Shown one piece after another: positions 1 to 64,000 of a stretch of DNA of 64,000 nucleotides. Both the position numbers and the translations under genes were made by a program. Positions within the stretch are counted from its first letter, which is position 1, and the number at the start of each line of letters is the position of its first letter. The DNA comes from Picochlorum sp. 'celeri'. Lineage: Eukaryota; Chlorophyta; Trebouxiophyceae. Location of the stretch: positions 41,653 through 105,652 of the forward strand of contig JAACMV010000001.1 in the NCBI GenBank assembly GCA_010909725.1, read 5' to 3'. Under the pieces are notes generated by a model. That model made no database searches. It saw only the letters and a list, made by a program, of their open reading frames with translations, and was not told where the DNA came from.

Positions 1-3000
1 CCAAGGATCGAAACCCTTCAACGTTCTTGCCACATGGAACATCACCACGGCTGCCAACAAACGAGGCGAGCTCAATTGGCGCTTTAAAGCTCGCAGATTC
101 GGAGTGGTCGGGCTGCAAGAACATCAGGTGAAGAAGACTCCTTCCCGCTGGCCTTCAGCCACTATAACGTCATACAGAGGTACAAGACGGGGCCAGGGGT
201 CAGAGGAGTAGCACTAGTGACACACAGGAGCTTGCCCACGACAGAGCTCAGAGAAGTGTATGCCCATCCCAACATCATATGGGCCCAAGTGCACCAATTG
301 ATGCCAGTCACCTGCTACATCGCCACCATATATGTACCAGGGGAGCATCTGAGAGACGATCGGCGTGAGACGTTGAACAAACTGGATGCAGACATACACA
401 GGATCACAGCGGAACGACCGGGGACTCCCATCGTCATCATGGGGGACTTCAATCACGACTTGGAGGCCATGAGCACACTTATAGCACGGAGAGGATGGCC
501 ATTAGATTTGCTGCCAGTGCGAGGAGATGCCACGACATTCTGGAGGCCGTACACACAAGGAAGCGCTATAGACCACATTCTGGTGAACGAACATGCCCGG
601 GCTCACCTGCTATCAGCCAGGGTACTCACCACAGAAGGCATCCTCAGACCACTGGCCACTCGCTGTGAAATGTAGATACGAAGGACAACGCGATATCCCA
701 CCGCCACCAAGGAAGAAACTGCGGCTGGATCACATTGGGACTGCCAAAGACATTACGGAGCACAACTATTGGGACAACTTGCTACAGACTACGGAGGACA
801 TGGAGGCTGACATGGAACACACAGACTCAGACGACACACAAACAGAAAGCCTTACAGGAAAATTCAAAGACACATTGCACAGGATTCTTGACCAGCAAGA
901 ATGCTTCCAAACCACATGCCATCGAGAAAAGCCCATCAGAAAGCTCGCACACAGAACGCGCACAGTGCTACGAAAACGAAACCAGGCACGACTGGAGATG
1001 TACAGAAACCTCAACACAGATACGATGGCAACATACAAGGCATTACACCAGGAAGCGAGGCGATTGGTCAGGCGTGACCAGACATCCAGTTTTCCACAAA
1101 TTTGTACACAGGGCTGCAGCATCAGGACCTTCCAGTCCCATCTTCTGGAAGTTCATCAATATTCTACAAGGCAAACAGAGACGCCCACAGACACTGCAGC
1201 CCGTGAAAGGACCAAATAACCAGCTGCAACTGAGCAACGAAGCCATTTTGCACACGACGGAGCAGCATTACAGCACATTGGCAGGAGACGCAGATACCAC
1301 CCCCCTTGCGTCCTGGGCCGAGCGATGCCCCTTGCCCCAGCGACCAACTGTTTTGGAACTGAATAGAGACATCACGTGGCCGGAGATACAAGCAGCTCTC
1401 GCCACCTCTGCAACAGGCAAAGCACCAGGAATGGATGGCATCACAAACGAGGTGTACAAACTCTGCAAAGAAGACACCCCTAGGTTGGAACCCACAACGC
1501 CAATGGGAAGAATGCTACTGGAAGCCGTCAACTCTATCTTTCATGGCGACATCCCAGAAGACATGCACAGCAGCCTGATCATTAGCATCCCCAAGCCACA
1601 CAAAGATGCTACGCTGTTGGATAATCACCGAGGCATCTCACTCATCGACTGCCTCCTCAAACTCACTACCAGGGTGATATCAGACAGGCTGCACACACAT
1701 CTTATAGAAGGACCCAGAGGACTCAGAAAGGAACAAGCTGGATTCAGGAGACTACAGGAATGCCCAGCTCAAGCTGCGACGCTCTACGAGATTGCCCTCC
1801 GCCGACGCCAAGTGGACCAGGTCACCTTTGCTGCATTTATAGATCTGAGGAAGGCATTCGATATGGTCCCCCCATCGGTGCCTTCTTCATGTACTTAGTT
1901 CTCGGGGGGATCAACGGCGCGTGTTTGAACTTCATCTCCACGCTGTATTCTCACGCTGGTTTCAAATGCTCTGCAGGTACTCTTACTTCCACAGGTACGT
2001 TCCCATTGCATAGAGGCTGTCAAGCAAGGCGATACGTTGAGCCCAGTCCTGTTCGATCTCTTCATCGACTCGGCACTGGATGGGATCCGAGGCGTGACGG
2101 TACCGAATCTTCGCGACCCGCACGCCGATGAAGACCCCTCGTATTCCTGGCCTGCTCTTCGCAGACGACACAGTCATCCTGGCCGAGTCGGAAGCAGAGC
2201 TGCAGGACTCGCTCAACACGTTCGGAGACTGGTGTGACCGCTTCGGCATGGAGGTGGGACACGCCAAGTGTGGCGTCATGGCACTGGGCGTAGGTGATTC
2301 TACACAGCTGCCTCGACCCACCATTGGCCCCCTTCACCATCCAACGCGGTACCATTCCAGTAGTCGACAAGTACACGTATCTCGGGATTGTTGTCACCCC
2401 ACGCCTCGACGTGAGGGACATCATCCTCGACAGACGTGCCAAAGGCTTGACGACGCTCCGAGCCATGCGACCTATGCTGGCGACGCCCTCTATCCCCCTG
2501 AAGAGCAAGCTGCTGGCCATCAAGGGACAACTGATCCCTCAATTGGCATACGGAGGCGAACTGTTTGGCTCGAGCGGGCGCACCGCGATGCAACCGCTCC
2601 AACGAGTGCTCTCCATGGCTCTCAACATGGCTGTCAGGGGCAAGGCCACTCATACGATAGCGTCCGCGACACTATCCACTGAGCTGGAACTCCCCACCCT
2701 TCCTGCCATCGCTGCAGGGAGAGCAGCCCGAGCCTGGAGGAAGTGGCCAGACCTTGGGACTTGGATTGGCACCTTGTTTAGCCTTCCCAGCCAGGAGGGG
2801 CAAACACACGCTGGTCCAACGCACCAAGGCCTTCATGACGAGGTTACAGAATCGACATGGATTCTCGCCCCTCGACAAGACCCCCAAGCAACTCGCCAAA
2901 CAGGTCCAATTCATCACATGGGAACGCCACCTCGCCCGCCGACAGGAGCCACTCTTCAGGGTACAACGCCTATGTGGAAGCTAATTATTCCTCTACAAAT

Positions 3001-3740
3001 AATTATCTTTCATATTCGACTGCGGAGGGGTACTCTCGTGGCTTTCACTGGCTGGCACGGGCCCGCACAGGAGGGATCTGGAATGCTGCCCGAGGCTCTC
3101 GAGCTCGGCTGCTTCCTCCCTCCTATCGCTCCTGGTGCGCCAGCTGCGACAGCCACACGGAGGACTCTCTCGAACATCTCTTGCTTCACTGCCCGGCATA
3201 CGCGGTGATTCGCGACCAAGTGCTGGGAGATTGGATCGCCAAGGCCATCACCGCTCATCAGGAAACTGGAGTGGACCCTTGGCAATGGTTGTTGGGGTCA
3301 GCCAGAGGAGAACATCCAGAGTTTGCTCCTACAGCATCCTCCGAGCATGTTACTCAAGCCCCTGTCCCCCTGTGCATCGCCACAGCCCATTTTTTGGGGA
3401 TTAGTATGCCCACCCATATGGGAAAGCTGTGGGGATCAGAGGAAGTGGTGTCTTTGATGGAGGCACGGGACAGGGCGAGGGAGGAGGCAACCTCCCCTCA
3501 CAACATAGGTCACCGAGAGTCAAGTGGTGCCCATGGATCTTTCGTTGGAAGATCATGGTGGCTCTCAACCACAGGCCTCAGCTCTTTTGGAGAGTCATGC
3601 TGAGGCGCCCACTACCCCAAGAGCCGACGCCCCCTGGGTACGGCAGTTCTCACGGCGCACTTCCAGTGAGGTTTCTGAGACTCCTCTCAGGAGACCCCAC
3701 GCCGAGGCGCCCTGTGGAACACGTGGACTGTGGTATATAA
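1..3740 (+). pseudogene. LINE copy 1 polyprotein (endonuclease-RT), frame-broken
   Basis: One reading frame in the intact family is split here over several frames. Visible in order: endonuclease/exonuclease/phosphatase-type domain (IVIMGDFNHD near 430-462, AIDHILVN near 566-590), a basic linker, and the RT domain (GKAPGMDGITNEVY near 1420, SLIDCLLKL near 1640, FADD at about 2157-2168). The C-terminal Cys/His motif CASC...HLLLHC lies near 3139-3190, and the stop TAA is embedded in TATATAA at 3735-3740. Breaks include the extra base near 637, one near 1870 in a C run, one near 2018 and one near 2330. Some may be consensus errors, but the break near 637 recurs in copy 2 and is probably real. Confidence 0.85.
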
Positions 3741-3952
3741 GGAGTGAGTTTTTAGTGGGTGCAACCCCCACATCACCTGGGCAGGTATCTGGGCACCTGT
3801 GCATGGTTGGCTTCATGCACACGTGGCAGAGCTCCACATGTCGAGGTTCTCTTGATTCAGGAGCCCTGCTGGGAGGACCACCTGCATTTGAGGCAGCAGG
3901 CCAACTCCGTGTCAGTCGAGATTTTCTCACTTCTTTGTATGCTTACAGAACC

Positions 3953-3981
<29 letters not shown>
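1..3981 (+). mobile_element. LINE (non-LTR retrotransposon) copy 1, cut by window edge
   Basis: The copy is cut on the left by the window edge, begins in the endonuclease region and ends in a 29-nt poly(A) at 3953-3981. No long terminal repeats are seen; the order endonuclease, reverse transcriptase, Cys/His motif, 3' UTR, poly(A) is that of a non-LTR element. It is nearly base-identical to the copies at 3994-8529, 8891-13414, 47918-51661 (inverted) and 51662-55101 (inverted). Copies 1 and 2 share one extra base just before the endonuclease SDHW motif (about 634-641 and 5181-5188) that copies 3 and 4 lack, so these two share a recent ancestor. Confidence 0.95.
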
Positions 3982-3983
<2 letters not shown>

Positions 3984-4000
3984 GAATTTGCGTAAAAAAA

Positions 4001-4020
4001 AAAAAGAAAATTTTCTTTTT
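4001..4020. repeat. Perfect 20-bp palindrome at the LINE 5' end
   Basis: AAAAAGAAAATTTTCTTTTT equals its own reverse complement and ends exactly one base before the ATG at 4021. The equivalent stretch in copy 3 (8891-8915) has the same design with altered A and T run lengths. As RNA it would fold into a hairpin immediately upstream of the start codon. Confidence 0.85.
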
Positions 4021-7000
4021 ATGGCTCAACCTTGCGAAACAGCTAGAAATGTAGCCAATTCCACGTCTTCTGGAAGAAATTCTCTCGAATCTCGCATTGA
4101 GCTGCTGTTGCAGTTGCGCCGCGCACATGGACATTCCCCATTGGGAAATCGAATTTGCGTCTGGGGCCCGCAGCACCAATCTGGCGAGCGATTCTGGAGG
4201 TTTTAGAAAGAAACGTGGATGCGGCCACACTTCGTCACGTGAAACAAGTTCGAGCGGCTAGGCAAAGGATTGACCAACGGGTCCGCTTTGACGTCTGGAT
4301 CGAGGGTGCTCCCGAAGGGCTGATCAGCCAGATCGCGGCATCCCGAACGGCTTGGAAGTGGCATATTCGACGCCACAAAAACTACAGGCGCAGAATGAAG
4401 GAGCAGGCACGACGACACGGGCCGGAAGACACTGGAGCTGGACATACTCGGACCCGCCGAGTTGGGGCTGGATTCCCTTGGGCCCGCCAAGGAAGAGGAG
4501 GAGCAGGCGATGGTCGGAGCAGCCGAACCGAGGAGAACAACGCACGCCAAGGATCGAAACCCTTCAACGTTCTTGCCACATGGAACATCACCACGGCTGC
4601 CAACAAACGAGGCGAGCTCAATTGGCGCTTTAAAGCTCGCAGATTCGGAGTGGTGGGGCTGCAAGAACATCAGGTTGAAGAAGACTCCTTCCCGCTGGCC
4701 TTCAGCCACTATAACGTCATACAGAGGTACAAGACGGGGCCAGGGGTCAGAGGAGTAGCACTAGTGACACACAGGAGCTTGCCCACGACAGAGCTCAGAG
4801 AAGTGTATGCCCATCCCAACATCATATGGGCCCAAGTGCACCAATTGATGCCAGTCACCTGCTACATCGCCACCATATATGTACCAGGGGAGCATCTGAG
4901 AGACGATCGGCGTGAGACGTTGAACAAACTGGATGCAGACATACACAGGATCACAGCGGAGCGACCGGGGAACTCCCATCGTCATCATGGGGGACTTCAA
5001 TCACGACTTGGAGGCCATGAGCACACTTATAGCACGGAGAGGATGGCCATTAGATTTGCTGCCAGTGCGAGGAGATGCCACGACATTCTGGAGGCCGTAC
5101 ACACAAGGAAGCGCGATAGACCACATTCTGGTGAACGAACATGCCCGGGCTCACCTGCTATCAGCCAGGGTACTCACCACAGAAGGCATCCTCAGACCAC
5201 TGGCCACTCGCTGTGAAATGTAGATACGAAGGACAACGCGATATCCCACCGCCACCAAGGAAGAAACTGCGGCTGGATCACATATGGGACTGCCAAAGAC
5301 ATTACGGAGCACAACTATTGGGACGACTTGCTACAGACTACGGAGGACATGGAGGCTGACATGGAACACACAGACTCAGACGACACACAAGCAGAAAGCT
5401 TACAGGGAAATTCAAGACACATTGCACAGGATTCTTGACCAGCAAGAATGCTTCCAGACCACATGCCATCGAGAAAAGCCCATCAGAAAGCTTGCACACA
5501 GAACGCGCACAGTGCTACGGAAACGAAACAAGGCAGCGACTGGAGATGTACAGAAACCTCAACACAGATACGATGGCAACATACAAGGCATTACACCAGG
5601 AAGCGAGGCGATTGGTCAGGCGTGACCAGACATCCAGTTTTCACAAATTTGTAGCACAGGGCTGCAGCATCAGGACCTTCCAGTCCCATCTTCTGGAAGT
5701 TCATCAATATCCTACAAGGCAAACAGAGACGCCCACAGACACTGCAGCCCGTGAAAGGACCAAATAATCAGCTGCAACTGAGCAACGAAGCCATCTTGCA
5801 CACGACGGAGCAGCATTACAGCACATTGGCAGGAGACGCAGATACCACCCCCCTTGCGTCCTGGGCCGAGCGATGCCCCTTGCCCCAGCGACCAACTGTT
5901 TTGGAACTGAATAGAGACATCACGTGGCCGGAGATACAAGCAGCTCTCGCCACCTCTGCAACAGGCAAAGCACCAGGAATGGATGGCATCACAAACGAGG
6001 TGTACAAACTCTGCAAAGAAGACACCCCTAGGTTGGAACCCACAACGCCAATGGGAAGAATGCTACTGGAAGCCGTCAACTCTATCTTTCATGGCGACAT
6101 CCCAGAAGACATGCACAGCAGCCTGATCATTAGCATCCCCAAGCCACACAAAGATGCTACGCTGTTGGATAATCACCGAGGCATCTCACTCATCGACTGC
6201 CTCCTCAAACTCACTACCAGGGTGATATCAGACAGGCTGCACACACATCTTATAGAAGGACCCAGAGGACTCAGAAAGGAACAAGCTGGATTCAGGAGAC
6301 TACAGGAATGCCCAGCTCAAGCTGCGACGCTCTACGAGATTGCCCTCCGCCGACGCCAAGTGGACCAGGTCACCTTTGCTGCATTTATAGATCTGAGGAA
6401 GGCATTCGATATGGTCCCCCATCGGTGCCTTCTTCATGTACTTAGTTCTCGGGGGATCAACGGCGCGTGTTTGAACTTCATCTTCCACGCTGTATTCTCA
6501 CGCTGGTTTCAAATGCTCTGCAGGTACTCTTACTTCCACAGGTACGTTCCCATTGCATAGAGGCGTCAAGCAAGGCGATACGTTGAGCCCAGTCCTGTTC
6601 GATCTCTTCATCGACTCGGCACTGGATGGGATCCGAGGCGTGACGGTACCGAATCTTCGCGACCCGCACGCCTGATGAAGACCCCTCGTATTCCTGGCCT
6701 GCTCTTCGCAGACGACACAGTCATCCTGGCCGAGTCGGAAGCAGAGCTGCAGGACTCGCTCAACACGTTCGGAGACTGGTGTGACCGCTTCGGCATGGAG
6801 GTGGGACACGCCAAGTGTGGCGTCATGGCACTGGGCGTAGGTGATTCTACACAGCTGCCTCGACCCACCATTGGCCCCTTCACCATCCAACGCGGTACCA
6901 TTCCAGTAGTCGACAAGTACACGTATCTCGGGATTGTTGTCACCCCACGCCTCGACGTGAGGGACATCATCCTCGACAGACGTGCCAAAGGCTTGGCGAC

Positions 7001-8283
7001 GCTCCGAGCCATGCGACCTATGCTGGCGACGCCCTCTATCCCCCTGAAGAGCAAGCTGCTGGCCATCAAGGGACAACTGATCCCTCAATTGGCATACGGA
7101 GGCGAACTGTTTGGCTCGAGCGGGCGCACCGCGATGCAACCGCTCCAACGAGTGCTCTCCATGGCTCTCAACATGGCTGTCAGGGGCAAGGCCACTCATA
7201 CGATAGCGTCCGCGACACTATCCACTGAGCTGGAACTCCCCACCCTTCCTGCCATCGCTGCAGGGAGAGCAGCCCGAGCCTGGAGGAAGTGGCCAGACCT
7301 TGGGACTTGGATTGGCACCTTGTTTAGCCTCCCAGCCAGGAGGGGCAAACACACGCTGGTCCAACGCACCAAGGCCTTCATGACGAGGTTACAGAATCGA
7401 CATGGATTCTCGCCCCTCGACAAGACCCCCAAGCAACTCGCCAAACAGGTCCAATTCCTCACGTGGGAACGCCACCTCGCCACCGACAGGAGCCACTCTT
7501 CAGGGTACAACGCCTATATGGAAGCTAATTATTCATCTACAAATAATTATCTTTCATATTCGACTGCGGAGGGGTACTCTCGTGGCTTTCACTGGCTTGC
7601 ACGGGCCCGCACAGGAGGGATCTGGAATGCTGCCCGAGGCTCTCGAGCTCGGCTGCTTCCTCCCTCCTATCGCTCCTGGTGCGCCAGCTGCGAAAGCCAC
7701 ACGGAGGACTCTCTCGAACATCTCTTGCTTCACTGCCCGGCATACGCGGTGATTCGCGACCAAGTGCTGGGAGATTGGATCGCCAAGGCCATCACCGCTC
7801 ATCAGGAAACTGGAGTGGACCCTTGGCAATGGTTGTTGGGGTCAGCCAGAGGAGAACATCCAGAGTTTGCTCCTACAGCATCCTCCGAGCATGTTACTCA
7901 AGCCCCTGTCCCCCTGTGCATCGCCACAGCCCATTTTTTGGGGATTAGTATGCCCACCCATATGGGAAAGCTGTGGGGATCAGAGGAAGTGGTGTCTTTG
8001 ATGGAGGCACGGGACAGGGCGAGGGAGGAGGCAACCTCCCCTCACAACATAGGTCACCGAGAGTCAAGTGGTGCCCATGATCTTTCGTTGGAAGATCATG
8101 GTGGCTCTCAACCACAGGCCTCAGCTCTTTTGGAGAGTCATGCTGAGGCGCCCACTACCCCAAGAGCCGACGCCCCCTGGGTACGGCAGTTCTCACGGCG
8201 CACTTCCCAGTGAGGTTTCTGAGACTCCTCTCGGAGACCCCACGCCGAGGCGCCCTGTGGAACACGTGGACTGTGGTATATAA
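4021..8283 (+). pseudogene. LINE copy 2 polyprotein, frame-broken
   Basis: Begins MAQPCETARN directly after the palindrome. The N-terminal ~180 residues are basic and of unknown function, followed by the endonuclease domain from about 4565 (VLATWN, LQEHQ, MGDFNHD), the RT domain with FADD at about 6706-6717, and the C-terminal C-x2-C-x9-H-x4-C motif near 7680-7730. The longest undisturbed stretch is the 512-codon frame at 6675-8213. Breaks lie near 4970, 5185, 5285, 5395, 6484 and 6672. The stop TAA is at 8281-8283 within TATATAA. Confidence 0.85.
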
Positions 8284-8495
8284 GGAGTGAGTTTTTAGTG
8301 GGTGCAACCCCCACATCACCTGGGCAGGTATCTGGGCACCTGTGCATGGTTGGCTTCATGCACACGTGGCAGAGCTCCACATGGTCGAGGTTCTCTTGAT
8401 TCAGGAGCCCTGCTGGGAGGACCACCTGCATTTGAGGCAGCAGGCCAACTCCGTGTCAGTCGAGATTTTCTCACTTCTTTGTATGCTTACAGAAC

Positions 8496-8529
<34 letters not shown>

Positions 8530-8530
<1 letters not shown>

Positions 8531-8890
8531 CAGGCGATGGTCGGAGCAGCCGAACCGAGGAGAACAACGCACGCCAAGGATCGAAACCCTTCAACGTTCT
8601 TGCCACATGGAACATCACCACGGCTGCCAACAAACGAGGCGAGCTCAATTGGCGCTTTAAAGCTCGCAGATTCGGAGTGGTGGGGCTGCAAGAACATCAG
8701 GTTGAAGAAGACCTCCTTCCCGCTGGCCTTCAGCCACTATAACGTCATACAGAGGTACAAGACGGGGCCAGGGGTCAGAGGAGTAGCACTAGTGACACAC
8801 AGGAGCTTGCCCACGACAGAGCTCAGAGAAGTGTATGCCCATCCCAACATCATATGGGCCCAAGTGCACCAATTGATGCCAGTCACCTGG
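8530..8890 (+). mobile_element. LINE fragment lacking both ends
   Basis: These 361 bp match copy 2 positions 4503 to about 4862 (end of the N-terminal region and first part of the endonuclease). The left end is fused directly to the poly(A) of copy 2 and the right end to the extreme 5' end of copy 3. The missing remainder of this copy does not reappear after copy 3 at 13415, so a simple nested insertion does not explain it. Confidence 0.9.
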
Positions 8891-8915
8891 AAAAAAAAGA
8901 AAATTTTTCTTTTTT

Positions 8916-11900
8916 ATGGCTCAACCTTGCGAAACAGCTAGAAATGTAGCCAATTCCACGTCTTCTGGAAGAAATTCTCTCGAATCTCGCATTGAGCTGC
9001 TGTTGCAGTTGCGCCGCGCACATGGACATTCCCCATTGGGAAATCGAATTTGCGTCTGGGGCCCGCAGCACCAATCTGGCGAGCGATTCTGGAGGTTTTT
9101 AGAAAGAAACGTGGATGCGGCCACACTTCGTCACGTGAAACAAGTTCGAGCGGCTAGGCAAAGGATTGACCAACGGGTCCGCTTTGACGTCTGGATCGAG
9201 GGTGCTCCCGAAGGGCTGATCAGCCAGATCGCGGCATCCCGAACGGCTTGGAAGTGGCATATTCGATGTCACAAAAACTACAGGCGCAGAATGAAGGAGC
9301 AGGCACGACGACACGGGCCGGAAGACACTGGAGCTGGACATACTCGGACCCGCCGAGTTGGGGCTGGATTCCCTTGGGCCCGCCAAGGAAGAGGAGGAGC
9401 AGGCGATGGTCGGAGCAGCCGAACCGAGGAGAACAACGCACGCCAAGGATCGAAACCCTTCAACGTTCTTGCCACATGGAACATCACCACGGCTGCCAAC
9501 AAACGAGGCGAGCTCAATTGGCGCTTTAAAGCTCGCAGATTCGGAGTGGTGGGGCTGCAAGAACACCAGGTTGAAGAAGACTCCTTCCCGCTGGCCTTCA
9601 GCCACTATAACGTCATACAGAGGTACAAGACGGGGCCAGGGGTCAGAGGAGTAGCACTAGTGACACACAGGAGCTTGCCCACGACAGAGCTCAGAGAAGT
9701 GTATGCCCATCCCAACATCATATGGGCCCAAGTGCACCAATTGATGCCAGTCACCTGCTACATCGCCACCATATATGTACCAGGGGAGCATCTGAGAGAC
9801 GATCGGCGTGAGACGTTGAACAAACTGGATGCAGACATACACAGGATCACAGCGGAGCGACCGGGGACTCCCATCGTCATCATGGGGGACTTCAATCACG
9901 ACTTGGAGGCCATGAGCACACTTATAGCACGGAGAGGATGGCCATTAGATTTGCTGCCAGTGCGAGGAGATGCCACGACATTCTGGAGGCCGTACACACA
10001 AGGAAGCGCTATAGACCACATCCTGGTGAACGAACATGCCCGGGCTCAACTGCTCTCAGCCAGGGTACTCACCACAGAAGCATCCTCAGACCACTGGCCA
10101 CTCGCTGTGAAATGTAGATACGAAGGACAACGCGATATCCCGCCGCCATCCAAGGAAGAAACTGCGGCTGGATCACATTAGGACTGCCAAAGACATTACG
10201 GAGCACAACTATTGGGACAACTTGCTACAGACTACGGAGGACATGGAGGCTGACATGGAACACACAGACCCAGACGACACACAAGCAGAAAGCCTTACAG
10301 GAAAATTCAAAGACACATTGCACAGGATTCTTGACCAGCAAGAATGCTTCCAAACTACATGCCATCGAGAAAAGCCAATCAGAAAGCTCGCACACAGAAC
10401 GCGCACAGTGCTACGGAAACGAAACCAGGCACGACTGGAGATGTACAGAAACCTCAACACAGATACGATGGCAACATACAAGGACATTGCACCAGGAAGC
10501 GAGGCGATTGGTCAGGCGTGACCAGACATCCAGTTTTCACAAATTTGTGCACAGGGCTGCAGCATCAGGACCTTCCAGTCCCATCTTCTGGAAGTTCATT
10601 AATATCCTACAAGGCAAACAGAGACGCCCACAGACACTGCAGCCCGTGAAAGGACCAAATAACCAGCTGCAACTGAGCAACGAAGCCATCTTGCACACGA
10701 CGGAGCAGCATTACAGCACATTGGCAGGCGACGCAGATACCACCACCCTGGCGTCCTGGGCCGAGCGATGCCCCTTGCCCCAGCGACCAACTGTTTTGGA
10801 ACTGAATAGAGACATCACGTGGCCGGAGATACACGCAGCTCTGGCCACCTCTGCAACAGGCAAAGCACCAGGAATGGATGGCATCACAAACGAGGTGTAC
10901 AAACTCTGCAAAGAAGACACCCCGAGGTTGGAACCCACAACGCCAATGGGAAGAATGCTACTGGAAGCCGTCAACTCTATCTTTCATGGCGACATCCCAG
11001 AAGACATGCACAGCAGCCTGATCATTAGCATCCCCAAGCCACACAAAGATGCTACGCTGTTGGATAATCACCGAGGCATCTCACTCATCGACTGCCTCCT
11101 CAAACTCACCACCAGGGTGATATCAGACAGGCTGCACACACATCTTATAGAAGGCCCCAGAGGACTCAGAAAGGAACAAGCTGGATTCAGGAGACTACAG
11201 GAATGCCCAGCTCAAGCTGCGACGCTCTACGAGATTGCCCTCCGCCGACGCCAAGTGGACCAGGTCACCTTTGCTGCATTTATAGATCTGAGGAAGGCAT
11301 TCGATATGGTCCCCCATCGGTGCCTTCTTCATGTACTTAGTTCTCGGGGGATCAACGGCGCGTGTTTGAACTTCATTTCCACGCTGTATTCTCACGCTGG
11401 TTTCAAATGCTCTGCAGGTCCTCTTACTTCCACAGGTACGTTCCCATTGCATAGAGGCGTCAAGCAAGGCGATACGTTGAGCCCAGTCCTGTTCGATCTC
11501 TTCATCGACTCGGCACTGGATGGGATCCGAGGCGTGACGGTCCCGAATCTTCGAGACCCGCACGCTGATGAAGACCCTCGTATTCCTGGCCTGCTCTTCG
11601 CAGACGACACAGTCATCCTGGCCGAGTCAGAAGCAGAGCTGCAGGACTCGCTCAACACGTTCGGAGACTGGTGTGACCGCTTCGGCATGGAGGTGGGACA
11701 CGCCAAGTGTGGCGTCATGGCACTGGGCGTAGGTGATTCTACACAGCTGCCTCGACCCACCATTGGCCCCTTCACCCTCCAACGCGGTACCATTCCAGTA
11801 GTCGACAAGTACACGTATCTCGGGATTGTTGTCACCCCACGCCTCGACGTGAGGGACATCATCCTCGACAGACGTGCCAAAGGCTTGACGACGCTCCGAG

Positions 11901-13174
11901 CCATGCGCCCCATGCTGGCGACGCCCTCTATCCCCCTGAAGAGCAAGCTGCTGGCCATCAAGGGACAACTGATCCCTCAATTGGCATACGGAGGCGAACT
12001 GTTTGGCTCGAGCGGGCGCACAGTGATGCAACCGCTCCAACGAGTGCTCTCCATGACTCTCAACATGGCTGTCAGGGGCAAGGCCACTCATACGATAGCG
12101 TCCGCGACACTATCCACTGAGCTGGAACTCCCCACCCTTCCTGCCATCGCTGCAGGGAGAGCAGCCCGAGCCTGGAGGAAGTGGCCAGACCTTGGGACTT
12201 GGATTGGCACCTTGTTTAGCCTCCCAGCCAGGAGGGGCAAACACACGCTGGTCCAACGCACCAAGGCCTTCATGACGAGGTTACAGAATCGACATGGATT
12301 CTCGCCCCTCGACAAGACCCCCAAGCAACTCGCCAAACAGGTCCAATTCCTCACGTGGGAACGCCACCTCGCCACCGACAGGAGCCACTCTTCAGGGTAC
12401 AACGCCTATGTGGAAGCTAATTATTCATCTACAAATAATTATCTTTCATATTCGACTGCGGAGGGGTACTCTCGTGGCTTTCACTGGCTTGCACGGGCCC
12501 GCACAGGGGGGATCTGGAATGCTGCCCGAGGCTCTCGAGCTCGGCTGCTTCCTCCCTCCTATCGCTCCTGGTGCGCCAGCTGCGACAGCCACACCGAGGA
12601 CTCTCTCGAACATCTCTTGCTTCACTGCCCGGCATACGCGGTGATTCGCGACCAAGTGCTGGGAGATTGGATCGCCAAGGCCATCACCGCTCATCAGGAA
12701 ACTGGAGTGGACCCTTGGCAATGGTTGTTGGGGTCAGCCAGAGGAGAACATCCAGAGTTTGCTCCTACAGCATCCTCCGAGCATGTTACTCAAGCCCCTG
12801 TCCCCCTGTGCATCGCCACAGCCCATTTCCTGGGGATTAGTATGCCCACCCATATGGGAAAGCTGTGGGGATCAGAGGAAGTGGTGTCTTTGATGGAGGC
12901 ACGGGACAGGGCGAGGGAGGAGGCAACCTCCCCTCACAACATAGGTCACCGAGAGTCAAGTGGTGCCCATGGTCTTTCGTTGGAAGATCATGGTGGCTCT
13001 CAACCACAGGCCTCAGCTCTTTTGGAGAGTCATGCTGAGGCACCCACTACCCCAAGAGCCGACGCCCCCTGGGTACGGCAGTTCTCACGGAGCACTTCCA
13101 GTGAGGTTTCTGAGACTCCTCTCAGAGACCCCACGCCGAGGCGCTCTGTGGAACACGTGGACTGTGGTATATAA
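8916..13174 (+). CDS. LINE copy 3 endonuclease-reverse transcriptase polyprotein, two frameshifts from intact
   Basis: Open from 8916 to 10181 and, in another frame, to 13174. Comparison with the other copies places one extra base near 10148 (gccatccaagg against gccaccaagg) and one near 10482 (aaggacattgc against aaggcattac), so only two single-base changes separate it from an uninterrupted ORF. Domains: basic N-terminal region (residues ~1-180); AP-endonuclease-like EEP domain (~185-410: ATWN, LQEHQ, GDFNHD, AIDHILVN, SDHWPL); linker with a basic segment; RT (~600-860: PGMDGITNE, GFRRLQECPAQ, FIDLRKAFD, GVKQGDTLSP, LLFADDTV at about 11593); thumb; C-terminal C-x2-C-x9-H-x4-C at about 12570-12620. 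No RNase H or gag-like zinc knuckles are seen. The protein nicks target DNA and reverse-transcribes its own RNA. The clade cannot be assigned by eye. Confidence 0.88.
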
Positions 13175-13188
13175 GGAGTGAGTTTTTA

Positions 13189-13254
13189 GTGGGTGCAACC
13201 CCCACATCACCTGGGCAGGTATCTGGGCACCTGTGCATGGTTGGCTTCATGCAC
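13189..13254 (+). promoter_or_regulatory. Conserved hairpin pair in the LINE 3' UTR
   Basis: Stem GTGGG/CCCAC with a 7-nt loop (13189-13205) is followed by a 7-bp stem GTGCATG/CATGCAC with an 8-nt loop (13233-13254). Both are retained in copies 1, 2, 3, 4 and 5; the inverted copies carry them near 48090-48155 and 51825-51890. In LINE families such 3' structures are often the template feature recognised by the RT; that role here is inference. Confidence 0.6.
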
Positions 13255-13387
13255 ATGTGGCAGAGCTCCATCTGGTCAAGGTTCTCTTGATTCAGGAGCC
13301 CTGCTGGGAGGACCACCTGCATTTGAGGCAGCAGGCCAACTCCGTGTCAGTCGAGATTTTCTCACTTCTTTGTATGCTTACAGAACC

Positions 13388-13418
<31 letters not shown>

Positions 13419-13599
13419 CAAAAACAAACCGAAAAAAGGGCGCAAATTCTGAGAAAAACAAAAAAAAAATCCAAAAACGTCTCTCCAAGAAAGAAAAGTC
13501 ATTCTTCGCTTTCCTCAAGTGCCTGGCGAAGCTCACCCTTCCTCGGGCTTCCCTCCTCTCTACCAGCGCCTGTGGGGATACACCCGACGCCGCACAAAA

Positions 13600-13715
13600 G
13601 ATTCGTCACCGGGGCTTCCCGTGTCATCTCTGTCCACAGTACTGGTCCGGCCCAATCCAGCTTAACTTCCGAGATCGGACGGGATCGGGTGTATTCTGGA
13701 TGGTATGAACGAATC
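13600..13715 (-). rRNA. 5S ribosomal RNA
   Basis: On the - strand the sequence runs from GATTCGTTCATACC (13715) to GTGACGAATC (13600). The internal promoter/core matches eukaryotic 5S RNA: CCCGATCCCGTCCGATCTCG, GGAAGTTAAGC, and GTACT near the E loop. The ends pair (GATTCGT with ACGAATC) to form helix I. A TTTT terminator follows directly (13596-13599 on the + strand). A TATA-like element (tatatg) sits about 27 nt upstream of the start, the position seen in plant 5S genes. Length is 116 nt against the usual 119-121. It is a single gene here, not an array, located 185 bp from the LINE poly(A). Confidence 0.93.
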
Positions 13716-13790
13716 ATGCCTGTAAGGAATTGTTCACATATACAAAGTCGAACCACGAATTTCCAGGGAGTTTCTTAAATACGGAAACAA

Positions 13791-13832
13791 ACGCTCTCTT
13801 CGTCAACTTTCGATTGGTTTATTACATGCGGC
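13791..13832 (-). repeat. Border motif, copy 1 (3' UTR-like, contains TGTAATAAA)
   Basis: On the - strand it contains GCCGCATGTAATAAACCAATCG followed by GACGAAGAGAGCGT. The same two blocks, in the opposite orientation, lie at 47876-47914. Both copies sit about 30-75 nt past the stop codon of a WD40 gene and carry TGTAATAAA, which could serve as a polyadenylation signal. See the finding on array borders. Confidence 0.7.
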
Positions 13833-13905
13833 AGTGCATATTGTAACATGGAATGCAAGCTTTTATACAAGTATGTCGCCAACGAAGATTGTAGTCATAG
13901 CTGCT

Positions 13906-15634
13906 CTACTCGTCCTCCTCCTCTTCACTTGCTTCATCAAGCCACTTCACCATGGGTTCCAAATCCCTCTTGGGGAGTTTTTCTCTGTCAGCCAAAAAAC
14001 CCACCACGCAACAGAGGTTTCTTCTCCTTGTTCTCAAAGCTACATGCCCAACCGGCGAGGGTAGAATCGCTTGCTGCAGTGAATACTGTGCTGCCATCGG
14101 CTGCAATGCAAAGTGCTGTGCAGCTTCCTTTATGATCGAAACGCAGCTGCGCAAATGTTACCAGACAATTTCCAGAATCGATATCGAATATTTTTAACGT
14201 GCTTCCTCCAAATAACCCGTTCGATCCAGACACAAGGAACCTAGGCCTTCCGTTCCCGTTGGGCTCATGAATATCCATGCAGACAGGCCAAGTTGCATCC
14301 TCATGCCTGCCATGCAAATGTCTCATACACATCCACGTGGATGTAGACCATACCTACAGATAGAATAAAAGTTCAAATGATGCATTTCGTTGCACATGGG
14401 CATATCACACGTCCACATACCCTGATAGTGTTGTCAGAGGAGGTTGAAAACAGCAGAGATCCGTCTCGAGTAAACACCAAGCTTTTGATGCCACCACCAT
14501 GACCTTTTAATACTTTTAGACATTTCCAAGTACGGGTATCCCATACGCGAATAGTCTGGTCGTATGAGCCTGATACAACGTATGTACCATCAGGAGATGC
14601 AGCAAGACACAGCACCCCGCTCGCGTGACCCAATAGTCCCTTCTCACACGAGAACAACGATTTCCCGTTTTCTAGCAGCTTCCAAGAGCAAAGATACAAA
14701 ACACCGTCCTCTGGGCCCCGCGAACTAATGATGCACTCAGATGACGCACTTCCCAAGGGCAACAAACACCGTATAAAACTCTTGTACACAGTCTCCAGAG
14801 TATCACATCTCACGTCGTCAGACTCCTCCTCTCCATCTTCATGTACCGTTTTTTGATTCATAATGCCCTGCATGACATCGTCTCTGTAGTAGCCTTGCTC
14901 CCCATTTGGTGGTGCCCAATATGTGTATCCATCCATTGGCCCTCTATATCCGAGCTGCGGAATAAACCTTGGCCCAGTGTGATTAACGACAACCTCATCC
15001 ATGTGATCTTTTTCTTCGTCATGCTGCCGGGTAGGCTCTGACAAAGCATCCTCTACCACAGCCTCCATGGGTGAATCTTCTCTGCCCGCATCAATGAAAT
15101 TCCCCATATAGTCGATTGATCTCAGCGATAACTCCTCGTCTCCGACGTCGAGATGCGCCTTCCATACGTATCCTTTGGATGTCACAAAAATCACTTCTAC
15201 ACCTTCCTCTATTGGTTTGATTTCCAGGGAGACAATATCATCACGAGAACTCCCCTTCTGAACTGGCACACTCACATCACATACAATCCTGCCGTCACGA
15301 CAATCCACCACCAAAATGCCAGTGCTTTGAACATCTCGAGGCTTGTCCACATCAATACCATCCGAAGACGTCTTCCCCCGTGTGGGCAAGGGACAGTCTC
15401 CATACCCACACAGCAGGTATTTGTCCCTAAAACATTTCAACGCCTGAACTCGCCTGTTACTACCCAACTGCATCAATAATGTAGATATTGTACAGGAATA
15501 TGACAGAACAAGCACAAGTACGGCCCAAGGAGCACAAGGTTTCCCTCAAATATTTGCTCTGCTACCATGACTGTCACCTCACACGCACCTCCACGTGCCA
15601 CAATGACTCCACACGACCCTGTACTGTCATTATC
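13906..15634 (-). CDS. WD40-repeat protein
   Basis: The long exon 14424-15515 and a second exon (down to 13906) flank an intron at about 14358-14424 that restores a WD repeat (...SDNTIRV | WSTSTWMC). The C-terminal half has clear WD40 repeats: LLGHASGVLCLAASPDGTYV...IRVWD, LKGHGGGIKSLVFTRDGSLL, and two degenerate ones. The N-terminal half looks like divergent beta-propeller with an acidic insert. The last ~27 residues (an acidic tail ending SEEEEDE) need one T fewer in the T6 run near 13998. An upstream exon (15521-15634, ...IFEGNLVLLGP) is likely, joined through an intron at about 15457-15520; the true start is not resolved. It probably acts as a scaffold, but no specific family is recognised. 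It is divergent from the fumarate reductase gene. Confidence 0.8.
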
Positions 15635-15827
15635 CTATGAAATGAAATATTCGTTGGTATCAGAAGGAGTGTATGGCCATCTATACGTGATTTGGTCAAC
15701 GTTGCTGACTTTTTAATGTTTTATTTACAGATGATTCCTGACCTCGTGGCGATATCCTACGGCTCTTCCGCGATTACAACCGTACTTAATGACCATACTA
15801 CTTTCTATATACATAATCAAATCATGC
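15635..15827. promoter_or_regulatory. Divergent intergenic region between WD40 and fumarate reductase genes
   Basis: About 190 bp separate the last recognisable exon of the WD40 gene from the start of the reductase. It may still hold the first WD40 exon: a - strand ATG at about 15790 opens a short frame that closes at a TAA. Apart from AT-rich stretches (taatgttttatttacag, tatatacataatcaaatc) no motif stands out. Confidence 0.35.
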
Positions 15828-17419
15828 ATGGCTGATAGAACGAACAAAAAGGTTTTATTGGTTTCTTCAGCGTTCGGGATCGTTTTGGTTGCCGTGGCAG
15901 TCCAACAGCTCCTTCGCGATGATTCCTCGGACTCGGCTCAAAATAATCAAAAGATAGAAGATTGGGATCTGGTTGTTGTTGGTTCGGGATCGGCTGGCCT
16001 GAGTGCGGCAGTACACGCTGCGGAAGCAGCACCGTCTGCTAGGATCCTTGTCCTCGAGAAAGCAGCCACGGTTGGCGGTAATAGTGCTAAGGCGTCTTCT
16101 GGTATGAATGCATTGGATGATGGAACGGATGAGAAGGCCATGAAGGCGTTTGTTGATGATGTGAAACGCTCTGGTGGTGGGTTGAGTGATGAAGGTTTGG
16201 TGGACGTGTTGGTGAGGGAGAGTGGGATGGCGGTCGACTTCTTGAAAAAGATCGGAGTGCCGTTTTCGTCTCATCTTGTTCAGTTAGGGGGTCACTCAGA
16301 GGCAAGGACGCATACGGTAACGACGGGGGCAGTTGGGTGGACAATTGTGAGTCAGTTGAAAGCAGCTGTGGAAGCGCTGGAGAATGTTCATATACGCACG
16401 CAAAGCTCTGTTGAAAAGCTCATAGTACTTGACGGAGAAGAAAGTAGCGAATCTTCTCCAATGGTCAGAGGGTGTTTGTACAAGACACAGGATGGCACCC
16501 GTGTTGCTGCGTATGCAACACATGGTGTGATTCTGGCTGCAGGTGGATTTGGCCACAATTTCCAGTGGTTGTCAAAGTATGTGACGATGCGTCCAATCAC
16601 AACGACGAATGGAAACTTTAGCACAGGTGATGGGATTGTGTTGGGCGAACAAGTAGGAGCCAAGGTGAGATATGTAGATCAAGTACAAATCCATCCAACA
16701 TCATTCATAGATCCATTGGCTCCAGAGGCTGAGACAAAGGTATGGCGTCTACATGGTCGCATCCTGTGCTGTTTATCGTGCTGAATGATGATGAAAAGTT
16801 GTTCATGCAGGTTTTAGCCCCGGAAAAGCTTCGAGGCCTCGGTGGTATTCTTGTGTCGCAGCAAGGGACACGGTTTGTGAATGAACTGGACACAAGAGAC
16901 AAGGTCGCCCAAGCAATCCTCTCGCTCCCAGGAAAAAGTGCGTATCTCATTCTCGACAAACACATTGAAGAAAAGGTAGGCTCCGCGATGAAGTTTTACA
17001 AAGGTAAAAAATTGATCCAGGAGTGCCCTGGAGGATTGTCTGAACTGGAAAAGACATTGGGAATGCCCCAAAACAATCTCGTGAAAACTGTGACTGACCT
17101 CAATGCGATTGCGTCGACTCAAGAGAGTGTGGATCTGTCATGCATTTGGAGGCCTAAGATACACAAATTTAATGTACATGGAGACTTTCTGTTTGCAAAG
17201 ATTACGCCATCTGTTCATTACACAATGGGAGGCCTGGCCATTGACACCTCTGCCCGTGTCTTGGACTCTTCGAATAAGCCGATCAAGCATCTATATGCCG
17301 CGGGAGAAGTGACAGGAGGTGTTCACGGGCGCAATAGGCTTGGAGGGAACAGTTTGCTGGAGTGCATCGTCTTTGGCTCGATTGCAGGCCGTGCTGCAGT
17401 CTCCTCTACTCTGTCTTGA
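15828..17419 (+). CDS. FAD-dependent fumarate reductase (OSM1/FRD1-like), membrane anchored
   Basis: Soluble-type fumarate reductase that reoxidises FADH2/NADH by reducing fumarate to succinate; yeast relatives act in mitochondria and ER. Two exons: the intron 16740-16810 (71 nt, GTATGG...CAG) joins ETK to VLAPEKL. Residues ~9-30 form one hydrophobic segment ([17 protein letters not shown]), probably a signal anchor. The FAD-binding dinucleotide motif [11 protein letters not shown] follows at ~45-60, then [13 protein letters not shown], the substrate/active-site segment [19 protein letters not shown], and near the C-terminus [27 protein letters not shown]. All are hallmarks of the flavoprotein family; length ~505 aa is normal. 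An in-frame ATG at 15789 would add 13 residues. The coding end overlaps the convergent MATE gene by 14 nt. Confidence 0.92.
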
Positions 17420-19071
17420 CAGGTGCACCTGTGCCACTTCCCACTTTGCCCACCGTCGGGCTCATGAACCGAAACAAATCTAAACCCAGCGTCGAAATAT
17501 TAAACAATTTTAGGCTGATCCAGATAGTGAATAAATCGTCAGCAAATGCACCAAGCGCTATCAGGGAACACATGCTTGCAGCTGCAGAACGTGTTGCAAT
17601 CCATGTGGTGTCTGCTGCTCCCAGGATTCCACCTTCAAGCGATAAACCCACGGCATCAAGAGGCTACACATGTCAATAAAAGAGATATAGAATGATAAGG
17701 ATGTGTGCAACCAATATGAAGAAGAAGAGAATCATGATGACATACCATGAGTATGAGGAGCAGAGGCAACACCCCGACAACGTCCTTATTCACTGTCAAA
17801 CTATCTGTAAAAATAAATGGAATTTGCCCTTCGAGGGCATAAAGACCAATACCGAGAGGAATACTCGTCAAAACTGCGAGATGGCATATTCTTTCCATGA
17901 TCTCTGCTGCGGTGCCCATCCCCTGGGCTGTTCTCTTGCTCAGAGACGATGCCACCATGCTGTGGGCAGTTGCATTGTAAGCCATGAACAACTGCAACCA
18001 GAAACTGCTAATCTGACGTAACACAGTATGAGCAGCTAAATTATTCGGACCTAAGCTCGTAGCTATTGAACTAGATGCCAACATGGGCATGAAAACTGCA
18101 GCCTGCCCCAAGGCCAGTGATGGCGCCATCTTCACGTATGGCATGGCATCTGACACAGTGGGCATGTCGACGAGATCTTCAAGCATCAGCTGACCCTTCC
18201 GGTGAAGCATGTACAGGACAGTACATGCACCAATCCACTGCGATATTGAGGCAGCGTAGCCAGCTCCTTCCACCCCCATGTCTAAACCATAGACAAAGAG
18301 CACATCAAACAATCCCAGGAACAAGCCATACAATGCTGACCCTACAAAAGGGGATACCATATCCTTGTGACCACGAGCCGCACCTATCCCAACCATCATA
18401 ATCAACGCAGCTGGTATACCCCAACACCGAGCTTCGAGGTATCCGCTCGCCAGACTGGCTATATGGGCATCGCTCGACACCAACCCCATCACATGGGGTG
18501 ATGCCATCATGAGCACAGCTTGCATCACCATGCCAAAGAGCAATGCTACCCTCGCTCCTTTGCTCGTAACTTTGGAAGCCATTGCAAGATTCTTTGACGA
18601 CGCGTGATCGGCGACCAATGGTGTCGTTCCAAAGATGAACACACCGAGTGTCCCAAGGGCAAACTGAAACACCACCGTACCCAACCCCACAGCACCCAGC
18701 TCCGATGGCCCCAATCGCCCTACAATAGACGTATCTATCAGAGCCTGAACAGGTTCTAATACTAGTGCGAGTAACGCTGGGAAAAACAGCCTCGCAATCT
18801 CCTCATCTTCAGTACACTTGAGCACTGGAAGGGGAGCCTTTGCCAGGAACAATGCCCCAGTACGCCTGTAAAACGCCTGCGCTAATTTCAAATCCCCTGG
18901 CTTCATTCGCTCAACAAATCGTACGTTCTGAGCGTCAAGAGCCCGCAATTCTTTCGATGACACTGTCTTTGCCCTTGCAATGACCGTTGTTGTTCTTCTT
19001 CTTCTTCCTCTGCTGCTGCTTTCACGAAAGAAATGATCCCTTCTACTGCCCCACGTGACTCTCGACACCAT
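17406..19071 (-). CDS. MATE-family efflux carrier, probably plastid envelope
   Basis: Multi-antimicrobial extrusion type transporter. The first exon (17746-19071) begins with a basic, Ser/Arg-rich leader ([14 protein letters not shown]...) typical of a transit peptide. It then shows MATE signatures: [22 protein letters not shown] (TM1-2), [41 protein letters not shown] and [21 protein letters not shown]. The intron 17664-17745 (82 nt) leads to exon 2 (17406-17663) with the last helices ([19 protein letters not shown]). Total ~525 aa. The best family resemblance is to plant chloroplast MATEs (EDS5/DTX46-like); the substrate cannot be told. The stop codon lies inside the coding end of the convergent fumarate reductase gene. 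Confidence 0.9.
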
Positions 19072-19418
19072 ATTTAGAAGCAGTACGAATCGTGTTCATA
19101 TTCGTCGACATCCATCGGGGCAAAAGCCCAAAACTTGTGCCACATGGCTCAGGGTCGTTCGATTACTTTCTCTGCCCCTCAAATGATATTACGGGGTCGA
19201 TATCGTATGAATCTCATAATGTAAACAATTAATGCATGTGTATACTCTTCCGAAACCCACCTCTGAACCCTCATGCTTCTCGACTTTCTTGCCTGTTCCT
19301 TCATTAGCTACTATAAGAATTTGAACAATTTCATTCCTGTCCGCTCTCAAACGCACACGAGAGTACCATTGATGTAAAATAATTAATTATATACTATACA
19401 GTGGTATGCACGAGCATC
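19072..19418. promoter_or_regulatory. Divergent promoter region between MATE and YidD-like genes
   Basis: 347 bp without coding potential on either strand. An AT-rich TATA-like stretch (attaattatatactataca, about 19382-19400) sits 20-35 bp before the YidD ATG at 19419. Nothing comparable is evident near the MATE start. No repeats or RNA genes are seen. Confidence 0.4.
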
Positions 19419-20007
19419 ATGGCAGTCGACATTGTCCATAAAGTACCCACGTGTTCTGCTTCTAGTTCTTCCTTCTTCTCTCCCAGTCTTGCACCAATAG
19501 CACTGCGTCGTAGAAACCTCAGAAGAAGAGAATGTAGAGAGCAGAATCGTTTGGTTACGTCGAGCTGCTTGGAATGTATGCGCTTGAAACAGCAGCAGAG
19601 ACGTGCCCTTCAACCACTTCAGTCAGTCCCTCCAGAGACAAAGGGAGAACCCTCTGTGGATGAAGATGTACCGAATCAGGAAAAGGTTGGCGTCAGGTAC
19701 GCGGGATGATATGCCATACTACTATGGCGCATTCTTTCATGTTGTTGTGCGCATGCTGTACAGGATTGCATTGAGTATGCTTCGGTTTTATAAGACTGCT
19801 ATATCTCCCATCCTGCCTCCTTCGTGTCGATTTGTGCCCACCTGTTCTTCGTATGCCATGGAAGCGTACACTGAATATGGTGTGGGAAAGGGAACGATCA
19901 TGACGGCATGGAGGCTGCTACGGTGTACTCCTTGGGGCGACTCTGGGTATGATCCTGCAGTCTGGCCACCGCGAGGTTTAGGGTGGATGACATCATTCTT
20001 AAAATAA
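19419..20007 (+). CDS. yidD: YidD-type membrane protein insertion factor with organelle leader
   Basis: In bacteria YidD assists YidC in inserting membrane proteins; a plastid homologue would work beside the YidC relative Alb3. The family motif is complete: MLRFYKTAISPILPPSCRFVPTCSSY, then GVGKGTIMTAWRLLRCTPWGDSGYDPAVWP. An intron at 19697-19763 (67 nt, GTACGC...CAG) joins VGVR to IALSML. Exon 1 encodes a ~90-residue Ser/Arg-rich leader from the ATG at 19419 (MAVDIVHKVPTCSASSSSFF), consistent with a plastid transit peptide. Without splicing, ATG codons inside the intron give a misleading alternative start. The stop is 24 bp from the stop of the convergent AAGAB-like gene. Confidence 0.9.
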
Positions 20008-20031
20008 CCAGCGAATGAACGTGGTGGATCA

Positions 20032-20840
20032 TCACCGGCCCTCTGACTCCTGTTGCCCATCCTCGTCGTCCAAGTTGAGCTCATCTATCAGATCCTCAAT
20101 TATCTGAAGCATGTCCTCTCTGCTCGCATTCTTGGATACATCCGCTGCATGCCATTTGAAAATACACATGAACTCAACAGCATTGCCTATTTGATACGCA
20201 CAAATGATACATGTATGTAAACACGTACCTAGTCGACCAAATATAGCCTCCATCACGAGGCGATCATCCTCATCATCCGTGTCGCTGCTGGCAGAAGGAT
20301 TCACCTCACCATGCATATGGGACTTCATCACCGCCCCCGGCCACATGTGCGCCTGAAGAGCATCCTCTAAACGCACAACACCAGTCTCGCAATCAGCAAT
20401 ACCCTGCTCATCATACCGTTGCTCTTCGATGAGCTCAAATCCCTGATCCACGCACCAATCTCGTGCCTGCACCAGAAAAGGAGCATGCTCCTCCTGACCC
20501 ATATTCATACCACGGCAGAACACCAACGATATCTCCACAGATGTACCCTGATAAGCTTTCAGCGTATCCTCCCACCAAGGAGCAAACCGATCGAATAAAT
20601 AGTCCTTTGAGCCAGCATCAATCACAACAACCAGTGCCTCTACACCCTGAAACACCTCCTCTACGAGCACCTCCACATCTGAATCGAATCGAATAGGCAC
20701 AGAAGCACTATAGTATTTATTATCTATGCAGTATACACCACGCGTAGGTTGGAGATTCGAGAGTTCTTCCGCAACGGATTTCAAAATGTCGTCAGAGGTA
20801 CCCAGAAGGCGATACCGCGATCCGAGGGCATTTGGGATGC
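20032..20840 (-). CDS. AAGAB: Alpha/gamma-adaptin-binding protein p34 (AAGAB/Irc6-like)
   Basis: AAGAB is a cytosolic chaperone that stabilises adaptin subunits during assembly of AP1/AP2 clathrin adaptors. Matching landmarks in order: LLGTSDDILKSVAEEL, YCIDNKYYSASVPI, EALVVVIDAGSKDYLFDRFAPWW, SLVFCRGM, RDWCVDQGFELIEE and RLEDALQAHMWPGAVMKS, followed by an acidic stretch SSDTDDEDD. An intron at 20145-20228 (84 nt) joins IFGRL to ADVSKNAS, giving the C-terminal adaptin-binding helix (MLQIIEDLIDELNLDDEDG). The first 15-20 residues lie in an upstream exon not located with certainty; the frame stays open to about 20850. Confidence 0.85.
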
Positions 20841-21087
20841 ATACGCGTGTACTATACTAGTAAAAATAGTTTTTAATGTATGTATGAATGGGTATATTCG
20901 CAGAAACCTTCCTTGAATGCGAACAGTCTGGATCCTGAGAGATGAATCTGCCCAGGCTACAGGAGCTGATCAGAGGAGTTGGTGAAGGACATTGTATACG
21001 CTGCTGGGTACGTCGTGGTATTACATGATACACAAGTGTGTTTTCATTTCATTCTCACTGGAAAAAGAGAGCGGGAAAACTCTGTTT

Positions 21088-21353
21088 TCAGACAGCAACA
21101 AAAGCACAAAGAAGAAGCAAAGCAACAGTCAGCCTTGCTGTTGCAGCAGATGTAGCATCTCCTTCCATGTCAAAATCATCTGGAGAGGGGGCGCAGCATC
21201 CATCCTGGCATGTCTGAGATGCCCCCACATTATCCGCTACCCACTGGCAGTCACTGTCCGCCGAGCACGTGAAAGGGCAATCATCTCCCATACTGTGCTG
21301 CACAAAGAGAAGCACGTACAGAAGCAAACTTTACTAAACAAAGAGACTCTCAT
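21088..21353 (-). CDS. Small cysteine-rich secreted protein with GPI-anchor-like tail
   Basis: About 87 residues. From the ATG at 21353 the start MRVSLFSK continues into LLLYVLLFVQHSMG, a good signal peptide, only if one T is added to the TTT run near 21328; otherwise the first in-frame ATG is at about 21291. The mature part is short, acidic and Cys-rich: CPFTCSADSDCQWVADNVG, then CQDGCCAPSPDDFD. The C-terminus is a spacer followed by a hydrophobic tail (LTVALLLLCAFVAV) ending at the stop, the layout of a GPI-attachment signal. No family recognised. The opposite strand also has a 147-codon ORF, but it has none of these features. Confidence 0.6.
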
Positions 21354-21638
21354 TCGTTCGTCCGTGGAAAAGGAGATGCACGAATTAACACCCTACGTCG
21401 ATGTTCTCACTCAATACTATTTTATTTACTTTTGATGCAACAACATCAGTATGTTGCCAATTACTGTATTATTGGCTGATGATCGACACCGCGGCCTGTT
21501 CCTTATATAGAAAGAAAAAAGGCCATGCCATGATGGCGCCATGGCCATGACAAAATAAATATGTCCCATACGGCTTAACGCTGTAGTCGTAAAATGTATA
21601 CATGATGATGATTCGCATTTTACTCTTGAGTTGTGAAT

Positions 21639-22726
21639 ATGGTGGTCTGTGGAGGGGTCTTCTCGAGGCCTAGAAGCAAATGCTTTGACGGGGGTCAACG
21701 CCTTCTCTTTGGGGTATTGCTTTCTGTGCTCCTCGTGTTTCCCGGTCTAATCGCACTGTCCAGGGACACATCCATCATTACAAATACGAGAATCGCTCTT
21801 GATAGACAATCTCAGGACAATGTCAACAAGCCGAGGCACGAACAAGTTCCTCTTGTCACTGGTTGTGGACCTCAGGAACCATGTTTGTGAAAGAGCTTCT
21901 CGAGGCCCACGGCATTCCTGCATTGCATGAGGAAATGGAAATTGGTCATGTATCTGTATCATGGCTATATGGGGCCTATAATCAATCGAATATTCCGTTT
22001 GAATCTGAGCAATCAAAGGCACTGCGGACACGGTTTTTGAAAGGGGGTCTCCAACCGTTTGGCCCGGTTGTTCACCTCGTCCGCAACCCATTGGATGTGA
22101 TCAGTAGTGTGTCTCGGTGTTTCTGCGGGAAGGGCGTGCTCAGAGGGCCTGGTATCAAAAGAGATCGGATGTCATGGGAGTTTTTTGAAACTGCCACGTC
22201 TGGGGAGGAGAGGATGGTTGTGCATGATAGACTTGGGTCTCTTGATGATAGAATTCGGTTGGGAATGGAATACTACTATCGCTGGAATGCGATGATTCGA
22301 ATGAATTTTCCAAATGCAACGTTGATACACTACGAGGATGTATCAATAGATGATTTGACAATGGCACTGAATTTGCCACACAGGCCAAGGGATCCTCATC
22401 CATCGCCCAAGGATAGTGGTCATGCTGGTCGAGTGACATGGTTAAAACTCTTGTCTTTGGATGAATCCATGGCAGAAAAGGTATACGAGGAGGCACGTCG
22501 GTATGGGTACATCACATCAGCTGAATGGAAATCCACCTGGATGGTTCATCGCATGGTGAGTTCATCACATTCCATTGTGGATGCCATTGCCCACACGAGG
22601 GTTCGAATCAACAGAGTTCCTCTGGCACTCTCTATCTTTGATTGGCTTGTTTATAGCAGGGGGCCCATACAACAGGAAAGAGGTGTGAGGAAGAGAATTG
22701 CAACTCCGAAGCATGTCTTTTTGTGA
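21639..22726 (+). CDS. Sulfotransferase-like Golgi type II membrane protein, one-base break in the PAPS loop
   Basis: The start at ATG 21639 gives a short basic cytosolic stretch and one membrane anchor (LLFGVLLSVLLVFPGLIAL), then a luminal domain. The 5'-phosphosulfate-binding loop reads LVTGCG before and SGTMFVKELLEAHGIPALHE after a single missing base in the CC run near 21873; adding one C gives GCGPSGTMF. Further sulfotransferase features: HLVRNPLDVISSV (3'-phosphate region), RLGMEYYYRWNAMI and LIHYEDVSIDD. It would transfer sulfate from PAPS to a glycan or protein in the Golgi; the acceptor is unknown. Only 21 nt separate its stop from the next ORF, which may be the same gene. Confidence 0.75.
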
Positions 22727-22747
22727 GGCCAAAGCAGTCAGCGTAAA

Positions 22748-23440
22748 TTGCTCATACAGGAATTAGATACCATTCGTGATTTCAACGGAAGAACTCTTTT
22801 GATAGGTGGTGAAGACACCAACCTTTCAAAACTGATGCACACAACCAACTTGACCAAACTTGTTGAATATTTTGACACGGTCAAGTATGAGGCCAAGGAT
22901 ATACCGCATGAGACCATCGATACCTTTCCAATGGGTCTGCTGCCTCACTACACACAGAAGCATAATGAAAAGAATATACGAGAAGCAATCATCAGAGCAT
23001 CCATACAAGATAAGCCAAACCTCTTGATCGCTTCATGGGGCAAAATGCAGCCTGGCCTCGATTGGTTACCGTCAAGGGTGGAAGCCCAATCATTTGTTGA
23101 CAACACACCATGGATCAGCAAAATCTCTGTACAGCCTCGTCATTGGTGGAACGAACTGAGGCATTACAAATTCATGCTGTGTCCCTCAGGAAATGGCATT
23201 CAAAGTCCAAAATTTGTTGAGGCATTACTGGTCTTGACCATTCCAATCGCTCAAAACGTATCAGCCTATCATGATCTTGCTCGGCAGGGATTTCCGATAC
23301 TCATCGTGAATCAGTGGGAAGACTTGAACCCTCAGTATCTAGAGGAACAATGGGAGCTACTGTCTCCAAAACTCTCAACTGCCAGATCATACTTTGGCAC
23401 AGACAGATGGTTTGAATATGTCACGTCTTCTGCCAACTGA
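22748..23440 (+). CDS. Exostosin-type (GT47-like) glycosyltransferase domain
   Basis: 231-codon frame with the C-terminal nucleotide-sugar-binding half of an exostosin-like domain: LLIASWGKM, WWNELRHYKFMLCPSGNGIQ, SPKFVEALLVLTIPIA, and GFPILIVNQWEDLNPQYLEE. The frame has no good ATG at its start; CATACAG|GAATTAG at 22759 looks like a splice acceptor. The exon could therefore belong to the upstream sulfotransferase gene (donor GTGAGG at about 22720; the phase fits only if the preceding T run gains one base). If so the protein would be a bifunctional sulfotransferase-glycosyltransferase. Otherwise it is a separate gene missing its first exon. Confidence 0.7.
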   Translation: MLIQELDTIRDFNGRTLLIGGEDTNLSKLMHTTNLTKLVEYFDTVKYEAKDIPHETIDTFPMGLLPHYTQKHNEKNIREAIIRASIQDKPNLLIASWGKMQPGLDWLPSRVEAQSFVDNTPWISKISVQPRHWWNELRHYKFMLCPSGNGIQSPKFVEALLVLTIPIAQNVSAYHDLARQGFPILIVNQWEDLNPQYLEEQWELLSPKLSTARSYFGTDRWFEYVTSSAN

Positions 23441-23450
23441 GCTGATGAGA

Positions 23451-23694
23451 TCTATATTATTTATATACATACCGGTATATATTATTTACTATTATCCGTT
23501 GATATAGTACGTACATACGACAGTATTCTGGCAAGAAAATTTTCTAAAAGTCCGGGTGACGCAAATGGATACGGAGTCTTTTTTCACATGAATACTGCAG
23601 TAAATAATAAATAAATACTGAGAAGAAGGAGGGGCATTGCATTTGGATCGAAAGAGGACTGAACCCAGCCTCTGTTTCTTTGAAACGTTTCAAC
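23451..23694. promoter_or_regulatory. AT-rich spacer between glycosyltransferase and PSMG4-like genes
   Basis: About 250 bp very rich in A/T, with a palindromic core ATACCGGTAT flanked by ATAT tracts at about 23465-23490 just after the upstream stop, and ATAAATAAATACTG at about 23605. It probably holds the 3' end of the upstream gene and the promoter of the next one. Confidence 0.35.
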
Positions 23695-24114
23695 ATGATT
23701 CAAACACTGACTCTCGAATTTGAAGAGGGCACGGTGAGGGTATTCGTTCAGATCTTGGCATTAGAGAAGCAGACATATGTGTATGTAGGCATGGGATCAT
23801 TGGATTCCATGAGTGTGGCTGTGCCTGGCATAGGGCAAGAAGAGGTGTGTTTCTTGAGTATGGGTGCCCTTCTTCTCTGCAGATTGATGATGTTTGACAA
23901 GGTATCACAAATTCTGCAGACAACGCCTCCGGCATCGACAATCGTATTATCGAGTCGTGAGATGAATGCGGATTCGAAACGGCTGTCGGACATGTTGTGT
24001 CGAAAGAGTGGCACCTCTGTTGTGGCCTCGTACAACATTCCACCACAGGATGCCTCGGTCACAGAGAGCATGAAGCAACAGATATTCGCAGCGCTGGTCA
24101 AACATATTTGTTAA
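23695..24114 (+). CDS. PSMG4: Proteasome assembly chaperone 4-like (PSMG4)
   Basis: PSMG4 pairs with PSMG3 to help build the 20S proteasome alpha ring. The protein starts MIQTLTLEFEEGTVRVFVQI and has YVYVGMGSLDSMSVAVPG, then, after an intron, STIVLSSREMNADSKRLSDM and SVVASYNIPP..., lining up with PSMG4 (WVG, NLAVAM, LAxRLARKTxKxVFxSYN). The intron is 23845-23919 (75 nt, GTGTGT...CAG); being a multiple of three it keeps the frame open, so unspliced translation hides it. Spliced length is ~114 aa, normal for the family. Its TAA (24112-24114) overlaps the stop codon of the convergent gene. Confidence 0.78.
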   Translation: MIQTLTLEFEEGTVRVFVQILALEKQTYVYVGMGSLDSMSVAVPGIGQEEVCFLSMGALLLCRLMMFDKVSQILQTTPPASTIVLSSREMNADSKRLSDMLCRKSGTSVVASYNIPPQDASVTESMKQQIFAALVKHIC

Positions 24115-25090
24115 TCATCTTCATTAGAAAAATCAAAATCATTGTCGAAATCAGAAAATTCAGAGGTGAGCAGAGCTGCCTCGGCCTCGTCATCAACAAT
24201 ATCCTTGGCATCCTGTTCGTGCATCAGTTTCCCCTGGGCCTCCAACCATTCTGGAACACCGGGATGGTGCACGTACCCTTCAGCTACAAATTTGTCCGCG
24301 ATCCAGGCTTTCTCACCTCAAATGGAATATCTCGTGGATCGGCGGCCTCGCCGTTCTGCGTGATGAGGTCCCAGATTTCCTTCATAGTCCATTCTTTGTA
24401 GTCTACTTCTGCAGGATCCAAGGACTCTTGTATCCTAAGGTCCGTCCTCCAGTCCGACGCAACGAACGGATAGCTCCCTACAGTCTCTTCATTATGCTTC
24501 TGCCACTGCTCATAGTCGCGTTCAAACCACCGTTTTGTTTCCATGGAAGCACGCAGATCCCACTCTGACACATTGCCTCTGTCTGGGGCGAGGGGAAGAC
24601 TGTCTCCATCGAAAAACCTGGCAGCCGAGGACTCCTGTACGACAGGATTTGAGCTACTCCCAGCGATATTGTCTCTGAAAATTACCTTTTCTTCCACATC
24701 CTGCGCTTCCGGGACACCGACGCTGCTCGCCGAGGACGGAGGTTCCTGTTCCAGGTCCTTCTGCATGTACCCAGCCCACTCCAACACTCTACACACATGA
24801 GACATGTCAGCATGCATGATGCATGGGCCCATATTTAATCAAACGTACTCATCATCCTGTTCTTCCGTCAGATGCACGGAGACATTGTCGAAATCCGCCA
24901 CATTAATTTCTGCCTCAATGTCGTCGCACTCTTCCAAAATTTCCTCCATAGAAAGCTCTTTATCGCTCTCACGTGATTTGACTTGTATACTTCTAGTAGG
25001 ATGGTGTAGTACATTGCGAGAACGGGGCAGGTGCGGTGTGGAGCACAGAGACGGGCTCACATGCCTCGTGACTGCTTGGAGGACTACCAT
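24111..25090 (-). CDS. Plastid-type unknown protein with conserved W-rich domain
   Basis: The ATG at 25090 gives a leader rich in Ser/Arg/His (MVVLQAVTRHVSPSLCSTPH) resembling a transit peptide, then an acidic helix (EEILEECDDIEAEIN). An intron at about 24786-24847 (GTACGT...TAG) joins EEQDDE to VLEWAGYMQKDL. The conserved-looking body contains ASMETKRWFERDYEQWQK, VASDWRTDLRIQESLDPAEV and DYKEWTMKEIWDLI. One extra A near 24307 restores KAWIADKFVAEGYVHHPGVPEWL and an acidic C-terminus (SDFDNDFDFSNEDD). I do not recognise the family; the leader and the W/D-rich body suggest a plastid protein. The stop (24111-24113) overlaps the stop of PSMG4. Confidence 0.72.
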
Positions 25091-25091
25091 T

Positions 25092-25138
25092 GTCTCTATA
25101 CAATAATCTCTATACAATAATCTCTCTATAATAATCTC
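25092..25138. repeat. 14-bp tandem repeat between two - strand genes
   Basis: Three imperfect units of TCTCTATACAATAA in the 55-bp spacer between the coiled-coil gene (ends 25146) and the plastid-type gene (starts 25090), both transcribed leftward. The spacer must serve both as 3' end and as promoter. Confidence 0.7.
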
Positions 25139-25145
25139 TATTTGG

Positions 25146-26591
25146 TTATTTCTGAGAAAGCTTTGGAATCGAGAATCCGCTGCCTGGCTTTAATCTCGGC
25201 AGGGCACCGGTATTGTTCTTATTCTGATGATGGGTTGTGACGGACAGCAACCGTCTCTTTGGTTGTGGAGCAGCAGCGGCAGAGACCCCGCTCGACGCCA
25301 CCACACCCTTCTTTGTAATCTTATTCTTCTCTGTTGTGGTGTTATCATTCGCCCTCGTAGCAAAGGACAGGGCCTTGCTGGGATCTCGTAGAATCTGAGG
25401 TGCATTTTCCTTGTCACTCGGAGCAGCTGAGGAGTCTGGATTCCAATGAGACACATCATCATCACCATCCCTCTTTGTCACTGAATTACTGATTCGACGC
25501 TTTCTTCTCTTGTTCCTACTACCTATACTCTCTGTATCCGCGAAACTCTTCGACGCTCCACTCATGGGACTTGCCCCGAGCTGATCCACAAGGTTGCCCA
25601 CAGCCTGCATGGCATGTGTGACTGCTTTTGGTGCGGACGGCGTCATCTGCGTCTGCGCCTTGAGAGACTCCTCCAACGATGTGATGCGCTTTGATTTCGC
25701 CGTGATATCCTTCTTCTGCTCTTTTACCGTCTTTTCTGCCTCTTTCCTCTTCTTTTCTTGCTCCTGACACGCCTTTTTCAATCGAGCAACCTCCTTCTCC
25801 AACCCTTCATACCCCTTCACCCTCTTCACAACTTCATCCTTGCTGGAAACACCGCACTCTTTCATCATAGTATCCAAAAATGTCGTGTCACTATGTGGCT
25901 CATTCGCTCGAGACTGGGCCCTCCGCAGATCAGAGTCCAACAGGTGCATCCTCTCATCATACTGTGTCCTTGTGAGCATCATCTGATTCTGCAGCTGATG
26001 CAGCATGTCATCCTTCATACCCAGCTCCTTCTTCAAGCTTTCCACCATGTGCCGAGCCTTGCTCAACCGACCACACGTGGAACGAGCCACGTCCATCATC
26101 CGGTGCAGCTCTTTCAACAAGACGGCATTCTGCCCTGCAATACACCTACCCACCTCCCTATCCGCAGCCATGTATCGCATCAACTGACCTATCAATTCCT
26201 TCTGCTGACTCAAACTATCAACAGCAGCATTGTATTTGATATTATCATGCATCTTATCCCTCTCCATGCCATGCTGAGCAACCTCATACTTGCTCACCAG
26301 AAACCTCAGCCAGGCTTCCTCCCGTGCCCCACGACGTTTCGTCTGAACATCACACATACATATTTACGACATCAAGCAGCAGTTATCGCAGAAAAGAAAA
26401 GACACAAGCCCTGTCATTATAGATGAATGCCAAAACACCGCAAACAACCAACTAACGACACCGCCCCAATAAAAGCCTACAACAACCCGCACCTCCTGTA
26501 TATCCTCCAATAAAGAATTTAAAACTATTTTTGAATCATGTGCCACCACAGCGACCTTTTTCTTCTCCGTTTCCACCACCTTGTTGGCCAT
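25146..26591 (-). CDS. Coiled-coil protein, unknown, nuclear-like C-terminus
   Basis: Exon 1 (26493-26591, MANKVVETEKKKVAVVAHDS...) joins exon 2 (25146-26342) across a 150-nt intron (GTGCGG...CAG), giving ~432 residues. Residues ~60-270 are strongly heptad-like coiled coil (e.g. YEGLEKEVARLKKACQEQEK, then a long K/E helix). The C-terminal third is low-complexity, basic and Ser/Thr-rich with nuclear-localisation-like RNKRRKRR and short SP/TP sites. An upstream frame (from 26664, MVDTETAREIDSLRCDV) runs into exon 1 with a one-base offset and may be the true N-terminus. It resembles kinetochore/cytoskeletal coiled-coil proteins in general; no family assigned. Confidence 0.75.
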
Positions 26592-26919
26592 AATTCAACA
26601 ACGTTCCCTGAACTGACACATCGCACCTCAGCGAGTCAATCTCCCTTGCCGTCTCTGTGTCCACCATTATTTTTGCTGGTATCTTTATATATCTTTTCCA
26701 AACGCTGTCGTCACGGTTGGACGTCTGTATCAATGCGTCCAAACCCGTATTCCTTATATAAAGAGTATTTATATCTATTTATATGTATCAACCCATCAAC
26801 AAGCATGTGTGATGGGAACCAATCTCAACAAGACGACCGATGATTCCAAAAGATTGAGAATGTAGATGAGCTCCCTCGATACCCAGGATCATAGGACACT
26901 GCAATAAACAATTTAAAAA
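26592..26919. promoter_or_regulatory. Divergent region upstream of coiled-coil and small membrane protein genes
   Basis: Up to 328 bp; the left part may still be coding for the coiled-coil gene. The centre has TATA-like tracts (ccttatataaagagtat at 26754-26770, atctatttatatgtatc at 26773-26789). The right part shows no recognisable gene. Confidence 0.35.
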
Positions 26920-27428
26920 ATGTTGGGTAACAAAGGCACAACCCCCTGTGGCGTTTGCGTGGACAGCAGCATGCCGTGTCTGGCTGTGTGGGTCTTTCTC
27001 GTTCAACAAGAACACTATCTAGGAATACTCGTATGCGAAGGGCTGCAGGTGAAAAAGACGGTGATACCAGCGATAGTAGTGCACTTGCAGAAGAAGAGAG
27101 AGTAGAGGCGTTTGAATCCCGACTGAGATCCGGAAAGATGCAGAATGCTCAGCAGCAAGAGGTGGGCAACTCTCCTGGTGCTGAACGGCGAGGTGGGCGA
27201 GCTGAATGGAAGAAGGGGTCGTTGTTCCCAGAAGGATGGGATGAGATGGATCCGATTGAAAAGGCGACCGAGTTGTACTTGGGCGAACGAGGTATTCTGT
27301 ACTGGTCTACCCAGCTGACTATTGGAGGGTTGGTGTTGCTGGTAGCTGCCTGGGTGGGCTTCCGTTTCATCGGGCCTGCGCTGGGGTTATATAATCTTAC
27401 GAATGATATTTCTACACCGAATCTGTAA
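26920..27428 (+). CDS. Small plastid-type membrane protein (unknown)
   Basis: The conserved part is at the C-terminus: KGSLFPEGWDEMDPIEKATE, LYLGERGILYWSTQLTIGG, then one strongly hydrophobic helix (GLVLLVAAWVGFRFIGPAL) and a short tail GLYNLTNDISTPNL*. The N-terminal ~50 residues are Arg/Ser/Thr-rich, as in a transit peptide (GLSRSTRTLSRNTRMRRAAG). The frame has no ATG upstream of that leader; the ATG at 26920 lies in another frame and joins it if one base is changed in the CCCCC run near 26942. Probably a thylakoid or envelope protein; function not recognised. Confidence 0.65.
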
Positions 27429-27698
27429 TAATACAATCCTATATGGATACGGCAATCATGAATCGGATCCATTGCAGCAATGGCATTAATGCCATCTCCT
27501 TTGAATTCAAAAGGTCCCGTCTGGAGAAGAAGATTCTCGTTCTGGCTCCTGGTTGGCACATTATTATTATTACAGAGAAATTAATTAATTAATATATAGG
27601 TCCCATTTTAGTGTTGTATTTCTTCTTCTGTGAAGATTTCATCCTTCTTTGGACAACTGCGTTGACCAAATTCGAATACACACCGAACACCTTACCAT

Positions 27699-29415
27699 GG
27701 GAGCTGGAGAGGTTATATTGCACCGCGATAGTGATACAAAGACGGAATCCACATGGGTTGTGACGGCGACAAAGGGGAAAGGGAGGTGATTGTGTTCCAA
27801 AGAGCTCCGAGGCTGAGGAGCATGTGGGCGGAGGGCCTGCGACTATTGCAGCGCTTTTCAAACATGTACGTCCTGAATAGGCATTCTTTTCTGTATTTTT
27901 GTTGATTACTCTATGTATATTAATGGTTGCAGAGATATTCAACATGGGAGGAAAATGGAGTATCCGAGTCCTCGGGTGGATCGGGCCTTGTCATACAGTT
28001 GGATACAGTATTATACGTTGGATTCTCCTCAGCAGGCGTATGCAGCGCTGGGGTGTATGTGGGACAAGGTCCCTGTGTTGATTCGAAAGAGTTCAGGCTG
28101 TGAAGGACGTGGGTGGATTGACGTTTGATACTCTGGGTGTGTTGGCTGGGACAGGGGAGGTTGATGTCTTGTGTAGCGACGTGAAAAAGCATCGATTCAT
28201 CGAGCCTGATCGGGAGAAGAATGACCCTCGAGGTCCATATTATGTGCGAGAGTTCGAAACGCAGGTGCTCAAAATGCCTGTGAAGGAGTTTGTGCAGTGC
28301 TCTCGGTCCTGGAGGAAGCAGAAATTGCATCTGACGGTGTGTTTGTATGCGTGTATTTGTCTGTTGCTGGGGATGCCTGATAAAGGTATATGTGATGCCC
28401 AATACAGGTTCCTATTATGCGGTATTTCTCGGCAAAAAGTGGCGAGGGAAGCGGTGATGAGTCTTTCATCCAGCATAGGCAACAAGGTGCTTTGGAGGGA
28501 GTGGCAGAGCATGTGCAGCGCCATGTCATTGATTGGTCGTGGGTGCATGGATTGTTGTCATCCCAGAGATTTTATAATGCACGGCAGGTATTTTTAGAGG
28601 CGGGTGTGAAGAATGGTTTGTTGCCGACCAGGTATTCTACCGTGGATCAACTGTACATACAGCTGTGTGGGAGTTGCCGAGTGACCATGGTGGCACCCTC
28701 TGATGCACTTGGCGGGCTGTATCCGTATCCGACAGCGCATCCATACGATTCATATGCGATGGCATCGTTAGAGAAACTTGATCGGGATCATTGGCCCGGT
28801 GTGGGGAATATATCAGTGTTTAGAGGGATTGTCTCTCCTGGAGATGTCCTGTATGTGCCAGCATTTTGGTCGGTTCATGCCCACGATCTGGAGGATGAGA
28901 ACATATGCCTTCGAATGACATTATCTTCTGGAAAAAGAGCCCCAGATGCTCAAGCGACGTTGCTCAGATTGTCTCGAGCGATTGAGGAGAGAGTTGCAGA
29001 TGTTGTTGGTGTTGCAGACGTCAAGCTCTGGCTCCGTCGTATTGCATCTGGACAGGAAACAAAATACATTGATTTGAGTACCGTGAAGGGTTACAAACGT
29101 GCTCGCATGTGCCAGGATATTCGGGATGAGATCACGTCGAGTATGGGGGAGGGGACTTGGGCTGATGCATTGCGCAGGATTATTGATGGCAGGCTTGAAC
29201 CGACACCATGGTTGAATGAGAATTTCAGAGAGCCGCTGTTGTTGACAGACACTCCTGTGCGAATAGAAGATACTAGGACAGAAGAAGAGAGGAAGTATCC
29301 AACTCTGTTTCGGCAAAAACTTGAGAAGGAGGGTTGGCATGTGCCAAAGACTGAGAGTACTGTTCCCATTCCCGGTGTCAACATGCCTCGTGATGCAGAC
29401 TACCGTCTGCTGTGA
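27699..29415 (+). CDS. Cupin/JmjC-like (cupin_8-type) oxygenase-fold protein
   Basis: Exons: 27699 to about 27866; 27935-28339 (intron GTACGT...GCAG before it); 28409-29415 after an intron of about 69 nt (GTGTGT...TACAG) that joins KLHLT to VPIMRYFSAK. Single-base breaks lie in the G/A runs near 27780 and in the AAA run near 28087 (PVLIRR|VQAVKDVGG). Features fit the JmjC/cupin_8 group: VPVLIR near the start of the domain, YSTVDQLYIQLCGSCRVTM (double-stranded beta helix), and GIVSPGDVLYVPAFWSVHAHD (the usual LxPGDxLYIPxxWxHxV segment). Such enzymes are Fe(II)/2-oxoglutarate hydroxylases, but a clear HxD iron-binding pair is not evident, so activity is uncertain. The last 150 residues are not recognised. 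Confidence 0.65.
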
Positions 29416-29496
29416 TCTAGAATGCAGGTCTCTATTTTTCGATTGCGAATGGTATACGAACTAATTTGTTAATTAATCAATCAATCAATCCACATG

Positions 29497-30857
29497 TTAT
29501 ACATAAAAGTTTGTCTGCTTTGATGAGGCTCCCACCTCCTTGAGCTTTTTCAAAATTCTGGTAAAGTATTCCTGCAAGTAGTCCTCTAACGATGAGACAG
29601 AACTCTCATCCATTCCGAGAACTCTGTAGGTTTCTGTCATATCTGCAGTAAAGTCCTCGCCAGCGGAAAGCAAGTCAGCAAAAGCCAGTCTATCAGCAGC
29701 ATCTCCTGCCCATTGGAAGGATCTCAAAAAGCTGCGGGCTGCTTTAAGGACCCAAACAGGTACATCACGAACTTCGGCATCACAGTCGGCTAATGTTTCA
29801 CACAAGCGGACAACCTGTTCTGTCGTGTACCCACGTGGCCCTGCCAGAGGAAGTGTCTTTCCAATGGCCTCTGGCGATCTGAGCGATGCCATGGTCATCT
29901 TGGCAACGTCTTGGGTATCCAAGTATGCTGTACGGGTGGTATCAGAGGTTCCCCATACCGGCTTCTCTTCTAATATTGGTACTGCATAATTACCGATAAT
30001 AGCCTGCATGAATCCGCAGAGGCGGAAAACTGTGTAATCGATTCCTGATTGCTCCAAAAACTCTTCTGTGCACCTCTTGATGTTCATGAGAGGTACCTCT
30101 GGGTGCTTGTCGCAGTGCAAGATGGAAAAGAAGATGTATCGTTGAATTCCCATTGCCTGAGCACTCTGAATCAAGGCCACCTTTCCTTCCCAATCGACGA
30201 CATCAGCAGATTCCTCAGGACGAGCTGTACTGCAGTCAATAATGGTGTGGATACCAACCAAGGCAGCAGGGATGGATGTTGGGTCGGTGAGATCCATCTG
30301 GACTGTTGTCGCTCCCCAATCTCTCAAAAAGTCAGCTGGGTTCAGACGTGGGCGAACAGTACACCTCACTTCATACCCCTCGTCCAAGGCAAGTCGAACC
30401 ACCTGGCGCCCAAGAGTTCCAGTGGCGCCAACCACAAGAATGGCATTCTTTGGAACCGGGGTACCGCCGGCAGAAGCTGCGCTATTCTCTGCTGCCATAA
30501 CATGCACACTACTTCTCCTCATGCGACCTGTTGTGTGAAAAAATTGACGAAATTTAGAACATTCTGCAAAGCCACAAGTCAGCAACCAGAGGCACCAACC
30601 CACCCACGGCACGACCCACATGTGCCGCCCTCATCAACCAGATCCCCTTGGATATTCATGAAACATCAACGATCAAAACCATGGGCACTGTACTGCGTAC
30701 CTTGTCCCGGCATTGATTGGAACCCACGAGCGGTGGTCCCTCCGACCACTCGACCAGCACCCAAGGCCCTGCCCTCCATCGCCTTCAGGCGAATACTATT
30801 GTGCCCAGATGGCCTGACATTGCTTAAATTGGTGCTACAGTGGACTGTCTTCATCAT
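29497..30857 (-). CDS. HCF244: HCF244/Ycf39-type atypical SDR, photosystem II assembly factor
   Basis: HCF244 (Ycf39 in cyanobacteria) is a thylakoid-associated NAD(P)-binding protein needed for psbA (D1) translation/assembly of photosystem II. Exon 1 (30701-30857) encodes a transit-like leader MMKTVHCSTNLSNVRPSGHN; a 173-nt intron (30528-30700, GTACGC...CAG) leads to exon 2. Family signatures: ILVVGATGTLGRQVVRLALD, CTVRPRLNPADFLRDWGA, IDCSTARPEESADVVDWEGK, HCDKHPEVPLMNIK, FRLCGFMQAIIGNYAVPI, ADRLAFADLLS and YLQEYFTRILKKLKE. Length ~395 aa agrees with plant HCF244. The large + strand ORF covering this region is its antisense shadow. Convergent with the cupin-like gene (82 bp between stops). 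Confidence 0.95.
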
Positions 30858-31173
30858 CAGATCAATCTATCAAATGATTCGAGGGAACGGTAGAAATCAG
30901 GTGATGACACTGGGTGGACGACAAAAACTCGATGATCTCTGTCGTTGTCAGCAAAATTCCACTCTTAAAAAACAATGTGTTGTATTTAATGGCTCAGGGA
31001 TGCCACATTGTCGGTCCCAAATTCTTGTGGTGGGGAGTCAAAGAGAGATCTCAAGATCTGCAATGGCCGATCAAAACTCAAAAATCGATGGCAACGAAAG
31101 GCCATTTCAAACACATTAAAGTAACTATGTAAGCAAATACCAGCTGCAAATACGTGTGATACGATACATCAAC

Positions 31174-31962
31174 ATGGTATGGAGGTTGAGTCGAGTCCTC
31201 TTCTGCTGGAGCCAGGTGATTGCTCTTGTGTGTCACGGAAGCGGTACCTTTGCCACTGCGTCGTTTCGAAAAGTGAAGAGTGGAATGTTAGATCTTGTTC
31301 AGACGCGCGGGGATAGCGTATCACTGGAGAGAGAGCTGGATGTCAAGTATTCGATAGGCTTTTTGCCAGCAGGTAGACGAGGAGAGGGGGGAGAGGATAC
31401 CATACGAATGACTTTGCATAATGGCACCGTGTATAGCTGTAGAGGTAGATATATAGAATCAGATAGTGGTGCAGTTGATGTGACGGAAGATGCGGGAGAG
31501 CAGATTAGAAGTGCGTTAGAATCCCTTGGGGACTGGTGTGCTTACCGTATTGATGGGTGGTGGACCTATGAGATTTGTTATAGACAAGGTATTCGTCAGT
31601 TTCATACTGATACAGAGACAAGTAAGGTAACAAGCGAGTTTTTGTTGGGTAAATATCCAGAGACGCTGGACGCACCCATGATAGTAGAGGGCGACGACGG
31701 GGATGCATCGCAGCACAACTATGCCTCTGATGTCTGTGGCGAGGGACATGTGTGTGATGTAGGAGACAGATTGGGAGCGAAAAGAGAAGTTGAAGTGAGA
31801 TATTGGTGTGGTACATCGAAGAAGCCGATTGTTGTTGATGTGAGGGAACCAAAGAGCTGCCATTATGTCTTTGATGTGCAGACTGCGGCTATCTGCAATC
31901 TCCCAGGGATGCAGCGTGATGTTGCGGTGCCAGCCCGTCAAATAGAGTGTTGGCAACAATAA
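31174..31962 (+). CDS. OS9: OS-9/Yos9-type ER lectin (MRH domain)
   Basis: OS-9 reads trimmed N-glycans on misfolded glycoproteins and feeds them to the HRD1 ubiquitin ligase in ER-associated degradation. The start MVWRLSRVLFCWSQVIALVCHG is a signal peptide. The mannose-6-phosphate-receptor homology domain has the expected pieces: GDWCAYRIDGWWTYEICYRQGIRQFH (the WW sugar-binding motif), EFLLGKYP, then REVEVRYWCG, VREPKSCHYVFDVQTAAICN and CQ-type cysteines. 262 aa is short for OS-9 but close to minimal versions; no ER-retention tail is present. No introns. Its stop is 27 nt from that of the convergent helicase gene. Confidence 0.92.
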   Translation: MVWRLSRVLFCWSQVIALVCHGSGTFATASFRKVKSGMLDLVQTRGDSVSLERELDVKYSIGFLPAGRRGEGGEDTIRMTLHNGTVYSCRGRYIESDSGAVDVTEDAGEQIRSALESLGDWCAYRIDGWWTYEICYRQGIRQFHTDTETSKVTSEFLLGKYPETLDAPMIVEGDDGDASQHNYASDVCGEGHVCDVGDRLGAKREVEVRYWCGTSKKPIVVDVREPKSCHYVFDVQTAAICNLPGMQRDVAVPARQIECWQQ

Positions 31963-31989
31963 CTATTGTATTATATGTATGTAAGTAAC

Positions 31990-34900
31990 TTATGTCGGTT
32001 TTCTTCCCTGCACCTTTGGAAGTTTCTTTGCAGCCTTGTCCATAATTTCCTTTGACGAATAATAATGGGGTGCGAGCTCAACAAGCCATTCCGGTTTGAT
32101 TTCTGTCACAACCCTCATCATAGGCTTTGACGTCAGAACAAGTTCATGATAAATGACCCAGCGAGGCATCAATTCAGAGAGGCCAGAGGATGGGTGAATG
32201 TGCACAGTTTGTGGGGATTTGACAGTCTTGTATGATCCGTTTCTCTGCAAACTAGCCGTGTGATAGAAGAAGCCTGATGTGATTGCTTTTCTGATACCCT
32301 CAAGATCTCCAACATTGGTTTTGAGATCGATTTCGCATCGCTCCATAAGGCCAATGATTTGATCCCGTATATCACGTGCACGCTTCATGGACTTGACTTG
32401 GACAAAATTTTCATAACACCACTGTGCGGCGAAATTTGTCTCTGCCCATCCATTGAATACATTCAACAAAGCAATATGGTCCCCGACATTGCCCATGTGG
32501 AATGCTTTGTGTGCATTGTCAGCATGTACGGCTTTTTCTTTCGGCCTGTAGAACACAGATGCCCCCACAGACACCATAGCTGCAACAGTGGCAATCTCTT
32601 CACTAACACCAAACTTTTCACTCTGGATGATCATTTTAGCGAGCATTGGATCCACAGGAAATTCAGCCATTTTTCTCCCCATTGTTGTGAGTTCACCCCG
32701 ATCATTCAGTGCTCCAAGAGCGTACAACTGCTCTAGTGCTCGGAACATTGTTTCAGACGGGGGAGGATCCATAAAGTCGAAATTAATGAGGTCGTTTATT
32801 CCGAGACTCTTCAAGAGCAGAACCACGTTTCCTAAATTAGTTCTTTGTATTTCTGGGACAGCATTGTCTTCCAATTCGTGCTGAAATGCCCATGCTGTGT
32901 AGAGTCTGAAACACTTACCAGGGGATGTTCTACCTGCCCTACCCGCCCTCTGCATTGCTGACGCTTTGGATATCGGAGTTACCTGCAGAGACTCCATACC
33001 AGTTCTGGGATTATACGAGTTCTGCTTGCAGAATCCAGGATCGATGACATACTTGATGCCATCAATTGTGAGCGAAGTCTCTGCAATGTTTGTGGCAATG
33101 ACAATCTTGCGTGCTCCAGGGGGCGTTGGCTCGAAAATTCGAGCCTGCATGTCCGACGGAAGATTGGCATAAATGGGACAAATCATCAGTTCACCAATCT
33201 TAGTGCCCAAACCTTTTGTTCTTTGTATCAACAGCTCTTCGCAAGTCTCGATCTCTTCCTGGCCACTCAAAAAGATCAATACATCTCCAGCAGGCTGGGT
33301 GACATGTATCTGGAGAGCAGTAATGGCTGATGCATGCAAATAATCTGCCTCTGGGGCTTTTGCATACAAAATCTCTACAGGATATCGTCGCCCAGGTATC
33401 CGAAAAATTGGTGCATAATCAAAGTATTCTGAAAACTTCTCTGCATCAAGTGTTGCAGAAGAAATAAGCAATTTCAAATCCGGACGAAAGCGTGCAATAT
33501 CTTTCACTAGACCGAACAAGACATCTGTATGAAGAGTCCTCTCGTGTGCTTCGTCGACCATCATGCAACTGTATGATCCCAAATCAGGTTCCGAGAGAAA
33601 TTCTCTCAGGAGCATACCATCAGTCATATACTTCACTTGCGTCTTCTCACTCGTACAGTCCTCGAATCTAATAGAGTATCCAACTTCATTGCCTAATTTC
33701 ACACCCATTTCCTGGGCAACGCGAGCTGCCACGGACATTGCAGCAACTCGCCTAGGCTGAGTGCACCCAATCTTTCCGAGTTTATGGTAGCCTGCTTCAT
33801 ATAGATACTGAGGAATCTGAGTCGTTTTCCCGCTCCCTGTTTCACCAACTATTATAATGACTTGATGCTCTGCAATTGCTTCTAGAAGTGAGTCTCTATA
33901 AGGATACATTGGTAACTTTTTTCTATCAGCTTGGATTTGTTCAAAAGCCGACCTCTTCTCTGCTTCTCGCTCTTCCCTCTCCCTGATCAATCTCTCTTCC
34001 TTTGTCTCCTCTTTGTCCAATATTTCTCCTTTCATATACGAATCCACAATGAAGTCAATTTGATCTTCGAACACGAAATCATACGCATCTTGCTTGCGCT
34101 TCTTATCTTTTGTGCCAATGCTCACAACAGCCTTACTAATCTGTTCCCTTTCTAGCGCATCCTGCTGACCCCATGGAGTCTCTTCCAATGCTGCATCATC
34201 TTGGCTTTGATATCTGGCCGTCAAAACGTCGTATCGCTTCTCTGCACCTTGTTTATCTCCTTCATCATACGCTGTCGGCATATGGTAGGCATCATCATGC
34301 TCAAGCTCATCTAGCTGTTTCTTTCTCTCTTTTGCTAGATGAAGAACTCGCTCTTTGTACTCTAACTCGGCCCTTTCTTTATCCGTGAGATTTTCTCCTT
34401 CAAACAAGTACTTCTCATCCTCGATCTCCTGCTCAAGCTCTTCCAGCTTGGCCTCTTCACGCTTTTTCAAATATTCCCTCCGGGAAGCCTTTCTCAGTTC
34501 ATTCACCACGGCTGCCTTGTCTTCAGCTTTCTCGGCCTCCTGTCTCCTTTCAATATCTCGGAGTTCTTCTTTCGAAAGCTTGCGCTCCACCAATTTTCTC
34601 GTTTGCTGCTCGTCTCTTTCCTTTAGACGCCTCTCAAATTCCTCCTTTTCCTCCTGATCTTTTCGCATCTTCTCCTCTTTTGACAAATGCTGCTCTTGCC
34701 CATCTCCACCAGAAACTGCTTCAAACACACCCTCTTCTTCTTCTATGTTTTCCTCTCTGGATTTCTTCAAACGGCGCTTCTTCTTCTTCTCCCCCCTGTC
34801 AGCCTTGTCCTGCCCACCAGACGTTGTCAAAACACCTCCTCCCCCTGGCTGACCCTGCCGCACGGGCAGCTCATCAATGCCTTCATCCAACAGTAAATCG

Positions 34901-35289
34901 TATCCTTCGTTCCGCTGCTGAAGCTTGAAAGCCTCCTTTTCCCTTTGCTTGTAGTCAGACACCTTTTGGCCAGAAGTTCGAGCAGGCAACCGACCCAGCA
35001 GATCGTTCGCAAAGCCTGTCGTCACAGAGGACGAAGGAAACCCCTGACTCTGTAATTTATCTGACAAACTACCCACATCAGATGACTTTTTTGCGATCGA
35101 AATGCAGTAATCAGCGAGAGCCTTTTCTGAAAGTCCTGCACAAGACCATCGAAATGCCAAAGCTGTCAGAACAGTCATTCTCACACTCCCGCAAGCGAAT
35201 ATATCAACTAGTAATAACAATAACGCACCCAGAATATCATGCAAGCGACCTTCCACCCAACGACGAAGGTCTTTGTCGTTTCTAGACAT
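31990..35289 (-). CDS. DHX16: DEAH-box spliceosomal RNA helicase (DHX16/Prp2-like)
   Basis: Prp2/DHX16 remodels the activated spliceosome before the first splicing step. A single exon of 1,099 codons. The N-terminal ~450 residues are charged and coiled-coil (typical of DHX16) and contain the signature [17 protein letters not shown] and [12 protein letters not shown]. The helicase core: [15 protein letters not shown] (motif I), [48 protein letters not shown] (II), [13 protein letters not shown] (III), FLSGQEEIE (IV), [20 protein letters not shown] (V) and [19 protein letters not shown] (VI), then winged-helix, ratchet and OB domains to the C-terminus. All motifs are intact. Distinguished from DHX8 by the absence of an S1 domain and by the N-terminal motif. 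Confidence 0.96.
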
Positions 35290-35373
35290 GCCTTGTCTCT
35301 CTCTACTGCTCTTCTAATTCAAACTGCTGAATTATAGTCATTACATTACGCGTCATAAAGTAAAAGCAAAAAA

Positions 35374-37683
35374 TCATAATGTTCTATCAAACATTCCTCC
35401 GCCACTTGCATGTGGCTTATAATCGAGCAGACTTTCAGGATTGTCTTTTGTGTTGATTCCAGCTCCTGCAGCTGCTCTCAAACTTTCCACTCCACATAAG
35501 GTATTGTGGGTCAACCATGCCGCGGTATCAATGCTCGCGCTGATTGGATGAGGTGAAATATCCTTTTCGGTTAATTCGCTGACATTCAAGAAACGTTCCG
35601 TGGCTGCTTCCCATGTTAGCCTGGCTCTGTCTTCTCCCGTCATTGGTGCTGGATCATGGGTCAAGGCATACTGCATATGCTTCACGAATTCATCGGAATT
35701 TCTGTAAATCAGACAGTTTTGAAACTGGGAGAAAAATGCATTTGACGGGTGATCTGCGCAAACAACCCACTTGCCCATTGCCAGGGCTTCTGCGCTGGTG
35801 GTGGCGACGACATCTGATGTCGATGGATTGACAAAGACTTTGTAGTCATGCAACGATTCATCCAAGTGGTCTCTCGCTCCCATGAAATGAAGCCCTAAAT
35901 GTTTCCTCTCTGACTCGGATTTGACTGCCGGAAGGTCCTCGCCTGTGCCATAGCAATCCACAGTGAGATCATCACCAAGCTTGTCCTTGTTCTCACTCAT
36001 GAGGTTGATCAACTCAGTGTATCCCTTGGCCCAGACACATTTGCCCAAGAAGTAGGCACCTTTTGAGAACCTCGAGGTGCCATCTTTACCGATGGATGCC
36101 TTTTTCTCTCCCACTTTGAGGAAGGATTCGGCCACACCATGCACAAACTCTGTGGTCTGTCTTGGTAAATCTTGCACAGCATCACTCAGCTTGACCACTT
36201 TGTGACAATGGATACGAGTCACCCAAGAATTGATATGTCGCAGCAGTAACTCTTTATTTGATCCACCTTCCTCTCGCCGAGCATAATCTAAATAATTGGT
36301 ATGGACAACCCCAACAACATGAGAAAACTTGTCTGTCCATCGTTTCCCATGATGGTACCACGTAAGATGCTCTGGTTCCTCCAAGATTGCTACATCCGCT
36401 GCAGAGTCGGGTACATACTTTGTAGGATCCCCGACAGGCAATATCGAGCATTTTTCTGGGGCATACCTCCCTGGGTAGAATGTCAGCTGGAAATCTGGAC
36501 TAAACCCAGTCCTCTTCTTCAACCAGTCCCGAACCCATACTTCTTGCTCCTGGGGAGAGTCAAAAGTCATTCCATTTGGAAATACGCGCTCTTGATCACA
36601 CTTTGCGAGCCATGGAACCATTAGATTGACAGATTTCGACCCATCTTTGGCAAGATAGGCTGCCCTCAACAATGGGTTCACTGCCGTACCAGTCATCCAA
36701 GGCAAGGACGCCGTCGTCACTATCGTGATCTGTCGGCCATCCTCCTTTAAAGAACTCCCCAATCTCTTGCTCGCGTGTTCCCTCCTCTTCTGAACCTGCC
36801 TCTGAAACGGTCCCAATGGCCGTTTTGCTGAGGCATCTCCATCCTCGTCTGCCACACTCGTGGGCGACATATCATCCATCGCATCACGCTCTCGATCTTG
36901 TACTAATATTTCTTGTAATCTTTCCCCACTTGTAAAAGGTGAACCTGGCTCCCCAAGAGCCTGCATCCTGTGTTCCACCACAGCTCTGCCCTCTGAAAAA
37001 CTCTGCTGCAATGAAACTTGAAGCAACTGGAGATTCTGCTGACAATTGGACAACGTCTGTTGCGCCGACGAAAGGGCTTCTTTTGGCTTTGTCATCAACG
37101 TCGCAGCCATCCTCTCAAAATGCTGTGCTGATTTGCTGTGAACCAACTTGGCCTGTTCCTGCAGCTCTGATGCCGAAGGCAACTGGAAACTGAAAAGCTG
37201 AGAGCCCTCCTGCCCCTCTTTCCGATTTCCAAAACTCGAAAACCACTCAAACGTATCTTTGGCATACGTTGGAGGCCCCAACTCCTCTGATACCTTTGGT
37301 TTCACAATGGTATTGTCACTTCGAGCTCTCCTCATTTTCCTACCACGCTGATTTTGTTTCTTGTATCCACGCCGAGGTGTGCCTGGTTTCACAAACGTGG
37401 ATGTCTCCTTGGAAACTGTAAGAGGCTCCACTTTCTTTGGCTCGCCAACCAAAATCCCTCCTTCCATCGAAGGTGGTCGTAGTTTTTGGAACGTACTGTG
37501 CGCAGAGAGCATAAGAGACTCACTATTTCGCTTCACATCCTCTAATGTCGTCGAAACTCGATCAAGAGGTACAACTTTTGCCATATTATCCCGACTAAAA
37601 CTTCGCGTGAATTTTTTCAGTTCTTGGACGTGAGGTTCCCATACGGGACCCTCGTCTCGACTCTGTTGCTGATCACTTTTCAT
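35374..37683 (-). CDS. DGD1: Digalactosyldiacylglycerol synthase (DGD1-type)
   Basis: Transfers galactose from UDP-Gal to MGDG in the outer plastid envelope, making DGDG for thylakoids. One exon; the ATG at 37683 gives 769 residues. The N-terminal ~300 residues are the DGD1-specific extension (VWEPHVQELKKFTRSFSRDN at the start, Ser-rich and helical stretches, VQKRREHASKRLGS before the catalytic part). The GT4 part: ITIVTTASLPWMTGTAVNPL, FYPGRYAPEKCSILPVGD, ADVAILEEPEHLTWYHHGKRW, HVVGVVHTNYLDY, AYFLGKCVWAKGYTELINL, and FVNPSTSDVVATTSAEALAMGKWVV with the ExxxxxxE-type donor site. The long extension separates it from DGD2. It lies 84 bp downstream of the helicase start, same strand. Confidence 0.96.
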   Translation of the reverse strand: MKSDQQQSRDEGPVWEPHVQELKKFTRSFSRDNMAKVVPLDRVSTTLEDVKRNSESLMLSAHSTFQKLRPPSMEGGILVGEPKKVEPLTVSKETSTFVKPGTPRRGYKKQNQRGRKMRRARSDNTIVKPKVSEELGPPTYAKDTFEWFSSFGNRKEGQEGSQLFSFQLPSASELQEQAKLVHSKSAQHFERMAATLMTKPKEALSSAQQTLSNCQQNLQLLQVSLQQSFSEGRAVVEHRMQALGEPGSPFTSGERLQEILVQDRERDAMDDMSPTSVADEDGDASAKRPLGPFQRQVQKRREHASKRLGSSLKEDGRQITIVTTASLPWMTGTAVNPLLRAAYLAKDGSKSVNLMVPWLAKCDQERVFPNGMTFDSPQEQEVWVRDWLKKRTGFSPDFQLTFYPGRYAPEKCSILPVGDPTKYVPDSAADVAILEEPEHLTWYHHGKRWTDKFSHVVGVVHTNYLDYARREEGGSNKELLLRHINSWVTRIHCHKVVKLSDAVQDLPRQTTEFVHGVAESFLKVGEKKASIGKDGTSRFSKGAYFLGKCVWAKGYTELINLMSENKDKLGDDLTVDCYGTGEDLPAVKSESERKHLGLHFMGARDHLDESLHDYKVFVNPSTSDVVATTSAEALAMGKWVVCADHPSNAFFSQFQNCLIYRNSDEFVKHMQYALTHDPAPMTGEDRARLTWEAATERFLNVSELTEKDISPHPISASIDTAAWLTHNTLCGVESLRAAAGAGINTKDNPESLLDYKPHASGGGMFDRTL

Positions 37684-37849
37684 TTTACACAATTCATTTC
37701 AATTTTGGCAGTCCATGTCGGTGTAGGTCTGATTTCACACCAACCTCACATGCGCCAGCATCGTTTAGCATCAACACACACTACATCAATGACACTTGAG
37801 CATATGCTTGTCATGATGGTGGGAGGAGGATCACCCACTGCTGGTACTC

Positions 37850-38415
37850 TTATTCATCTCCATTCTCTTCTCCTTCCTCATCAAAGGACAACAACAAGGA
37901 AGAACCCTTGGTCTTCTTTCCCTTTGGCTCCTGCAATGTGTCCTTGGTCGTCTGTGCCTGAGCGAGCAGTTCATCGATCCCTTGCATATCTGGATCCAAG
38001 GATTTGGCTTTCTTCAGCACATAGACTGCCTCAGCAGCTGTATGAGGCGACTGACACAGGGCAGTTCCGAGACGGACGTATCCTTTGGCCCAATCGGGTG
38101 CTCGTCTGACACACTCTCTACCATCTTGTATGGCATCCTCCCATGCCTCTATCCGAATATATGCGCAGCTCTATTACTATAATAGTGTGATTGGTCGGAT
38201 CGAGCTCGATGCATTTTGAAAACAGATCGATGCATCGCGATATGCTTCCTTCCTAAAAGCCTCATTGCCTTGTGCTTTCAACTGCACAGCATTCCCGTTC
38301 CTTCTTCAAATCCAAAGCTCTGGATATTCGTTCGTTGCGCCAGCTCTGGATTCTGTTCCAAAGCCTGAAGCAGTGCCATGCGCTTCTCTTCCTCAGTTTC
38401 AGTCATCATCGCCAT
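37850..38415 (-). CDS. TPR co-chaperone-like protein (STI1/HOP-type repeats), frame-broken
   Basis: The start MAMMTETEEEKRMALLQALE and a DP-like segment (QNPELAQ) are followed by a TPR array: LKAQGNEAFRKEAYRDASI, then (after a break near 38215) CIELDPTNHT, RIEAWEDAIQDGRECVRRAP, DWAKGYVRLGTAL, AAEAVYVLKKAKSLDP, and a basic-acidic C-terminus KGKKTKGSSLLLSFDEEGEE. At least three single-base breaks (near 38300, 38212 and 38170) interrupt a frame that is otherwise well conserved, as in neighbouring genes, so consensus errors are the likeliest cause. About 190 residues, shorter than full STI1. It probably binds Hsp70/Hsp90 C-termini. Confidence 0.6.
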
Positions 38416-38461
38416 CGTCACTATCTGGAGGATGTATTATGAGCATCAGAAAGCGTCCTCA

Positions 38462-38712
38462 TCAGTTGGTGCCAATATTGGCAGGTTTCTGCCCCAAGTA
38501 AGATGCGCTGTGAAGAACTGCAGAAGACTTGCGCAACATGTTATCACATAGCTGAAAAAGGAGTTGCTGCCTGGTACACATACCGCCCACACCGCCCTTG
38601 GAAGAGCCTGCGTCCTCCTGCTCCTGGGAGGTGCAAACTCCTTGTTCCTGCTCACCCCTCCCTCTCCGAACTGATCCTCAACGATATGAGTCTTCTTCCT
38701 TTTCTTGCCCAT
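38462..38712 (-). CDS. Small basic protein, unknown, one frame break
   Basis: The ATG at 38712 opens MGKKRKKTHIVEDQFGEGGV, which continues as SRNKEFAPP. A one-base shift in the CCC run near 38628 gives QEQEDAGSSKGGVGGMCTRQ and then QLLFQLCDNMLRKSSAVLHS up to a TGATGA. About 80 residues, Lys/Arg-rich at the N-terminus with a nuclear-localisation-like start. No family recognised; it could also be the first exon of the TPR gene just downstream on the same strand. Confidence 0.4.
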
Positions 38713-38917
38713 CGCTATGAATATAATTGATACAGATGTGTCGAAAATTGAGCACACAGATTGAAAGAGATGGGGTTGAATTGGTGCAAACAAATATCTA
38801 AATACAGAATGCTTGAGGTGAGCAAAGGGTTTTCAATCCCTCGGTGCCCTTGTTGGCACCCCACACGCAGGCCTTGAACAATATATCAAATTTTTGAAAC
38901 TAGTAACTCAAAAACAA

Positions 38918-39850
38918 TGTCAGTTGCCCCCACCCCAGGCCGCATTAAGCTGCCTGTCAAAGATCAACAGCGTATGTTCGATCGCGTTATTCCTCGCATT
39001 ACAGAAACACTACAATAGTTATTCATATGTACATAAATGATATCTGTGCCTTTATATTTGACTGCAGTGGAGGATTTGCTCCTATGGAGGGATGTGAAGA
39101 AGACTGGAATCGTCTTTGGAGGTGCGTGGGATTGATCTGGTTGCGTTTTATACCCATGAAGAGCCAGTTTTGCTAGGAGCATGGAATGAGACGGAGGCCT
39201 ATGGCGCCTTGGATGGATTGGAATGCGTTGAAACTGGCTGTTTTCTGCCATGGGACTGATCTGCGAACGTGTTCTTGTTTGCAGCGGTTACTGCTGCATT
39301 TGTTTTGCTTTTTGGGCGAAGAATAGCTTTTGAGCGTGGCTTGCGTTGCTGATGAGTCTCACGGTTGGTGTGAATGCTGCGTGTGGAGTATCTATTGGAG
39401 GTTCATTCATAGGTGCGTGGTGCCTGGATTGACCGAATTTCTGGAATGGAGTGGAGTTTTCAATACTCATGGAGCTTTGTGTTGATGTAGACCCCCACCA
39501 CCGATGCCTGCCTTTATGGTTGAAGGGATTCCAGAGGCAAAGATCAGGGCTGTGGTTTGATAAGGCAACACCATATGTGAACAAAGGACTGCACTTCACA
39601 CATCGTATTCTGAGTGGAAAGGATGTGTGCTGATTCTATTGTTGTGAGTGCTGGATTGTTTTTCCTTGTCAAAGGTGCTTGCAAACTGTGCTCTGCTTGG
39701 GGTTGGCATATCATGTGTCGTCCTTGCATTTGCAGTGGCCGAAGGTGTATGAGATGTTACCATGACCCAGATTGATAATGTGATTGATATTGCTCGCCAG
39801 AAGGTGACGTTATCCATGAGGCGTACTTGTCAAAGTTGCTCAAGATGATT
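38918..39850 (+). CDS. Reticulon-like ER membrane-shaping protein, interrupted
   Basis: Reticulons bend ER membranes with paired hydrophobic hairpins. Exon 1 MSVAPTPGRIKLPVKDQQ; intron GTATGT...GCAG; exon 2 LEDLLLWRDVKKTGIVFG, the most recognisable reticulon signature (xDLLxWRDxKKTGxVFG). A second intron GTGCGT...GCAG (about 39120-39285) leads to AVTAAFVLLFG with a break just after. A later exon has VNKGLHFTHRILSGKDV, matching the inter-hairpin region, followed by KVLANCALLGVGISCVVLAF (second hairpin) and QIDNVIDIARQKVTLSMRR. At least three single-base breaks are needed; exon ends beyond the second are approximate. Confidence 0.65.
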
Positions 39851-40059
39851 CAAGTGCGCAGACTGTGACACCTGCAGAGTCATCATCGGCAAGAAAGGAA
39901 GATATGATTTGATACACTACTAGCGGATCTGTAACAGACATATAGTGCATTAATATATAAATAGGTAGGGTAGGGTCAGTACTAGTTGAATAGACTACTG
40001 GGTTCTTCAGGAACCCATCGTCTGACGAGGTATTCGGAGAGAAGATACCCTGTCAATAC
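39851..40059. other. Spacer between reticulon-like and TSEN2-like genes
   Basis: Convergent spacer. It contains an AT-rich stretch with gcattaatatataaatagg and GGTAGGGTAGGGT (about 39945-39972). No gene seen. Confidence 0.3.
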
Positions 40060-40788
40060 ATGTGTGGTCTTTGTAGCCAATGTGCTGCGCAGGCTCGTGG
40101 ATATGTACAACAAGAAGCATTTTTCCTACTTGCCCCTCAATCTAATCTTAATTGTAATTGAAGGTCGTGGTGCCATGACATGGGGGGGTCACCGTCTACC
40201 ATTGCCCGGTGTTTGAATCACCACAGAATAGTCCAGAGTGTTGCTAGAGCAGGGTGCTTCTGATAGAGCACAAAAATCCACCATACTTGGTAGCCCAGTC
40301 CCGCGCGATCCATCCCTGTAGCATCAAACATAATAATAGGATAACGTCATGCTATTCTCTCTTTCGCTCCCTCTCTTGGGCTGAAGGAAAGCCTGACACC
40401 AAAAAAAAAAACTCACCTTGCTCCTAAAGTGATGGTAACAGATGTAGAGTATGGGGAAATCAGAGCGCCCCTGAGCCATGTACTTCTCCCATATCTGTTT
40501 CGTGTCCAGAATTTGTGAGGGCTGCCTGGAGGTGATATCAACTTTGCACAGGTCCAAAACTTTCAGAGCATAGTGCATGAAAAATGCCTCGTCCAGGCTC
40601 AATCTGACAGTATTTCTACAATTCTCTGGTAATTCTACATCAATGCTACTCATTACAATCTCTAATATCGCTGTCATTCCATGTCCCGCCGTCCAAGTTT
40701 CCGAAACATGCATAAGTCCAGTTGTTTTACAACGTCGTCACTGACGCAGATCCAGACCGCAGCGTCCATCAAGATTCCTTTTAGACAT
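40060..40788 (-). CDS. TSEN2: tRNA-splicing endonuclease subunit Sen2-like, frame-broken
   Basis: Sen2 is one of the two catalytic subunits that cut introns from pre-tRNA. The start MSKRNLDGRCGLDLR (40788) is followed by a break, then LSLDEAFFMHYALKVLDLC, IWEKYMAQGRSDFPILYICY and YHHFRSK. An intron of about 115 nt (GTGAGT...ACAG, with an A10 run) precedes GWIARDWATKYGG. This is the family block YxxYHxxRSKGWxxRxGxKYG. After another break in the TTTTT run near 40290 come DFVLYQKHPAL and LDYSVVIQTPG. Catalytic Tyr and Lys positions are visible; the catalytic His segment is blurred by breaks. The C-terminus past 40190 is a guess. Confidence 0.65.
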
Positions 40789-40850
40789 GATTCTCGTAAA
40801 TATTCGTAGATTTTCAACCTATCGTTTTGGATATCGTGTCTATGGCGCTT

Positions 40851-43800
40851 TTATGCCTTGGTCGAACCGGAACCCAACTTCCATGGTGGAACGAGAAGGG
40901 CAATGCAAACGCCCTCAGATGTTAAAATATTGATAATCCTTTGGGTAATAAACTCTGCATGACGGTTGTTGGATTTATGGTGGCGTCTGCAGATCTCTGA
41001 GAGTTCAAAGACTGCATCCATAAGCTGCTGCTCATCGTCTTCTTGAATTTCGTCAGCCACGATTGACCTGGCACGTGTGCAAAAACCGCTGTCTTGCTGT
41101 TTCCGGAAGGGCGGGTAAAGGAATGAGTGAGATCGATGCGTTGAAACCCACTGGAAAGCTGTCTTGAGACGACTTCAGCAGGGCGTACAAGACGTCCACC
41201 ATGTTGTACATTCTGGATGGGCGGAAGGGCCCCAACCCCTCAGCAAGTGCCAGTTGCGTGATGACGCCTCCATATGGGTAAAACGTCATTTCCAATGCTT
41301 TTGACCTGCTGTGCAATCACATTTTTCGATGCGTTTCTGGATCTAAAAGGCGCACAAGGAAGGCCTGACACGCTCGTACATGCTTCCTTGTGCTGTATCA
41401 GCAAGGCATTTCGACTTGTTGGAACCATACTTGATAACAGCTCCTGGGTCATCATCAGGCGAGGGGCATAGCTCAAACCTCTACCAGCGAGTAAAAAACA
41501 TGTCATCCCGTTAGTTCTGGATACTATGTAACCGCTTGAAGGGAAGTCAACATGGAGCAAGAGCTGACAAGCATTCTGTGCAGCATTGGCTTGATGTAGC
41601 CATCCTGAGCAGGGTCATGTCCGAATGCCTTTACCAATTCGCTAGCGACATAAAGATAGCAGGAATGCTTGGTTTGCTCAAATCTTTGTGTCAGAGACCT
41701 CAGACAAAGGATGGCAAATACCTATATGTTGCTTGCTTTGCACTCGCGAACAGCATATCGTGGGACCCTGCAAATTTTCCTCCGAGGCCATTGCATCCGC
41801 TGCAAACACAGACAATCCACATTTATTCCACGGCATGATTTTCTCCAACGTAATTGCCACGTCCTCTGGGTCATCAATGGTCTTTAAAATTGTTGTCACT
41901 CTCTCAAAGAGAGGCAGGACCATCAGCAACTGACTCTGATCACGTGTCACATATTGAGGTTTCTAAGCGGATCTAAAATCACCTGTATCGGATGAACGAC
42001 TGAGTCAATCATGTGCTGCACAGTGGATCTCTTCAGGTCCTGAGGCATGGACGACACCACAAATGTCACAGCTTCGAGAACGCTTTTCCACCTCCTCCTC
42101 ATTCCAAAAAGTTTGCTTCTCGTGCCTGTGAAATATCCCCTGGTTTTGCAACCTGACGATATAACTCTAATAATAACGGTACTGAGTCAGACAAAAGTGT
42201 TGCACAGCTCTCGCAAATGTTCCGCAGGGACAAAGCGCACGCAGAACTTGTATGCTCGTTTCCAAGGCCTGCAAGGGGCAACCAGATATCCATGAATACC
42301 AGAGACACAAAAGAAACATCTCAGATTATATATCGTACCTTTTATCATCAATTGCACCGATGTGGACACTAAAGGGCGTACTCTTTCGTTAGCATTCGCT
42401 GCTTCTGCCATCCACTCGGCATAGGAGCCCAACAAGACTGCAACCGAGTAATCCAGATGGGGAAACGACGGGAGGGACGGTAATGCAGAAACAGGGACAC
42501 AAGCGTCGTTGGATCACGCACACTCGATGCAGCCTTATGAATAGATCTCAGGGAGTATAAACAAGCCTCTGCTTTCCTCCAGTCGAACGTTCCTCCTCCG
42601 GCCCGGACATTGGAGCTCAACTCTGACAATGGAGCTGTCAACACAGACATGCAGGCATCTGCCCCCAAGACATCCGTAGAATCTAACAACAGATCCCCAA
42701 CCACCATCCTGTTATATTTAAAAGTCATTCTTTTCATCCCTGTGCCAGCCATCCCAATCAACCGGATACTCGATCCTCCTGCTCAAAATCTCTACCAAAC
42801 GCTTGAATGACGGACAGAAAGCATCCAACCGCCGTTGGGCCTCTTGCTCCGGCAAAGCTGGCCCCTCCCACTTTAATGAATGCGGCTTTTTCCCTGAAGA
42901 TAATATATAGCTCAATCGATGCCAAAAGTTGAAAGAGACTGAGCACACTTCCATGTCAGGATCCTGCAGACGTCCAGTAGAGCTTCCACGGGACCCATGA
43001 CCTCTGGTGTTGCTTCAGAGATGAGATACGCATATGCTTCCCCCACCTCCGCAAACAATCGAGCTATGGCCTTGGCTTCCTCCTCATAATTATCATGTAG
43101 TATGCCTTCGGGGGACGCTGTCCCTGTCTGCTCCTCAACAGCCTTTGAATGCATATGTGGAACCTGGGCAACAGCCCCATTACCTGTGACACAATGGCTT
43201 GCACCAACTGAGCCATTTCAGGCTTTGGTCTCCCCCGGAGCGAGGAGCAATAAATTATCTCTACGACTGCATCTACTGCGGAGAAGAACGAATCCTCCTT
43301 CTTCAAGGCCTCCAAGGCCACATACACCAGCTTGCATTCCATCACTACAGACGGTGCAACCTTGTTCCCAACCAGCAGCAGCCATGCAGCGAAAGCCTCT
43401 AATACCTGGTCAGCCGTCTTTCCTCCAGCTTTATCTGAAACTATGCATAACAATTCAGAGCTTGGGGAAGGGAATGCTGCAATTCATCTTCAATCTGCCG
43501 TCGCCTTTCTGGCACAATAGATGGCTGATACGATCCTGCCTCTTGTGGCAGAACAGTCAGAATTTCGAGCAAAATGTGCCGTGCGCTCTCATCCGTGTAC
43601 GCCCCAGACAACAACTTTTGCCCTATCCACGTCACAAAGTCTCCACCAGCCCACTCACCCGAGGGAATATGCATTGCCAATGCTGCAACAGCGAGACACA
43701 ACTGCGGTCCTGACAGCCCCTGGGCCCTTGGCATGTATTGACAGCAGTCCCAGAACATCGTCAGGCAATTTACGACCATAGTATGCCCTAATTCTTCAAA

Positions 43801-44012
43801 GTCGCGTAAAATTTTGGTCCGTAAGGTCTGAGCAGCGAAATAAAACGTCTCGAGTTCGCCTTGAGCATCGCCAAGCACCTCATAACACACCGCCCACCCT
43901 CCCTCCGATCGCTGCCATTCTTCCAACCAATAATTTGCTTTCCTTTGAGCTTCTTTATTGGGTATCGTGATACAGTGTATACACTGCTGATTTGAGATCG
44001 GTTTGAAGACAT
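40851..44012 (-). CDS. TNPO3: Transportin-3/importin-13-type nuclear import receptor, many frame breaks
   Basis: Ran-dependent importin-beta family receptor for SR splicing factors (TNPO3/Mtr10/MOS14). The N-terminus reads MSSNRSQISSVYTVSRYP then (one base added) NKEAQRKANYWLEEWQRS, ELETFYFAAQTLRTKIL, CLAVAALAMHIPSGEW and HILLEILTVLPQEAGS, matching TNPO3 HEAT repeats 1-3 closely. Later blocks: VLEAFAAWLLLVGNKVAPSV, DPDMEVCSVSFNFWHRLSYI, VAVLLGSYAEWMAEAANAN, ALSLRNICESCATLLSD and LMDAVFELSEICRRHHKS at the end. Several short introns are probable. More than ten single-base breaks occur; because conserved sequence continues after each break, base-calling error is likelier than decay. Expected size is ~950 aa. 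Confidence 0.82.
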
Positions 44013-44249
44013 GTGAGAACATCCAATTTAGCAGTCTATCATGCCACTATGGCCATCCAAACACATGATGTATCGCTCTTTAAGAATGTATAATTTACTT
44101 TGATTGAATTGAATCGAAAAAGGGAAGGGGTTGAAACGCAGTACGCATGGCATCCATGCCATATTTAAACACAAAAAAATAGTGCACCCTATCCCTCCAT
44201 GTGTGCAGGGATGTACCGCTGCTACAATTTCATAATACAGACATTGACA
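44013..44249. promoter_or_regulatory. Divergent region between TNPO3 and ICT1-like genes
   Basis: About 200 bp between divergent starts. An alternative upstream ATG for the right-hand gene lies at 44211. No clear motif beyond AT-rich tracts (catatttaaacacaaaaaaat at 44158-44178). Confidence 0.3.
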
Positions 44250-45109
44250 ATGTTTGGTCGAATGAGCACGACGCTGTGTCATCGAACCACGGTGTTCCGA
44301 CGAGCAAGCACACCTTGTTTCCAGAGGAATCGTTGCTCTTGGACCATTGTACCACGGAGTGTCGGATCAGGATCGAATACTTCAAACGTAGATGGATCAA
44401 AGCCAAGGAAGATACCCCCTGTGAAGAGGATCACGAGAGGTGAGGTTGTATGACCTTTTTTTTTCTACCAGCAGTGGCAGTTTTGCTGCCAGTGTACAGG
44501 AGAGAGAGAGAGTGTGTGTGACTTGATCTGATGGACAACGATGCAACAATGTTTTGTAGATGATGTGACGATACAGTTTGCCCGAAGTTCTGGTGCGGTG
44601 GGCAGAATGTGAACAAGGTGAATACCAAAGTTGATATGAGGCTCAATTTGACTGTGGACTGGTTGGATGAAGAGGTGGCTGATGCAGTTCGCAGGATGCA
44701 GAAGAAACGTATTAATAAAGATGGTGAACTAGTCATCATGTCCCAGCGGACGAGATCGCAACTGTGGCGTTATTCGTGATACATTCATGCATTCACTCCT
44801 ACATGTGTGGTTGACTGATGTGTGGTTGACTCTTGTTGCAGAGGGAAACATTGAAGACGCCCTAGAAAAGGTGCAAGAAATTTTAGATGATGCGCATCGG
44901 ACGACGTTTGCCGATTGAAGAAGACCCCGAGAAGAAGAAACAGATTGAAAAGCAGTTGCAAAAAGGTAACGAGGCCCGTTTGAAAAAAGAAGCAGTTGAA
45001 AGGTGACAAGAAGAAGGAGAGGCGATCGGGTAAGAACATTAAAGATGGTAATTTAGAAAGTCAGACCTTTGATTTCAAATCTCGCTCGAGTTGCGAAGCA
45101 TTCTTGAAG
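44250..45109 (+). CDS. ICT1: ICT1-type peptidyl-tRNA hydrolase (GGQ domain), mitochondrial
   Basis: Release-factor-like hydrolase of the mitochondrial large ribosomal subunit that frees stalled peptidyl-tRNA. The leader MFGRMSTTLCHRTTVFRRAS looks mitochondrial. Exon 1 ends KRITR; an intron of about 120 nt (GTGAGG...TGTAG) leads to DDVTIQFARSSGAxGQNVNK, where the catalytic GGQ appears once one G is added in the GG run near 44602. Then VNTKVDMRLNLTVDWLDEEV, KRINKDGELVIMSQRTRSQ, a second intron (about 44763-44841), and NIEDALEKVQEIL. The C-terminal tail is basic (KQIEKQLQKGNEARL, then after a break KGDKKKERRSGK), as in mL62/ICT1. If the tail runs to 45109 it overlaps the convergent HAD gene. Confidence 0.78.
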
Positions 45110-45831
45110 TGAATTGCCTGGAGTCCAGCATCCATTCGCTGCTGCAATGTTGGGGTCTCTATCGTCTACAAACAACAAATCCCTCGGATTTCTTCGGGAA
45201 TGTTTGATCACGCATTCAAAACTCTCTTGCCTTTTGGCTTTCTCTTGCCTTTTAGCGGCCCTTCACAACTCACGTAGTTCCATTGAAGATACTTGCTCAG
45301 CTGTAATTTTTCCTCAATGTACTGGTACCACACAGGATAATTTGAGAAATGCGCGTATTTCGTACCCAGATGCATTCAACCTGCATAATATATCCTCGAT
45401 GCCGTCGATGTATTCGTACGAATCCCGCATCATGTGCACTAATCCATCCTTGTCACAACTCTCCCATCCTTGAAAAAAGTTGGCAATCAGCTCATCCTCT
45501 GAAATCTCGCCGTGCTCAAACCGAACCCACATATCGGGATGTTTTTGTTCCAACAACTGCACATATGCGATGGGTAACGAAGGGCATCATTTGAACTGGA
45601 CAATGGATACAATACCTCTTCAAAGGCAAGGCCAAAATGCGCGGGCATGCGCTCATAGAACGGGTCCCGCACTATAGTATCCATGATATCGAACAATAAC
45701 AATGGATCTCGATGCTGCTGTGGCGCGGACATGGTCGCCCGTGCTCTGAACGTGGTGGTGTGACTCTGAGACAACAAGGTGCGGTGGACCCATCCGTGAT
45801 TTCTCGAGGACAGGAATCTCCGGGATGCCAT
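45053..45831 (-). CDS. HAD-superfamily hydrolase, organelle-targeted
   Basis: Leader MASRRFLSSRNHGWVHRTLL, rich in Arg/Ser, suggests plastid or mitochondrial import. HAD motif I follows as DPLLLFDIMDTIVRDPFY (DxMDT variant of DxDxT). An intron at about 45559-45619 (GTATTG...GCAG) leads to LLEQKHPDMWVRFEHGEISE, then GIEDILCRLNASGYEIRAF. After single-base breaks near 45345 and 45230 the protein continues SNYPVWYQYIEEKLQL, WNYVSCEGPLKGK and ends with a motif IV-like DLLFVDDRDPNIAAA. This matches the plant/algal HAD proteins with PVWY and SCEG blocks. Phosphatase of unknown substrate. Confidence 0.75.
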
Positions 45832-46071
45832 ATCACTCACACATTATCATGACATTAATAATTCAGCTCTGCTGTGGGCTACACAGTCTTCCTGTCCAAG
45901 GCATTGTCACAAGGGTGCCCGTAAATAAAAATTTCTTCTCGGTATCGGGTGAGAAGAACCCTGGCATTTCGCTTTCTAGAACAAAGAATCGTATTCAATA
46001 AAAATTACTGATATATACGTATGACTCTATGAGTGTACATTGTCTGTTCTGAGTCATCGTACGTGTTTCGA
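45832..46071. promoter_or_regulatory. Divergent region between HAD and WDR26/GID7-like genes
   Basis: 240 bp between divergent start codons; AT-rich near 45920-46020 (aataaaaatttcttctcgg, caataaaaattactgatat). No gene or repeat seen. Confidence 0.3.
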
Positions 46072-47846
46072 ATGGGTCAATCGCAGCAAGCAACGGGTCC
46101 GAGGGAGTACATTGGTCCCAGATGTATGATTGATAAAACCCAGTATATCCGATTGATTGAACAAGCTCTCGGGAACCTGGGGTACGGAGATGTTGCTGCG
46201 GAGCTCGAACGTGTCTCGGTGCGTGTTGAGAAGAATGTGGGTGATTTGTATGCATATGCATGCGAATAATGTGTCTATATGCTTATTTCAGGGCGTAGAA
46301 ATGCAACCATTGGTAGCAAGGAGGTTCCGTGAGGCTGTTTTGAAAGGTGACGTGTCTACAGCGCTGTCCCTCCTGGGTGAGTTGGGCAGCGACGCGAATA
46401 GCGTTGAGCAGGCGAGGTATTTGCTATTGTGCAATCATTATGCGTCTTTAGTGGAGAGTGGAGAGTCCCAAGCGGCATTGAAGTATCTTAGGGAACAGAT
46501 TCAGCCGTTGGAGAGCCAGTTAGTTGCGAGGGATGGTCCTCGGCTTACCAATGCACCGCAGTCGTTGTCCTACCTTGCCGCCATGCTTCTCGATAGAAGC
46601 TCTCATCCTTGTCCACCGAAGAGATTGAGGGATGACGTGAATGAGGAGAGGCAAGAGAGGCTTTTGTCTGATTTGCAGAGGCTTCTATCGCCAGAGGTTC
46701 TCATGCCTGAGAACAGGTTGGAAGTGTTGCTGGAGCAGGCTGTCACGTCGCAGATTGAAAAGTGCAGATATCATAATACTCGAAATCCTAGGGTTTCGTT
46801 GATGACGGATTATAAAGCTGGTCCCGAGTGCCTTCCGACGGTGCCGTATCACAGGTTGTCTTTCCACACGGATGAGGTGTGGGTGGTTCAATTTAGTCCC
46901 GATGGCAAGTTATTGCTGAGCGCATCTAAAGATGGGAGCGCTGTTTTATGGAATGTTCAAAATATAGAATCTGTGGCCCTCAAGGGGGTCCTGTACAGTG
47001 GAAGTGCCCCAATAAATATTGCTGCGTTAGTCCATCTGGTGAGGAGGTACTACTTGGATCAGGAGATGGGAAAATTCGTGTAATTTGAAGTAAGCACTGC
47101 AAAGAAACTGATAGAGATACAAATAGGTAGTGTGACTGAAGGGATATCGGCCGCAATGTGGGCAAAACGGTTCTTTCAAGAATAGCTGTCACAATGCAAC
47201 AAAGAATTGCGTTTGATAAATATTGGTCCAGAGCAGGGGCAAAATGGAGAATGGCTGCTCGAGTATAGAACCCGACTGGATCAGCATGCATATGATACTG
47301 TCCTCAGTGCAGATGGTGGTGACGTTTGTGTCAGTGGGGTCAGGATAGGATGCTGCGATTTACGAGAATGTCTGACAATAAGGTTGTCACTAGGGGCCCA
47401 GAGCCTACTGCTGTTACCTGTCTGTCAAGGTCACCAGATGGAAGATTTTGGCATCAAACCTTTCAAATGGAGGCATACACGTCTGGCAGCTTGGAAACTT
47501 GGAGCCTATCTCAGACGACAGGAATCCATTGGCGGAGAACGAGGACCCATTGGACAAGCTGCCCCATGAGCCACTGTACGTGCTCAAGGGTCTCAAACTG
47601 TCTCATCCAGGAAGATTTGTCATTCGCAGCTCTTTTGGTGGGGCAAATAATGCATTTGTGGGACAGGGAGCGAATCTTCCCTAATACACATTTGGCACAG
47701 GGAGTCTTCTGCTCTTGTAGCCTCGGTAGAGGGCCACAGTGCCACTGTGAATGCAGTTGCATGGAACCCTCTGGGACGACCATATGCTCGCATCCGCCTC
47801 AGACGACCATGAGGTGATTATTTGGGTGTCGCAAAAGTCCGTTTGA
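46072..47846 (+). CDS. WDR26: WDR26/GID7-like LisH-CTLH-WD40 protein (CTLH/GID ubiquitin ligase)
   Basis: GID7/WDR26 is the oligomerising, substrate-recruiting subunit of the GID/CTLH E3 ligase. The LisH segment QYIRLIEQALGNLGYGDVAA is interrupted by an intron (46219-46291, 73 nt) that joins ELERVS to GVEMQPLV. The CTLH segment FREAVLKGDVSTALSLLGEL follows, then WD repeats: HTDEVWVVQFSPDGKLLLSA, GEEVLLGSGDGKIRV, AVTCLSRSPDGR, ASNLSNGGIHVWQLG, HIWHRESSALVASVEGHSAT and MLASASDDHEVIIWVSQKSV*. At least five single-base breaks separate these pieces after 47020. The stop is 71 bp from the poly(T) of the inverted LINE array. Confidence 0.83.
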
Positions 47847-47875
47847 CTTAATATCATTTACAGTAAATCTCGCCC

Positions 47876-47914
47876 GCCGCATGTAATAAACCAATCGCAA
47901 GACGAAGAGAGCGT
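47876..47914 (+). repeat. Border motif, copy 2
   Basis: GCCGCATGTAATAAACCAATCG and ACGAAGAGAGCGT, same as the motif at 13791-13832 on the opposite strand. It lies between the WDR26 stop and the LINE poly(T) at 47918. Confidence 0.7.
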
Positions 47915-47915
47915 T

Positions 47916-47917
<2 letters not shown>

Positions 47918-47948
<31 letters not shown>

Positions 47949-50900
47949 GTTCTGTAAGCATACAAAGAAGTGAGAAAATCTCGACTGACACGGAGTTGGC
48001 CTGCTGCCTCAATGCAGGTGGTCCTCCCAGCAGGGCTCCTGAATCAAGAGAACCTTGACCAGTGGAGCTCTGCCACGTGTGCATGAAGCCAACCATGCAC
48101 AGGTGCCCAGATACCTGCCCAGGTGATGTGGGGGTTGCACCCACTAAAAACTCACTCCTTATATACCACAGTCCACGTGTTCCACAGAGCGCCTCGGCGT
48201 GGGGTCTCTGAGAGGAGTCTCAGAAACCTCACTGGAAGTGCTCCGTGAGAACTGCCGTACCCAGGGGGCGTCGGCTCTTGGGGTAGTGGGCGCCTCAGCA
48301 TGACTCTCCAAAAGAGCTGAGGCCTGTGGTTGAGAGCCACCATGATCTTCCAACGAAAGACCATGGGCACCACTTGACTCTCGGTGACCTATGTTGTGAG
48401 GGGAGGTTGCCTCCTCCCTCGCCCTGTCCCGTGCCTCCATCAAAGACAACCACTTCCTCTGATCCCCACAGCTTTCCCATATGGGTGGGCATACTAATCC
48501 CCAAAAAATGGGCTGTGGCGATGCACAGGGGGACAGGGGCTTGAGTAACATGCTCGGAGGATGCTGTAGGAGCAAACTCTGGATGTTCTCCTCTGGCTGA
48601 CCCCAACAACCATTGCCAAGGGTCCACTCCAGTTTCCTGATGAGCGGTGATGGCCTTGGCGATCCAATCTCCCAGCACTTGGTCGCGAATCACCGCGTAT
48701 GCCGGGCAGTGAAGCAAGAGATGTTCGAGAGAGTCCTCCGTGTGGCTTTCGCAGCTGGCGCACCAGGAGCGATAGGAGGGAGGAAGCAGCCGAGCTCGAG
48801 AGCCTCGGGCAGCATTCCAGATCCCTCCTGTGCGGGCCCGTGCCAGCCAGTGAAGCCACGAGAGTACCCCTCCGCAGTCGAATATGAAAGATAATTATTG
48901 TAGAGGAATAATTAGCTTCCATATATGCGTTGTACCCTGAAGAGTGGCTCCTGTCGGTGGCGAGGTGACGTTCCCATGTGATGAATTGGACCTGTTTGGC
49001 GAGTTGCTTGGGGGTCTTGTCGAGGGGCGAGAATCCATGTCGATTCTGTAACCTCGTCATGAAGGCCTTGGTGCGTTGGACCAGCGTGTGTTTGCCCCTC
49101 CTGGCTGGAAGGCTAAACAAGGTGCCAATCCAAGTCCCAAGGTCTTGGCCACTTCCTCCAGGCTCGGGCTGCTCTCCCTGCAGCGATGGCAGGAAGGGTG
49201 GGGAGTTCCAGCTCAGTGGATAGTGTCGAGGACGCTATCGTATGAGTGGCCTTGCCCCCTGACAGCCATGTTGAGAGCCATGGAGAGCACTCGTTGGAGC
49301 GGTTGCATCGCGGTGCGCCCGCTCGAGCCAAAACAGTTCGCCTCCGTATGCCAATTGAGGGATCAGTTGTCCCTTGATGGCCAGCAGCTTGCTCTTCAGG
49401 GGGATAGAGGGCGTCGCCAGCATAGGTCGCATGGCTCGGAGCGTCGCCAAGCCTTTGGCACGTCTGTCGAGGATGATGTCCCTCACGTCGAGGCGTGGGG
49501 TGACAACAATCCCGAGATACGTGTACTTGTCGACTACTGGAATGGTACCCGCGTTGGATGGTGAAGGGGCCAATGGTGGGTCGAGGCAGCTGTGTAGAAT
49601 CACCTACGCCCAGTGCCATGACGCCACACTTGGCGTGTCCCACCTCCATGCCGAAGCGGTCACACCAGTCTCCGAACGTGTTGAGCGAGTCCTGCAGCTC
49701 TGCTTCTGACTCGGCCAGGATGACTGTGTCGTCTGCGAAGAGCAGGCCAGGAATACGAGGGTCTTCATCAGCGTGCGGGTCGCGAAGATTCGGGACCGTC
49801 ACGCCTCGGATCCCATCCAGCGCCGAGTCGATGAAGAGATCGAACAGGACTGGGCTCAACGTATCGCCTTGCTTGACACCTCTATGCAATGGGAACGTAC
49901 CTGTGGAAGTAAGAGTACCTGCAGAGCATTTGAAACCAGCGTGAGAATACAGCGTGGAATGAAGTTCAAACACGCGCCGTTGATCCCCCGAGAACTAAGT
50001 ACATGAAGAAGGCACCGATGGGGGACCATATCGAATGCCTTCCTCAGATCTATAAATGCAGCAAAGGTGACCTGGTCCACTTGGCGTCGGCGGAGGGCAA
50101 TCTCGTAGAGCGTCGCAGCTTGAGCTGGGCATTCCTGTAGTCTCCTGAATCCAGCTTGTTCCTTTCTGAGTCCTCTGGGTCCTTCTATAAGATGTGTGTG
50201 CAGCCTGTCTGATATCACCCTGGTAGTGAGTTTGAGGAGGCAGTCGATGAGTGAGATGCCTCGGTGATTATCCAACAACGTAGCATCTTTGTGTGGCTTG
50301 GGGATGCTGATGATCAGGCTGCTGTGCATGTCTTCTGGGATGTCGCCATGAAAGATAGAGTTAACGGCTTCCAGCAGCATTCTTCCCATTGGTGTTGTGG
50401 GTTCCAACCTAGGGGTGTCTTCTTTGCAGAGTTTGTACACCTCGTTTGTGATGCCATCCATTCCTGGTGCTTTGCCTGTTGCAGAGGTGGCGAGAGCTGC
50501 TTGTATCTCCGGCCACGTGATGTCTCTATTCAGTTCCAAAACAGTTGGTCGCTGTGGCAAGGGGCATCGCTCGGCCCAGGACGCAAGGGGAGTGGTATCT
50601 GCGTCGCCTGCCAATGTGCTGTAATGCTGCTCCGTCGTGTGCAAAATGGCTTCATTGCTCAGTTGCAGCTGATTATTTGGTCCTTTCACGGGCTGCAGTG
50701 TCTGTGGGCGTCTCTGTTTGCCTTGTAGAACGTTAATGAACTTCCAGAAGATGGGACTGGAAGGTCCTGATGCTGCAGCCCGGTGCACAAATTTGTGAAA
50801 ACTGGATGTCTGGTCACGCCTGACCAATCGCCTCGCTTCCTGGTGTAATGCCTTGTATGTTGCCATCGTATCTGTGTTGAGGTTTCTGTACATCTCCAGT

Positions 50901-51661
50901 CGCGCCTTGTTTCGTTTCCGTAGCACTGTGCGCGTTCTGTGTGCAAGCTTTCTGATGGGCTTTTCTCGATGGCATGTGGTCTGGAAGCATTCTTGCTGGT
51001 CAAGAATCCTGTGCAATGTGTCTTTGAATTTTCCCTGTAAAGCTTTCTGCGTGTGTGTCGTCCGAGTCTGTGTGTTCCATGTCAGCCTCCATGTCCTCCG
51101 TAGTCTGTAGCAAGTCGTCCCAATAGTTGTGCTCCGTAATGTCTTTGGCAGTCCCTATGTGATCCAGCCGCAGTTTCTTCCTTGGTGGCGGTGGGATATC
51201 GCGTTGTCCTTCGTATCTGCATTTCACAGCGAGTGGCCAGTGGTCTGAGGATGCCTCTGTGGTGAGTACCCTGGCTGATAGCAGGTGAGCCCGGGCATGT
51301 TCGTTCACCAGAATGTGGTCTATCGCGCTTCCTTGTGTGTACGGCCTCCAGAATGTCGTGGCATCTCCTCGCACTGGCAGCAAATCTAATGGCCATCCTC
51401 TCCGTGCTATAAGTGTGCTCATGGCCTCCAAGTCGTGATTGAAGTCCCCCATGATGACGATGGGAGTCCCCGGTCGTTCCGCTGTGATCCTGTGTATGTC
51501 TGCATCCAGTTTGTTCAACGTCTCACGCCGATCGTCTCTCAGATGCTCCCCTGGTACATATATGGTGGCGATGTAGCAGGTGACTGGCATCAATTGGTGC
51601 ACTTGGGCCCATATGATGTTGGGATGGGCATACACTTCTCTGAGCTCTGTCGTGGGCAAGC
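47918..51661 (-). mobile_element. LINE copy 4, 5'-truncated, inverted
   Basis: Poly(T) at 47918-47947 is the poly(A) tail of a - strand copy. The 5' end stops inside the endonuclease coding region (equivalent to copy 1 position about 230) and is fused directly to the poly(A) of copy 5 (poly(T) 51662-51682). 5' truncation is typical of target-primed reverse transcription. Confidence 0.93.
48159..51659 (-). pseudogene. LINE copy 4 polyprotein, 5'-truncated and frame-broken
   Basis: Begins within SLPTTELREVYAHPN of the endonuclease. The SDHWPL motif is intact and in frame (TTEASSDHW, near 51245), unlike in copies 1 and 2. The RT frame is open at 49856-51016 and, after a break near 49955, at 49113-49973 with FADD near 49727-49738. 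The Cys/His motif is near 48720-48770 and the stop at 48159. Breaks lie near 51035, 49955, 49550, 49330 and 48450. Confidence 0.85.
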
Positions 51662-54600
51662 TTTTTTTTTTTTTTTTTTTTTGGTTCTGTAAGCATACAA
51701 AGAAGTGAGAAAATCTCGACTGACACGGAGTTGGCCTGCTGCCTCAAATGCAGGTGGTCCTCCCAGCAGGGCTCCTGAATCAAGAGAACCTCGACCATGT
51801 GGAGCTCTGCCACGTGTGCATGAAGCCAACCATGCACAGGTGCCCAGATACCTGCCCAGGTGATGTGGGGGTTGCACCCACTAAAAACTCACTCCTTATA
51901 TACCACAGTCCACGTGTTCCACAGAGCGCCTCGGCGTGGGGTCTCTGAGAGGAGTCTCAGAAACCTCACTGGAAGTGCGCCGTGAGAACTGCCGTACCCA
52001 GGGGGCGTCGGCTCTTGGGGTAGTGGGCGCCTCAGCATGACTCTCCAAAAGAGCTGAGGCCTGTGGTTGAGAGCCACCATGATCTTCCAACGAAAGACCA
52101 TGGGCACCACTTGACTCTCGGTGACCTATGTTGTGAGGGGAGGTTGCCTCCTCCCTCGCCCTGTCCCGTGCCTCCATCAAAGACACCACTTCCTCTGATC
52201 CCCACAGCTTTCCCATATGGGTGGGCATACTAATCCCCAAAAAATGGGCTGTGGCGATGCACAGGGGGACAGGGGCTTGAGTAACATGCTCGGAGGATGC
52301 TGTAGGAGCAAACTCTGGATGTTCTCCTCTGGCTGACCCCAACAACCATTGCCAAGGGTCCACTCCAGTTTCCTGATGAGCGGTGATGGCCTTGGCGATC
52401 CAATCTCCCAGCACTTGGTCGCGAATCACCGCGTATGCCGGGCAGTGAAGCAAGAGATGTTCGAGAGAGTCCTCCGTGTGGCTGTCGCAGCTGGCGCACC
52501 AGGAGCGATAGGAGGGAGGAAGCAGCCGAGCTCGAGAGCCTCGGGCAGCATTCCAGATCCCTCCTGTGCGGGCCCGTGCCAGCCAGTGAAAGCCACGAGA
52601 GTACCCCTCCGCAGTCGAATATGAAAGATAATTATTTGTAGAGGAATAATTAGCTTCCATATATGCGTTGTACCCTGAAGAGTGGCTCCTGTCGGCGGCG
52701 AGGTGACGTTCCCATGTGATGAATTGGACCTGTTTGGCGAGTTGCTTGGGGGTCTTGTCGAGGGGCGAGAATCCATGTCGATTCTGTAACCTCGTCATGA
52801 AGGCCTTGGTGCGTTGGACCAGCGTGTGTTTGCCCCTCCTGGCTGGAAGGCTAAACAAGGTGCCAATCCAAGTCCCAAGGTCTGGCCACTTCCTCCAGGC
52901 TCGGGCTGCTCTCCCTGCAGCGATGGCAGGGAGGGTGGGGAGTTCCAGCTCAGTGGATAGTGTCGAGGACGCTATCGTATGAGTGGCCTTGCCCCTGACA
53001 GCCATGTTGAGAGCCATGGAGAGCACTCGTTGGAGCGGTTGCATCGCCGTGCGCCCGCTCGAGCCAAACAGTTCGCCTCCGTAGGCCAGCTGAGGGATCA
53101 GTTGTCCCTTGATGGCCAGCAGCTTGCTCTTCAGGGGGATAGAGGGCGTCGCCAGCATGGGGCGCATGGCTCGGAGCGTCGCCAAGCCTTTGGCACGTCT
53201 GTCGAGGATGATGTCCCTCACGTCGAGGCGTGGGGTGACAACAATCCCGAGATACGTGTACTTGTCGACTACTGGAATGGTACCGCGTTGGATGGTGAAG
53301 GGGCCAATGGTGGGTCGAGGCAGCTGTGTAGAATCACCTACGCCCAGTGCCATGACGCCACACTTGGCGTGTCCCACCTCCATGCCGAAGCGGTCACACC
53401 AGTCTCCGAACGTGTTGAGCGAGTCCTGCAGCTCTGCTTCCGACTCGGCCAGGATGACTGTGTCGTCTGCGAAGAGCAGGCCAGGAATACGAGGGGTCTT
53501 CATCAGCGTGCGGGTCGCGAAGATTCGGGACCGTCACGCCTCGGATCCCATCCAGTGCCGAGTCGATGAAGAGATCGAACAGGACTGGGCTCAACGTATC
53601 GCCTTGCTTGACGCCTCTATGCAATGGGAACGTACCTGTGGAAGTAAGAGTACCTGCAGAGCATTTGAAACCAGCGTGAGAATACAGCGTGGAGATGAAG
53701 TTCAAACACGCGCCGTTGATCCCCCGAGAACTAAGTACATGAAGAAGGCACCGATGGGGGACCATATCGAATGCCTTCCTCAGATCTATAAATGCAGCAA
53801 AGGTGACCTGGTCCACTTGGCGTCGGCGGAGGGCAATCTCGTAGAGCGTCGCAGCTTGAGCTGGGCATTCCTGTAGTCTCCTGAATCCAGCTTGTTCCTT
53901 TCTGAGTCCTCTGGGTCCTTCTATAAGATGTGTGTGCAGCCTGTCTGATATCACCCTGGTAGTGAGTTTGAGGAGGCAGTCGATGAGTGAGATGCCTCGG
54001 TGATTATCCAACAACGTAGCATCTTTGTGTGGCTTGGGGATGCTGATGATCAGGCTGCTGTGCATGTCTTCTGGGATGTCGCCATGAAAGATAGAGTTGA
54101 CGGCTTCCAACAGCATTCTTCCCATTGGTGTTGTGGGTTCCAACCTGGGGGGTGTCTTCTTTTGCAGAGTTTGTACACCTCGTTTGTGATGCCATCCATT
54201 CCTGGTGCTTTGCCTGTTGCAGAGGTGGCCAGAGCTGCTTGTATCTCCGGCCCACGTGATGTCTCTATTCAGTTCCAAAACAGTTGGTCGCTGGGGCAAG
54301 GGGCATCGCTCGGCCCAGGACGCAAGGGGGGTGGGTATCTGCGTCTCCTGCCAATGTGCTGTAATGCTATGCTGCTCCGTCGTGTGCAAAATGGCTTCGT
54401 TGCTCAGTTGCAGCTGGTTATTTGGTCCTTTCACGGGCTGCAGTGTCTGTGGGCGTCTCTGTTTGCCTTGTAGAATATTGATGAACTTCCAGAAGATGGG
54501 ACTGGAAGGTCCTGATGCTGCAGCCCTGTGTACAAATTTGTGGAAACTGGATGTCTGGTCACGCCTGACTCAATCGCCTCGCTTCCTGGTGTAATGCCTT

Positions 54601-55101
54601 GTATGTTGCCATCGTATCTGTGTTGAGGTTTCTCTGTACATCTCCAGTCGTTGCCTGGTTTCGTTTTCGTAGCACTGTGCGCGTTCTGTGTGCGAGCTTT
54701 CTGATGGGCTTTCTTCCTCGATGGCATGTGGTTTGGAAGCATTCTTGCTGGTCAAGAATCCTGTGCAATGTGTCTTTGAATTTTCCTGTAAGGCTTTCTG
54801 TTTGTGTGTCGTCTGAGTCTGTGTGTTCCATGTCAGCCTCACCATCCTACGTCCCTAGTCTGTAGCAAGTGTCCCAATAGTTGTGCTCCGTAATGTCTCT
54901 TGCAGTCCCAATGTGATCCAGCCGCAGTTTCTTCCTTGGTGAGGGCGGGATATCGCGTTGTCCTTAGTATCGACATTTCACAGCGAGTGGCCAGTGGTCT
55001 GAGGATGCTTCTGTGGTGAGTACCCATGGCTGATAGCAGTTGAGCCGGGCATGTTCGTTCACCAGAATGTGGTCTATAGGCTTCCTTGTGTGTAGGCCTC
55101 A
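51662..55101 (-). mobile_element. LINE copy 5, inverted, interrupted by assembly gap
   Basis: 21-nt poly(T) at 51662-51682, then the family 3' UTR and coding region reading leftward. Sequence near the gap (54840-55101) is still element (endonuclease end) but noisier than elsewhere. The right side of the gap at 55202 is not element sequence, so the 5' end is lost in or near the gap. Confidence 0.92.
51896..55101 (-). pseudogene. LINE copy 5 polyprotein, incomplete and frame-broken
   Basis: The 3' half is the cleanest of all copies: a 535-codon frame at 51896-53503 from before FADD (about 53460-53471) to the stop in TATATAA. Upstream, 53394-54434 covers RT motifs with one break near 53500 (extra G in GGGG). 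Between 54150 and 55100 breaks come every ~100 bp, suggesting low consensus quality next to the gap. Confidence 0.83.
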
Positions 55102-55201
55102 NNNNNNNNNNNNNNNNNNNNNNNNNNNNNNNNNNNNNNNNNNNNNNNNNNNNNNNNNNNNNNNNNNNNNNNNNNNNNNNNNNNNNNNNNNNNNNNNNNN
55201 N
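55102..55201. other. Assembly gap (100 N)
   Basis: Exactly 100 N, the conventional size for a gap of unknown length. It sits at the 5' end of the inverted LINE array, where identical repeats would break an assembly. Confidence 0.99.
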
Positions 55202-55370
55202 AACGCTGTGCCTATGTCGTTCTCCCGGGCCAAGGGTAATGAGGGTAAATAACGCAGTACTAGCACCCACTCCGCCACACAAACAAAAAATAAACACGGA
55301 CTGCCGAAGAAACGGTGCCCCACGGTGATTAATATTGAATAAATGGATAATTAAAACATCATTCAGGAGG

Positions 55371-55690
55371 AGTCCCTCCGTGGTGACCGCGTCGGTTTCC
55401 ACGCCAACCGACGGTCGTCGATTCCATTCGCGTCGCGACGGTTGGGACGAAGACGCCGAGAATCGTGACTTTGTGGGCATAAGGGAGCGTCATTCTTGCT
55501 TTAAAAATATATATGAGTCAAAAGAGCGAATGGCCGACCACCACGGAGCACAACAGGGTTCCAACAACAACAACCGTTCCACGGGAATGTCATGACAACA
55601 ATGACAGTCACAACCATTCCGGAGCCGCGACGTTGAGGCCTCTTTCTTCTGATGACTGTGTTCTAACACAGTGTTGAATACAAGTCACGA
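55371..55690. repeat. Degenerate interspersed repeat family B, copy 1
   Basis: Shares blocks, in the same order and spacing, with 60331-60640: GTCGTCGATTCCATTCGCGT then GGTTGGGACGA, and ~100 bp later GTTCCACGGGAATG, a CCACGACnTCCAGGACCTCT-like block, and CTTTCTnCTGATG. Partial third copy at 59610-59740. No coding potential. Confidence 0.6.
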
Positions 55691-55879
55691 AAACAGACAA
55701 ATCCAAAGTCGACGTGACTGTATGTTTGGGGGAGATTCGCGTCGTTGTCTCGAATGCGTGAGCACACTCCTCGCGTGGGTTGGTCTTCCTGCATGTGTGA
55801 CAAATGATCTTACTGGCTTCTTGGATGAGTTATTACGATATATAGTAGCCCCTCAAATCCCACATACATGTCCCACAGG

Positions 55880-56315
55880 GAGCTCAGGGCTCTCGTCTTG
55901 ATGGCTGCTATCTGTTGTTGAGGCGGTTTTATGTGGTCGTGTCCATTATTATACCCCAGAATGCAGCATTGCTTGTAGCCTATATCAGCACCTTGCCACA
56001 GGTCTTGGCATTCCAGTCACCCAGGTGTTGCACTCCATTTGGACCAACCAGCCTCCATCACCTCTTCCATACCCCTCGGACACTTGGTATCTCATCGTGG
56101 TGGCGTGCAGTTATAGCTTGGATGATATTCGACGACAGATCTTCAAGGCCTCGGCAGACGCTACATCTGCCCAGTTTATTGACACCCTCATCAGCACATT
56201 CAATGAGGTATTAGATGCTTATAAAGATAGCCTTTCTCCCGGGTCGGCAGCTCAGACATGTCTCCCCATCATTCGTTGGCGAGATGCTGAGAACCGCTGG
56301 GAACTTGCCAGGTAG
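55880..56315 (+). pseudogene. Weak coding segment, unknown
   Basis: The frame 55905-56315 reads VVEAVLCGRVHYYTPECSIA, CSLYQHLATGLGIPVTQVLH, then DTWYLIVVACSYSLDDIRRQ and FIDTLISTFNEVLDAYKDSL before a stop. Its composition is protein-like, unlike the surrounding repeats, and a preceding frame (about 55720-55905: FLDELLRYIVAPQIPHT) could be joined by single-base changes. No start codon context and no family recognised; it could be a gene remnant. Confidence 0.3.
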
Positions 56316-56762
56316 TTTGTGCCTCCTGTAGGTCTTCTCACATCTTGCACTAGCTTCTTTTCCCCTATTTCGGTTGCCTCAGACCTCAGTTTTTATTATT
56401 GGATAGCTACTTCTCGCTGGAAACTTGTGTTTTTATGGTACTCTGGATCAAGGTCGTTTATGACAGTTTTACCTGCTAGAGTTACTCTGACACTGGTCTC
56501 CTCCCTGTATTAGTGGGTTGATAACAGGTGGAGTTGTATCTCGAGTTGAATCAATAGCGTAGATTTATTTGCCACTGCATTTGTTTTTCTCTGTTTTCTT
56601 ATTTTTTTTTCCTCTTCGCCAATGATGTCTGGAGTGGGGCCTCCGACGGACGAATTCCTCCGTCGACCGGGAACTCCCAGGCTGGTGCTGTAACCCACAT
56701 TAATTAATGTCCTGTGGGCGACCGGGAAGTCGTCCTGTCGCCAGGACACTGCCTTCCGGAAT

Positions 56763-57125
56763 AGAATACAATAAAAAAACCCGACCAAAAATGTTATTTG
56801 CCGGTTACTTGCTGGTTACTTGCCGGTTACTTGCCGGATACTTGCCGGTTACTTGCCGGTTACTTGCCGGTTACTTGCTGGATACTTGCCGGTTACTTGC
56901 CGGTTACTTGCCGGTTACTTGCCGGTTACTTGCTGGATACTTGACGGTTACTTGCCGGTTACTTGCTGGATACTTGCCGGTTACTTGCCGGTTACTTGCT
57001 GGATACTTGCCGGTTACTTGCCGGTTACTTGCCGGTTACTTGCCGGTTACTTGTTGGATACTTGCTGGATACTTGACGGTTACTTTGCCGTGGTCGTCCT
57101 TTTTTATTGTCATCATTTACGGACG
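56763..57125. repeat. Short inverted-repeat element (family A) carrying a minisatellite
   Basis: The left end ACAATAAAAAAACCCGACC and the right end GGTCGTCCTTTTTATTGTC, followed by TTTACGG, form imperfect terminal inverted repeats. The inside is almost wholly the 11-bp minisatellite at 56798-57083. Related ends are found at 59013-59095, 60099-60214 and 61219-61306. Confidence 0.55.
56798..57083. repeat. Minisatellite, 26 units of 11 bp
   Basis: 286 bp made of exactly 26 units of TTGCCGGTTAC with no indels. Variation is confined to units such as TTGCTGGATAC, TTGACGGTTAC, TTGCCGGATAC and TTGTTGGATAC. Because 11 is not a multiple of three all frames translate to the same 11-residue repeat, which creates spurious ORFs here. 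Confidence 0.97.
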
Positions 57126-57339
57126 GACACGCCTGAGAAAAGAAAAGGATGGCGACCTCACCGATCGGTCCAATACCCTGTCGGACCGATGCCTTCAGTC
57201 TATCTACCCCTCCCGATGGAGACAAGACCTTTGACGAGATACCTCTTCTACTACTACACCTTTTGTTCTTCTTCTTTTCTACAACTATTACTATTACTAT
57301 TGATTTACTACTACTACTGAAAACAAACAGCAATAATCA

Positions 57340-58800
57340 CTGCCATTGCTGCTCCAGGTAGAAACAACCAAGAGAGTAGTAGTAGCAATAGCACACAATG
57401 TGTGCTCACCCACCGTCCACAGACTCATTGTAGCAGAGAGCTACGTCCTTGCAGGAGTGGATTTCTAGGAAAATTCTAGGACAATGAGATCCTGGGAGAG
57501 ATCTATCATCCTCGTCACAATCGCTGTCATTTCATATAATGAGGGTCATTATTACCTCTCATGTAACTTCTAATTCGAGTACTTTTAGTGAATATGAGAG
57601 ATACCCACTGTATGATTAATTGCTATGCAATCCACACTGTAGTCGAACCTCACTGCGTGTGAAGGTTGAACGCTCCCTGTCGGCAACGGCTGGTGAGCGC
57701 ATGTTGGCAGCATGCCGTGTCACTCTGGAAGGAAGTCCAGAACCACACTGGCGACATGCTGTTACACTCATAACCAACAAAACAGCAAAACAGCTCCCTA
57801 CCCTATACATACCTCCACACACACACACATGCAGGGATTGTTGGGAATCATGCAACACACCCTGCCCGTCCCGACACTCGGCTGCTTTACTAGAAAAAAA
57901 AGAACAATATTATACATTAGAATCAATCTAGTTTTGGTTGAAATGATAGGTGTTGTCTGTCCACCAAAGAGCAGAGCATGTGGCGACCACAGGACAGCTC
58001 CTGCACTGACCTGGATGAAAACGTAGGAGCTACAGAAAAAAAGGAGGCTTCTCTGCTACACAGCAATGAACCTACCTTCAACGTAAAACTAAAGAACAAA
58101 GAAAGTTTATTATCATGTTTTGTAATAAACTCCAGCCAATCGCATCGATTTGAATAACGCAAAAGCCAATGACAAGAGAGAGCAGGTGAGCTCACCCTGT
58201 AGTTTGAGTGGTGCTCCACCACCACCACCACTACTACTACTACCAGAAGATAGAGCAGTCCAACACTCAATAGACGGAAGGACAAAACATAGAGAGAGAC
58301 AGTGTGTGTTCTTGGAAGGGACTGGCGCCGTGTCTCTCATCTGCCTGTGAGAATCGACAGGCCACAATCACACCATTGATGCTGCTGCTGCCACAACAAC
58401 AAGCCAACGACAGCAACGTGTCGGAATCGGTCCCATCCATCGCAGTCCAGTGTGCTCTATTGTCATATGATGAGATATCAAAACAGTGGACCAGACGCTG
58501 ACACAGGTGGTTGAGGGGGTCGTCCAGCATCCCCCATTGCTTGTGGAGACGCACATATAAACATGCACATCATGTCTGGAATTGTGCACCACACAGCAAC
58601 AACAAGTGAAAAAACGCGCCTGGCTTTACGGAAACAATACCACCACGTCGTATCCTCGTACAAGAAGATTAGACAACAAAATGAATGACGAGCAATGGTG
58701 GGAGAGTTGGTGTGAATTTGTCAGAATGCCATCTAGAACGAGGTGACTGGCTTCTTCTGCTTTGTGTCCAACACAAACCAGACATTCTTCCGTGTGCACC
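57340..58800. other. Non-coding spacer with simple repeats
   Basis: No gene supported. Contains short CCA/CTA and CTT/CTA microsatellite tracts (57285-57325, 58214-58245), CACA tracts near 57815-57830 and scattered AT-rich sequence. ORFs up to ~120 codons occur on both strands without conserved-looking protein features. Confidence 0.5.
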
Positions 58801-58816
58801 ATGCCTACAACTCGTG

Positions 58817-58860
58817 TCCCTCTGTAAACAGTGACAATAAAGGAAACAAGGAGGGCGACC
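58817..58860. repeat. Single arm of inverted-repeat family A
   Basis: CCTCTGTAAACAGTGACAATA, then an A/G stretch and GGGCGACC at 58853-58860, resembles the left ends at 60099 and 61219. No matching right arm within 150 bp. Confidence 0.35.
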
Positions 58861-59012
58861 ACTGAAACAGATTGCGAGAAAAAGAAGTGATGTACCTCTC
58901 TGTCTGGAGGAGGAGGGGAGAGTGCCTACACAAGGCCCATGGATCTGCACCATGGTCCGGTCTACCGATCGGTTGCACCGAAGATGCTACGCCGCACAAG
59001 GCGTTTTGCATT

Positions 59013-59095
59013 CCGTAAAATAATGAATAAAAAAAGTATAAATGCGGACTGGGTTCGATTTTGTCCTGTTTTTTTATTGTGGTCATTTAGGGAGA
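59013..59095. repeat. Inverted-repeat family A element, short copy
   Basis: Left end CCGTAAAATAATGAATAAAA and right end TTTTTTATTGTGGTCATTTA are imperfect inverted repeats around a ~30-bp core. Downstream flank CCAGTGTCCTGTCGGACCGA (59128-59150) recurs after the minisatellite-bearing element (57170-57192). Confidence 0.5.
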
Positions 59096-59599
59096 GAAAG
59101 GGGAAACAGCCCATAACGATCGTGTGTTGAGCCGGTCCAGTGTCCTGTCGGACCGATGAATAATCTTCCAGACAGACAGATGGGGAGAGAGAATTCTGGC
59201 GAGAATCCACCACGACAAATCATGCGAGGCAGATAACGTATTCATTCATATGCCTACAAAACCTATTGTATTGTATTTCAACATTCAGGGTGGTTGAAAA
59301 GGCCTTGGCTATTGGCAGTCCGACCCACAGCCACGAGCCCTGGGCATTGCAACGACCGAGGTGGTCCCACCCCCTCGTGAGAGAGAGAAGAAAGCAGAAT
59401 ATTTGGCATTAAATATATCACTTCTAATTAAATATGACATTATACGTGCCGCAGATGGTATATTCCTGTGGACACCGTGTCGAATGTCCTACACTGTGAA
59501 TTCCTCTCGCGTCACAGCTGTTGGGCCAAGGAGGCCTGGAGAGAGGGTCGCTCCCCAGGGGCAAGAAGAGCGATTACTAGGATTCATAGATTTATACTA

Positions 59600-59745
59600 A
59601 ATTAATAATGCTACCCATCGATGGCCACGTCCAGAGAGAGATACCTGTCCCCGATCGTTCCACGGCATTGCCTTAGCAACATGCTCCGACGTCCAGGACC
59701 TTCCATAAGGTTTCTGTGTGAATCGATCGTTGATTGTTATTTCAC
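59600..59745. repeat. Interspersed repeat family B, partial copy
   Basis: GATGGCCACGTCCAGAGAGA, GTTCCACGGCATTGCCTTAG, CGACGTCCAGGACCT and GGTTTCTGTGTG match the second half of the copies at 55371 and 60331. Confidence 0.5.
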
Positions 59746-60098
59746 AATATCGCTAAATTAATTCAATGAGACGGCAGACTACTGCAAACCTCAATGAAAG
59801 CGAATGGTTGTGTGTGTCTGCGTTGGCACGAATGCCAACAACTAATGCCAAGCTTGCTTGTTGAGAGGAGAGAGGAGTATCTGTGGTCGGCTCGCAAAAT
59901 TGTGGGCACATAAACCATGTAACAGGTAACAATGATGTTTATTACCTCTGAGAGTAGGAGTAGGAGCACTTAGGTACTCCGCTTGATGGGATCGGAGTGG
60001 AGAGTCTGTGTTGGTCTCACTGAAAATGAAAATGGTGTGGTGTCCGCTCCTGTCATCCATTCGACCGGAGACATCACGCGTAGTACGCTCGTCGTCTC

Positions 60099-60214
60099 CG
60101 TCCGTAAAAAGACACAATAAAAAAAGGCGACCACGCAACATTTGTTATGAAATCGACGGAGTGGACTTTGTCCAAAACAGGGAAGGTCACGATTTTTTAT
60201 TGTGTTCAATTACA
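60099..60214. repeat. Inverted-repeat family A element
   Basis: Left CCGTCCGTAAAAAGACACAA, then TAAAAAAAGGCGACC; right GGTCACGATTTTTTATTGTG, then TTCAATTAC. The arms pair over ~25 bp with mismatches; core ~60 bp. The left flank (GGAGACATCACGCGTAG) recurs at 61187. Confidence 0.55.
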
Positions 60215-60330
60215 GCAGAAAAACACTTGGGTACTTGGGAATGTGTATTTATCAGTCTGGTGTACAATTGTTGAATAAGGGATTATTATACTTGCAAAAA
60301 CGTCCCGTCGACACCTTGAGGAATGAGATT

Positions 60331-60640
60331 CCCCATTAAAAACACAGCTGGTCGTCGTCAATTCCGTTCGCGTCACATTGGTTGGGACGAGGAGGAGGGG
60401 CCTGCAGAGCTGCCACCCATGCGCAGGAGGGTCCTTAATCTGATTCATAGACTCGTAAAAAGTCCATCATACGACCCACATATGGCCACGTCCACAGAGA
60501 AGGGCCCCTAACCATTTCACGGGAATGCCTTGGCAATCACAGTGGACAGAGCCACGACATCCAGGACCTCTCTTTCTGCTGATGGGTTTCTGTAGTAATT
60601 GTTGCGTGTCATTCCAATAAACTACTGTTGAATCAAGTCA
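60331..60640. repeat. Interspersed repeat family B, copy 2
   Basis: The longest, clearest match to 55371-55690: GGTCGTCGTCAATTCCGTTC, GGTTGGGACGAGGA, TGGCCACGTCCACAGAGA, TTTCACGGGAATGCCTTGG, CGACATCCAGGACCTCTC and TTTCTGCTGATGGGTTTCTG. No coding potential, no terminal repeats found. Confidence 0.6.
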
Positions 60641-61218
60641 AGGGGACGACAGAAAAAAAAACCAAAATCAAGCTAGCCGATGAGAATGTGTGCCAGTGTA
60701 AGAGCGTGCACTGAGCGTCCTGAGACTGATGCTTGGGTTCGGTCGGCTGACGGTCCACACCGTAGTAGAGACTGCACTATGTTTGTATCCTGGTAACACA
60801 GGCCTTGATTATAATGTGTTACACGATGATTTATGTAGTAGAATGGTAGATAATCTTATGAGTCCTCGAGTATAGACTCTGGTTCATGGTTATATTGTGT
60901 AATCTTCTTGGTAGCTTGATTCCTTAATAAGAGAGTGCCTTGAGGCATCATCTGTGCTGTTACAGCCAGCAAGCCACGCACGCTTGGTGTTGAAGATCTG
61001 TGTTCATCTCGAGTTTTGGAAGGAAACCATCCAACAGAATCATCATAATATGTAGGAAGAAGAGTGCCCAGCAGTATAAGGAAAGGACTCTTTTCAAAGG
61101 AGAGTTTGGTTGAGAGTGGAGGGAAGCTACAGGGTCTCTTTTCGACTGAGAGCATCAAGATGTCCCTTTCCTGCTGCTTTGACCGGAGACATCACGCTAG
61201 TTTTCACCCTCTCCATCT
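60641..61218. other. Spacer without recognised gene
   Basis: About 580 bp. A 100-codon - strand frame (60856-61158) lacks conserved features. The last 40 bp contain the left flank of the next family A element. Confidence 0.4.
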
Positions 61219-61306
61219 CCGTCTGTAAAAAGACAAAATAGAAAAAGGCGACCGTGATCACGACTGTTAAAAAAAGGTCGCCAATTTTTATTCTGTTTAT
61301 TTACGA
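61219..61306. repeat. Inverted-repeat family A element
   Basis: Left CCGTCTGTAAAAAGACAAAA, then GGCGACC; right GGTCGCCAATTTTTATTCTG, then TTTATTTAC. The GGCGACC/GGTCGCC arms pair exactly; core ~20 bp. Confidence 0.55.
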
Positions 61307-61554
61307 TGTGTCGGAATTGGAACTGTATCACTTTTTTACTTGACTTGTGCTACATTACAGGCCAAGATGTAAAAGAAGAAGGAGAAAGAAGAAAGGGGAG
61401 AAGAACATGGAATTTGTGCCTCGTTGACCCAGTGCTCAGTCGGACCAGCTGGTCTCTGCAGTGGGTGTGACCAAGGGAGACTCAAGCAGAGGGATGATTT
61501 CACAGGTCCTCATCATTCGAGGGAGGGCCGCCAGGCATCTCACATTTGGCAGGA

Positions 61555-64000
61555 TCAATTGATAGTGAAACAGTCTATCTTTACCATCCACTCTGCAGCA
61601 TCCTCATCCACGTGTACCAGGGTAGCTCCCATTCTATCGCATGCTGCTCGCAACTTTGACACAAGCAGCCTCCTCGCGTTCTGTGACCGAAACATCTTCT
61701 TCGAGGTCCCCCTGAAGACCAGGATCGCCGGTTGGTTGAGGCCCTGCCCCGGCTCTTTGGATGCTGTGCCGGCTATGGCCATGCCTGCTCTGGTGATTGT
61801 GACGCTCTTGTGCAGGTCAACGTTTGTCAAGTCGACTGGATATAGGTACCGAATCTCGCCGACTCCTTCCCTGCCCACAACGAAGTTCTCGACTGAAGCA
61901 AGATCTTTTGGAGACAGCGCTCTGATGTGGTCGATGGTGGGCCTGCAGTAGTATCCAGCAGGCAACATGGGTCGACGTTTCTCCATGGTCAGCTCTGGGA
62001 CTGTGGTCCGCACTGTAGTGTGCGACTCACGAGATCTTGTGTTTCCATGCCCCCATTGGGTCTCTGTGCTTGGGTCCAAAGTCCTTGTGGATTGGGGGCT
62101 TCTGCTCCGTGCCCTTGCAATGTACAGACTGCCAAGGTGATGTGCCAGGTCCTGGAGCCGTGGATAGTCGTACAACACGGTGGGCGGTATTTCAATTTGC
62201 AACGCAGTAGACAGTTGTTCAGTCGCGCTGACCGACTGTAACGAGTCCAGTTCTCCGGCGATGTTGTCAGACATGCCTAGAGGCGCACCCAACAGTCTCT
62301 CAATTGTGTGCGTCACGTACAAAGTCACATCCTCCAAGCTCGAAAATCGGTCTGCACCCCTTTCATCTGCAATCGTGGAAATGTCAAGTTTTGTGCCTGG
62401 AGCCCCATCTCGGGACGATGATGGTGCCGAGGCCCCGAACACATCCTGATCATACGCTCCAGCAATAATCAGCCCAGAAGACCGGGCTGGTCCAAGGATG
62501 GCCGAGAGCAGTGAAAGGCCCTCCTGTGGCGCGATTGGCCTCATGCCCGTGGAAAACGAATCCGCCGAAAGGCCAGCATGGGCGACCATTCCAATGCCAC
62601 TCCACGGTCCCCAGGCAACCGCCGTGACATCCATGCCACATTCTCTCTTCTTGCTGCATATTGCATTCAACTGACGATTTGCGAAGGTATATGCTAGCTG
62701 ACCAGCATTACCTATGATGCTACTTATACTGCTGTATCCAAGAGTATACTGCGCCCTGTGAAGGTTTGCATGGTCCAGCATCAAATCCAGGGAGGCACAT
62801 TTGGGAGCGGCAGTATGCAGCAAGTCCCCGAGATTTGCTCTGAACAGCATCTTGTCCTGCGGTGCACATACATAGTACCATTAGTGGGTGATCTCAATGG
62901 CGAGAGCGGCGTAAACGGCAAGCTTGATGCCGTGCCTCACCTTCAAAACTCCGGATGTGTGATGCATGCCCTGCAGATGGGATGACGATGGGCCTTCTAG
63001 CAATTGAGGCAAGTCAGATGCGAATCTTGCATCAGCCTTGACACATGTTTGCAGTGATAATCTTCCTGTGTCATTTAGGTCTGGTCGAGTGGGCATGCCC
63101 CTCCCAGACCGTATCAAATGCTGCCCGTGGCTCGCCAGCCACTCTGAAACAAGGGTGCCAATGCCTCCAAAGGCTCCGGTGACAACTGCAGTGGCTCCAA
63201 AACTTTGATCCTGAATTTCTGAATGATCCAATGTGGTTTTATGAAGAGTATAATAGGGTTCATACCCTGGAGTGGCCATGACTCTTCCCTGCAGTATGAC
63301 GTCCCCAGCCCCAACAGGAAATTTCACACCTGGCAGGCGTGGGAGCGCAGACAAGGGTGGCACCTCCAAATAGCGCACGGCCGACGTAGAAATCTCTGCA
63401 GATATCACCTTGGCCAATGAGGATGCCAGGGACTGCATGGCGTCGCTCCTCCGGGAATGGTTGTCAGTTCCTCCCATGACAAAGGTGAGAGCATTACACG
63501 GCCAAATACCATCCAGTTTTGCTACTTCCAGTGGGGCGTACCATTCTGTGAATCCCATCTCCATCGAGTTTTCTCCCCTCAAGATACAAGAGTCAATCGA
63601 GGAAACGGGTGTGGATGAAGTCCATCCGGTGTCTACAAGGTACTCGCGAGCGTACAATGATGGCGCAGGCAACCTTTGTTGAGATTCCTCCGAAAGCAGT
63701 GGCACTGTGGAGGATTGTAGTCCTTGAATCGATTGATCTTTGGTTTGCACGGCTACTGTATTATCACCAAAGTCCTTGTGAGATGAGATGAAAGGGTCAG
63801 CAAACCCAGAAATGCAGTGGTACAGGCCCAGTTTAACTGGCACCTGTCTGCGTTGGCCTGTGGGCCAGGCAGCGAGAGCCAAGTGCATAGCAGCATCCAG
63901 TGTGCAAGCAGAAAACGGAACTGATTTCCCGGGAACTGCTGTGCTTGCAGCGTATTTTGGCCCGGTCGCCTGATATCTGAACACGTGAACGCTCTTGGGC
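61555..64000 (-). CDS. Type I polyketide synthase C-terminus (DH-KR-ACP) fused to a Nup98-type autoproteolytic domain; partial
   Basis: Reads leftward; the 5' part lies beyond the window. Order: C-terminal half of a dehydratase fold (FSACTLDAAMHLALAAWP, about 63850-63930); linker/structural KR subdomain; ketoreductase with ATAVVTGAFGGIGTLVSEW (about 63140-63200). A KR-internal intron 62857-62940 (84 nt, GTGAGG...GCAG) joins HTSGVLK to DKMLFRANLG. Then GYSSISSIIGNAGQLAYTFA, NRQLNAI and VAWGPW (catalytic Ser/Tyr region); an acyl-carrier domain with the phosphopantetheine serine in GELDSLQSV (about 62237-62263); a ~60-residue Ser/Thr/Arg linker. From about 61956 to the stop comes a peptidase S59-like domain: GYYCRPTIDHIRAL, VENFVVGREGVGEI, YPVDLTNVDL, GQGLNQPAI, KLRAACDRMGATLVHV and EWMVKIDCFTIN*. 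ACP and S59 parts lie in one uninterrupted frame (61555-62856). No thioesterase or reductase release domain is seen. Confidence 0.88.

Follow-up and report, generated by a model that had tools for sequence, protein, structure and literature searches.

The window, a stretch of 64,000 nucleotides from the alga Picochlorum sp. 'celeri', ends with the C-terminus of a polyketide synthase (PKS) that carries a genuine Nup98-type S59 domain. We propose that a trans-AT PKS gained this autoproteolytic domain (APD), that its fold was kept and its ability to cut itself lost, and that the domain, placed after the last ACP, probably serves for non-covalent docking.

The minus-strand frame 62880-61555 (-) runs for 441 codons without a stop and ends in ...VKIDCFTIN. 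Pfam finds in this one frame a KR match (residues 8-94, E 6e-13), an ACP (PP-binding, residues 192-249, 30.9 bits against a cut-off of 20.8) and Nucleoporin2 (PF04096, residues 308-439, E 7.5e-20), the latter with 72 bits for a gathering score of 28.4, which makes the match significant (Table 1). The initial annotation had described an ACP, a linker and an S59 domain in one frame, together with the motif blocks of the Nup98 APD and a CFT near the end, and all of these are present. The three best matches of the frame among PDB sequences are the APDs of Nup145N and Nup98 (E 8.3e-11 to 1.9e-9), and residues 14/15-64 of the domain give partial matches to the C-terminal domain of yeast Nup116, also part of a nucleoporin (E 7.3e-7 to 2.6e-4). 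Structure prediction, which had been suggested as a check, gives the S59 domain a complete APD fold. In Nup98 the APD follows FG repeats, whereas here it follows an ACP: KR, ACP and linker stand upstream of S59, and no FG repeats are seen by eye in the frame. This, and the presence of an ordinary Nup98 gene elsewhere in the genome, agrees with the earlier statement that the protein is not Nup98 itself. The description as a single open frame is correct for the last exon and not for the whole gene, because a modelled intron (62940-62857) splits the KR domain.

Table 1. Features of the PKS gene in the window (positions are those of the window).
Feature	Position	Strand	Basis
Last coding exon of the PKS (KR end, ACP, linker, S59, stop)	61555..62856	-	Open frame; exon start from gene model
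Stop codon TGA	61557-61555	-	Open frame
C-terminal residues CFTIN	61558..61572	-	Sequence; Phe codon 61569-61567
Nup98-type S59 domain (predicted APD fold), catalytic His absent (Cys-Phe-Thr)	61564..61959	-	PF04096
Low-complexity linker, site of a 3-base in-frame haplotype indel	61960..62133	-	Sequence; least conserved piece in relatives
Acyl carrier domain, serine motif GELDSLQSV	62134..62307	-	PF00550, E 3.4e-7
KR domain, second half; profile match starts one codon ahead of the modelled exon start	62599..62859	-	PF08659, E 6e-13
Modelled intron, 84 nt, GT..AG (GTGAGGCA...GCACCGCAG), inside KR	62857..62940	-	Gene model; KR profile break
Upstream PKS exon: DH-KR interval plus the initial half of the last KR; modelled gene continues past the window to about C1:127748	62941..64000	-	Pfam, gene model

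The exons of the PKS gene were joined with a simple splice-aware script, and the first model was trimmed by its initial exon of 66 bases and by an intron of 171 bases across which the frame is open. The model has 13 exons, from C1:127748 (a provisional 5' end) to C1:103210, and codes for 7,880 residues without a stop. Positions 1-93 of the KR profile are matched before the modelled intron and positions 93-179 after it, and the two matches meet at the intron. Upstream of the gene, outside the window, we note a frame that by eye resembles an SBP-type DNA-binding domain (C1:130669-131118) and, adjoining it, a frame of 1,267 residues that resembles a LINE reverse transcriptase (C1:131659-135459).

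The genome that was searched comprises 27,412,692 bases in 30 contigs; the published assembly of P. celeri is described as phased diploid, with 27.43 Mbp in two sets of 15 scaffolds (PMC7225527). The second haplotype contains a copy of the PKS frame at C21:1028635-1029960, which differs by four substitutions before the linker, the indel in the linker and a single, silent substitution in S59, so that the protein sequence of the S59 domain is identical in both haplotypes.

The same fusion is present in related proteins. A search with residues 296-441 returned 8 proteins among 158 candidates, all 8 with PF04096 and PF00550 and 6 with KR; a second one, whose query was the S59 portion of the relative P0005, returned 14 among 262 (PF04096 and PF00550 in 14/14, KR in 11/14). 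The two sets share five proteins, which leaves 17 distinct clusters (from the sources jgi, lgn, ena and ncbi), and the S59-PKS fusion is found in all 17; the C-terminal domain, which the initial annotation proposed to look for in algal PKS proteins, is thus met again in these relatives. Both searches are restricted to proteins between 0.55 and 1.75 times as long as the query, so that the data show that the fusion recurs and not how frequent S59 is outside PKSs. In the first search, the identity to the S59 domain of the window ranges from 37 to 86%, the closest relative being P0002 (86% over the searched region). Nine S59 domains by themselves were the queries of a third search, which yielded 49 short proteins from 3,664 candidates. 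Many of the 49 resemble single exons; P0058, among them, is an ordinary Nup98 judging from its EHFS end, and a few others may be likewise. P0058 is also the sole EukProt match in the three protein searches, whose length limits excluded full-length PKS proteins. Scanning with the S59 alignment confirmed as relatives none of 51 pattern matches in viral contigs and none of 43 in bacterial and archaeal genome contigs, and a PHROGs search gave no match. Nine relatives (P0005, P0006, P0008, P0059-P0063 and P0066) have by eye two ACP-like stretches before S59, versus one in the window; P0005, the only one of the nine that was submitted to Pfam, has two ACPs. In P0045, a ubiquitin-like domain (PF00240) precedes an S59-type domain, which may be another unusual use or form of the APD fold.

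The existence of the fusion in 17/17 clusters bears on the suspicion that a PKS gene and a second gene, for a small S59 protein with its start near MEKRRPM, were joined by chance or by an assembly error. There is a Met just upstream of the S59 part, the fusion in the alga is read from DNA and a gene model, and the published assembly went without short-read polishing (PMC7225527). However, the same frame is found in both haplotypes, with an indel of three bases that keeps it open, and this and the 17 clusters contradict a base error joining two genes, which had been named as what could undo the finding; we give next to no credence to an artefact.

In active S59 domains the cut site reads His-Phe-Ser/Thr; the PKS of the window has Cys-Phe-Thr. 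Cleavage of Nup98 occurs after the Phe that we take to match codon 61569-61567. Readable PKS-type C-termini are available for 50 of 67 proteins, including that of the window, and 48 of them are distinct over their last 60 residues. They were selected with a pattern that restricts the Phe position to F, W or L and leaves the His position free; 18 have an ACP in the same frame, and the 32 others are shorter frames that were classed by the C-terminal pattern alone. The 17 rows that were dropped are mostly frames cut before the C-terminus, and include the Nup98-like P0056-P0058, the ubiquitin-like/S59 protein P0045 and P0055, whose end is divergent. His is found at the His position in 0/50 C-termini. 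The Phe position is occupied by Phe in 27, Trp in 22 and Leu in 1 (the only three residues that the pattern permits), and Ser or Thr follows Phe/Trp in only 4/50. The chain stops at the Phe/Trp position in 21/50 and one residue later in 24/50; overall, 0-4 residues lie beyond the Phe position, and three in the PKS of the window. A His-Phe/Trp-Ser/Thr sequence occurs in 2/67 proteins, the Nup98 P0058 and P0006, where it is interior, away from the C-terminus.

The initial annotation had named maturation of the synthase by self-cleavage as one option; the S59 domain would then cut itself between Phe and Thr, as Nup98 does between Phe and Ser. In favour of this, Phe is retained in the PKS of the window and the title of 5hb6, a T994A mutant of the Chaetomium Nup145N APD fused to Nup145C N, suggests that Thr stands at the cut site of Chaetomium Nup145N, and hence that Thr is tolerated in place of Ser. 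On the contrary, the catalytic His is replaced by Cys here and is absent from all readable C-termini, the 21 chains that end at the aromatic residue have nothing to cut off, and P0002 has Asn after Phe. There is no downstream product that S59 could release, neither here, where a cut would free three residues only, nor in the other C-termini with their tails of four residues at most. We consider self-cleavage very improbable. The PKS chain stops at about the point at which Nup98 stops after processing, and is, so to speak, born cleaved.

The genome contains four matches to PF04096, two of which are the haplotype copies of the PKS and two the copies of another gene (156.6 bits). This gene, read in its copy on C8 and not in that on C17, is a classical Nup98, with FG repeats and an APD ending in EHFSRYGLDD; the next frame after this APD looks Nup96-like by eye. 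Nup88 is also present in the genome. The relation between the two kinds of S59 domains was examined in a tree of 25 PKS-type rows and five rows grouped as Nup98-type, among which the odd P0045. In the best tree, a single branch separates the 25 from the five, with support 92/95 (95/93 without three divergent rows). When the same three rows are omitted and 24 PKS-type rows are compared to three Nup98s, eight near-invariant residues of the PKS type (E342, Y347, P348, Q383, L387, R416, H423 and D425) differ from all three Nup98s, and a loop is shorter by some 8-10 residues. The branch, the PKS-specific residues and the shared shorter loop speak for one origin of the PKS-type domain; an independent, recent fusion in the lineage of the alga, derived from its own Nup98, was also tested, and a tree that groups the domain of the window and the two relatives closest to it with the Nup98 of the alga is not rejected (p-AU 0.133).

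Regarding the host enzyme, 14 frames of the gene were put to Pfam (10 exons, three upstream frames and the last frame), of which two gave no match. They contain KS, DH, KR, ACP and one ER-like domain, with repeated KS/KR/ACP modules. Neither AT nor TE was found in these frames, which cover the gene except for about 140 residues at C1:119578-120000. Searching the genome in six frames gives six matches to acyltransferase (PF00698), three per haplotype, on C3/C23 and C7/C24, and none at the S59-PKS locus or at the other giant PKS loci. Since the locus has no AT and matches exist elsewhere, the gene looks like a multimodular trans-AT type I PKS that would be served by a discrete AT. Nearly all multimodular PKSs of algae are described as organised in this way (Shelest et al. 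2015, PMC4661987), and they share with the present enzyme the giant array of KS, DH, KR and ACP with one ER-like domain and no integrated AT; Shelest et al. list TE among the domains and consider a single terminal hydrolase-like domain to be a possible means of release, in contrast to the S59 end seen here. In Picochlorum renovo, several genes named as PKS are reported to be lower at high salt (PMC6811619).

A corresponding six-frame search gave 23 matches to thioesterase (PF00975), none of them at the S59-PKS locus. Three further giant PKS loci were examined, which lie on C4, C3 and C8 and each have a haplotype copy; in these, on the contrary, PF00975 is matched in the final part of the frames. 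At the end of the giant PKS frame on C3 (C3:979361-980956; L036, L037), about 530 residues follow the TE match, and within them a second stretch resembles an alpha/beta-hydrolase by eye. That those three loci carry a TE where the S59-PKS gene has none could be taken to mean that S59 is a catalytic chain-release unit that replaces the thioesterase, a reading that we regard as improbable.

The APD holds Nup98 at the pore, its binding partner being in one case the Nup96 N-terminus and in the other the Nup88 propeller (PMC11148069). An APD fold without its cutting site behind the last ACP is read by us as a C-terminal docking domain: S59 would present a free APD surface to a partner, which may offer a peptide or a loop as Nup96 and Nup88 do for Nup98. 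Docking could then either position the megasynthase in the cell, or recruit to the last ACP an enzyme for offloading or tailoring, a built-in thioesterase being absent. Of what the initial annotation had put forward, a PKS that ends in S59 is supported and maturation by self-cleavage is not; by elimination and by analogy with Nup98, a tether appears to be the best of its three options. We infer both the docking and the kind of partner. The latter may be other than a nucleoporin, because the eight PKS-specific residues and the shorter loop may mark an altered binding surface.

It could also be that S59 is a passive fold that caps the C-terminus or stabilises a dimer and has no specific partner. 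The PKS chain ends cleanly at the fold and no partner of S59 is known, and we leave this reading a real, if small, chance. However, in an alignment of nine sequences the conservation of S59 exceeds that of both KR and ACP in 7 of the 8 relatives (the comparison of KR covering only 12 and 20 positions in P0003 and P0009). In P0004, for instance, conservation amounts to 44% in S59, 29% in KR, 30% in ACP and 12% in the linker; the values for P0002 are 92% in KR and 89% in S59. The linker is the least conserved piece in each of the eight relatives (11-51%). The high conservation of S59 and its eight near-invariant residues suggest a specific interaction.

A more particular version of docking would have the megasynthase anchored at the nuclear pore or envelope: the born-cleaved APD would compete with Nup98 for Nup88 or for the N-terminus of Nup96, and the product would be made or handed over there. 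The presence in the genome of Nup88 and of a Nup98 in which HFS is followed by RYGLDD, and the complete S59 fold in the predicted structure, are consistent with this idea, which we nevertheless consider unlikely.

Docking in the general form stays the reading that we favour. It has a counterpart in the C-terminal docking domains of bacterial modular PKSs, which likewise follow the last ACP of their subunit and have the role proposed here. These are short helical or other small elements, and none is known to have an APD fold.

As far as searches of the open literature show, the APD has been known in one capacity: it cuts Nup98 and anchors it at the nuclear pore. Among the papers that these searches listed, no title or abstract opening reports S59 on a PKS, and those that join Nup98 with polyketide synthase are all on the rice blast fungus or rice pathogens. 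The word nucleoporin is absent from the main text, supplements aside, of PMC4661987, PMC10794256 and PMC12633428. If our proposal is true, the recurring use of the APD on a biosynthetic assembly line would show its fold to be a docking module that can be transferred between proteins. This could account for the way in which giant trans-AT synthases that lack a TE are terminated or positioned within the cell, and PKS engineers would gain a new eukaryotic C-terminal docking domain. In metagenomes, searches for Nup98 that rely on the APD only will pick up polyketide synthases. An example is P0013, which has a PKS-type S59 end, without an ACP in its short frame, and is called 'nuclear pore complex protein Nup98-Nup96' in its source, a likely misannotation.

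Last, we note other features of the window. The regions 669-13171 (+) and 49859-54569 (-) are richer in GC and contain frames that repeat one sequence (e.g. FADDTVILAESEAELQDSLNTF); they look like copies of a LINE-type reverse-transcriptase element, the family being assigned by eye. Positions 56793-57090 consist of 27 tandem copies of the 11-base unit GTTACTTGCCG.
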